IMG/VR virus record: IMGVR_UViG_3300036985_000812
Coordinates: 1-37,352 of that record
Reading direction: 5' to 3' (one strand)
Source of the DNA: a virus
DNA length: 37,352 nt
How positions within the stretch are numbered: position 1 is the stretch's first letter; the number at the start of each line of letters is the position of its first letter. Below the pieces are notes generated by a model. It was not told the DNA's origin. It searched no databases and worked only from the letters and a program-made list of their open reading frames with translations. The position numbers and the translations under genes are program-made. Shown here piece by piece: positions 1 through 37,352 of the stretch.

Positions 1-127
1 CCTTTTAAAATAATTGTTGATAATTGTCTTCCTTAGAAAGGATAAAAGACTAATGGATATTGAAGTAGAAGAAACAAAAGAAGATAGGTCTATAAGAGCA
101 AAGGCTTTTACTATCAGTAAGAGAAAA
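1..127. repeat. Terminal direct repeat, left copy (circular closure)
   Basis: Bases 1-127 are identical to 37226-37352. An exact 127-base end overlap is what a de Bruijn assembler run at k=127 leaves on a circular or circularly permuted molecule, so the ends are most likely arbitrary and the genome has 37,225 unique bases. A real short terminal repeat is the alternative. The repeat contains the ribosome binding site and first codons of the terminase small subunit gene. Confidence 0.95.
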
Positions 128-511
128 CCTAAAGAAGAACAAGTAGCTCTGAACCCTCCAAAATTAAGGGGTAAAGGCAGACCACCTAAAGCTGATCTTC
201 AAGCAGTCAAAGATCGAACTAAAGGTAAGTTAGGTCGTCCTGTCGGTGATGCTGGTAGATTGATAGAGTTTAAAGAACGTCTACTGGCTACAGGTGGGAC
301 TCGGATTATTGATAAAGTTATCAGTATTGCTCTTAATGATGAGCATCCGGGTCAGATGGCAGCTTTGAAGTTAAGCCTTGATCGTATTCTTCCTGTTAGT
401 GCTTTTGATGCTGCTAAGAACAATGGAGGAATATCACCGCAGATTTCGATTAACATAACTGGCTTATCATCACCCATGATACAGACTCTTGAGGATATTA
501 CGGATGTGTGA
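53..511 (+). CDS. Terminase small subunit (putative)
   Basis: This 152-residue protein lies just upstream of the large terminase, the usual place for the DNA-recognition subunit of the packaging motor. The N-terminal third is basic and has two AT-hook-like stretches (KGRPPK and LGRPVG), which fits DNA binding. The C-terminal half has an alpha-helical pattern and a LPVSAFD motif that I associate with phage small terminases; the family call is from memory, not a search. I chose ATG 53 because an AGAAAGG Shine-Dalgarno sits just upstream; a longer reading from TTG at position 14 adds 13 residues without its own ribosome binding site. It is the first gene of the late block, about 240 bases downstream of the consensus promoter at 37004-37032 across the circular junction. 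Confidence 0.6.
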   Translation: MDIEVEETKEDRSIRAKAFTISKRKPKEEQVALNPPKLRGKGRPPKADLQAVKDRTKGKLGRPVGDAGRLIEFKERLLATGGTRIIDKVISIALNDEHPGQMAALKLSLDRILPVSAFDAAKNNGGISPQISINITGLSSPMIQTLEDITDV

Positions 512-1031
512 TACTTTTAAAAAGTGCTTACAATGTTTTGAGAATAAAGCACTCTCCTTTTATCATTTCGATTCTGCTTCAAAAGATAAACATAAAAATA
601 AGTGTAAAGTATGTATTTCAATTAATTTAAAACAACGTTATTTAAATAATAAAGAAAAACAAAAAGAATACACAAAACAGTATTACCAAGAACATAAAGA
701 AGAACTCTGGGTAAAACATAGAGATAAAATTATAGCACGGGCCGGACAGTGGGCTACAAATAATCGAGACAAGGTAAACGCATACGCGGCAAAGTCAAGG
801 ATTACACGGATGGAGAGATTTAACATTCAGCTTAGTAAAGAAGAACAAGTTAGAATTAATTGTTTATATAGTCTTGCACAGATGCGTTCTAAGTATAGTG
901 GTGAAGACTACCATGTTGACCATATAATTCCTTTACGAGGAAAAACAGTTAGTGGATTACACGTCTATGATAACTTACGCGTAATTCCAGCTACTGCTAA
1001 TCTTTCTAAAGGAAATAAATATGACAACTAA
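504..1031 (+). CDS. HNH endonuclease with zinc ribbon, between the terminase subunits
   Basis: The 175-residue product has an N-terminal C-x2-C...C-x2-C zinc ribbon (C8, C11, C34, C37), a long Lys-rich helical linker, and a C-terminal HNH core with YHVDHIIPL followed by YDNLRVIPATANLSKGNK. This is the layout of phage HNH nucleases. The ATG start overlaps the end of the small terminase gene by 8 bases, and the stop overlaps the large terminase start by 11 bases. HNH proteins beside terminases can act in DNA packaging, but free-standing homing nucleases look alike. Its base composition appears more AT-rich than the terminase genes either side, which favours a later arrival. HNH nuclease is firm; packaging partner versus homing element is open. 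Confidence 0.88.
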   Translation: MCDTFKKCLQCFENKALSFYHFDSASKDKHKNKCKVCISINLKQRYLNNKEKQKEYTKQYYQEHKEELWVKHRDKIIARAGQWATNNRDKVNAYAAKSRITRMERFNIQLSKEEQVRINCLYSLAQMRSKYSGEDYHVDHIIPLRGKTVSGLHVYDNLRVIPATANLSKGNKYDN

Positions 1032-2295
1032 TCTGTCGTTTGAACTGTTAGCGTGGCAACAGAAAGTATTTCAAGATCAGACCCGCTTCAAGATTGTAGC
1101 AGCAGGGCGTAGGTGTGGTAAATCAAGGTTATCAGCCATCACATTGCTCATTGAGGCTTTAAACTGCCCTGAAGGCTCTAGCGTCATGTACGTAGCTCCT
1201 ACCATCGGACAAGCAAGAACTATTATCTGGGAGCTTCTCCATGACCTTGGTAGGCAGGTTATCAAGTCCAGCCACGTCAACAACCTTGAGATAACCTTAA
1301 TAAACAATCGTAAGATTCTTGTACGGGGTGCAGATAATCCTGACTCACTGCGAGGTGTATCCTTGATCTACTTGGTAATGGACGAATGTGCCTTTATTAA
1401 GCAAGACATCTGGGAACGTGTACTCCGTGCTGCCCTGTCAGATAAGAAGGGTAGAGCAATGTTCATCTCTACACCCTCAGGGCGTAACTGGTTCTACGAT
1501 CTTTACAAACTAGGTCAAGCAGACTTAGATGACGGAGGCGATGAAGAGTGGAGCAGCTATCACTTTACAACCTCAGACAATGAAACCATTGACCCTAAAG
1601 AGATTGCTGCTGCAAAGAAAACCCTAAGTTCATTTGCATTCAAACAAGAATATCTCAGCAGTTTTGATACAGCAGGTGCCGACCTCTTCAAAGAACACTG
1701 GTTCAAGAAAGAACCAGAACCTACCTACGGACAGTATGTAATTGCAGTCGATTTAGCAGGTTTTGAAGAAGTTGGTAAGAGTGCAGGTAAAGCTAAGAAG
1801 CGTCTAGATGAGACAGCCATTGCAATCGTTAAGGTTGAAGATGATGGTAATTGGTGGGTAGATAAGATTCTACACGGCAGGTGGGACATCAAAGAGACTG
1901 CTGTGACGATTCTGAAGGCTATACGCGATTATGAGCCTATAGCAGTAGGGATAGAGCGGGGTGCTCTAAAGAACGCTGTATTGCCCTATCTAAGCGATCT
2001 AATGCGTAAGAACAATGTGTACAGTCACATTCACGATCTTACTCACGGGAATAAGAAGAAAGTAGACAGAGTTGTCTGGTCTTTGCAGGGTCGTATGGAG
2101 CACGGACGTATCTCCTTTAACCCTGATGAGGACTGGAAAGAGTTTCAAGATCAGATGGTAATGTTTCCAACTTCCGGCGTACATGATGACTTGATGGATG
2201 CTTTATCGTATATTGACCAATTGGCCCTTAGTAGCTATAACCAAGACTACGAAGATGATGAACACGTTACCCTCGACATTATTGCAGGGTATTGA
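1021..2295 (+). CDS. terL: Terminase large subunit (ATPase-nuclease)
   Basis: This is the motor that pumps DNA into the prohead and cuts it. The 424-residue protein has an N-terminal ATPase with a Walker A-type loop GRRCGKS at about residues 29-35 and a Walker B ending in a DE pair (LIYLVMDE). The C-terminal RNase H-like nuclease has its first acidic residue in VIAVDLAG and its last acidic cluster in HDDLMDALSY. Length and domain order are normal for a phage large terminase. It is followed by a small gene and then the portal, as in most tailed phages. No frameshift or missing catalytic residue was seen. Confidence 0.97.
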   Translation: MTTNLSFELLAWQQKVFQDQTRFKIVAAGRRCGKSRLSAITLLIEALNCPEGSSVMYVAPTIGQARTIIWELLHDLGRQVIKSSHVNNLEITLINNRKILVRGADNPDSLRGVSLIYLVMDECAFIKQDIWERVLRAALSDKKGRAMFISTPSGRNWFYDLYKLGQADLDDGGDEEWSSYHFTTSDNETIDPKEIAAAKKTLSSFAFKQEYLSSFDTAGADLFKEHWFKKEPEPTYGQYVIAVDLAGFEEVGKSAGKAKKRLDETAIAIVKVEDDGNWWVDKILHGRWDIKETAVTILKAIRDYEPIAVGIERGALKNAVLPYLSDLMRKNNVYSHIHDLTHGNKKKVDRVVWSLQGRMEHGRISFNPDEDWKEFQDQMVMFPTSGVHDDLMDALSYIDQLALSSYNQDYEDDEHVTLDIIAGY

Positions 2296-2314
2296 TTAAC
2301 AATAAGGAAACACA

Positions 2315-2566
2315 ATGGCAACTAAAATAGTAACAAACAAAAACGGTAAGCAAACAGAAGTTGTTATTTCTAAGGATGAACTTCGGAATATGACAGAAAT
2401 GTTTGATAAAATGGACAAAGAGAGTGCCGGAGCAGGGCGTGGTGGACAAGGAGGCCCAACAGCAAAGCAACTAGAAAGTAATAGCCGTGCTCAATATAAC
2501 CACGAAAAAGCTGCTGGCGGTGCTCAAACTGATCTTTCATACGCAGACTGGAAGAAACTTGATTAA
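2315..2566 (+). CDS. Hypothetical small protein between terminase and portal
   Basis: The product is 83 residues, charged, with a Gly-rich middle (GAGRGGQGG) and no membrane segment. ATG 2315 is preceded by an AAGGAAA ribosome binding site. It lies between terL and the portal gene and is read with them, so it probably belongs to packaging or head assembly. I do not recognise a family. A 75-codon open frame on the opposite strand here is a shadow of this gene and the portal start. Confidence 0.75.
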   Translation: MATKIVTNKNGKQTEVVISKDELRNMTEMFDKMDKESAGAGRGGQGGPTAKQLESNSRAQYNHEKAAGGAQTDLSYADWKKLD

Positions 2567-2574
2567 GGGTATTC

Positions 2575-4593
2575 ATGGCTACTAAAAATACAAACAAAAA
2601 AGATGTACCAGAGTGGGAAGAACCTACAGACAGTGAGAAAGAACTTACTGAGTGGGTTGTAGACCATTGTGACCGCTGGCGCGACTACCGAGACTCTAAC
2701 TTCCTTGACTTGTGGGAAGAATATGAGCGTATCTTCCGTGGTCAGTGGGCAGCAGAGGACAAGACCCGTGATTCAGAGCGTAGCCGTATCATCTCACCTG
2801 CAACTCAGCAGGCTGTGGAGACTCGCCACGCAGAGATCATTGAAGCTATCTTCGGTCAAGGTGAATTCTTTGATATTCAAGATGATATTAAGGATGTAGA
2901 TGGTAATCCTCTTGACGTTGAAGCCCTTAAAGCTCAATTGATGGAAGATTTCAAGAAAGATAAGATCAAGAAGAGTATTGACCACATTGAATTGATGGCT
3001 GAAATCTACGGTACAGGCATTGGTGAGATCATTATCAAGAGTGAGACACAATATAAGCCTTCTACGCAGTCTATGCCGGGTATTCAAGGTACAGCAGCTA
3101 TTGGTGTTACCGAATCTAAGCGTACAAGTGTAAAGATTAAGCCTGTAAACCCTAAGAACTTCCTTATTGATCCCAACGCTGACTCTATTGATGAAGCTAT
3201 GGGATGTGCAATTGAGAAATATGTATCAATTCACAAAGTTATTGAAGGCATGGAGCGTGGAATCTACAAGAAAGTAGATATTACCCCTGAATATGATGAT
3301 ACTGCTTTGGAGCCTACTCAAGAGCTTCGTAACTACCAAGATGACAAGGTTAAGATCATTACCTACTACGGTTTAGTACCTAAAGAGTACCTTTTAGGGC
3401 TTGAAGAGGGTGGTGAAGAGGTAGTTGATTTGTTCCCTGAAGACTCAGTAGCAGATGATTATTCAGACCTTGTAGAGGCTATTATCGTCATTGCGAACGA
3501 TTCTATCCTGCTTAAAGCTGAAGAGAACCCTTACATGATGAAGGATCGTCCAGTTATTGCCTATCAAGACGATACTGTGCCGGGACGCTTCCACGGACGG
3601 GGAACTGTAGAGAAAGCCTACAATATGCAGAAGGCCATTGACGGTCAACTGCGTGCTCATATGGACTCGCTAGCCCTTACTACAGCACCGATGATCGCTA
3701 TGGACGCCACTAGGCTACCAAGGGGTGCTAAGTTTGAAGTTAAGCCCGGTAAAGCCATTCTAACCAATGGGCCGCCCGGAGATATTATCTTCCCGTTCCA
3801 CTTCGGACAGACTGATGGTAATGCAGCAGCGGCAGCACAGAACTTTGAACGTATGTTGCTTCAAGCTACAGGTACTGTGGACTCAGCAGGCTTGCCCTCT
3901 AGTGTCCCACGCGAAGGTGGACAACAGGGAATGTCGATGGCTATGGCAGGCATCATCAAGAAGTACAAGCGTACTCTAGTGAACTTCCAAGAAGACTTTA
4001 TGATTCCTTTTATCAATAAAGCAGCCTATCGTTATATGCAGTTTGACCCTGAGCGTTATCCGTCTGTTGATATGGTATTTATACCTACAGCTACTCTGGG
4101 TGTTCTTGCTCGTGAGTTTGAACAGCAGCAGTTGATTGGCTTGTTGCAGACACTTGGCCCTAATACTCCAGTTTTGCCACTATTACTTAAAGGTATTCTG
4201 GGCAATTCCAGCCTTTCTAACCGTGCAGAGCTAATGACAGGTTTAGAGAAGATGAGCCAACCAGACCCTAATGCAGCACAGGCTCAACAGGCACAGCAAG
4301 AGGCTGCACAGCAGCTTGCAGCGGCACAGGTAGCAGACGTTACAGCAAGTGCTCAGAAGAAGCAGGCAGAGACTCAGAAGATCAGTGTAGAGACCCAGAT
4401 GATTCCACAGGAACAACAGGTTCGAATGGTTCAAGCTGCATCTACCAATCTAGATCAAGGAGATAGCTTTGAGAAACGCTTAAAACTTGCTGACATGATG
4501 CTTAAAGAGAAAACGATTAATCTCAAACAGGCAGATATTCAATCTAACGAACGAATAGCTGCGCTACAAATGCAAAATAAGCAAGCTAAATAG
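2575..4593 (+). CDS. Portal protein (P22-like head-tail connector)
   Basis: The portal forms the dodecameric ring at the capsid vertex through which DNA enters and leaves. At 672 residues it is in the size class of the large P22-type portals. The N-terminal region (WEEYERIFRGQW and the SRIISPATQQAVETRHAE stretch, about residues 45-90) is typical of podovirus portals. The last 110 residues are rich in Ala and Gln with heptad-like spacing, matching the C-terminal barrel/coiled coil of this group. The gene follows the terminase block directly and ends just before a strong internal promoter. Confidence 0.93.
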   Translation: MATKNTNKKDVPEWEEPTDSEKELTEWVVDHCDRWRDYRDSNFLDLWEEYERIFRGQWAAEDKTRDSERSRIISPATQQAVETRHAEIIEAIFGQGEFFDIQDDIKDVDGNPLDVEALKAQLMEDFKKDKIKKSIDHIELMAEIYGTGIGEIIIKSETQYKPSTQSMPGIQGTAAIGVTESKRTSVKIKPVNPKNFLIDPNADSIDEAMGCAIEKYVSIHKVIEGMERGIYKKVDITPEYDDTALEPTQELRNYQDDKVKIITYYGLVPKEYLLGLEEGGEEVVDLFPEDSVADDYSDLVEAIIVIANDSILLKAEENPYMMKDRPVIAYQDDTVPGRFHGRGTVEKAYNMQKAIDGQLRAHMDSLALTTAPMIAMDATRLPRGAKFEVKPGKAILTNGPPGDIIFPFHFGQTDGNAAAAAQNFERMLLQATGTVDSAGLPSSVPREGGQQGMSMAMAGIIKKYKRTLVNFQEDFMIPFINKAAYRYMQFDPERYPSVDMVFIPTATLGVLAREFEQQQLIGLLQTLGPNTPVLPLLLKGILGNSSLSNRAELMTGLEKMSQPDPNAAQAQQAQQEAAQQLAAAQVADVTASAQKKQAETQKISVETQMIPQEQQVRMVQAASTNLDQGDSFEKRLKLADMMLKEKTINLKQADIQSNERIAALQMQNKQAK

Positions 4594-4603
4594 TAAATAA
4601 TAC

Positions 4604-4632
4604 TTGACAAAGTGTTGTAGAAATGATACAAT
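4604..4632 (+). promoter_or_regulatory. Strong sigma70-type promoter ahead of the scaffold-capsid block
   Basis: TTGACA (4604-4609), a 17-base spacer, then TACAAT (4627-4632), lying between the portal stop and the next gene. This matches the bacterial housekeeping consensus except for one base in the -10 box. Transcription would start near 4639-4640 and run through the scaffold and capsid genes to the hairpin terminator at 6961-6995, giving a separate high-output unit. Confidence 0.75.
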
Positions 4633-4665
4633 ACTATATTGACAAATAACATAAGGATAAAGCCA

Positions 4666-4896
4666 ATGGCTCCTGAGCTACAGAAATATTACGAAGCTTC
4701 CTTTAATACCTTCTCCACTCAGGGGTGGAAAGACTTACTGGAAGACTTCTTAACTCTTAAATCCAGCATCAATGATATATCAGCTACTACAGATAGCAAC
4801 AATCTTTTTTTCCGTAAAGGTCAGCTAGATATTCTTGATCTGGTTTTAAACCGTAAAGCAATGTGTGAACAAGCCTATGAGGAATTGAACTCATGA
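4666..4896 (+). CDS. Hypothetical protein upstream of scaffold
   Basis: This 76-residue, mostly helical, mildly acidic protein has the pattern QGWKDLLEDF...KGQLDILDLVL...AYEELNS. Similar short proteins are common between portal and scaffold genes of podoviruses, but I know no function. I chose ATG 4666, which has an AAGGA ribosome binding site, over the upstream TTG at 4639, which falls at the predicted transcription start of the 4604 promoter. The stop overlaps the next start by 4 bases (ATGA), implying coupled translation. Confidence 0.75.
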   Translation: MAPELQKYYEASFNTFSTQGWKDLLEDFLTLKSSINDISATTDSNNLFFRKGQLDILDLVLNRKAMCEQAYEELNS

Positions 4897-5135
4897 AGCG
4901 TATGTTTGAATTCAAGTGTTCTAACAACCACACCACAGAACGGTTTATTGACGAAACAATTCGTACTTGCAAATGTTCAGTTTGCAGCAAAGATGCGATC
5001 AGAATCATATCTACGCCTCGTGTAGCCTTAGAAGGTGTCTCAGGAGACTTTCCCGGTGCTGCTGATGCGTGGGTACGTAAACGTGCTGAAAAGCAACAAC
5101 AAGAACAAAAGAGAGCCGCCTCACATGGCGAATAA
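4893..5135 (+). CDS. Small zinc-ribbon protein of the head module
   Basis: The 80-residue product begins with a FmdB-like zinc ribbon: C9, then a T-x-C-K-C-x2-C cluster around residues 29-34. This is followed by a conserved-looking stretch (ISTPRVALEGVSGDFPGAADAW) and a basic, Gln-rich helical tail. Proteins of this shape sit beside the portal and scaffold genes in many podoviruses. The role is unknown; a capsid or assembly accessory is a guess from position. Translation is coupled to the gene before it by an ATGA overlap. Confidence 0.7.
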   Translation: MKRMFEFKCSNNHTTERFIDETIRTCKCSVCSKDAIRIISTPRVALEGVSGDFPGAADAWVRKRAEKQQQEQKRAASHGE

Positions 5136-5194
5136 TCTCTCCGAGTTCATTTTTAATTATCCTAGAACCGTAATTGGCAGGAAAGGTATAGTAT

Positions 5195-5983
5195 ATGGCA
5201 TTGATTGATCCAGAAGAAGTGTTTGAGAGTGAATTTGATACTCCAGACGAACAGAAGAATAACGAGCTAGATGATGCTCCTATTGTAGCTGAGAAACACA
5301 AGATTCCCGATAAATACTCGGGCAAGAGTCTTGAGGACATTGTGAATATGCACCAAGAGGCTGAGAAGCTAATCGGTAGGCAGGCACAAGAAGTAGGCGA
5401 GGTTCGTAAGTTAGCAGATGAACTCCTTAAACAACAACTCTATCCGAAACAATCTAAAGAAGCTAATACTCAGGTAGAAGATAATCAAGAGATTGATTTC
5501 TTTGAAGACCCTAAGAAGGCAGTTCGACAAGCAGTTGATAACCACCCAGATGTACTTGCCGCTAAACAAGCTACACGCGAGATGCGACAAATGCAAACAC
5601 AGGCAATGATCCAAAAGAAACATCCTGACTTTGCAGAAGTAACCAAGGATGGTGAATTTATTGAATGGGTAAAAGGTTCTCCTTTGCGTCTAAATATGTA
5701 CGCTCAGGCTGATTCTAATTATGACTTTCAATCTGCCGATGAACTACTGACTACATTCAAACAGATTCGTGGTGCTCGCAGTAATCAAGCAAAAGAAGAA
5801 GGCTCTCAAACCCTCAAGAAGAACTTGCAAGCTGCATCCGTGGATGTTGGTGGTACAGGGGAAACTTCACAGAAAACATATCGTCGTGCTGACCTTATCA
5901 GGCTTCGCATGACAGACCCAAGGCGTTACGAAGCTCTCCAGCCGGAGATATTTCAGGCATACGCTGAAGGTCGAGTTAAATAA
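5195..5983 (+). CDS. Capsid assembly scaffold protein
   Basis: Scaffolds guide coat subunits into a prohead and then leave. This 262-residue protein sits immediately before the coat gene and has the expected features: a very acidic N-terminus, a long charged helical or coiled-coil middle, and a basic C-terminal helix pair (YRRADLIRLRMTDPRRYEAL) of the kind that binds coat protein. The motif HKIPDKYSGKSLEDIVNMHQ near residues 49-68 recurs in phage scaffolds. ATG 5195 has an AGGAAAGG ribosome binding site. Confidence 0.88.
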   Translation: MALIDPEEVFESEFDTPDEQKNNELDDAPIVAEKHKIPDKYSGKSLEDIVNMHQEAEKLIGRQAQEVGEVRKLADELLKQQLYPKQSKEANTQVEDNQEIDFFEDPKKAVRQAVDNHPDVLAAKQATREMRQMQTQAMIQKKHPDFAEVTKDGEFIEWVKGSPLRLNMYAQADSNYDFQSADELLTTFKQIRGARSNQAKEEGSQTLKKNLQAASVDVGGTGETSQKTYRRADLIRLRMTDPRRYEALQPEIFQAYAEGRVK

Positions 5984-6021
5984 TAAACGTAAATTACACA
6001 ATTCTTTAAAGGAAATTAATA

Positions 6022-6945
6022 ATGGGACTCGGAACCGCTCACGTCACAAAGACGACTGCTAATACATTCATCCCCGCCATCTGGTCGGATGAAATCATTG
6101 CCTCTTACCAGAAGAATCTGGTTATGGCTAACCTCATCAAGAAGATGAGTTTCAAAGGCAAGAAAGGTGACACCGTTCACATTCCTGCTCCAACACGTGG
6201 TAGTGCTTCTCTCAAAGGTGCTCAAGCTCAGGTTACCCTGATTGCAGCCACCGAAGGCGAAGTTGTTGTCACTATCGACAAGCACTATGAGTACAGCCGC
6301 TTGATCGAAGATATTGTGGAAACACAAGCTCTGTCCTCGCTCCGTAGCTTCTACACTGAAGATGCAGGTTACGCTCTCGCCCGTCAGGTTGATTTCGACT
6401 TGATTTCTCTGGGACGTGGCGTTAATGCAGGTACTGGTACTACTGCTTATTCCGGTGGTTTCTCTGGCGCTGACGGCTCTACTGCCTATGTTGCCGCTAC
6501 TAACGTAGGTTTGGGTGCTCTCACTGACATCGCTATTCGCCGCGCTATCCAACGTCTCGATGACGCTGATGTGCCTATGGATGGTCGCTTCTTGATGGTT
6601 CCTCCTTCTACCCGTAACACCATGATGGGTATTGCTCGATTCACTGAGCAGGCTTTTGTTGGTGAAAATGGTGGTGGTAATACCATCCGTAACGGTGAAA
6701 TTGGTAACGTCTACGGCATTCCCGTGTTCGTCACCTCTAATGCCGATACAACCAGTGGCACCACTGCTGCTCGTGTTTGCTTGCTTGGTCATAAAGACTT
6801 CGCAGTCTTGGCTGAACAACAAGCTGTTCGTTCACAAACTCAGTATAAACAAGAATACCTCGGTACTCTGTTCACTGCTGATACCATCTACGGTTTCAAA
6901 GAACTGCGCGATGGCGCTGCTGTTGCCTTGGTTGTTCCAGCCTAA
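6022..6945 (+). CDS. Major capsid protein (HK97-like fold)
   Basis: The 307-residue coat protein lies directly after the scaffold gene and before a terminator. It begins with a TANTFIPAIWSDEIIASYQKN-like stretch typical of podovirus and cyanophage coat proteins. Later come a glycine-rich loop, DVPMDGRFLMVPPSTRN, and a C-terminal YGFKELRDGAAVALVVP strand. It has the length of T7 gp10A-type coats. AAAGGAAAT is a good ribosome binding site. Codon choice seems more GC-rich and regular than in neighbours, as expected for the most abundant product, and leaves a 268-codon antisense open frame that I treat as a shadow. Confidence 0.93.
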   Translation: MGLGTAHVTKTTANTFIPAIWSDEIIASYQKNLVMANLIKKMSFKGKKGDTVHIPAPTRGSASLKGAQAQVTLIAATEGEVVVTIDKHYEYSRLIEDIVETQALSSLRSFYTEDAGYALARQVDFDLISLGRGVNAGTGTTAYSGGFSGADGSTAYVAATNVGLGALTDIAIRRAIQRLDDADVPMDGRFLMVPPSTRNTMMGIARFTEQAFVGENGGGNTIRNGEIGNVYGIPVFVTSNADTTSGTTAARVCLLGHKDFAVLAEQQAVRSQTQYKQEYLGTLFTADTIYGFKELRDGAAVALVVPA

Positions 6946-6960
6946 GTCTAGGTAAACATC

Positions 6961-6995
6961 AAGGGGGACTCTTACATAAGGGTTCCCCTTTTTTT
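6961..6995 (+). terminator. Rho-independent terminator after the capsid gene
   Basis: An 8-bp stem (6961-6968 with 6983-6990: AAGGGG pairs with CCCCTT, then a G-T and an A-T pair) closes a 14-base loop and is followed by a T run (6989-6995). It lies 16 bases after the capsid stop and should end most transcripts from the 4604 promoter, while partial readthrough would feed the tail genes. Confidence 0.8.
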
Positions 6996-7090
6996 AAATG
7001 TGTATTCGATATAATGCAAATGTAGGTATTTATACACAAATGTATACTATATAGTACATATCTAAAAGAATTAACAGGAGAATAAACATA

Positions 7091-7255
7091 ATGGCTCAAT
7101 TTAAATGTATTCATACAGGTAATGTGTTTACCTTTAATGATGTAGATTCAGTTGAAATGCGAAAGCACGATGAATATAAAGAAGTAAACATTGAAGAAGA
7201 AGTTCTTCCAGTTGTCCGTAAACCGAAATTAACCTCTAAAAAGGAAACAACCTAA
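7091..7255 (+). CDS. Hypothetical 54-residue protein after the capsid terminator
   Basis: This small open frame encodes a charged protein of 54 residues with a short N-terminal MAQFKCIHTGNVFTF and an acidic middle ending in a Lys-rich tail. It has an ACAGGAG ribosome binding site about 12 bases upstream, and its stop shares bases with the start of the long fibre gene (TAATG), so translation is coupled. No family recognised. It may be an accessory head or fibre protein by position only. Confidence 0.7.
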   Translation: MAQFKCIHTGNVFTFNDVDSVEMRKHDEYKEVNIEEEVLPVVRKPKLTSKKETT

Positions 7256-10080
7256 TGTCAATCTATCGTGGAGCGGGTGGTGCAAGCGATGCCACTGATG
7301 ATTCAACTGTTAATGCCGTAGCTTCCTACGCTGCAAGTGCCTCAACAAGTGCTGCTAATGCTGCTACCAGTGCAGGTCAAGCAGCTACCAGCGCAGCAGC
7401 CGCAGGAACTAATGCTACCTCTGCTGCTGCTTCTGCCTCTAACTCAGCAACTCAAGCAAGTAACTCAGCAGCTAGTGCTGTTTCTGCTGCATTATCTGTA
7501 ACAGCAGCGTCTGCACAGGTTACTGCTGCGACTACCCAAGCTGCCGCTGCTTTAAACAGTGCAACAACGGCAAGCACATCAGCAGGTCAAGCAAGCAGTT
7601 CAGCCACTGTAGCAACTACACAAGCAAATACAGCCACTACTCAGGCAGGCATTGCCACGACTAAAGCTGCTGAATCTGCTGCAAGTGCTGCATCAGCCTT
7701 GGCTATTTATGCAAACACAGGAGCAATGAACACCGCTGTATCTAATGCTTCTACAAGTGCTGCTAACTCAGCAGCCAGTGCAGCTACAGCGACTACCAAA
7801 GCTAGTGAAGCAGCAGCCAGTGCAGTCAATGCAGCCTCCAGTGCCTCAGCAGCACTTACCTCTGCAAACTCTGCTAACAGTTCAGCCTCTGCTGCACAGA
7901 ACAGCGCTAATACTGCCACCTCAGCAGCCAGCACAGCAGCGGCAACGGCAGCAGCGAATGTTACAAATACATTACAAATTTATTCAAATAGTGCGTCAGT
8001 TTCTGCCAGTAACGCCTCAGCAAGCGCAGTAAGTGCTGCTTCAAGCGCCTCAAATGCAGCAACATCAGCAGCTAGTTCCGCTGCTATCTTTGGTGGTTTA
8101 TCTGCCTTTAATGCCGCAGTATCAACTACAACTATAAATGCTAATACTGCAACTACTCAGGCAGGTATAGCAACAGCCCAAGCCACTCAAGCAGCCGCCT
8201 CCGCAGCCTCAGCAACCGCTATCGTGACAGGTGTTGCAAGTAACCGCCCAAGCATCCGTCCCTCACTTCTCCTAGACTTCGCCAACACACGCACGCTTGA
8301 TCCACGGATTACGTTTGCTAGAGCGAGTACGGCTACGTTTTATGATGACAAGACTACTGCGGTGGCAGAGCAGAATTTGTTTCTTAACAGCCAAGACTTT
8401 AGCAACGCTGTGTGGTCAAAAAATGGGAGCACTGCTACTAATAATGCTCACACCGCGCCTAACGGAACAAATGCCGCAACCTTGCTTACTTCCAACCTCG
8501 GCGCAACTTTATCATACCTACGGCAGCAACCACCAATCCCTAGTGACAACACAGATTTTTTATCTGTGTATGTCAAGTATTTAAATTTTCAATATGTTGC
8601 TTTAAATATTAGAACAGGCGTGGCAAACAGATATTGCTGGTTTGATGTGCAAAATGGAACTGTAGCCACAAATAATTCCGGTGGAACTGCCAGCATACAG
8701 AATGCCGGGAATGGGTGGTATAGATTAATGCTTTCGCGTTTAAATGAAGGCTCTACTTCACAGTTTCATTTCTATTTATCTAGTACAGATGCTTCATTAG
8801 TTGTAGCGGGTGATGGTATATCTGGTAATTACTTCTGGGGTGCACAGTTTGAAAAACGTAATCAAATCACCGCCTACACACCCACAATCACAGCAGCGAT
8901 CACTAACTACATCCCTATGTTGCAAACAGCAGCATCAGGCGTAGCTCGTTTCGATGTTAATCCGGTGACTAGGGAGAGCTTAGGGCTGTTGATTGAGGAG
9001 TCGAGGACGAACTTGCTGACTTACTCTAGCGAGTTTGATAATGCGGATTGGGTGAAATCTGGAGTTAGTGTCACCACAAACACTATTGTTTCCCCAAATG
9101 GCGTAGCAGATGGCGAAAGGCTAGTTGAAAACACCGCACTTACTGATCATCTTATAACCCAGTCTTTGACAAAAGCTGCCTCTGCCATTGCTTACACTCT
9201 TTCGTGTTATCTAAAATCAAGTGAGCGTAATGCAATGTTTGTGCTTGATGCTGGCTCAAACACAAACAGAGTTTTTGTGATTTTTGATTTAACATTAGGA
9301 ACAATAAGCGTATCAGCGGCTGCTAGTGGAACTTTTAGCTCTCCAATAGCATCAATAACATCAGTTGGAAATGGCTGGTACAGGTGTACTCTTACTGGGA
9401 CTACTGGAACAGAAACAGCCCTACGCTCCCGTATATGGATGGCGAACGGAGTTTTACTTACATATACGGGTAACGGCTACTCCGGCATCTTTCTCTGGGG
9501 CGCTCAACTAGAAGAAGGAGCCTCCGCTACCAGTTACATTCCAACAGTAACTTCGCAAGTTACCCGTGCTGCTGATAGTGCGAGTATGGCCGGAACTAAT
9601 TTTTCATCTTGGTGGAGGACTGATGAAGGAACTTTATATGTTGAGGGCCAGACCACTAACAATTTAGATCAAGGTCTTGGGGCTTCGGCTCAAAATGTAG
9701 CCCCTTTGGTTGGTCTTGGTTCTGGGCTTACTAACCAATTTAGAATTGATAGGTCTGATTCAGGTGTCGATGTGTTTAAACCTGCAATTTACTACAGAAC
9801 AAGCGCAAGCGCACAGACTATAGAGGGTTTAAATAATCAATATTTGCCAAATGTTTTAACAAAAATAGCGGCAACAATGAAGGCATACGATTATGCGTTT
9901 TCAGCACAAGGTGGCGCTGTCTCTGTTTCTACAGCACCACCAACAGTTATTCAAGGCCCCTTGTTAATTGGACAGTCTCCTTATGTAAATCCCCGTGATA
10001 GGCTAAATGGAACTATTAAGCGCTTAGCTTACTACCCAATACGCCTGAGCAATACAGAACTACAAGGACTCACATCATGA
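7255..10080 (+). CDS. Long tail fibre with two related carbohydrate-binding-like domains
   Basis: The largest gene here, 941 residues, probably a host-recognition fibre. Residues 1-325 are almost entirely Ala, Ser, Thr, Asn and Gln in short repeats (ASASNAS, TTQAGIATT), as in extended trimeric fibre shafts. Two related beta-rich modules follow, roughly residues 345-580 and 590-785. Each has an NLFLNSQDF/NLLTYSSEF-type opening, an NGWYR motif, a YFWGAQFE/FLWGAQLEEG motif and a Y-x-PT close, the pattern of jelly-roll carbohydrate-binding domains in aquatic phage fibres. The last 150 residues (WWRTDEGTLYVEG onward) look like a LamG or concanavalin-type domain. An AAGGAAA ribosome binding site precedes the ATG. 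No depolymerase motif was recognised. Confidence 0.85.
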   Translation: MSIYRGAGGASDATDDSTVNAVASYAASASTSAANAATSAGQAATSAAAAGTNATSAAASASNSATQASNSAASAVSAALSVTAASAQVTAATTQAAAALNSATTASTSAGQASSSATVATTQANTATTQAGIATTKAAESAASAASALAIYANTGAMNTAVSNASTSAANSAASAATATTKASEAAASAVNAASSASAALTSANSANSSASAAQNSANTATSAASTAAATAAANVTNTLQIYSNSASVSASNASASAVSAASSASNAATSAASSAAIFGGLSAFNAAVSTTTINANTATTQAGIATAQATQAAASAASATAIVTGVASNRPSIRPSLLLDFANTRTLDPRITFARASTATFYDDKTTAVAEQNLFLNSQDFSNAVWSKNGSTATNNAHTAPNGTNAATLLTSNLGATLSYLRQQPPIPSDNTDFLSVYVKYLNFQYVALNIRTGVANRYCWFDVQNGTVATNNSGGTASIQNAGNGWYRLMLSRLNEGSTSQFHFYLSSTDASLVVAGDGISGNYFWGAQFEKRNQITAYTPTITAAITNYIPMLQTAASGVARFDVNPVTRESLGLLIEESRTNLLTYSSEFDNADWVKSGVSVTTNTIVSPNGVADGERLVENTALTDHLITQSLTKAASAIAYTLSCYLKSSERNAMFVLDAGSNTNRVFVIFDLTLGTISVSAAASGTFSSPIASITSVGNGWYRCTLTGTTGTETALRSRIWMANGVLLTYTGNGYSGIFLWGAQLEEGASATSYIPTVTSQVTRAADSASMAGTNFSSWWRTDEGTLYVEGQTTNNLDQGLGASAQNVAPLVGLGSGLTNQFRIDRSDSGVDVFKPAIYYRTSASAQTIEGLNNQYLPNVLTKIAATMKAYDYAFSAQGGAVSVSTAPPTVIQGPLLIGQSPYVNPRDRLNGTIKRLAYYPIRLSNTELQGLTS

Positions 10081-10379
10081 TCGACTACTACCTAAAATTC
10101 ACAGACGAAGCCACTGCTAATACTGTCCTTAATACCACAGTAGACGAGGTACAGGATGAGCTTGGTAACGTACTTGTGGAGGCTTCAGTGACTCCCAAGT
10201 ACGTCAATGTGAGTGTCATTGGAACTATCTCCAAGCCTACGGGTGAGGTGGACGCTGAAGGCAACCCAGTGATGCTTGCCCTTGATGGCTGGCACGTCAA
10301 TGTGAAAGCTGACGAGTCTCCCGAGTTAGAACAATATCAAATATTCCCTGTAGCACCTATGCGTGTTTGGGCTTCATAA
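10077..10379 (+). CDS. Fibre-associated hypothetical protein
   Basis: This 100-residue protein starts inside the fibre stop codon (ATGA overlap) and is therefore coupled to it. It contains a short beta-rich module (TPKYVNVSVIGTISKPTG...DGWHVNVKADE) and ends PVAPMRVWAS. Small proteins of this kind follow fibre genes in many aquatic phages and are often annotated as fibre chaperones or tail proteins, but no function is certain. Position suggests fibre assembly or decoration. Confidence 0.7.
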   Translation: MIDYYLKFTDEATANTVLNTTVDEVQDELGNVLVEASVTPKYVNVSVIGTISKPTGEVDAEGNPVMLALDGWHVNVKADESPELEQYQIFPVAPMRVWAS

Positions 10380-10391
10380 GGAAACAATATC

Positions 10392-11027
10392 ATGCCTTTA
10401 CTTTTAGGTACTGCACCAAATCAGGTGCCAACAAACGGTGATTTGGGAACTATGGCTTTTCAGGATGCTAAGTCAGTAACTATTGAAGCTCTTACTACCA
10501 CAAAAGATGTCTCAATTAATGGTATTACCGTTGGTAAGGGGGGTGGTTCTCTAGCAGACAACACAGCCGTTGGTGCTTACACACTTAATGCCAACACCAC
10601 TGGTTACTACCAAACAGCGGTAGGGTCAGCGGCACTTAATGCCAACACTACAGGCGCTAACAACACAGGGGTGGGATTTCAAGCACTTCTAAACAATACT
10701 ACAGGAAATAACAACACGAGCGTGGGTTACTCAGCCGGGAGTGCAATCTCTACAGGCAGTCAAAACGTAATCCTTGGTAGTTATGCTGGTGGTGCTTTCC
10801 CTATTTTTGGGACAGGCTCCGGTTATATTATACTGAGTGATGGTGGCGGCTTAGTACGTCAATATTTTAATGGTGCAAATGCTTTCTTTTCTGGAACAAT
10901 CTCTCCACTACAAGCAGCAACATTGTCTGCACCAGCATACGTCAAAGGAGCTATGTACTTCGACACCACGTTGAATAAGCTACGCATAGGTGGTGCTACA
11001 GCTTGGGAAACGGTTACTTCAACATAA
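10392..11027 (+). CDS. Tail fibre protein with trimeric-adhesin (YadA-head-like) repeats
   Basis: Residues about 55-140 contain repeats of the pattern LNANTTGYYQTAVGSAAL, then LNANTTGANNTGVGFQAL and LNNTTGNNNTSVGYSAG. Each is a beta-helix rung of the Hep/Hag (YadA head) type known from bacterial trimeric adhesins and phage fibres. The N-terminus contains a FQDAKSVTIEAL segment, and the C-terminus (YVKGAMYFDTTLNKLRIGGATAWE) is a common fibre end domain. At 211 residues it is short for a full fibre, so it may be a tip or a side fibre docking on the neighbouring long fibre. Confidence 0.8.
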   Translation: MPLLLGTAPNQVPTNGDLGTMAFQDAKSVTIEALTTTKDVSINGITVGKGGGSLADNTAVGAYTLNANTTGYYQTAVGSAALNANTTGANNTGVGFQALLNNTTGNNNTSVGYSAGSAISTGSQNVILGSYAGGAFPIFGTGSGYIILSDGGGLVRQYFNGANAFFSGTISPLQAATLSAPAYVKGAMYFDTTLNKLRIGGATAWETVTST

Positions 11028-11028
11028 T

Positions 11029-11262
11029 ATGGAAAATCAATTACTTATTAATATTTTCCTCGGGTGTGCTGCTTCAGTTACTGGCTGGTTTGCAAGAGAA
11101 CTATGGACAGCAGTACAGATTCTAAAGGATGATTTATATAAGCTACGAGAAGAGATAGCTAAGAATTATATGCCTAAAGATGAATTCGTTGTATTCAAAG
11201 GGGAGCTATTTACTATGCTAAGGCGTATAGAAGACAAACTTGAAAAGAAAGAGGATAAATAA
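11029..11262 (+). CDS. Small membrane-anchored coiled-coil protein
   Basis: The product is 77 residues. Residues about 5-20 (LLINIFLGCAASVTGW) can span a membrane, and the rest is highly charged with heptad spacing (AVQILKDDLYKLREEI and RRIEDKLEKKEDK). This resembles XhlA/BhlA-type holin accessories or tail-associated coil proteins; I cannot tell which. I chose ATG 11029, one base after the preceding stop, over a longer frame from 10990 inside the previous gene. No separate Rz-type spanin was found, so a lysis accessory role is possible but unproven. Confidence 0.7.
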   Translation: MENQLLINIFLGCAASVTGWFARELWTAVQILKDDLYKLREEIAKNYMPKDEFVVFKGELFTMLRRIEDKLEKKEDK

Positions 11263-11264
11263 TC

Positions 11265-11453
11265 ATGGCTACAAAGAAAGAAGCTGCTAAGACAGGCAAA
11301 GTAATGCGTGAGTATAAGGAAGGTACGCTGCATTCAGGCAAAGGTGGTAAGGTTGTCACCAATCCAAAACAAGCCATTGCAATCGCTCTCAGTGAGGCTA
11401 AAAACCTTCCTAAGCGTGGACAACGAACTGCTATAAATAAAGGCAAGAAATAA
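11265..11453 (+). CDS. DUF6496-like small basic protein
   Basis: This 62-residue, Lys-rich protein carries the pattern KVMREYKEGTLHSGKGGKVVTNPKQAIAIALSEA (quoted here only to its key parts: KVMREYKEG, LHSGKGG, KQAIAIALSEA), which I recognise as the DUF6496 family found in phages and bacteria. Its function is unknown; the strong positive charge suggests nucleic-acid contact, perhaps as a virion component. It is spaced two bases from both neighbours, consistent with one operon. Confidence 0.75.
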   Translation: MATKKEAAKTGKVMREYKEGTLHSGKGGKVVTNPKQAIAIALSEAKNLPKRGQRTAINKGKK

Positions 11454-11455
11454 TC

Positions 11456-12118
11456 ATGGCCCTTCCAACATATCTAGATCTTATTAACGATGTGTTGGTT
11501 CGCTTACGTGAACCAGCAGTGGGTTCTATTAATGAGAATAATCTATCAGCCTTAGTAGGTAAGTTTATCAATGATGCTAAACGACAGGTAGAAGATGCTT
11601 ATAACTGGAACGCCCTTACAGCTACACTAACAGTTGTTACAATTCCGAGTGTATTTAACTATGGGCTTGTCTCTTCAGGAAGTCGCTTTAAAGTTCTCGA
11701 TGTATATAATCAAACATCGTTGATTGGGATGGAAAGCGCATCTACAGCTTACATGAATGAACAGTTCATTACAGCAGGTAATTCACCAACAATGGGTTCG
11801 CCCTTCTACTATAACTTTAACGGTATTACTGCTGAAGGGGACACTCAAGTAGATATTCTACCTGTTCCTGAAAAGCCTTATACACTGTTCTTTAATATGT
11901 ATGTCCCACAAGAAGAACTTACAACAAACTCAGAAAAGATGCTTGTACCTAAAGAGCCTGTTATTCTTCTCGCCTATGCACGATCTCTCGTGGAACGGGG
12001 TGAAGATGGTGGACTTAACAGTTCAGAAGCATATTCAATGTATAAGAGTTCACTTGCAGATGCTATTTCTTTAGAATCTAGCCGTTATGGTGAAGAAGAA
12101 TGCTGGACATGGAGTTAA
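11456..12118 (+). CDS. Head-tail adaptor (tail tubular protein A-like)
   Basis: The 220-residue protein starts with a helical segment (YLDLINDVLVRLREPAVGSI) and LVGKFINDAKRQVEDAYNW, the signature of podovirus adaptor proteins that sit below the portal (T7 gp11 / P22 gp4 type). The remainder is beta-rich and ends with a helical region. It comes directly before the larger nozzle-like gene, the same gene order as gp11-gp12 in T7. Length is close to T7 gp11 (196 residues). Confidence 0.8.
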   Translation: MALPTYLDLINDVLVRLREPAVGSINENNLSALVGKFINDAKRQVEDAYNWNALTATLTVVTIPSVFNYGLVSSGSRFKVLDVYNQTSLIGMESASTAYMNEQFITAGNSPTMGSPFYYNFNGITAEGDTQVDILPVPEKPYTLFFNMYVPQEELTTNSEKMLVPKEPVILLAYARSLVERGEDGGLNSSEAYSMYKSSLADAISLESSRYGEEECWTWS

Positions 12119-12121
12119 CTA

Positions 12122-13687
12122 ATGGCACAACCTTTACAAACATTCTCAATTACAGCACCGGGCTTCTACGGTCTTAATACTCAGGATAGTTCACTTGACT
12201 TAGCTTCTGGCTTTGCTCTGGTGGCTAACAACTGTGTTATTGACCAGTATGGACGCATCGGTGCTCGTAAGGGCTGGGTTCCTCAGCACGTCTATAATGC
12301 TGCCTTAGATGGCTTCGCAGTACGGACTCTAGGTGAACACGTTGGTGATGACGGTTCAACCTATGTCATGTGTGCAGGTAACAACAAAGTATTCCGCTTA
12401 GTATCTGGAACACTGGCTGAGATTACTTACGGTGGTGGTGGTGTTGCTCCAGTTATTACAGCAGACAACTGGAGTATCTGTCACCTCGGAGGTGCTGCCT
12501 TTGCTTTCCAGATCGGTCATGATCCTCTGGTGTTCGACTCCAGCCTTTCTACAACACAGTACAGGCGTGTAAGCGAACTTCCCGGCTATAATGGAACAGT
12601 CCAGAAGGCTAACTTCTCTATGGCTGCTTTCGGGCGTGTCTGGAATGTAGATACAGCTACTGATAAATCCCTTATCCAATGGTCTGATCTCAATGCACCG
12701 AACAAGTGGAGCACAGGTTCTGCTGGTACTTTGGATACAACTTCAGTATGGCCTAATGGTAACGACACAGTGGTTGGCCTTGCAGCACACAATAATTACT
12801 TGTTTATTTTTGGACGTAACAACATCCTTATTTACAGTAATGCAGACATCTTAATTACCGGGCCTATATCCTCCCTTAAATCAATGACACTGAGTGATAC
12901 TATTACAGGTATTGGCTGCATAGCTCGGGATACTATCCAGTATACAGGTACAGATGTCTTATTCTTGTCGAACACTGGCTTACGATCTGTGATGCGTACC
13001 ATCCAAGAGAAGAGTGCTCCCTTTAGAGACTTGAGTAAGAATGTCCGTACTGACTTAATGAATGCAGTGGCTGGAGAGAACCTAGCTGATATTAAGTCTG
13101 TTTACAATCCATTTGAGAGTTTTTACTTACTTACTCTTCCGGTACTTAAGATAGTCTACTGCTTTGATATGAGAAGTCCCATGCCAGATGGAGCTGCAAA
13201 GGTAACCACTTGGGATGGAATGGAGCCTTCTTCATTCTGTATGTTGAGAGATAATTCAATGCTGATAGGCAAGGTAGCTTATGTTGGTAAATACACTGGC
13301 TACCTAGATAATACTTCTTCATATCGAATGCAGTATTTCACTAACCACACTGACTTAGGCGCTGCTTCAGTATCTTCTATACTGAAGAAATTATCTGTAG
13401 TTGTTATTGGAGGAAGTTCTCAATATGTAACTATGAAGTGGGGATATGATTTCACTGGTAATTATTATGCACAAAACGTACAAATACCTTCACAAGGGGT
13501 TGCTTATTATGGAATAAGCGAGTATAATATAGCACAATACTCACCGGGTACATCATTACAAACTCTTGTGGCTTATCCCACAGGCAGCGGTAAAGTTATT
13601 CAAACAGGATATGAGAGCGATATTGCTGGGAGTGCTTTAAGTATCCAGAAAATTGAAATTCTAGCTAAAAATGGAAAGATTATTTAA
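12122..13687 (+). CDS. Tail nozzle / stabilisation protein
   Basis: A 521-residue, beta-rich protein beginning ITAPGFYGLNTQDSSLDLASGFALVANNCVID, typical of podovirus stabilisation or nozzle proteins (P22 gp10-like; functional counterpart of T7 gp12, which is longer). The repeated W-, G- and D-rich strands through the middle fit a beta-propeller. It follows the adaptor gene and precedes the fibre-tip gene, which is where a nozzle gene is expected. Assignment rests on N-terminal pattern and gene order. Confidence 0.75.
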   Translation: MAQPLQTFSITAPGFYGLNTQDSSLDLASGFALVANNCVIDQYGRIGARKGWVPQHVYNAALDGFAVRTLGEHVGDDGSTYVMCAGNNKVFRLVSGTLAEITYGGGGVAPVITADNWSICHLGGAAFAFQIGHDPLVFDSSLSTTQYRRVSELPGYNGTVQKANFSMAAFGRVWNVDTATDKSLIQWSDLNAPNKWSTGSAGTLDTTSVWPNGNDTVVGLAAHNNYLFIFGRNNILIYSNADILITGPISSLKSMTLSDTITGIGCIARDTIQYTGTDVLFLSNTGLRSVMRTIQEKSAPFRDLSKNVRTDLMNAVAGENLADIKSVYNPFESFYLLTLPVLKIVYCFDMRSPMPDGAAKVTTWDGMEPSSFCMLRDNSMLIGKVAYVGKYTGYLDNTSSYRMQYFTNHTDLGAASVSSILKKLSVVVIGGSSQYVTMKWGYDFTGNYYAQNVQIPSQGVAYYGISEYNIAQYSPGTSLQTLVAYPTGSGKVIQTGYESDIAGSALSIQKIEILAKNGKII

Positions 13688-13689
13688 CC

Positions 13690-14355
13690 ATGACTAATTA
13701 TGTAAAATCAACTAACTTTACTTCAAAGGACTCCTTAGCCACAGGCAATCCTTTGAAGATTGTTAAAGGCACTGAGATTGATGCTGAGTTTAATAATATT
13801 GCAACGGCAGTAAACACAAAATCTGATCTACTTAACCCAACTTTTACAGGTATTCCTGCTGCACCCACAGCAGCCTATGGTACTAATACTACACAGCTTG
13901 CTACTACAGCCTTTGTCACAGCAGCTTTGCAGCTAATCTATCCTATTGGCTCCATCTATACCAATGCCTCTTCAGCAACTAATCCAGCTACTCTGATTGG
14001 CTTCGGTACTTGGACTGCTTTCGGTACAGGTAGGGTCTTAGTAGGTATTAATGGTGCAGATGCTTCCTTTGATGTTCTGGGTGAGACAGGGGGTAGTAAA
14101 GATTCTGTAGTTGTTAGTCACAACCACACTGCAACTGTTACCGATCCCGGACACGTTCATACATACCTTGATTACCCTAACAATACAAACTTATCGCTTG
14201 ACGATATACCGGGGCATATTTATGGTGGTACAACGACAAATACATCATCAGCTACCACAGGTATTACAGTAGCCAACACGGCAGCAGGTGTCTCTGGAAC
14301 TAATGGTAACTTGCAGCCATATGTTGTAGTTAATATGTGGCTACGGGTTTCTTAA
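13690..14355 (+). CDS. Tail fibre with metal-binding tip domain
   Basis: The 221-residue product has a short shaft ending in LATTAFVTAA, a sequence common before fibre tips. The tip starts at about residue 84 with YPIGSIYTN and WTAFGTGRVLVG. It contains SHNHTATVTDPGHVHTY, where closely spaced His residues recall the iron-binding HxH motifs of T4 gp37/gp12-type tips, and closes with LQPYVVVNMWLRVS, the usual end of such domains. It is probably a receptor-binding or baseplate-like fibre. Receptor cannot be inferred. Confidence 0.8.
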   Translation: MTNYVKSTNFTSKDSLATGNPLKIVKGTEIDAEFNNIATAVNTKSDLLNPTFTGIPAAPTAAYGTNTTQLATTAFVTAALQLIYPIGSIYTNASSATNPATLIGFGTWTAFGTGRVLVGINGADASFDVLGETGGSKDSVVVSHNHTATVTDPGHVHTYLDYPNNTNLSLDDIPGHIYGGTTTNTSSATTGITVANTAAGVSGTNGNLQPYVVVNMWLRVS

Positions 14356-14359
14356 TACC

Positions 14360-14665
14360 ATGGAACTAGACACACTACATCACTTCTCTGATGGCTTATA
14401 TGCCAAACAGATTGAACTACCTGCAACGTGCTTTGCAGTACAGCATAAGCATAACTATGACCACTTGAGTATTCTTGCTAAAGGTAAGGTAAGGGTACTT
14501 TTTGATGATGATACTTCAGTTGTCTATGAAGCTCCTGCTTGTATTAATATTATTAAAGGTATCAATCATTCAGTATATGCCATTGAGGATAGTGTGTGGT
14601 TCTGTGTTCATGCTACTGAAGAGACAGACCTAGATAATATTGATAACGTACTAATTAAAGAATAA
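14360..14665 (+). CDS. Cupin-fold protein in the tail module
   Basis: The 101-residue single-domain product has the cupin pattern: HKHNYDHLSILAKGKVRVLF (first conserved box, His at about 29, 31 and 35) and a second box around NIIKGINHSVYAIEDSVWFCVHA. The His positions suggest metal binding. Small cupins occur among structural genes of aquatic phages, but their substrate or virion role is not established. The gene sits 5 bases after a fibre gene and 12 bases before the ejection proteins and is read with them. Confidence 0.7.
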   Translation: MELDTLHHFSDGLYAKQIELPATCFAVQHKHNYDHLSILAKGKVRVLFDDDTSVVYEAPACINIIKGINHSVYAIEDSVWFCVHATEETDLDNIDNVLIKE

Positions 14666-14676
14666 AGGAATATATT

Positions 14677-15684
14677 ATGCCATTCATGGGTGCATTAATT
14701 GGGGCTGGAGTTGGCCTCTTAGGTAGTTCAATGACTGCTTCATCTAATAGAGATGCCGCAGCCTCGTCAGCCGCTGCTCAGGTAGAAGCTGCTCGTATCG
14801 CTGCTGAGGCTGCGAAGTTTAAGCCTATTGGAACCACTACTCGATTTGGCTCTAGCCAGTTCGGGTATAACGATAAAGGCGATCTCTCCTCCGCTGGCTA
14901 TACAATGTCTCCTGAGCTTCTAGCACAGCAGAATCAACTGATGACAAGCGCTGGGGCTGCTCTGCCTCAAGCAGGGGCTAACGCTCAAGCAGGTCAGGGA
15001 TTATTCAATCTAGGTCAACAGTATGCTGCTACGAATCCTCAAGAGGCTGCTGCTCAATGGATGAAGCAACAACAAGCTATTCTACAGCCGGGTCAAGATC
15101 AGACTTATGCTGCTCTACAGCAACAACTTCAGAATACAGGTCGTGGAGGCTTCTCAGTGGCTCAGGGTGGCGGGATGCAATCAGCTAATCCTGAGATGGC
15201 TGCTTACTACAACTCACTGGCACAGCAACAGAATCAACTGGCTGGACAAGCTACTCAGATGGGACAGAACCAAGTTACTTACGGGGCTGGCTTGATGGGT
15301 ACAGGTATTGATCTTCAGAGTGCTGCTTACAACCCTTATAAGACACAGTTCGGTCTTGCTCAGGGTCTTGAGAGTGCTGCACAGCAACCACTTGATATTA
15401 GTTCTGCAATGGCAGGCCGTACCACAGCGGCTAATCAAGTAGGTGCTGCTGGAATGCTTGCTGCACAGAACTCTGCTGCTAACCTAAACTATAGAGCCAA
15501 TACAGGCAGTGGACTAGGCTCTGCGTTGATGGGCCTTGCTGGTAATCAACAGCTTATGAGCGGCTTGGGTAACTGGCTTAATCCTTCAATTAATACCCCT
15601 GCTTCTCCACAAAGTCAAGTAGGCGGCACTGGTTTTGGTTCGGGCTCAATGTGGGGAAATCAAGACCTCGGTGGTTATCTTTAA
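14677..15684 (+). CDS. Internal virion / DNA ejection protein 1 (putative)
   Basis: A 335-residue protein with a glycine-rich hydrophobic N-terminus (FMGALIGAGVGLLGSSM), then an Ala-rich helix, then a long Ala/Gln/Gly-rich body (AQWMKQQQAILQPGQ, SLAQQQNQLAGQAT). This composition and the position ahead of two more Ala/Gln-rich genes match the first of the three ejection proteins of podoviruses (T7 gp14 analogue), which forms a pore during DNA entry. No sequence-level family was recognised. Confidence 0.65.
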   Translation: MPFMGALIGAGVGLLGSSMTASSNRDAAASSAAAQVEAARIAAEAAKFKPIGTTTRFGSSQFGYNDKGDLSSAGYTMSPELLAQQNQLMTSAGAALPQAGANAQAGQGLFNLGQQYAATNPQEAAAQWMKQQQAILQPGQDQTYAALQQQLQNTGRGGFSVAQGGGMQSANPEMAAYYNSLAQQQNQLAGQATQMGQNQVTYGAGLMGTGIDLQSAAYNPYKTQFGLAQGLESAAQQPLDISSAMAGRTTAANQVGAAGMLAAQNSAANLNYRANTGSGLGSALMGLAGNQQLMSGLGNWLNPSINTPASPQSQVGGTGFGSGSMWGNQDLGGYL

Positions 15685-15697
15685 GGAATAAATATAT

Positions 15698-16894
15698 ATG
15701 GCTGAAATTGTACAAGGACTCTTCGGGGTCTCTCCAGAGAGCTTGAATGCTCAACGTGAACAGGCTCTACAGGCGCAGGCTTTACAGTATGCTCAACTAG
15801 ATCCTAATCAACAGGCTCAGATGGGCTTCTATCAAGCGGGTAGTCGCCTAGGTACTGGCCTTGCTGGAATGATGGGTGCTCAAGACCCTGAGATGCAGCG
15901 TGTTACTCAGCGCCAACAGATGTTGAAGAATATTAATCCCAATGATCATGAATCTCTTAAACAAGGTATTCAAGCAGCTATGCAGGGGGGTGATTACCAA
16001 CTAGCTTCTACACTTAATACTCAGTATCAGGCGGCTACTAAGGCTGCTCTGGATGCTCGTAAGACAGAGGCTGAAATTAGTACCAAAGTAGGCGAGCGTT
16101 CTACAAATGAGATGAAGAATGCAGCAGCGAGGGCAGATGCTTCAGGAGCAGTACGGGGGACGCCTGAATGGAATGAAGAATATAAAACTATTCTAGAAGA
16201 ACAAACCACTAAAGCAGAGAAAACAATGTCCTATGGGCCTCAAGCTGAAATAGCATCAAAGGCATTCTATGGAAAGTCCTTTAATAGCCTTACTCAGCAG
16301 CAGGCCGCTGTAGTCGACGCTGAACTTGAAAAGCGTGGTATTAAGAAAGCTGAATCAGGTGCTTCCAAGATTAATACTGAATTGAAAATACCCCCAAATA
16401 TTGTAGGGGCTGTTGATTCCTTTGATAAAGCAACTGAAGCCGCTCAGAATACCTTAAAGGGCGCAATAATGGCAAAGCAACTTATCAATGAAGCAGGTGC
16501 TTCTAATAACTCTCAGACATGGGAAGCAGCCAGAACAACTATTGCTAAAGCTGTGGGAGAAAATAAACTATCTAATGAAGACATTAAACGAACAGGTGCT
16601 GATCCTCGGTTGGTTCAAGGTGCTTTAGATTGGGTGAATAAGAAGGTTTCAGGTGTTCCCAATCAAGACATAATGAAACAACTATATGTCTTGGCCTCTG
16701 TATTGGAAAACAGTGCAACACAGCAAATTAATACTAAAGCAGATAGAGCACGGGCTGCTGCTAAAGAGGCGGGGTTTACAGGTGATTCAGATATTTACTT
16801 TCCCCGTGTAGGTAAAGCCTCAGCAGGCAAAGGAACAGATGCTGACAAAGAAGCCCGGTATCAGGCGTGGAAACTAAAACAACAAGGTAACTAA
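15698..16894 (+). CDS. Internal virion / DNA ejection protein 2 (putative)
   Basis: The 398-residue product is helical and rich in Ala and Gln, starting GLFGVSPESLNAQREQALQAQ and containing a hydrophobic GTGLAGMMGAQ stretch near residue 52. The middle (residues about 100-170) looks like coiled coil, and the C-terminal half is more mixed. It lies between two other presumed ejection proteins and is spaced 13 and 2 bases from them. It corresponds by order to the second internal core protein of T7-like phages; direct homology is not claimed. Confidence 0.65.
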   Translation: MAEIVQGLFGVSPESLNAQREQALQAQALQYAQLDPNQQAQMGFYQAGSRLGTGLAGMMGAQDPEMQRVTQRQQMLKNINPNDHESLKQGIQAAMQGGDYQLASTLNTQYQAATKAALDARKTEAEISTKVGERSTNEMKNAAARADASGAVRGTPEWNEEYKTILEEQTTKAEKTMSYGPQAEIASKAFYGKSFNSLTQQQAAVVDAELEKRGIKKAESGASKINTELKIPPNIVGAVDSFDKATEAAQNTLKGAIMAKQLINEAGASNNSQTWEAARTTIAKAVGENKLSNEDIKRTGADPRLVQGALDWVNKKVSGVPNQDIMKQLYVLASVLENSATQQINTKADRARAAAKEAGFTGDSDIYFPRVGKASAGKGTDADKEARYQAWKLKQQGN

Positions 16895-16896
16895 TT

Positions 16897-19440
16897 ATGA
16901 CAGAGCAAGAAGAATTTGAGTTTCGCCTTAGACTTGAGAAAGAACAGGCAAATGCGCCACAGACCCGTGAGCAGAGGATTAGTCAAATCCCTACAGGAGG
17001 CATTTCTGCACCTGCTCAAGGCGAACGTGTAGAGCCTAGAACCCTAACACAGAGTGCTATTGAGGGGGCTATGGCTGTGCCTGTGCTCGGTGCAGGTGCT
17101 CGAGGTCTTCAGCTACTGTCAAAAGGCTCCAAAGCTGCTCCATATGTAGGACAGTTAGCTACTTCTCTCATGCCTGCTTCTGGTAAAGCTTTGTTGGCTG
17201 AAGGAGGCATTGGAGCATTGTCTGGTATAGGTGCTGAAATGGCTGCACAGGCTGCTCCAAAGGAATGGGGGCCATGGGCTGAGATAGGCGGTGGCATGGC
17301 TGGAGGTGCTGGTGGTGCTGCTATTGGTGGTGCTATGCGTAACATTGGAACAGCAGTTACTAATGCTAGGGGTCTATTTAGCTCTACGCAGGACATAGCT
17401 AATCAAGTATCCACCTTAGCAGGGGCTGGAAGGGCTTCAGCACAGGCTATTACTGCTTTGTCTGCTAACCCTAACCTTGCTGGCTCTATCGGACGTGCTG
17501 CTGAGATTGAAGCTAATACAGGTATTAAATTGCCTATGCTTGCTCAGTCTAATGGCGACACTACAATCTCTAGTTTCTTACAAAGCCAGATTGCTCGGGG
17601 TGATAACTCTGTGTTCACGGCTCAGATTAAACAACAGTATGAAGCAGCAGAGAAAGCACTGACAAAAGCACAACGAGGGGTTGCTCCTTCAATGACTGAG
17701 GTGGATGCTTATGTGAAGAAGAAAGCTTTAGAGGTTGCAGCAACTAATGAGAAAGCACTTGCAGAAGGCGTAACTAAAACTCAAGCACGGTTGGAGGGGA
17801 AAGAGCGGATCAATGAGCGTATTGTTCAGCTTACTGATGAACTACAGAAAGCACCCGGACAAGAGAATATAGGTGCTCGTCTGTCCTCTTTGTTAGATGC
17901 TAAGTCTTCTGCTATTCGTTCTGAATTAAGCCCTCAATATACTAAGCTTCTTACTGAGTCTTCAGATGCTGGTATTAAACTACCTGCTGTGGCTGCAAAG
18001 AACCTGAGAGATTATGCCTTAGATGCGCGTAATCAAGACCTATTTGCTGACCATCCTTCTTTGTTGTCAGATATTCGACGTGTTTTTCGCCCCACTGCTG
18101 ATACTACAGGGCTGGTTGCGGGTAAGTATAAGCAACAAGTTCGTGCGGATGAGAGTATGTTTAAAGACTATGAACTTAAAGACATTGACAGTTTAAAGCG
18201 GTCGGTTAATAAAGCAATCCGTGATACACAAGATATAGATAAACTCAGGCGGCTTGGAGAACTTCGTAAACAGGTAGACGGTGCTGTAGATCAAATTGAT
18301 CCTGTATTCGCAGCACCTTATCGTGCTCTAGATAAAGAATATGCCACACGCTTGGGACTTCCCTTCAGTGAACAAGGTGTAATTAATATTGATAGAGCTA
18401 AGTTTGTTGAGAATACTGTACCTGCTCTAACTAAGAATGCAAGTAGTTTGAAACAGGCAATGGCTGTTATTGGCGATGATCCAGCAGGAAAGCAGATAAT
18501 TACAGATGCTTTCTTGTTTGATATTGGAAACAACAAGAGCATTATTAATACTGCTACAGGTGAACTTAATCCTGCACAGCTTCGGAGATACTTAGCGAAG
18601 AATAAAGAGAAGTTTGATCTTGTTCCCGGCTTGCGTGATTCTTTAGAGACAACAGCCTCACGAGTGGATGTACTTCGTGATAACCGTACAGCTATTCTAG
18701 ATGCTGAAAAGAATGCTACCATTGAAAAGATTAGTAACCTGTGGTCACAGTCTTATGAAGCACCTAATGGAATTAAGGGGGTTGTACAGTCTGCTTTGAG
18801 GACACCTGCTGAACTAGATAAATTACTTGCTGTGGCTGGTAAAGATAAGGTTGCTAAGGAAGGTATTAAAAGTGCTATTCTAGAAGATATGCTTGTTGCT
18901 CAAGGGAATCGTTTAGATATACTTAATGAGAATAAAGCAGCTATTGAACGAATCTTTGGAAAACAAGAAACAAAGAATATCACAGATATTGTAGAAGCTT
19001 CTCAGCGACTGAAAGATAATCCATTTAAAATGTCTATTAATATTGGAACTATTAGTAAGACACGCTGGCAGGATTTAACTGGAAGTAAGATTGAAACCAG
19101 TTTAGGTGAGGCACGGAATCAAATCCTGTCAATGCCTAAAGTCTTTATCAACCACTTTGGACGTTACTTTACAGGGCAGGCCAATAAGAATGAAGCTGCC
19201 GAGGTACAGAAGTTTCTATTGAATCCAGCAGCTTTGAAAGATGCAGCAGCTATGATGACAGAGATAAATACACGGGGCTTTACAGAGCGCGCATTGGGGC
19301 TTACTTCTAAGCTAATGAAAAGTAGTGCAAGTTCTTGGCTCTTAGGTGCTACAGTTGGCGGTGGAATTGGTGCTCAAGAGCGTCCACAGGAAGAATATAA
19401 ACCTGCTGATGCTTCTCTGTTAGAAGGGTTCCGACAGTAA
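16897..19440 (+). CDS. Internal virion / DNA ejection protein 3 (putative)
   Basis: This 847-residue protein is the largest of the three Ala-rich proteins at the end of the structural module. After a charged N-terminus it has a strongly hydrophobic, Gly/Ala-rich stretch (about residues 48-150, for example GIGALSGIGAEMAAQAA and GGGMAGGAGGAAIGGAM) that could insert into the host membrane. The remaining 700 residues are charged and mostly helical. I saw no transglycosylase or peptidase motif of the kind in T7 gp16. Position directly before the lysis genes fits the last ejection protein. Confidence 0.65.
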   Translation: MTEQEEFEFRLRLEKEQANAPQTREQRISQIPTGGISAPAQGERVEPRTLTQSAIEGAMAVPVLGAGARGLQLLSKGSKAAPYVGQLATSLMPASGKALLAEGGIGALSGIGAEMAAQAAPKEWGPWAEIGGGMAGGAGGAAIGGAMRNIGTAVTNARGLFSSTQDIANQVSTLAGAGRASAQAITALSANPNLAGSIGRAAEIEANTGIKLPMLAQSNGDTTISSFLQSQIARGDNSVFTAQIKQQYEAAEKALTKAQRGVAPSMTEVDAYVKKKALEVAATNEKALAEGVTKTQARLEGKERINERIVQLTDELQKAPGQENIGARLSSLLDAKSSAIRSELSPQYTKLLTESSDAGIKLPAVAAKNLRDYALDARNQDLFADHPSLLSDIRRVFRPTADTTGLVAGKYKQQVRADESMFKDYELKDIDSLKRSVNKAIRDTQDIDKLRRLGELRKQVDGAVDQIDPVFAAPYRALDKEYATRLGLPFSEQGVINIDRAKFVENTVPALTKNASSLKQAMAVIGDDPAGKQIITDAFLFDIGNNKSIINTATGELNPAQLRRYLAKNKEKFDLVPGLRDSLETTASRVDVLRDNRTAILDAEKNATIEKISNLWSQSYEAPNGIKGVVQSALRTPAELDKLLAVAGKDKVAKEGIKSAILEDMLVAQGNRLDILNENKAAIERIFGKQETKNITDIVEASQRLKDNPFKMSINIGTISKTRWQDLTGSKIETSLGEARNQILSMPKVFINHFGRYFTGQANKNEAAEVQKFLLNPAALKDAAAMMTEINTRGFTERALGLTSKLMKSSASSWLLGATVGGGIGAQERPQEEYKPADASLLEGFRQ

Positions 19441-19441
19441 T

Positions 19442-19825
19442 ATGACACACATCTTTGGCCTTCAAAGTAAAGCTAAGTTAAACACTGTCCACAAGAGCCT
19501 ACAAGACCTCTTCTACGCAGCCATCGGAGAAGCCCCTTATGACTTCTCAATCACCGAAGGCTTGCGTAGCCTAGAGCGTCAGAAGCAACTCTTCAGAGAC
19601 GGTAAGAGCAAGACAATGAACAGCAGGCATCTAACAGGTAATGCTGTGGATGTTTGTATTATCATTGACGGTAAAGCTTCATGGGACTTCGATAAGTATG
19701 TTGAACTGGCTGAGTATATCAAGAAGATTGCTAAGGCAGTCAATGTACCTATTGTCTGGGGAGGGGATTGGCAATCCTTCAGAGACGGGCCACACTATGA
19801 ATTAGACAGAAAGGTATATCCATAA
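19442..19825 (+). CDS. Endolysin, M15-family peptidase (VanY/L-Ala-D-Glu type)
   Basis: The 127-residue enzyme should cleave peptide cross-bridges or stems of peptidoglycan to open the cell. The zinc site is visible: SRHLTGNAVDV gives H63 and D70, and DGPHYEL gives H118, with the usual SITEGLRS segment upstream. It is a single catalytic domain with no wall-binding module and no signal peptide, so it needs the holin beside it. Its stop is shared with the holin start (TAATG). Confidence 0.92.
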   Translation: MTHIFGLQSKAKLNTVHKSLQDLFYAAIGEAPYDFSITEGLRSLERQKQLFRDGKSKTMNSRHLTGNAVDVCIIIDGKASWDFDKYVELAEYIKKIAKAVNVPIVWGGDWQSFRDGPHYELDRKVYP

Positions 19826-20208
19826 TGCTTCCTGACCTGCTTATAGGGTTAGCTTCAAAGGTCTTCGATAAGGTCTTCCCTGACCCTTCTAAGGCTGCTG
19901 AGGCTAAGTTAGAACTGTACAAGCTTCAACAATCCGGCGAACTGGCAGCAATGCTTGCACAGACGGAAACGAATAAGGTTGAAGCAGGTAGCTCCAGCGT
20001 GTTCGTAGCAGGCTGGAGGCCATTCATAGGCTGGGTATGTGGCTTTGCTCTGATGTATCAATATCTGGTACGCCCGATCATCTTAGGCTTCTATCCTGAG
20101 TTGGTCTTCCCCGGATTAGATGATAATCTGTGGCAGCTTCTGCTCGGTATGCTTGGTTTAGGTGGATTGAGAACATTTGAGAAGACTAAGGGTGTAGCCG
20201 CTCAATAG
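19825..20208 (+). CDS. Holin, GTA 3-TM family-like
   Basis: The 127-residue protein has an amphipathic N-terminus (LLIGLASKVFDKVFPDPSKAA), a polar helix, then hydrophobic segments in the C-terminal half (about residues 59-85, WRPFIGWVCGFALMYQYLV, and 104-118, LWQLLLGMLGLGGLR). This order matches the holin family first noted in gene-transfer agents. It would permeabilise the inner membrane and release the endolysin encoded just upstream. It is the last rightward gene and is followed by a terminator. Confidence 0.87.
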   Translation: MLPDLLIGLASKVFDKVFPDPSKAAEAKLELYKLQQSGELAAMLAQTETNKVEAGSSSVFVAGWRPFIGWVCGFALMYQYLVRPIILGFYPELVFPGLDDNLWQLLLGMLGLGGLRTFEKTKGVAAQ

Positions 20209-20218
20209 CACAAACAAG

Positions 20219-20254
20219 AAAGCCTCCAAAGCTGCAAAGCTAAGGAGGCTTTTT
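20219..20254. terminator. Hairpin terminator between convergent gene blocks
   Basis: A 9-bp stem, AAAGCCTCC (20219-20227) with GGAGGCTTT (20244-20252), encloses a loop with a smaller AGC/GCT pairing and is followed by a T run to 20254. On the opposite strand the stem ends in GGCTTTCTTG, a weaker T-rich tail. It probably stops late transcripts and perhaps also the leftward early ones. Confidence 0.85.
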
Positions 20255-20269
20255 AACGTCTATACTTTG

Positions 20270-20425
20270 TTAAGTAAAGATAAACGAGATAGTAACAATA
20301 CCTAAGTGAATGTAGATAACCTCTGTAGGCTCTTCATCTATATTCTCATCTTCATCCATCATGTATACCTTGTCAGATTCTAATCCAACTTTAACGCCTG
20401 CAATAAGTTCATAGTCTACGATCAT
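20270..20425 (-). CDS. Hypothetical 51-residue protein, last leftward gene
   Basis: The small product starts MIVDYELIAGVKVGLES, has an acidic centre (DEDENIDEEPTE) and ends in a hydrophobic beta-like stretch (VIYIHLGIVTISFIFT). It is well supported by an AAGGAG ribosome binding site seven bases before the ATG. Its start follows the stop of the endonuclease VII-like gene with no gap, so that nuclease gene appears inserted between this gene and the ribonucleotide reductase. Function unknown. Confidence 0.7.
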   Translation of the reverse strand: MIVDYELIAGVKVGLESDKVYMMDEDENIDEEPTEVIYIHLGIVTISFIFT

Positions 20426-20866
20426 TTAATTCTCCTTACTTACTTGTATGTAATCAATCATTCTTTGAAGAATAACTACGTTATCTTTTGTATGTCCTAA
20501 TGACACGTTACAAGAATGACATAATATTCCTCTTGCTTTTCCTGTTTCATGGCAGTGGTCAACACATGGTTCATTTAAAGAAAGTGTCCTTGTCTTACGG
20601 GCGTTTACACCCTTAAAAGAAAGCTCCCTACTACAAATAGCACAGCAACCAGCCTGCTTTAAATATAATTGACTGAAACCAAATAGAGTAAGTCCATAAG
20701 AACGTTTTAAATTCTTATTTCTCTCTCTATTTGGCTTATGCTCTGAAGATGAAGAGCAGACATAGCAGGCAACCCTGTTATTTGCACCTCTTCCGTGAAG
20801 AAGAGTAAACCCTTCCCCACAGACTTCACACTCTTTTACCGTGTGGGGCACATACCCCCCGCGCAT
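20426..20866 (-). CDS. HNH endonuclease, recombination endonuclease VII-like
   Basis: The 146-residue product has an N-terminal zinc ribbon (C13, C16, C34, C37), then a CCAIC pair and a C-terminal HNH/endonuclease VII signature, VDHCHETGKARGILCHSCN followed by LGHTKDN. T4 endonuclease VII resolves branched DNA, but many small phage relatives are free-standing homing-type nucleases. Its ATG lies 31 bases inside the end of the reductase gene in another frame. Since this phage already has a T7-type resolvase, a mobile nuclease is the more likely reading. Confidence 0.88.
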   Translation of the reverse strand: MRGGYVPHTVKECEVCGEGFTLLHGRGANNRVACYVCSSSSEHKPNRERNKNLKRSYGLTLFGFSQLYLKQAGCCAICSRELSFKGVNARKTRTLSLNEPCVDHCHETGKARGILCHSCNVSLGHTKDNVVILQRMIDYIQVSKEN

Positions 20867-22803
20867 TCTTCTTCAAGTTCGTCAGAAACGATTGTGTCAT
20901 CTACTTCAAAAGGAACTAATCTAGCCACATATTCATCAAATACCTCCTTTGTGACTACTTCTTGAGGAAGATATAAATATCCTAAATCTTTAGCTGTCTT
21001 CGTAGGGTCATTGCGGAACAAGAACGATACACCAACATAGTTATCCCAATTCAATAACAACCAATCAATAATAGCAGGTACTTCAGAGGCATCATAACTA
21101 ATAGTTGCTGATACATTCTGCTGGCACCATGTTTGCATAAGCATCTTATAACGCTCAAGCTGATCTACAGCAGATTCCAAGTTAACCTCAACACCGTTTA
21201 CTTTATCAAACTGTACAGTGTCCCACGCAACAGGTAGAGTCGCCAGTACAGATTCTTTATCAAATGGATGCTCAAATACACGATAGCCAGCAGCCCTAAG
21301 TTTAGGCACGACCAGATCAAACTTACTAAACACAACATTATTGAAAATGTACTTACCAAGAGGCTTATGAACCCCTTCAGTAGTATCCATAATCTTCGAA
21401 AGAGTACCACTTGGCTTAACCGTAGTGACATTCTTTGGACGAGGCGTATCAAGTTCATCGGCCATTGCATAAGCAGCAGCAACCGCTGTTCGTTGAAGTT
21501 CTGCATAATCATAAGCTTTCAAGTCAGGTCGAGTAGCAATACCCGTTAAGCCAACACCACAAAGGCGAAGGAAGTCATTATTCAAGTGCCATGCCTCTTG
21601 CAAGATACCGTCACGCAAGTTTACACAGGTCTGACGATAGTTTGCACGGGCTGCAATGTGTACTGCACGCCGAAGACCATCTGAATCTCCATGAAACTTA
21701 TTCAAATCAATCTCAGTGAGGTTACAGAAGCTCTTATTACCGAGCAGAATCTCTACACAAGGATTAGAGCCTTTGAACCACGGAGCGCGCTTCGTGGCTG
21801 CTTCAGCATTGATGAATCCTGGCTCAGAGCCACCAGAGTCAACCATTAGCTTAAAGATGTCCTGTAGCTCGTTCAAAGCAGGCTTAGTCTTGAACAACAA
21901 ACTGTTATTAGACTGAGCACGCTGCTCATTAGAGACCCAGAAGTCCTTCTTAGCCACTGCAAACTCTTTCCACTCATCTTCACCATACTCAAACAGAGCA
22001 ATCTCTGCACTACGGCGTGATGACAGGACAGTTCCCATCCAGTTCACCAGATCAAGAATGTTCATACGGGTCAGCAGAGACCCACTACGACGATTCAAGA
22101 GCTTGTGGATGGCTGTATAGGCTTTGGCAAGTGAGGCATCTCCTGAGCTAATCCACCCATATCCTGCAAGCCGTTCCCCTGCTGGACGAATCTCGGAGAA
22201 ATCGAGTACAAGCTTATCGGCAGGGAACTTGTGAGCCACAAGCTTACCAACAGACTTGGCCCATGCTTCAGCAGAGTCACCAACTTTGATTGTCCATACA
22301 CCATTTTTAAATGTCTCCACGTTCTCTTGCATACCACCCTTATCAGTCCGAGTGCTCCGAATAACTTCAAAGTCTGTAATGCGCTTAGAGTACCCTGTAA
22401 GCTGCCCAACAACAGGACGGAAGCCTACTCCACAGCCTTGCAACAAGAGCCACAGAGCGTCTACACAGTCCATCACAGTCTCAATGTTAGTAAAGCTACA
22501 GTTGAACTGTGAAGCCTCACGCTTCTTAGCCACTGATGTACCACCAAGCCACAGAGTGCGACCCGAGGTGAGTACCTTGCGGTCTAGCATGAGCTTACGG
22601 AGTTCAGACAACTCGTTGTGTATAGAGTAAGTCATTGCCTGACCGTTTAGGCCACGTTCCCAGAGCCACGCCTGATGCCCAATCACACGATCTACAGTTT
22701 GCTCCCAAGTCTCAAAGCCTCCTTCTTCAAGTGGACGATTGTATGTGCGGCGAGTAATAACCTGAGCACGAAGGGAGGGTGTATATGTATTAGTTTCGGT
22801 CAT
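20836..22803 (-). CDS. nrdJ: Class II (adenosylcobalamin-dependent) ribonucleoside-triphosphate reductase
   Basis: This monomeric reductase converts ribonucleoside triphosphates to dNTPs using vitamin B12 coenzyme, with or without oxygen. At 655 residues it is somewhat shorter than the Lactobacillus leichmannii enzyme. The catalytic cysteines are visible: C102 in SQFNCSF, C349 in NPCVEI (thiyl radical position, with E351), and C360 in SFCNLTEI. The C349-C360 spacing of 11 equals C408-C419 of the model enzyme. The C-terminal CAGGMC (C647, C652) is the redox pair that is re-reduced after each turnover. The enzyme looks intact although a nuclease gene overlaps its last 31 bases. Use of this class implies a host that makes or imports cobalamin. 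Confidence 0.95.
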   Translation of the reverse strand: MTETNTYTPSLRAQVITRRTYNRPLEEGGFETWEQTVDRVIGHQAWLWERGLNGQAMTYSIHNELSELRKLMLDRKVLTSGRTLWLGGTSVAKKREASQFNCSFTNIETVMDCVDALWLLLQGCGVGFRPVVGQLTGYSKRITDFEVIRSTRTDKGGMQENVETFKNGVWTIKVGDSAEAWAKSVGKLVAHKFPADKLVLDFSEIRPAGERLAGYGWISSGDASLAKAYTAIHKLLNRRSGSLLTRMNILDLVNWMGTVLSSRRSAEIALFEYGEDEWKEFAVAKKDFWVSNEQRAQSNNSLLFKTKPALNELQDIFKLMVDSGGSEPGFINAEAATKRAPWFKGSNPCVEILLGNKSFCNLTEIDLNKFHGDSDGLRRAVHIAARANYRQTCVNLRDGILQEAWHLNNDFLRLCGVGLTGIATRPDLKAYDYAELQRTAVAAAYAMADELDTPRPKNVTTVKPSGTLSKIMDTTEGVHKPLGKYIFNNVVFSKFDLVVPKLRAAGYRVFEHPFDKESVLATLPVAWDTVQFDKVNGVEVNLESAVDQLERYKMLMQTWCQQNVSATISYDASEVPAIIDWLLLNWDNYVGVSFLFRNDPTKTAKDLGYLYLPQEVVTKEVFDEYVARLVPFEVDDTIVSDELEEECAGGMCPTR

Positions 22804-22952
22804 TCAAGTTCTTTCAGTAGTTCTTCATATCTATATTCAATTCGATCAGTAAACATATTCACGATCTCTTCACTATTTATATTTAAAAGCTCAAGAAGTA
22901 ATACTTCATCGAGCCGTTTAAGTTTCTCCAGTACCTCTTCAAAAGGAATCAT
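22800..22952 (-). CDS. Hypothetical 50-residue helical protein upstream of RNR
   Basis: The short, strongly acidic helical protein (IPFEEVLEKLKRLDEVLLLELL, then SEEIVNMFTDRIEYRYEELLKEL) has its stop overlapping the reductase start (ATGA). I chose ATG 22952, preceded by an AGAAG ribosome binding site, over a longer frame from 22985. Its pattern of paired helices could bind another protein. The tight coupling suggests action with the nucleotide enzymes, but no family function is known to me. Confidence 0.7.
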   Translation of the reverse strand: MIPFEEVLEKLKRLDEVLLLELLNINSEEIVNMFTDRIEYRYEELLKELE

Positions 22953-23505
22953 TATACAGTTCTTCTTTTTCTTGTTGACGATCAAACCACAGTTTAAACA
23001 ACAGGCAACACACAGCGTGAGCTAGATGATTATTTCCTGTTTCTTCATCATGTTGTTCCCCTTGCATATATTGAGCCATGTGTCGAAAGGCTGCATCCAT
23101 GTATCGAGCATCAGCATTAGGAACATATTTCCAGTTATCAGGTGCATATTTCTGTGCTCCACTTGTTAGTACTTCAACAACTTCTTCTAAGGCTTCAAAG
23201 GGCAGTAGAGACCATTGAGGTTTATTACTGTCAAACTTTACGCCTAGTTCTTTCTTCGATGCATACTGTTTATCAGATTGTTCTTTATTATATTGCATAG
23301 TAAGCCAGTCAGTCATTTGTTTAAACACATCTTCTTCTTCATTTGTTACTTCCATATCTTCTTCTTCTACTTCCTTAATATAAATACTCCTGTCTATCCA
23401 ATTGCTAAAAGCCGTAGAAGTTTTAGAATCATAGCAAGTTACACAGGGTGATTTAACACTATCCACATCCCTATAAAAGCAGTTGAAACATTCTTTATTG
23501 ACCAT
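22939..23505 (-). CDS. dATP/dGTP diphosphohydrolase-like protein with N-terminal zinc knuckle
   Basis: The 188-residue product joins a zinc knuckle (C6, C9, C21, C24) and an acidic linker to a C-terminal domain with KFDSNKPQWSLLPFEAL, SGAQKYAPDNWK, AAFRHMAQYMQGE and DEETGNNHLAHAVC. I recognise this pattern as the phage dATP/dGTP diphosphohydrolase N-terminal family (PF18909-like). Such all-helical enzymes hydrolyse nucleotides and may trim or redirect the dNTP pool. It lies in the nucleotide cluster beside MazG, ThyX and the reductase. Substrate is inferred from the family name. Confidence 0.78.
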   Translation of the reverse strand: MVNKECFNCFYRDVDSVKSPCVTCYDSKTSTAFSNWIDRSIYIKEVEEEDMEVTNEEEDVFKQMTDWLTMQYNKEQSDKQYASKKELGVKFDSNKPQWSLLPFEALEEVVEVLTSGAQKYAPDNWKYVPNADARYMDAAFRHMAQYMQGEQHDEETGNNHLAHAVCCLLFKLWFDRQQEKEELYNDSF

Positions 23506-24259
23506 ATTTACCTTTCAGATATTCTATACTTAAAAACATTTCATCAAAGTGTCCATCATCGACTTCATTCAAGATTACAAGCCCACGCCAGTGCTTATTA
23601 CTAAGCAAATCCATGTAGTCTTCGTTGTGCTGATAATAACTACCTGCAATTATAGCACAGATGCTCTGCCCGTCTGCTCTTTTACCATAAGCCACTTGCT
23701 TACCTTGCTGGTGCCCTCCCACACAAGACATATGCAGCTTACTGATAATAGCAGCAGGACTAGCAGCAGGACGACCCATAGCGCCAACGGGCCAATAATG
23801 ATTAAAGCCAACACCATTAATAAATACCGGGTGTAGAAAATCATGTACTTCCCAATCCTTTTCATACTCTAAATCCTTTACAGATAATAAACCTTCTAGT
23901 TGAGGATTATTATTAATAGCCCTATTGATACGGTTCTCATGATTACCAAGAGTCAATACCATACGAGGCTTATACACTTTATGCTTACTCTCCTTCTGCA
24001 CCTTCTGCATATCCCGTAGAGGCTTCAGGAGCAACTGCATAGCCTCCTTAACAATTTCTACATCCTTCTTATACCTCAAGCCCTCAAAGTACTTACTTCC
24101 CTTCACATCGTGGGTAGACAGGCTGGGCATATCTGCAAAGTCGCCAATGTTTACAATAACATCCGGCTTGTAGTCACAGATAGCCTGACCTGCCCAATTA
24201 AGATGCTCAAGAGGAACACCTCCTTTCACTTGGCAGTCAGGTATAACTAGAATTCTCAT
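23495..24259 (-). CDS. Calcineurin-like metallophosphoesterase
   Basis: The 254-residue protein has the metal-binding motifs of this superfamily: PD at residue 7-8, VNIGDFADM (D40), TLGNHENR (N106, H107, E108), a NHYWPVG motif at about H154 and CVGGHQQGK (H183). The canonical GDxHD and GHxH boxes are altered (DCQ, GHQQ), so metal ligation may differ. SIO1-like phages also carry a phosphoesterase. Substrates in the superfamily range from phosphoproteins to nucleotides and nucleic-acid ends, and none can be chosen here. Confidence 0.88.
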   Translation of the reverse strand: MRILVIPDCQVKGGVPLEHLNWAGQAICDYKPDVIVNIGDFADMPSLSTHDVKGSKYFEGLRYKKDVEIVKEAMQLLLKPLRDMQKVQKESKHKVYKPRMVLTLGNHENRINRAINNNPQLEGLLSVKDLEYEKDWEVHDFLHPVFINGVGFNHYWPVGAMGRPAASPAAIISKLHMSCVGGHQQGKQVAYGKRADGQSICAIIAGSYYQHNEDYMDLLSNKHWRGLVILNEVDDGHFDEMFLSIEYLKGKYGQ

Positions 24260-24495
24260 AGGCTATCTTCCGGGTTAAATACAGGGCCTGTCCACTCACG
24301 AGAAGCAAACAGTTTAGGTACAGCTACACGTTCTTTGACACCACGATATCCACTGGCTTCTAAGAAGTCAATAAAGGAAGCCATGACTTGTTCCCACCGA
24401 ACATATTCAGGGCCACCTACGATCATTTCTGCTGATTTACCCTCATTGTCTGTAAAGCCAAATGAGTATGTTGAATAGGTTTCATTATCGAACAT
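24256..24495 (-). CDS. Hypothetical 79-residue protein
   Basis: The protein begins FDNETYSTYSFGFTDNEGKS, a short beta-rich start, continues with a helix around GPEYVRWEQVMASFIDFLEASGY and ends in REWTGPVFNPEDSL. I chose ATG 24495 because a perfect GGAGG lies eight bases before it; a longer frame would need TTG 24510. The 4-base ATGA overlap with the phosphoesterase start and the overlap with the MazG stop indicate one translationally coupled operon. Function unknown. Confidence 0.72.
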   Translation of the reverse strand: MFDNETYSTYSFGFTDNEGKSAEMIVGGPEYVRWEQVMASFIDFLEASGYRGVKERVAVPKLFASREWTGPVFNPEDSL

Positions 24496-24802
24496 TTCCT
24501 GATCCTCCAATTACGTTACGTTGTTTACGATCTGTTAGTTTCAAGATATTCTGTTCAGCAATTACTGATAGATCAATATCCATAAACTGAGCAATCTCTG
24601 AGATAAACCACAGTGTATCACCTAGTTCCTTTACCAAGTCCTTACGAAGTGTATTACGGGGTGTGTCGTCTCGTACATATTTAGCATAAGCACTTGCAAC
24701 CTCGCCAGCCTCGCCAGCCAGTCCTGCTACAAGATACTCTAGTCGGTACGCCGTGGGAAGTACAAACTTATCTGCTTGTATCTGATATTCATTAAAGTTC
24801 AT
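24485..24802 (-). CDS. mazG: MazG-like nucleotide pyrophosphohydrolase
   Basis: MazG-type enzymes hydrolyse NTPs or dNTPs, and phage forms have been linked to nucleotide salvage and to lowering (p)ppGpp. The 105-residue single-domain protein shows the family core: GLAGEAGEV (E31, E34) and KELGDTLW (E59, D62), which coordinate magnesium. It ends GGSGNVR, a tail common in phage MazG proteins. It is about half the length of E. coli MazG, as is normal for phage versions. Confidence 0.88.
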   Translation of the reverse strand: MNFNEYQIQADKFVLPTAYRLEYLVAGLAGEAGEVASAYAKYVRDDTPRNTLRKDLVKELGDTLWFISEIAQFMDIDLSVIAEQNILKLTDRKQRNVIGGSGNVR

Positions 24803-24977
24803 TAGTTACTTCCTTCTTATTGCCATTAGATGTAAACATTTCACATGAAGAGTGATCTTTATCATACGGGGTGAATGTAAAGTATGCTTGACGATACTCA
24901 TTCACTGGTGCAGTATACCGATAACACTCTTGCTTCTTAGGGCACTCATGCCCATAACACATACTTATATCAGCCAT
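24792..24977 (-). CDS. Small Cys-rich hypothetical protein
   Basis: The 61-residue product begins MADISMCYGHECPKKQECYRY and has four Cys (at about residues 7, 12, 18 and 45) spaced as in a small zinc-binding fold. Similar Cys-rich proteins with an early C-x4-C-x5-C pattern are common beside nucleotide genes in phages, without known role. The stop overlaps the MazG start by 11 bases. Confidence 0.65.
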   Translation of the reverse strand: MADISMCYGHECPKKQECYRYTAPVNEYRQAYFTFTPYDKDHSSCEMFTSNGNKKEVTNEL

Positions 24978-24979
24978 TA

Positions 24980-25600
24980 TTATACTCCAATATTAGGAAA
25001 CAATTTAATTAATTCTTCTTTGCACTTCAGAGCCACGTCTCTGTGCTCCTTCTGAGTAGCTGCATCACATCGAATATCGACATAGTGCATCCAGCTTCGC
25101 AGAGTCCCATTCATATACATCTTACTCATTGTAATGCCTTCTGGTAGAACCTTACGGGCGACCTCTTTAGCAATACCAATAGCAAGTGCTTCATCATACA
25201 CCATACGAGCGCTTCTAAGGGCCTCCCGTTGCTTTGCAGTCCACCACTCTTGTAATTCTTTATCCTCTGTCTCTAGACTGTTCTGACGATTCGCTGTGTC
25301 CTGCATACGAGCTTCAGACAATGAATATCCTTGTACTTCAGCGTACCGTTGACTAAACTCTTGGAATGAGAAACTACGATGCCTAAGAATTTGTCGAGCT
25401 ATATCTCGTGTAGTTTCAATCTCCATACAGACATTAACCATCTCAAATGGTGACCAATGCTTATTCTTCACCAGATATTTAATCAAGCGTGTTGCATCCA
25501 TACGGGAGTCTTGATTAGCCGGAGCACTTACCCGGGCCATATATGCGATAAGGTCTTCACCATTTGGAGTTGACCAGATTACTTTTACTTTGTTACTCAT
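24980..25600 (-). CDS. thyX: Flavin-dependent thymidylate synthase
   Basis: ThyX makes dTMP from dUMP with FAD, NADPH and methylene-tetrahydrofolate. The 206-residue product carries the signature RHRSFSFQEFSQRY (residues 73-86; R73, H74, R75, S83, R85) and the C-terminal substrate region GTLRSWMHYVDIRCD. I chose ATG 25600, which gives the usual ThyX length; the open frame upstream to 25717 runs through the end of the endonuclease I gene. The start overlaps that gene's stop by 8 bases. With the class II reductase it gives the phage a reductive dNTP route. Confidence 0.95.
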   Translation of the reverse strand: MSNKVKVIWSTPNGEDLIAYMARVSAPANQDSRMDATRLIKYLVKNKHWSPFEMVNVCMEIETTRDIARQILRHRSFSFQEFSQRYAEVQGYSLSEARMQDTANRQNSLETEDKELQEWWTAKQREALRSARMVYDEALAIGIAKEVARKVLPEGITMSKMYMNGTLRSWMHYVDIRCDAATQKEHRDVALKCKEELIKLFPNIGV

Positions 25601-26012
25601 TAATCCATCCTTTAGGTATTTCTCTATCGGCATATTTAAAGCCATGTTTATCGCACCACATACCATAAGTAGTCTTTGAAGCCTTACTAAGTTTAGCTTT
25701 AGAGTTACTAAAGACAAACCTAATATCGTATTCAGGGTGCTGCTCTTTAACCCACAGATGCTTTAACCTATCTGCAACTAAGAATCTTCCCTTAGACTCA
25801 ATAATTATACCATTCTTCAGCAACTGAAAGTCAGGAGTATAGCTTCTTTTCTTCTCAGGCTGAGTAAAATTAATCTTTAACTTCTCATACTCAAAGGCAA
25901 CATTATCAGCAGATAGCTTTTTAGCAATAGTTTCTTCAAGTCCTGACCTGAATCCATGCTTCAAAGCGACCTGTCTTACCGTCATTGGTTTACGTTTACG
26001 GGTAGTTGCCAC
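25593..26012 (-). CDS. Endonuclease I, Holliday junction resolvase (T7 gp3-like)
   Basis: This enzyme resolves branched DNA and, in T7, breaks down host DNA. The 139-residue protein is close to T7 gp3 (149 residues). The catalytic set is visible: E26 in RSGLEET, D61 in YTPDF, E72 and K74 in IIIESKGRF. The FEYEKLKINF stretch between them also matches the family. It sits between the exonuclease and ThyX, overlapping both genes by a few tens of bases or less, so the recombination and nucleotide genes form one operon. Confidence 0.95.
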   Translation of the reverse strand: MATTRKRKPMTVRQVALKHGFRSGLEETIAKKLSADNVAFEYEKLKINFTQPEKKRSYTPDFQLLKNGIIIESKGRFLVADRLKHLWVKEQHPEYDIRFVFSNSKAKLSKASKTTYGMWCDKHGFKYADREIPKGWINE

Positions 26013-26701
26013 AGTTCTCCTTCATAACGCCTAAGCCAAAGTAACTGTCCATTCTCTAAGATACGTTCAATAGGCTCTCCAGCATCCTTATAAGCCTTTA
26101 CAACAGCAGAATATAAGTCTTGCTCGTCCACTAAATCACCAAGTATCTTAGCAGCTTTTACAGGCCCAATGCCTTTCAAACCTACGATGTTATCAGTACG
26201 GTCACCGGTCAACAACTGTAAATAGAAACTATAATTACCTTCATCCTCAGTCACATAGTATTCTTCACTTTTAACAGGATTGTAATGCCAGCCGGGAAGC
26301 TGATTTAAATCCTTGTCAACATGAACAATCCAGTAGTATGCCTTAGTAGACTCAATAGCCACCGTATCGTCAGCTTCTTCATTAACAGATACTGTAGCAC
26401 CTAATCGTTCAGCGTGTTTACGAAGTGCATCGAAGTGCTCTGGTCGTACAACATCTTTACGATTACCTTTATAGGGGTGTGTTACTGCAACATTATTCCT
26501 GAAGTTAGTGCTACCTGTTAAGTGAGCTTTAAAGTCATCACAGTCAAGCTGCATATAGACAATCTCTGTTAACCACTCTGTCAATCGGTTCTTAGCGATC
26601 TGTTCAGAGGCATCCTTAGCTGAGAAGGCAACACTGTAGATCATGAAATCCATGTCTATCAGTGCTAGCTTCGGCTTAATATCCTTAGAGGACGTATTCA
26701 T
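25982..26701 (-). CDS. 5'-3' exonuclease (T7 gp6 / FEN-like)
   Basis: The 239-residue nuclease removes RNA primers and degrades host DNA in T7-like phages. It shows the first acidic motif LIDMDFMIYS (D16, D18), an EEADD cluster, VHVDKDLNQLPG, and a helix-three-turn-helix DNA-binding motif LTGDRTDNIVGLKGIGPVKAAKIL (key residues: two acidic positions and the GIG turn). I chose ATG 26701 with GAGGAAG just before it; a longer reading would need TTG 26716. It overlaps the SSB gene stop and the endonuclease I start. Confidence 0.92.
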   Translation of the reverse strand: MNTSSKDIKPKLALIDMDFMIYSVAFSAKDASEQIAKNRLTEWLTEIVYMQLDCDDFKAHLTGSTNFRNNVAVTHPYKGNRKDVVRPEHFDALRKHAERLGATVSVNEEADDTVAIESTKAYYWIVHVDKDLNQLPGWHYNPVKSEEYYVTEDEGNYSFYLQLLTGDRTDNIVGLKGIGPVKAAKILGDLVDEQDLYSAVVKAYKDAGEPIERILENGQLLWLRRYEGELWQLPVNVNQ

Positions 26702-27119
26702 CTTCCTCAGATTCAATAGAAGCTGTTGGTGTGTACTTAATGTATTCAGTAACAGTAACTCGCTTAGGACTTGCGCCTACGCCTGACTTCTTACCAAACT
26801 TCCACTGATAAGGAGCAAGAACAATCACAGCTTTAGAACCATTACCAATAGTACGTGGGTCAATCTCTTCTCCTTTTTCATCAGTAGGTTTAATTACAAA
26901 CTTACTCTTACAAGTAACAAAGCGTCCCTTATCTTCATGTGTTCCAACGGTAATACCAATGTCTTCCAACTTTTCCACAGCAAGTGCTGAGAGTTTACCA
27001 AGTTGAACAATGTATTTCTGAGAATCTTCAGTATATTGATTAAACTCACACATATCCTTAGCGTAGAAGAGTTCGCCAGCGATCTTGAGTGGTTTAATTG
27101 AGTCGTTAGTAGTAGCCAT
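26685..27119 (-). CDS. Single-stranded DNA-binding protein (T7 gp2.5-like)
   Basis: The 144-residue protein is beta-rich and ends in an acidic tail (ESEEDEYVL) with a hydrophobic last residue, the hallmark of T7-type SSB that contacts polymerase and helicase. Position before exonuclease and after polymerase matches replication modules of T7-like and SIO1-like phages. An AAGGAAC ribosome binding site lies upstream, and a TGCTACAAT extended -10 element at 27172-27180 could drive extra transcripts of this abundant protein. The family call is from fold pattern and context. Confidence 0.8.
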   Translation of the reverse strand: MATTNDSIKPLKIAGELFYAKDMCEFNQYTEDSQKYIVQLGKLSALAVEKLEDIGITVGTHEDKGRFVTCKSKFVIKPTDEKGEEIDPRTIGNGSKAVIVLAPYQWKFGKKSGVGASPKRVTVTEYIKYTPTASIESEEDEYVL

Positions 27120-27169
27120 TTTAAAGTTCCTTTTAAGTTTTTAAATTCTTCGTCTATCCGAAGTGTCTC

Positions 27170-27352
27170 TTATTGTAGCACAGTATCTTCAGTTTTACCA
27201 GAAAATTCAAATGTTTCTGATAAATGCTTTACAACACTTGCTAATACAATAAACATTTGTTGATTATCCATATCCTCAGAAGTAGATATGATTAATGAAT
27301 TACCATTAAATGCAATTGTAATCTCTTTATAACTATCATTAGTGAGTTTCAC
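27170..27352 (-). CDS. Hypothetical 60-residue protein with GTG start
   Basis: The small protein KLTNDSYKEITIAFNGNSL, followed by acidic and hydrophobic helices and a charged end, overlaps the polymerase stop by 14 bases and starts with GTG after an AGGGAA sequence. No family recognised. Position between polymerase and SSB suggests a replication accessory, but that is context only. Confidence 0.6.
   Translation of the reverse strand: MKLTNDSYKEITIAFNGNSLIISTSEDMDNQQMFIVLASVVKHLSETFEFSGKTEDTVLQ
27172..27180 (-). promoter_or_regulatory. Extended -10 element ahead of the SSB gene (putative)
   Basis: Read leftward, the sequence is TGCTACAAT, a TGn extended -10 with a -10 box one base from consensus. 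No good -35 is present. A transcript would start near 27165, about 46 bases before the SSB start. The same GTGCTAYAMT element occurs at 29080 and 33084, each in front of a leftward gene. Confidence 0.4.
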
Positions 27353-29054
27353 GCCATGATTTCCCTATCTTGTATTCACCATCCAGAGGACAGCGAAGAT
27401 TATAAAATAACCCTGCATCAACAATTGCTTGTTTACCTGCTTCGCCTGTTATTATAGCATACTTTTCAGTGGTTTCCCATTGAAATTCATCGTGTACATT
27501 AACTACCATCTTTACAGGCCACTTATTCTTAATAATCTGCTCATTAAACAGTACCAGTGCCTTCTTCATAACAACTGCACCAGCGCCTTGTAAAAGACTA
27601 TTAAGAGCAGCGTGCTCAGATCTTACCCATATCATTCTACCATCTAAACCGGGAACAAATCCTTTGGCCGCATATCCTGAGACTGCTGTAATAAGTTTAA
27701 GTAAAGCTGGTGTCTGAGATAAGAATGATCGTTTAAGTTCCTTACCAGCCTTAGCACTTCCTCCGACAATTGAACCAATTTTACTATCTCCTGCTCCGTA
27801 GAGAAAGGCATAAATGAAAGTCTTCGCATCGTCTCTCGTAGCAAGTCCAGCCGCTCGTTGATTGACGGTATGGATATCTGTTCCATCTTTGGAACTTCCT
27901 TCAGTAACTGTTTTGACATATTTATCATCTTTCATATAATGAGCAAGCATCCGTAGCTCAAGACCACTAGCATCACAACCAACCAATACATTACCATCTT
28001 CTATGCTCCAGCATTCTCTACACTCAGGGCCAAATATACTCCCAGAATTAGGTATCTGAGCCATATTAGGTGTTGAGTGTGTCATACGGCCTGTAACAGC
28101 CCCGTTGGTAATTACCTTACCGTGTACTCTTCCGTCCTCTTCCACAGCTTCTAACCAGCTTGTGATCTGTGCAATACGTTTCTGTAGCATCAGATACTCA
28201 GCGATTAGCTTAGCTTCTGGTATTGTACTTTTTTCTAATACGCCTTCATCCACAATCGGGTGACCAGTCGGTGTAAACTTATCGGGTTTCCATCCAAGTT
28301 CCTTCAGTTTTTCTCCGATTTGTTGCCTGCTGCCGGGATTGAAAGTAACCACGCCCTCTTTGAGAGGCTTTCCAGTTTTCTCTGAGATTCTTTGCACAAT
28401 GTAGGGAGGCCATCTTTCTTGCATCTGCTCCTGTAATCTGTCCAGTTTTCCTTTGATTGTAGTAAGTAAGCTAGTTGCATAAGGTAAATCCAGTTTAAAT
28501 CCATTACGTACCTGTTGACCAATGATAAAAGCTACTTCATGTTCTAAAGCAACACTATCATTGGAAAACTTCTTCTGCTTCAGCGCCAGTTCAAGCGCAT
28601 GAAAGAGTCTTTCAGTGACTTCAACATCCCTAATACAGTAATCTTCAAGTAGTCCCATGTGAGGGTTGTCATAACATTCTCCTTTATATTCTTCACGTCG
28701 ATCATTTAACCACTGCCATACAGCTTTATAGTTAATCTTGGCGATACCTAAGCTCTCTCCCCAATTCTCTAGCGAGTGACCGTTCTCTCTGCTTGGCTCT
28801 AATAGCCTGCTTGCTATCAACGTGTCGTACACCTGACTCTTCTTGATCCTCACCTTCCAGCAATTCGCTAGGACTGGCGCGTCGAAGCTGATCCCGTTGT
28901 GCATAATAATCTGAGTACTGTCCTTTAGATAGTCCGAGAGTCCGTCGAGTGTGTTCCATGTCTTTATTTCCTGTGTGTCAATGTCTTTAGTAACCGCTAA
29001 CCAGATTGTTTTGTGATCTAGTGTTGTCTCAATGTCTAATACTACTCTTTTCAT
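27339..29054 (-). CDS. DNA polymerase, family A (T7-like) with 3'-5' exonuclease
   Basis: The 571-residue replicative polymerase has an N-terminal proofreading exonuclease (VVLDIET, D7 and E9; a later YCIRDVEVT motif) and a C-terminal polymerase. Motif A is GCDASGLELRMLAHY, motif B RDDAKTFIYAFLYGAG and motif C VNVHDEFQWE. The residue equivalent to E. coli F762 is Tyr (Y415), as in T7, a state associated with lytic phages. It is about 130 residues shorter than T7 gp5, and I saw no obvious thioredoxin-binding insertion, though this was not aligned. The primase-helicase gene lies just upstream. Confidence 0.96.
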   Translation of the reverse strand: MKRVVLDIETTLDHKTIWLAVTKDIDTQEIKTWNTLDGLSDYLKDSTQIIMHNGISFDAPVLANCWKVRIKKSQVYDTLIASRLLEPSRENGHSLENWGESLGIAKINYKAVWQWLNDRREEYKGECYDNPHMGLLEDYCIRDVEVTERLFHALELALKQKKFSNDSVALEHEVAFIIGQQVRNGFKLDLPYATSLLTTIKGKLDRLQEQMQERWPPYIVQRISEKTGKPLKEGVVTFNPGSRQQIGEKLKELGWKPDKFTPTGHPIVDEGVLEKSTIPEAKLIAEYLMLQKRIAQITSWLEAVEEDGRVHGKVITNGAVTGRMTHSTPNMAQIPNSGSIFGPECRECWSIEDGNVLVGCDASGLELRMLAHYMKDDKYVKTVTEGSSKDGTDIHTVNQRAAGLATRDDAKTFIYAFLYGAGDSKIGSIVGGSAKAGKELKRSFLSQTPALLKLITAVSGYAAKGFVPGLDGRMIWVRSEHAALNSLLQGAGAVVMKKALVLFNEQIIKNKWPVKMVVNVHDEFQWETTEKYAIITGEAGKQAIVDAGLFYNLRCPLDGEYKIGKSWRETH

Positions 29055-29079
29055 ACAGATTCTCTTTAGTTAGATACAT

Positions 29080-29088
29080 ATTATAGCA
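29080..29088 (-). promoter_or_regulatory. Extended -10 element ahead of DNA polymerase (putative)
   Basis: Read leftward, TGCTATAAT is a perfect extended -10 (TGn-TATAAT) at the very end of the primase-helicase gene. No recognisable -35 was found, which such elements can lack. A start near 29073 would give a leader of about 18 bases before the polymerase ATG at 29054. Confidence 0.45.
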
Positions 29089-30724
29089 CCTCCAGCACAT
29101 CTAATTCACATTCATTCAAGTATCCTGTGAGTTTATTGTAATGTAATCCAAACTTCTCACCTGTTGCACTCCCTGCATAGCGATCTTTCAACACCCTGAA
29201 GGTAGTTGTTTGACGAACTATAGGGTCGGGAGCTTGTTTATCCCGCTCTAGACCAAACATATAATGACTCCAACGTGCAATAGCGCGAGAGCCAGTAAAA
29301 TGTTTCTCGAGAACTCTTCCTCCTTCCTCATGAGCCTTACCCTCTGGAGTAGTGAGGTGGCTAACAAAGTGAATAATGAGGCCGTCAGATTGAGCCAAAG
29401 AAGCCATATCTGCCATGATTCCATCAAGTGCTCTCCGTTCATCTTGTTCGTTAGCTGCCAAGGCTGTCAAGTGGTCTAAATAGATCATTTTGATGTCATA
29501 AACCTTGGCAAAATACTTAATAATACCCTTTACAGTAGTCCAATCCATAGCACCGAAGTGCTCCATCATGTATAACTGCTTGCGTGCATCAATACGTTCT
29601 ACGCTTTCTTCATACTCTGTGCGTGTCCATCCTGCGTCAGGAATATGATACAGTTTTCGGTCAATCTTTCCAGCTACCCGCTGTGCAGTTTCTACGACAT
29701 TCTGTTCCAAGTAGATCACACCGACACGCTCGTTCAACACTTCAATGTCATAGGCAATCTGTTGTGTAAATACATCAGTTTTACCTACACCCACGCCAGC
29801 CCCGAAGCCATACAATTCACCCCTACGTCGACCGTAGGTAAGCTTTGTGAGGCTGTCAAAGCACCAAGGTACACCAGCCACAGCCGGGGTTAACATACGC
29901 TCCTTGATGTCACTCACAGTCACGATGCCTTCAGGCTTAAACTCTTCAGCCCTCCACCATGCGTTAGTGAACTCTTTCTCCTTACCCTGCATCAGATAGT
30001 CACAGGCATCTTTGAAGCCTGCTAAGTGCTTCATAACCTTAGCCTTACCTGAGAACAGTTCAGCTACTTCCTTAGAAGCCTTCTTACCCGGTTCGTCACT
30101 GTCAAAGCAGATCACGATACTGTCAAAGCTGTTAAGCCACTCAAATGATGCCTTGCAGTCCTTTAAAGCAGCTTGTGCTCCATTACGAACACTTACTGAA
30201 GGGTAGAGGCTACCTTGCATCTGGAAAGCTGCTAGAGCGTCTAGTTCTCCTTCACAGATTGTAACGGCCTTACCTCCAGAGTTAAATAAGCTCTGCCCGA
30301 ACAGGACAGCCTCATTAAATGAGCCCTTGATAGTGAAAGCTTTATCTGCAACGGTTCGCACCTTAGCAGCAACTGTGTCTCCTGCTCCGTTAGTGTAAGG
30401 ATAAAAGTGTCGTCCATTCTCTTGTGTTACTCCATACTTATCACACGTTGAGCGTGTAATGTTACGATCTGGGATTGACTTAATAGTGCCTGTAATTTCC
30501 ATCGGTATCGTGCTCTTTTTATGTTTAACGCTTGATTTACTGTAACTTATGTTGTCATCACTACATGACGCGAACGCTGATGTATATGCAGTACATACAG
30601 AACAATAAGTATGTCCATCATCATATAGTGATGCTGCATCGCTGCTACCACACTGATTGCATGGAATGTGCTTTAGGAAGTTGCTCTTCTGTAGAGTCGA
30701 TGTTTGGTATGGGTGCTGCTTCAT
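29081..30724 (-). CDS. Bifunctional DNA primase-helicase (T7 gp4-like)
   Basis: The 547-residue protein opens the replication fork and makes primers. The N-terminal zinc finger has C22, C25, C41 and C44 in a HIPCNQC...YCSVC setting. The Toprim core follows with ICEGELDA (about 156-163) and IVICFDSDEPGKKA (about 203-216). The helicase half has Walker A GAGVGVGKT (308-316), then VIYLEQN, MIYLDHLTALA (Walker B-like) and a ARWSHYMFGLERD motif near the end. Domain order and length match T7 gp4 (566 residues). The start overlaps the previous gene by 80 bases; no better Met was seen before the zinc finger. Confidence 0.96.
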   Translation of the reverse strand: MKQHPYQTSTLQKSNFLKHIPCNQCGSSDAASLYDDGHTYCSVCTAYTSAFASCSDDNISYSKSSVKHKKSTIPMEITGTIKSIPDRNITRSTCDKYGVTQENGRHFYPYTNGAGDTVAAKVRTVADKAFTIKGSFNEAVLFGQSLFNSGGKAVTICEGELDALAAFQMQGSLYPSVSVRNGAQAALKDCKASFEWLNSFDSIVICFDSDEPGKKASKEVAELFSGKAKVMKHLAGFKDACDYLMQGKEKEFTNAWWRAEEFKPEGIVTVSDIKERMLTPAVAGVPWCFDSLTKLTYGRRRGELYGFGAGVGVGKTDVFTQQIAYDIEVLNERVGVIYLEQNVVETAQRVAGKIDRKLYHIPDAGWTRTEYEESVERIDARKQLYMMEHFGAMDWTTVKGIIKYFAKVYDIKMIYLDHLTALAANEQDERRALDGIMADMASLAQSDGLIIHFVSHLTTPEGKAHEEGGRVLEKHFTGSRAIARWSHYMFGLERDKQAPDPIVRQTTTFRVLKDRYAGSATGEKFGLHYNKLTGYLNECELDVLEVL

Positions 30725-30971
30725 GGAAAACTTCTATCGTTGTGTCAATTGGTTTATAAAAGGTATTCAGCGTTTCAAATGCACCTGATTTGAACTTCTT
30801 TAATACTACGGACGTTCTAACCTTCATAGCGCCTAAGTTGTAGTGATTCAATGCAAATACACTGGCTACAGGGTACTTCGGGTTATCAGCGTAATTAAAG
30901 AACTTTGCAGGTGGCAGGAATATTACCACAGGCTTATTGTCTTTATTTACTTCTTTAGATAATCTTTTCAT
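30645..30971 (-). CDS. Hypothetical protein overlapping primase-helicase
   Basis: The 108-residue protein starts with an AAGGAG ribosome binding site and ATG 30971, has a PVVIFLPPAKFFNYADNPKYPVASV stretch and a beta-rich middle, and ends in a different frame 80 bases inside the primase-helicase gene. Such a long overlap is unusual, and the C-terminal part (EEQLPKAHSMQSVW) may be dispensable. No family recognised. It lies between the RNA ligase and primase genes. Confidence 0.65.
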   Translation of the reverse strand: MKRLSKEVNKDNKPVVIFLPPAKFFNYADNPKYPVASVFALNHYNLGAMKVRTSVVLKKFKSGAFETLNTFYKPIDTTIEVFHEAAPIPNIDSTEEQLPKAHSMQSVW

Positions 30972-30985
30972 TTAATTTCTCCTTT

Positions 30986-31987
30986 TCATTCGTATTTACA
31001 CAACCATTTATTACTAATCGCTTTAAAAGAATCCTGCGAGTTTGAACAAGATTTATATACAAGTCCTTCACGCAGAGACTTATTTAATAAGCTCTCGCCT
31101 TCTGCTGTCAATAGTATAGCACTGATATCAAACAAACAATCCTGAGCTTCAAAGATTACAGGGACGTGATTAAGACCAAGTTCTTTACATAGTTTCCTCC
31201 GAGTTCCCGGCAGTAGGTACTGTTGCGCTTGGATATCAAAGATATCGTAAACAAAGAACTGTGCCTTACTTAAACCATACTGATTACCTTGAATGCCGGG
31301 GCCACATAGTTCGCCCTGAATAGCAAAGTCCCAATCCCTATCATGATTAAACATCTTGTTTTCTATGTATAGTTCACGAGCTACTTGCCAGAATGTATTA
31401 CCCCCTGTCTCTTTAAGATCAAGGTTACGACTACATACTCCAAATTCCCCATAACGTTGGTATACGGTCATTGAACTACCGTCTAACTTCTCAGTCACTT
31501 CCCATTCTACACCCTGTTCTTTCCAGTCATCATACCGTAGTTTAAGATTCTGGATACGCTCCTGATCTGTCTTTGGAATAAATGTTGGGAAGTTACCCTT
31601 AGCAAGCCCTGTTAAGCAGGCAGCAATGGGTTTTTCGTACAATTGAATACCAAGGTACTCTGTTAGGTCTGTCCCTTCTTCAAGGTGGTTATCGTGTAAG
31701 TCTAATAGCAATCCTTGTGAGATAATCCCCTTGAGCTTCTTAGTTCGTAATCGTTCACCCACTATACCATTAAATTCATGCTCTTTACTCTGTGCCAAAA
31801 AGGGAGCTAATTTGAGGGGAACCCATGAGTCGATCTCAATGTAGATAGCTAGGTCAAAGGTTTTGAATTGTCCTCTCTTAACTACTACATCCCAACCGCC
31901 GATACGGGCAAGCTCAATGAAGTCTGCCCCTTGAATAGCAACAAGTTGGTCAATTTGTCGCACTGTTGCTAGTTTACGAGTATTCAT
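30986..31987 (-). CDS. RNA ligase, DRB0094 (Rnl5)-like
   Basis: This enzyme seals RNA ends through an AMP-lysine intermediate. The 333-residue protein has an N-terminal OB-type domain (about residues 1-115) and a nucleotidyltransferase domain with all motifs: I at EKLDGSS (K167), III at GELCGPGIQ, IIIa at FFVYDIFD, IV at LREGLVYKS and V at SFKAISNKW. An OB domain at the N-terminus is the mark of the Deinococcus DRB0094 ligase family. ATG 31987 with an AAGGAG site is the start; the frame upstream to 32071 lies inside the next gene. Phage RNA ligases often repair tRNAs cut by host defence nucleases; that role here is inference. The start overlaps the previous stop (ATGA). Confidence 0.88.
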   Translation of the reverse strand: MNTRKLATVRQIDQLVAIQGADFIELARIGGWDVVVKRGQFKTFDLAIYIEIDSWVPLKLAPFLAQSKEHEFNGIVGERLRTKKLKGIISQGLLLDLHDNHLEEGTDLTEYLGIQLYEKPIAACLTGLAKGNFPTFIPKTDQERIQNLKLRYDDWKEQGVEWEVTEKLDGSSMTVYQRYGEFGVCSRNLDLKETGGNTFWQVARELYIENKMFNHDRDWDFAIQGELCGPGIQGNQYGLSKAQFFVYDIFDIQAQQYLLPGTRRKLCKELGLNHVPVIFEAQDCLFDISAILLTAEGESLLNKSLREGLVYKSCSNSQDSFKAISNKWLCKYE

Positions 31988-32388
31988 GTGTTCTTCTCCT
32001 TTAGTTTGGCTTCGATGGCTCGGGCTACCAGTAAATCTCGCCGCCCTACTGCCCCCGCACTTGTGACCCACTCATCCGTCAACCCAACCCACTCGCGCTT
32101 CGGTGGGGTGGTGTAAACGGGTACTCGGCCTTCGCCAGCATTCTTGTAAATAGTCCCACAATTGACGGTTTCAAAGTGCTGACGCACCTCATCAATCTTT
32201 ACCCATCCTTCTGCTGCGTTCCAGTATTCAAGCGGCTCCTGCTCCGGCTGTGCCAATGCTTCTCTGATGGCGGTAATAGCGCTATCTTCAAGTGAATGGG
32301 GTATCCATGCAAGGCCCTCATACACGCGAATCTTCTCAATATTCTCCAGTGCCTTAAGTGCCAGCTTCAGTGCTTCGTCTTTAGTCAT
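31984..32388 (-). CDS. Hypothetical protein in a GC-rich patch
   Basis: The 134-residue product starts TKDEALKLALKALENIEKI, continues AITAIREALAQPEQEP and ends with VPVYTTPPKREWVGLTDEW before a charged helix. I know this pattern from hypothetical proteins of phages and prophages of Burkholderiales and other aquatic bacteria, without a function. Its DNA is visibly richer in G and C than its neighbours (for example around 32040-32110), a sign of recent transfer. Coupled to both neighbours by 4-base ATGA overlaps. Confidence 0.72.
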   Translation of the reverse strand: MTKDEALKLALKALENIEKIRVYEGLAWIPHSLEDSAITAIREALAQPEQEPLEYWNAAEGWVKIDEVRQHFETVNCGTIYKNAGEGRVPVYTTPPKREWVGLTDEWVTSAGAVGRRDLLVARAIEAKLKEKNT

Positions 32389-32624
32389 TCTGTTACTCCA
32401 AAGTGTGTTTCAATACTAATTGATACTCTTACCAAAGCATCGTCTGTTTCAACACTGTGGTATTTAATTCGTTCATCGGCAATTAGCAGTTGAACTTCAA
32501 GCAGAATTAACTCGGCGAACTTTTCAGAAAACTGTAGCAGTCTTTCATGTGTCATTGTGTCCCAAGTGTGACTAAATTTATCATCTAGGGTTTTGCCTAT
32601 TAGTTCTTTAATTCGTTCGTTCAT
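32385..32624 (-). CDS. Hypothetical protein, KFAELIL family
   Basis: The 79-residue, helical protein begins NERIKELIGKTLDD, has a core of FSEKFAELILLEVQLLIADE and ends SISIETHFGVTE. Short proteins with this start, FAELI core and HFGV end recur in aquatic phages and metagenomic viruses, with no known activity. Coupled by ATGA overlaps on both sides, it belongs to the chain of tiny leftward genes before the RNA ligase. Confidence 0.68.
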   Translation of the reverse strand: MNERIKELIGKTLDDKFSHTWDTMTHERLLQFSEKFAELILLEVQLLIADERIKYHSVETDDALVRVSISIETHFGVTE

Positions 32625-32713
32625 AATAGCGCATCCTCAAAGTTATTAGGGTTGAACTTAGGTAAAGGAGCATTGGGCTGCTTTACTGGTAGAGTTAACG
32701 GGAAAGGCCACAT
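32621..32713 (-). CDS. Putative 30-residue protein
   Basis: An open frame of 30 codons, MWPFPLTLPVKQPNAPLPKF and then NPNNFEDALL, is proline-rich and ends in an ATGA overlap with the next gene. It follows the 17-residue frame by 3 bases. No strong ribosome binding site is seen, so expression would rely on coupling. It is supported by the unbroken chain of overlaps, not by homology. Confidence 0.45.
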   Translation of the reverse strand: MWPFPLTLPVKQPNAPLPKFNPNNFEDALL

Positions 32714-32716
32714 AGT

Positions 32717-32770
32717 TTATATACTCATTTTAATTAATACAGCAACCACAGTTAATAATACGACAATCAT
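32717..32770 (-). CDS. Putative 17-residue hydrophobic micropeptide
   Basis: The frame MIVVLLTVVAVLIKMSI begins within the stop codon of the previous gene (TAATG) and ends 3 bases before the next start. It is one hydrophobic stretch with a basic residue near the end, as in single-helix membrane peptides. Evidence is position and composition only. Chance in an AT-rich gap remains possible. Confidence 0.35.
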   Translation of the reverse strand: MIVVLLTVVAVLIKMSI

Positions 32771-32970
32771 TAACTTTCAAAACTTTCTTGCTTACTCTTA
32801 TACTTTGAAGCCACCAATTCAGTGATAATAGACATAACATTATTATATCCTTTATTTACTATCAACTCAGCAACATCATTGCATGAAGACCATAAATAGA
32901 ACTCTTCCTCCCACAGTGCATATTCTACATCGCTTGGTTTATTGTCATTGACGTAAGTATCGTTTGCCAT
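32770..32970 (-). CDS. Hypothetical 66-residue early protein
   Basis: The acidic, helical product contains DVEYALWEEEFYLWSSCND followed by VAELIVNKGYNNVMSIITELV and a Lys-rich tail. It has a good AAAGGAT ribosome binding site overlapping a CTTTAAAG palindrome (32982-32989) and is the first gene after the leftward promoter at 33084-33113. Function unknown. Confidence 0.68.
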   Translation of the reverse strand: MANDTYVNDNKPSDVEYALWEEEFYLWSSCNDVAELIVNKGYNNVMSIITELVASKYKSKQESFES

Positions 32971-33034
32971 CTTAAATTATCCTTTAAAGTTACTTCTAAG
33001 TAATATACTTTATATATATACTATAAATGGTTTT

Positions 33035-33083
33035 AACTACTAAGTCTTTGCTTCTAAGTGTCTATGAAGACTACTTAGTAGTT
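33035..33083 (-). other. Inverted repeat in the leader of the 32970 gene
   Basis: AACTACTAAG at 33035-33044 is the exact reverse complement of CTTAGTAGTT at 33074-33083, with a 29-base loop. It lies just downstream of the -10 box at 33084, so it would form a hairpin at or near the 5' end of the transcript. It may stabilise the mRNA or act as an attenuator or operator; no T run follows. Confidence 0.55.
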
Positions 33084-33113
33084 AGTGTAGCACGCTTTTG
33101 GTCTATTCGTCAA
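33084..33113 (-). promoter_or_regulatory. Leftward sigma70-like promoter with extended -10
   Basis: Read leftward: TTGACG (33108-33113), an 18-base spacer, then TGC-TACACT (-10 box 33084-33089). It lies in a 132-base gap between two leftward genes. Five of six -35 bases and four of six -10 bases match consensus, helped by the TGn extension. It would drive the chain of small genes and the RNA ligase. Confidence 0.55.
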
Positions 33114-33297
33114 GTCTTTCAGAACTATCGTCATTGTATTCTTCTATCAGGTCTACTCTATCGATAGTCGGAAGGTATGAATCATTCCTGATGACCCCTA
33201 GACACCCTGAGCAAGTATCCAAGAACTCGCCCGTATGAGCGTGTCTCCGTGTTGATTCATAGTCGCTCAGATTCTTATCACAACAAATACACTTCAT
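33103..33297 (-). CDS. Small zinc-finger early protein
   Basis: The 64-residue protein begins MKCICCDKNLSDYESTRRH and continues HTGEFLDTCSGCLG, giving two CxxC pairs of a treble-clef or zinc-ribbon fold, then a charged acidic tail. Similar small zinc proteins are widespread in T4-like and T7-like phages, with no fixed role. ATG 33297 was chosen over GTG 33306 because of its AGG site and match to that N-terminus. Confidence 0.72.
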   Translation of the reverse strand: MKCICCDKNLSDYESTRRHAHTGEFLDTCSGCLGVIRNDSYLPTIDRVDLIEEYNDDSSERLDE

Positions 33298-33315
33298 TTT
33301 ATACACCTATTTAAT

Positions 33316-33399
33316 GCCCCTACAAGGGCCGGTTAACTGTTCAGGCTACGCTGCTATAGCATAGCCCCTTTTAAGGGCTTAAAGGCCCCTTTAAAGGGC
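33316..33399. repeat. Tandem GC-rich hairpins in the gap 33307-33390
   Basis: Three short palindromes occur here: GCCCC-TACAA-GGGC (33316-33329), AGCCC...GGGCT (33363-33379) and GCCCCTTTAAAGGGC (33385-33399). The last overlaps the end of the preceding leftward gene. A related element (AGGGCC, TTTAAA, GCCCC) lies at 34926-34944. None has a T run, so they are not plain terminators. Confidence 0.6.
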
Positions 33400-33657
33400 T
33401 TCTAGCACTATTGCCTTGCGGCTCAGCTTACCATTATCAATGTTTTCTTTAAAACAATGCCATCCATCGGAAGTCTCTGCAACATAGGCATTGAATTTAG
33501 GCTCTTGTTTACAATGGCCCTCAATGTTTGCTTTGTCAAGCCTTGCACCTTCCTCAGCCATGAAAGCCCCTGCTACATACCCCGTAGACGGCAATAATCC
33601 CATCAATAAGGTTTTAAGCACTCTATCAGCGTATCTGCTAATCATAGTCCTGCTCAC
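33391..33657 (-). CDS. Hypothetical 88-residue early protein
   Basis: The product starts with a basic N-terminus (SRTMISRYADRVLKTLL) leading into a hydrophobic segment (MGLLPSTGYVAGAFMA) and then a polar half with GHCKQEPKFNAYVAETSDGWHCF. GTG 33657 has an AGAAGA site; ATG 33645 is a possible later start. The hydrophobic part is marginal for a membrane helix. No family recognised. Confidence 0.62.
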   Translation of the reverse strand: MSRTMISRYADRVLKTLLMGLLPSTGYVAGAFMAEEGARLDKANIEGHCKQEPKFNAYVAETSDGWHCFKENIDNGKLSRKAIVLEAL

Positions 33658-33659
33658 AA

Positions 33660-33860
33660 TTATTCTTCTACCGCTTTAAAGGCCGCATGAATAGCACCCA
33701 TCACTGAATCAGTCCCTGAATAGCCTGAATACCCTAGGTCGCTAATTGCCTTTGTAGCCACTACTTCACCCCGACCATCATGTAAATACACGATAAAGCC
33801 TGATGTACACTTCACAATCTCGATTGTCTCAATATCTGAGTTGATTTTAATAGCTGACAT
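33660..33860 (-). CDS. Hypothetical 66-residue early protein
   Basis: A small beta-rich protein (IKINSDIETIEIVKCTSGFI, YLHDGRGEVVATKAISDLGY) with a helical end (SVMGAIHAAFKAVEE). The stop is two bases before the next GTG start. An AAAGGAA site lies upstream. Function unknown. Confidence 0.65.
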   Translation of the reverse strand: MSAIKINSDIETIEIVKCTSGFIVYLHDGRGEVVATKAISDLGYSGYSGTDSVMGAIHAAFKAVEE

Positions 33861-33875
33861 GATATATTATTCCTT

Positions 33876-34025
33876 TTAAATTGATGTTGCGCGTACTATC
33901 TTATACAATTCCAACACCACGCCATCGGGCATAGTTGAATTGTCTTCTACCCACTCACGTGCAAACGAACGGTCATTGAATGTTGCAGCGACTATACCGC
34001 TTGATATATGAATTATTTTATACAT
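33876..34025 (-). CDS. Hypothetical 49-residue early protein
   Basis: The frame reads MYKIIHISSGIVAATFNDRS, then FAREWVEDNSTMPDG and VVLELYKIVRATSI. Its ATG overlaps the stop region of the upstream gene by 8 bases, and the pattern beta-strand, helix, strand looks like real protein, not random translation. No family recognised. Confidence 0.6.
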   Translation of the reverse strand: MYKIIHISSGIVAATFNDRSFAREWVEDNSTMPDGVVLELYKIVRATSI

Positions 34026-34230
34026 TGTAAATCTCCAGTTTTCTATTATCTTGCTTTACTGTTAACAGTAAATTATTTGCTTTATTTGTCCGATTATCAT
34101 AGGCATCATATATTTGTTTAAATACCTTAGAATCAACGATATCAGCCTGTCTGTTTGCACCTTTAAGGGTTTTATATCCTTTATTGTTGCCTACGATATC
34201 GTTATTACAGTCTCTTATAAAGTAGTTCAT
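34018..34230 (-). CDS. Hypothetical 70-residue early protein
   Basis: A basic protein (NYFIRDCNNDIVGNNKGYKT, ADIVDSKVFKQIYDAYDNRT) ending in a short beta segment (LLLTVKQDNRKLEIYNV). It is part of the close-packed early block; 4 bases separate it from the gene before it. Function unknown. Confidence 0.62.
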   Translation of the reverse strand: MNYFIRDCNNDIVGNNKGYKTLKGANRQADIVDSKVFKQIYDAYDNRTNKANNLLLTVKQDNRKLEIYNV

Positions 34231-34234
34231 AATA

Positions 34235-34429
34235 TTATGTTACCTTATTAATCAAACCATCAATCATATGAACAGTGGCAAACCACTTGCGACTAGGTGA
34301 ATAATCAGCGACTGTAAATGATCCATTGTCTTTAAATTCAATTCCAAATATTGATGTCTCATTGTACTTTAAAGGCTTACCAATTGATTCCTTTAAAACC
34401 TTTTTGCTTGGATAGTGTGCTTGTATCAT
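34235..34429 (-). CDS. Hypothetical early protein (SKKVLKESIGKPLKY type)
   Basis: The 64-residue protein carries SKKVLKESIGKPLKYNETS, FGIEFKDNGSFTVAD and a closing RKWFATVHMIDGLINKVT. I recall similar short proteins in other podovirus early regions, often near GP88-family genes, without known function. A beta-barrel-like strand pattern is likely. Confidence 0.65.
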   Translation of the reverse strand: MIQAHYPSKKVLKESIGKPLKYNETSIFGIEFKDNGSFTVADYSPSRKWFATVHMIDGLINKVT

Positions 34430-34447
34430 AATATATTCTACTTTAAT

Positions 34448-34603
34448 TTAATTGTTTAGTTTATCGTCAAGTACTAAAATGCAATCTAATAACGCATCCC
34501 CTATTAATTCATTCTCAGGAAAATTAGTCATTAAAGCCTGTAGACAATCAAGTAATTGATTTTCGTCATTGATTGTACGTAATTTAGCCAATAATTCATT
34601 CAT
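34448..34603 (-). CDS. Hypothetical 51-residue acidic helical protein
   Basis: This frame encodes MNELLAKLRTINDENQLLD, CLQALMTNFPENELIGDALL and DCILVLDDKLNN, an all-helical acidic peptide. An AGGA site lies about 10 bases upstream. It fills most of the otherwise gene-free gap 34430-34618. Acidic early peptides often bind host enzymes, but no target can be inferred. Confidence 0.6.
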   Translation of the reverse strand: MNELLAKLRTINDENQLLDCLQALMTNFPENELIGDALLDCILVLDDKLNN

Positions 34604-34618
34604 GATAATAATATCCTG

Positions 34619-34879
34619 TTAAATGTTATTTGTAATTGTGACGCCATTACAAGTTACAGACTGAATTGTACTGTAGTTTACGGCCCTGTAACCCTCAGCT
34701 TGCATATCGTAGACCGTTAGGTACTCTGAAGCATTTAAAGTGCTTACACCACCTTTTAAGTGCTTCTTTACACCGGTGCGACAATTCATAGTTCGAACAG
34801 TGCCATCCTTTTTTACAAATACTACTGTAAAGAATTTACCGTCTGTGGCGGCTAGAATGCTATTGATGAATTTATTCAT
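34619..34879 (-). CDS. SH3 beta-barrel-like early protein
   Basis: The 86-residue protein has a short helix (FINSILAATDGK), then FFTVVFVKKDGTVRTMNCRT and GVKKHLKGG, a spacer, and YLTVYDMQAEGYRAVNYSTI. I recognise this as a phage protein type annotated as SH3 beta-barrel fold-containing. Members occur in early regions of podoviruses and crAss-like phages; the activity is unknown. Confidence 0.68.
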   Translation of the reverse strand: MNKFINSILAATDGKFFTVVFVKKDGTVRTMNCRTGVKKHLKGGVSTLNASEYLTVYDMQAEGYRAVNYSTIQSVTCNGVTITNNI

Positions 34880-34962
34880 TTTATGTTACTCTTTAAAAGT
34901 TATCCTACGTAAAATGTAGGTCATAAGGGCCGCTTTAAAGCCCCTACAATCTAGATTCTATC

Positions 34963-35715
34963 TTATGCCGACAATGTTATCATGCGAGACTGTACATTGT
35001 CAACTACGAAGCCTGTCATATCATGCTTAGCTGCACCTTTGGCATACAAGGCCACAATTGTGTTCTTTGGCTCTACGTGACGTATATCACTATTATCACC
35101 CCCTATGACGTCTAAGCCCATGAATTTATTAGGGATGATATCTTTTGACCGAAACACCGCTGCAATACGCATACCCTTAGACAATGCAATATTGACATAC
35201 TTTTGATATTTCAAGACACCACTATATGAAAATGTTAAATCATAATTTGATGGTAAGTTATCCCGGTTCACATCCTTGGTATAGTCATAAAAGTCAACTG
35301 TAGGGAAAGCCGCCATAATATTTACATAATATACTCCGTCAACTGTTAACGGTACATTTTCCCACCGAATATCTGAAGTGCCGTTCAAGCGTATCAGGGG
35401 AATCAAGCCTAGTTTATGGGCCTTTACTATCAATGATAGGATATTCTTATATAACCTAATCATAAATGTAGCCCGTTCTTCAAAGTACCAAATTGTCTTA
35501 TTTATTCTACCGTGCTGCACATTATTAAACGCACCACGTCCAGCACTATAAAGGCAAGCTTTGCTGCATTGTGCTATTTCAGCCATCGAGCAAGTGTTAT
35601 ATGCGGTAGTTGTCGCGGGTGCTAGATATAAGATACCCGTCAGATACCCTAGTTTCTCACCCTTTACAGTCTTGGAATCAGAGCTTATCGACAATAGGTT
35701 TTTTGTTTGATACAT
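34963..35715 (-). CDS. GP88-family protein
   Basis: The 250-residue product matches the phage gene product 88 family (PF17338-like): LTGILYLAPATTTAYNTCS, CSKACLYSAGRGAFNNV, RATFMIRLYKNI, IPLIRLNGTSDIRWENV, FYDYTKDV, and VIGGDNSDIRH near the C-terminus. Three cysteines near the N-terminus (C42, C50, C54) have a spacing that could hold an iron-sulfur cluster, and the alternating strand-helix pattern recalls a TIM-type barrel. The biochemical role of the family is not known to me. It is one of the first leftward genes, so it is made early. An AAGG ribosome binding site precedes ATG 35715. Confidence 0.85.
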   Translation of the reverse strand: MYQTKNLLSISSDSKTVKGEKLGYLTGILYLAPATTTAYNTCSMAEIAQCSKACLYSAGRGAFNNVQHGRINKTIWYFEERATFMIRLYKNILSLIVKAHKLGLIPLIRLNGTSDIRWENVPLTVDGVYYVNIMAAFPTVDFYDYTKDVNRDNLPSNYDLTFSYSGVLKYQKYVNIALSKGMRIAAVFRSKDIIPNKFMGLDVIGGDNSDIRHVEPKNTIVALYAKGAAKHDMTGFVVDNVQSRMITLSA

Positions 35716-35735
35716 GATATTTATACCTTAAATGA

Positions 35736-35819
35736 TTATTTAACTAGCACATCAAAGGATGCTAAGAACAAGCAGAGCCAAACAGTGAACAATGATAGGC
35801 AGACTAAGAATTTTAACAT
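35736..35819 (-). CDS. Putative 27-residue membrane peptide
   Basis: The frame MLKFLVCLSLFTVWLCLF, then LASFDVLVK is one hydrophobic helix with Lys at both ends, long enough to span a membrane. A GGAAAG ribosome binding site lies 5 bases before the ATG. It ends 20 bases before the GP88-type gene. Tiny membrane peptides are common in phage early regions, where some block superinfection or alter host membranes; none can be matched. Confidence 0.5.
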   Translation of the reverse strand: MLKFLVCLSLFTVWLCLFLASFDVLVK

Positions 35820-35886
35820 GATACTTTCCAAGGGTTGATTAAAAGGATACTGCGAAGCCTACATTATATAGGCTTGACGCTATTCT

Positions 35887-36105
35887 TTACGCGTCTAAAC
35901 TATTGCCAACAATATGCACAACATCAAACCAGCGAAACCCGTTATCTTTATAGAATTTAATTGATTTATTGATTTTACTTAATTTACCAGTACCTTCGAA
36001 TACTTCGACTGTATTCCCTTCACTATCAATAACCTTGCCTTCTAATGTATACCAGTATGCACCGATAAACTTGCTGATATGGTGCGTGAGTGTAAGAGTT
36101 GACAT
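35887..36105 (-). CDS. Hypothetical 72-residue protein, first leftward gene
   Basis: The beta-rich product contains ISKFIGAYWYTLEGKVIDSE, GNTVEVFEGTGKLSKINKSI and a FRWFDVVHIVG end. It has an AAAGGAT site and is the first gene after the leftward promoter at 36148-36177, giving a 36-base leader. It is likely the earliest made phage protein; function unknown. Confidence 0.68.
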   Translation of the reverse strand: MSTLTLTHHISKFIGAYWYTLEGKVIDSEGNTVEVFEGTGKLSKINKSIKFYKDNGFRWFDVVHIVGNSLDA

Positions 36106-36147
36106 TTTGTTTATCCTTTAAGGGTGATGTTTACCGGGTGAGTCTTA

Positions 36148-36177
36148 ATTATCGTTGATTATGAATAACCCAGTCAA
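36148..36177 (-). promoter_or_regulatory. Leftward early sigma70-type promoter
   Basis: Read leftward: TTGACT (36172-36177), an 18-base spacer, GATAAT (36148-36153). Both boxes match consensus at five of six positions. It lies directly upstream of the first leftward gene (ATG 36105) and is the best candidate for starting the early transcript. Confidence 0.65.
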
Positions 36178-36238
36178 CTGTAAGGACATTATCTATAGTG
36201 TTGTATTTAAGAGACACTTCGCTGACACCATGAAATAC

Positions 36239-36307
36239 TTATCCACAGCTTATCAGTCTTATATAAGAGTTGATAATGTGGATAACTATCACTACCAGTG
36301 TGGATAA
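36239..36307. promoter_or_regulatory. Cluster of three perfect DnaA boxes
   Basis: TTATCCACA occurs at 36239-36247 on the plus strand and as its reverse complement TGTGGATAA at 36277-36285 and 36299-36307. The last two are 22 bases apart. This is the highest-affinity E. coli DnaA box sequence, and three in 69 bases is far above chance. They point to a replication origin that recruits host DnaA, or to DnaA control of the early promoter about 60 bases away. Confidence 0.8.
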
Positions 36308-36394
36308 CTTTGGCTGGTACTGGCATGGCTTGAACCCATGATAGGCGCTTGCAGGGCGTTTAAATCGGGCATGATACTTGCCTTATGACATATG

Positions 36395-36571
36395 GTGTAT
36401 ATAATGTGACTAGACAGTCTACATTGTGACTACTTAGGTGTCTTCGTAGGCACCATCTCTGTCCCCCACACTACCAAGTCTAGATAGTGACTAACCAGTC
36501 TACATTGTGACTACGTAGTTCTACTTATAGACCATCAGTACAGATAGTGACTGAGCAGTACAGATCACTAA
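36395..36571 (+). repeat. Paired 18-bp iterons at 20-bp spacing
   Basis: Units matching MAGTCTASATWGTGACTA begin at 36415, 36476, 36496 and 36536, with a weaker unit at 36395 and a degenerate one at 36556. They form three pairs, each pair 20 bases apart (two helical turns); pair starts are 81 and 60 bases apart. The 19-mer CAGTCTACATTGTGACTAC occurs exactly twice (36415 and 36496). A further GTGACTAC lies at 36916. This is the layout of iteron-type origins or of a multi-site operator. Confidence 0.8.
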
Positions 36572-36581
36572 TGAGAATCCA

Positions 36582-36730
36582 TTATCAATAAGCATACCCC
36601 CCAGAGTATACAACCATACACCAGTGTACGGAGATGATACATAAGTAATGGCTTATATAAGTACTTCGTTATATAGATACATAAGCATATAACTATATAA
36701 GCATATAAGCATACACGAATGGGGGGGGGG
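36582..36730. repeat. AT-rich short-repeat tract ending in a G10 run
   Basis: TAAGCATA is repeated at 36589, 36682, 36698 and 36706 in a very AT-rich stretch, followed by ten consecutive G at 36721-36730. AT-rich repeats beside iterons and DnaA boxes are typical of DNA-unwinding elements. The G run may form a quadruplex or cause polymerase slippage, so its length in the assembly may be inexact. Confidence 0.6.
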
Positions 36731-36964
36731 AGGTGTGCTGCTGAGGGTAGAACTTTTACAGGAGCCTCTGAAGTTCACAAAAAGGTAAAACTAGAAAGTA
36801 CCTTTAAAGCAACTAAATAGATTTAATCCCCTATAGACTAAATAGTCATAAGTGCCTGATCTATATAGACAAAAGAGACATAAGAAGAGATAGCTGTTAA
36901 TGTTGATATAAGTAAGTGACTACTAACTTAAAGCACTTTAAAGTTCCACATAGTGAAATTAGTG

Positions 36965-36984
36965 TAAAGTTTAGGTAAAGTTTA
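36965..36984 (+). repeat. 11-bp tandem repeat upstream of the late promoter
   Basis: TAAAGTTTA occurs at 36965-36973 and 36976-36984, one helical turn apart, ending 19 bases before the -35 box at 37004. The position and AT-richness suit an UP element or a regulator site. Confidence 0.45.
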
Positions 36985-37003
36985 AATATATTTCATAAAA
37001 AGC

Positions 37004-37032
37004 TTGACATTGAGAGAAATCTAGTGTATAAT
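37004..37032 (+). promoter_or_regulatory. Perfect consensus sigma70 promoter for the late block
   Basis: TTGACA (37004-37009), exactly 17 bases, TATAAT (37027-37032): all 12 consensus positions match. It points rightward across the circular junction into the terminase small subunit gene, giving a leader of about 240 bases. With no phage RNA polymerase found, it fits control by host RNA polymerase. Such a strong promoter may need to be held off early by a phage factor. Confidence 0.85.
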
Positions 37033-37225
37033 ATCTATATAGTCTAAGAAGCTGACCCTCTCTGTAGACACAATGAGTACAGTTGAGTAAACGAACTGAG
37101 AAGTTAAATACACTCTTAGATAAATACTTTAATATCTATAACATTTCAGTTAACTTTAAAGTAAGATTCTTTTAAATAATTATCTTAAAGTATATTACTG
37201 AGATGTGTCTTTAAAGTATAAGTAC

Positions 37226-37352
37226 CCTTTTAAAATAATTGTTGATAATTGTCTTCCTTAGAAAGGATAAAAGACTAATGGATATTGAAGTAGAAGAAAC
37301 AAAAGAAGATAGGTCTATAAGAGCAAAGGCTTTTACTATCAGTAAGAGAAAA
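37226..37352. repeat. Terminal direct repeat, right copy
   Basis: Identical to bases 1-127. It contains a second, truncated copy of the terminase small subunit start (ATG at 37278). Treat it as the same locus after circularising, not as a second gene. Confidence 0.95.

Follow-up and report, generated by a model that had tools for sequence, protein, structure and literature searches.

Described Relatives of the Phage RNA Ligase

The RNA ligases DraRnl (DRB0094) of Deinococcus radiodurans and NgrRnl of Naegleria gruberi close breaks in which the sealed 3′-OH must sit on a ribonucleotide. An enzyme of this family was followed up in a viral record of 37,352 nucleotides (IMGVR_UViG_3300036985_000812, positions 1 to 37,352), which is called the window below and means the whole stretch of DNA that was analysed. 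Like DraRnl, the window ligase matches the TIGR02306 model as a whole protein and has an OB domain followed by a nucleotidyltransferase domain. With NgrRnl, which is known from PDB entry 5COT and from mutants, it shares the full-length fold, 43% identity and the catalytic residues, NgrRnl itself being eukaryotic and grouped in the tree with proteins of Undibacterium, Zooshikella and Variovorax, apart from the window protein. The window protein also falls into the same family as the phage RNA ligases PHA02142/phrog_968, whose records are at least 76,209 bases long (60 best and 40 spread of 321, in overlapping lists) versus the 37,352 of the window.

The nucleotidyltransferase fold is common to T4 Rnl2 and Rnl1, although the alignment of Rnl2 to the model of the window ligase is confined to the catalytic domain (Z 19) and Rnl1 reaches a Z of about 14. 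Unlike DraRnl, the window enzyme is phage-borne, and unlike both DraRnl and the tRNA repair system of T4 Rnl1 and Pnkp, it is encoded in a genome where no AAA_33 kinase was found; AAA_33 was the kinase family searched, and it had no match in G000, G001 and G002, the window genome included, so that no T4-type combination of Pnkp and ligase was detected in the window genome.

The Phage Genome and the Ligase Gene

The window begins and ends with the same 127 bases (1–127 and 37226–37352), an exact overlap that is taken as that of a closed assembly, so the genome is probably complete. Among twelve records compared, the overlap was present in the window, G001, G012 and G025 and absent in eight others, including G002 (locus L043). 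The phage had been described as T7-like, which holds for its replication genes, since the primase-helicase and family A polymerase (phrog_239, phrog_17) and endonuclease I (PF05367) are of T7 type, but the search for a T7-type RNA polymerase was negative: the single-subunit RNA polymerase PF00940 was detected in none of 15 records (the window and 14 relatives), the T7 control giving an E of 9.9e-110. A perfect sigma-70 consensus (TTGACA, 17, TATAAT) lies at 37004–37032 on the plus strand and faces the plus-strand genes; it fits a phage that has no RNA polymerase of its own, but promoter-like sites are abundant in the window.

The ligase gene, recognised as an ORF with family matches, runs on the minus strand at 30986..31987, and the interval given in the first-pass annotation is filled exactly by this one ORF, with its ATG at 31987, its stop at 30986 and 333 aa. 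An alternative in-frame GTG start would give 361 aa and run into the upstream gene, while the ATG shares 4 bases with the end of the upstream ORF and is concordant with the starts of relatives. Downstream, the first replication gene is the T7-type primase-helicase (29081..30724, minus strand; Pfam, PHROGs), followed by the family A polymerase, a 144-aa ORF, an exonuclease, endonuclease I, ThyX, a MazG-like protein, the metallophosphoesterase, a dATP/dGTP diphosphohydrolase-like protein, an adenosylcobalamin-dependent ribonucleotide reductase and endonuclease VII. The reductase (20836–22803, minus strand) matches the adenosylcobalamin-dependent ribonucleoside-triphosphate reductase model TIGR02505 at 614.3 bits, and its identity is only about 25–28% in several relatives (e.g., L044, L046, L053) in which the neighbouring genes reach 60–85%; reductases have perhaps been swapped among such relatives.

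Family, Active Site and Fold

The NCBIfam equivalog TIGR02306 (“RNA_lig_DRB0094”) was matched at 174.3 bits (cut-off 151.15), over residues 6–331 of 333, and a six-frame search of the genome with the same model returned the ligase at 173.8 bits. At E 0.01 the only Pfam matches of the protein were RNA_ligase PF09414 (110.7 bits, cut-off 27), covering a nucleotidyltransferase domain at residues 161–324 (31016..31507, minus strand), and the PHA02142 OB-fold PF21189 (80.5 bits, cut-off 27), covering an N-terminal OB-like domain at residues 6–96 (31700..31972, minus strand, computed from the residues). The phrog_968 “RNA ligase” family was matched at E 4.7e-86. The DNA_ligase_A_M domain of ATP-dependent DNA ligases (PF01068) was not matched by the protein.

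The nucleotidyltransferase domain contains K167, D169, R187, E226, E307 and K322. In the 41 aligned rows, window included, K167, R187, E226, E307 and K322 are identical throughout, and residue 169 is D in 39 rows and H in 2. According to PMC9931718, the catalytic residues of the Naegleria enzyme are K170, D172, E227, E312 and K326 (catalytic lysine, metal-binding and phosphate-binding residues), and these correspond to K167, D169, E226, E307 and K322 of the window protein. An AlphaFold2 model, built from the 41-row alignment (mean pLDDT 92.5), superposed on the Naegleria gruberi RNA ligase with Z 40.7 and rmsd 1.6 over 326 residues at the identity given above; the superposition is full-length (1–333 of the model on 1–337 of the NgrRnl chain), with no extra C-terminal domain. 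Against T4 DNA ligase, Z was 12.7 and the match was confined to the catalytic domain. The first-pass annotation had named the gene a DRB0094-type RNA ligase with all nucleotidyltransferase motifs and an N-terminal OB domain; the family models, the NgrRnl-like fold and the five published catalytic residues bear this out. The protein is almost certainly a stand-alone RNA ligase of the DRB0094/Rnl5 type, one that depends on ATP and seals nicks. The annotation is thus correct and largely ordinary, that of a known and common family in a small phage genome. Relatives of the ligase occur in 321 phage records, 317 of which cover at least 80% of the query and all of which are below 60% identity. Outside the window group, the closest ligases are those of the viral loci L002 and L025, at 68%.

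An Accessory Slot Ahead of the Replication Genes

The ligase is bordered upstream by a 134-aa ORF (31984..32388, minus strand), whose stop overlaps the ligase start, and downstream by a 108-aa ORF (30645..30971, minus strand; no Pfam or PHROG match), which fills the gap to the primase-helicase, lies 14 bases past the ligase stop and overlaps the primase-helicase gene as called. The two ORFs mark the borders of a variable slot. In L043, whose primase-helicase and polymerase are 94% identical to those of the window, the alignment holds until window position 30983 and resumes at 32610, and between these points there is no ligase, its slot being taken by a 93-aa ORF that begins MSGGHFDY (L043:9470-9751, plus strand; no Pfam match). 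G001 (locus L042) shares the arrangement of the window, its ligase immediately preceding the 108-aa ORF. In other phages, tblastn placed relatives of the 108-aa ORF on the upstream side of the RNA ligase, and a family of about 100 aa occurs in 16 of 37 RNA-ligase loci; judging from its positions, it is probably the family of the 108-aa ORF.

Between the window and L042, the dN/dS of the ligase is 0.11, and the gene is therefore under purifying selection. Its dS is 1.87, which is close to saturation and usable only as a contrast with the core genes, six of which lie at 0.40–0.79; the 108-aa ORF has 1.24. Since the ligase differs so much from the core genes in dS, its allele has a history of its own. 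The best reading of the locus is that the ligase is an accessory gene in a swappable early-region slot just ahead of the replication genes. The window or G001 on the one side and L043 on the other thereby offer a natural pair, with and without the gene, in which the role of phage DRB0094-type ligases can be asked. Beyond the first-pass annotation, the comparison adds that near relatives exist with and without the gene, that the metallophosphoesterase is no partner of it by co-occurrence and that substitution for a DNA ligase is unsupported.

Proposed Function

The most plausible explanation is that this DRB0094/Rnl5-type ligase, carried in an accessory slot, probably serves to seal nicked host RNA, its putative substrate. 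By analogy with characterised relatives, K167 would take AMP from ATP, the AMP would then move to the 5′-phosphate of the broken strand, and the adjacent 3′-OH, which in the relatives belongs to a ribonucleotide, would close the nick. The probable job would be the resealing of host tRNA, or of other structured host RNA, that was cut in defence or stress, and the substrates would be breaks that already bear 3′-OH and 5′-phosphate ends, since no kinase was found and the phosphoesterase does not track the ligase. The latter enzyme (23495..24259, minus strand; Pfam, PHROGs) had been put forward as a possible processor of the ends, which its distribution does not favour: with loci cut at 10 kb flanks, a relative turned up at 37 of the 80 loci found with the primase-helicase, of which 36 lack an RNA ligase, and the RNA-ligase loci L002–L041 had none. 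A partnership of metallophosphoesterase and ligase is thus not supported here by co-occurrence.

Other viral genomes that carry the ligase point to RNA repair. tRNA matches were present in 19 of 27 such records and AAA_33 (kinase-type) matches in 17, 16 of them over the cut-off. In Microbacterium phage Cece, the ligase is surrounded by tRNA genes, with RtcB about 2 kb away, whereas in S-CREM1, pf16 and VCM its neighbours are mostly unnamed genes. In PMC10879173, a DRB0094 ligase is reported for 54.5% of theta-ribozyme phages. PMC7824862 regards the RNA ligases of phages as enzymes of tRNA repair, usually accompanied in jumbo phages by kinases and phosphoesterases, and a kinase-free repair gene is atypical because of this general company. 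Repair of RNA or tRNA, of which the first-pass annotation had proposed the mending of tRNAs cut by host defence nucleases, stays the likeliest role on indirect evidence, although the genome offers neither a tRNA gene nor an AAA_33 kinase in its favour. The search for tRNA genes in the window found none, and Rfam at the gathering score returned nothing in the window, L042 or L025; the window has two weaker matches under that score, which look like chance. Among cellular relatives, 80 loci had no widely shared neighbour, and the largest non-ligase cluster comprised 7 of the 80 (six Chitinophaga and one Flavihumibacter).

The main rival to RNA repair is a replication-linked role, in which the enzyme would work next to the primase-helicase, joining 3′-OH RNA to 5′-phosphate ends at primers or at nicks that end in a ribonucleotide. 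This reading is rather unlikely, but it fits the fact that the ligase is near the primase-helicase both in the window, where the two are one ORF apart, and in many other loci. Neighbourhoods were counted with a simple ORF caller over 5 kb on each side in the 37 loci with a tblastn match (L002–L037 and L042; L038–L041 had no ligase match at 1e-6). Of these, 19 have a primase-helicase no more than two genes downstream, 17 a DNA ligase no more than two genes upstream, and 16 both; the order DNA ligase, RNA ligase, primase-helicase is also that of Limnohabitans phage DC31. Against this stands that the 14 tree rows with this order form one clade, which may mean that the order arose once and was inherited, and that several of the loci are near copies. 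Moreover, the closely similar primase-helicase of L043 operates without a ligase, and the Rnl5 relatives in pf16, S-CREM1, phiM12 and Cece have no annotated primase within 5 kb.

If RNA repair is the role, the question arises which breaks could be mended by a ligase alone. The PARIS effector AriB, as described in PMC12409363, cuts the tRNA anticodon stem between positions 40 and 41 and leaves 3′-OH and 5′-phosphate ends. A duplex nick of the AriB type could be closed by a DRB0094-type ligase without end-healing, and the ligase might conceivably be a one-gene, kinase-free counter to nucleases that nick tRNA stems in this way, a suggestion that is more doubtful than the replication-linked role. 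If true, it would explain why the ligase is kept by a 37-kb phage that has neither Pnkp nor tRNAs, and a whole class of defences that cut tRNA would be overcome by a single small gene. The passages of PMC12409363 on AriB make no mention of resealing of its cuts, and among the titles listed in the literature searches none is on this phage group.

Still less probable is it that the enzyme maintains the phage's own RNAs, through tRNA or mRNA processing, and not those of the host; the enrichment of the DRB0094 family in theta-ribozyme phages (PMC10879173) would speak for it, and the window, in which no tRNA or ribozyme was found, speaks against it.

Search for a DNA Ligase

The first-pass annotation had found no DNA ligase in the genome and had asked for a check for a missed one. 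The check was run on the window and 40 relatives, drawn from 80 records found with the window primase-helicase (mostly longer ones; many are fragments), and six-frame searches with PF01068, PF01653 and phrog_114 gave no match in any of the 41, the window included. As controls, the T7 ligase was detected by PF01068 and phrog_114, and PF01653 was positive in 11 of 14 control genomes. In the same group, the RNA_ligase model matched only the window and one of the 40 (G001), the other 39 having none, and tblastn over all 80 primase-helicase loci gave L042 as the one locus with the RNA ligase. Two of the records with closed ends, G012 and G025, have neither an RNA ligase nor a DNA ligase. Carriage of the RNA ligase consequently does not follow the absence of a DNA ligase within this group, in which the same replication genes can do without either.

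The converse comparison was made in 27 of 40 other viral RNA-ligase records, 13 being left out; the sample is biased to the kin of the window, since the patterns used to find it came from the window protein, and it contains near copies (G041/G057 and G058/G059, both by equal scores; G044/G045; G052/G053/G066). PF01068 matched in 22 of the 27, 21 of them above the cut-off, and phrog_114 gave a strong match in the same 21, which thus have a separate DNA ligase and include the records of L002 and L025. That the RNA ligase replaces a missing phage DNA ligase, a possibility raised by the lack of one in the window, is the least probable reading of all, because the sister records lack both ligases (no DNA ligase in 40, and no RNA ligase either in 39 of these, the closed G012 and G025 among them), most RNA-ligase records have both, and the host ligase can do such work, as it does for T7.

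Two PF01068 matches, that of G060 (15.2 bits) and the second one in G062 (15.5 bits), were rejected as DNA ligases, both lying inside the RNA ligase itself. A weak phrog_114 match in G064 (24.3 bits) was left uncounted. In this 162-kb viral record (locus L033), the ligase relative is spread over two ORFs of 140 and 269 aa, with its parts at 18109–18390 and 19155–19874 of the contig, about 0.76 kb apart, and the gene may have been split by an insertion or an intron.
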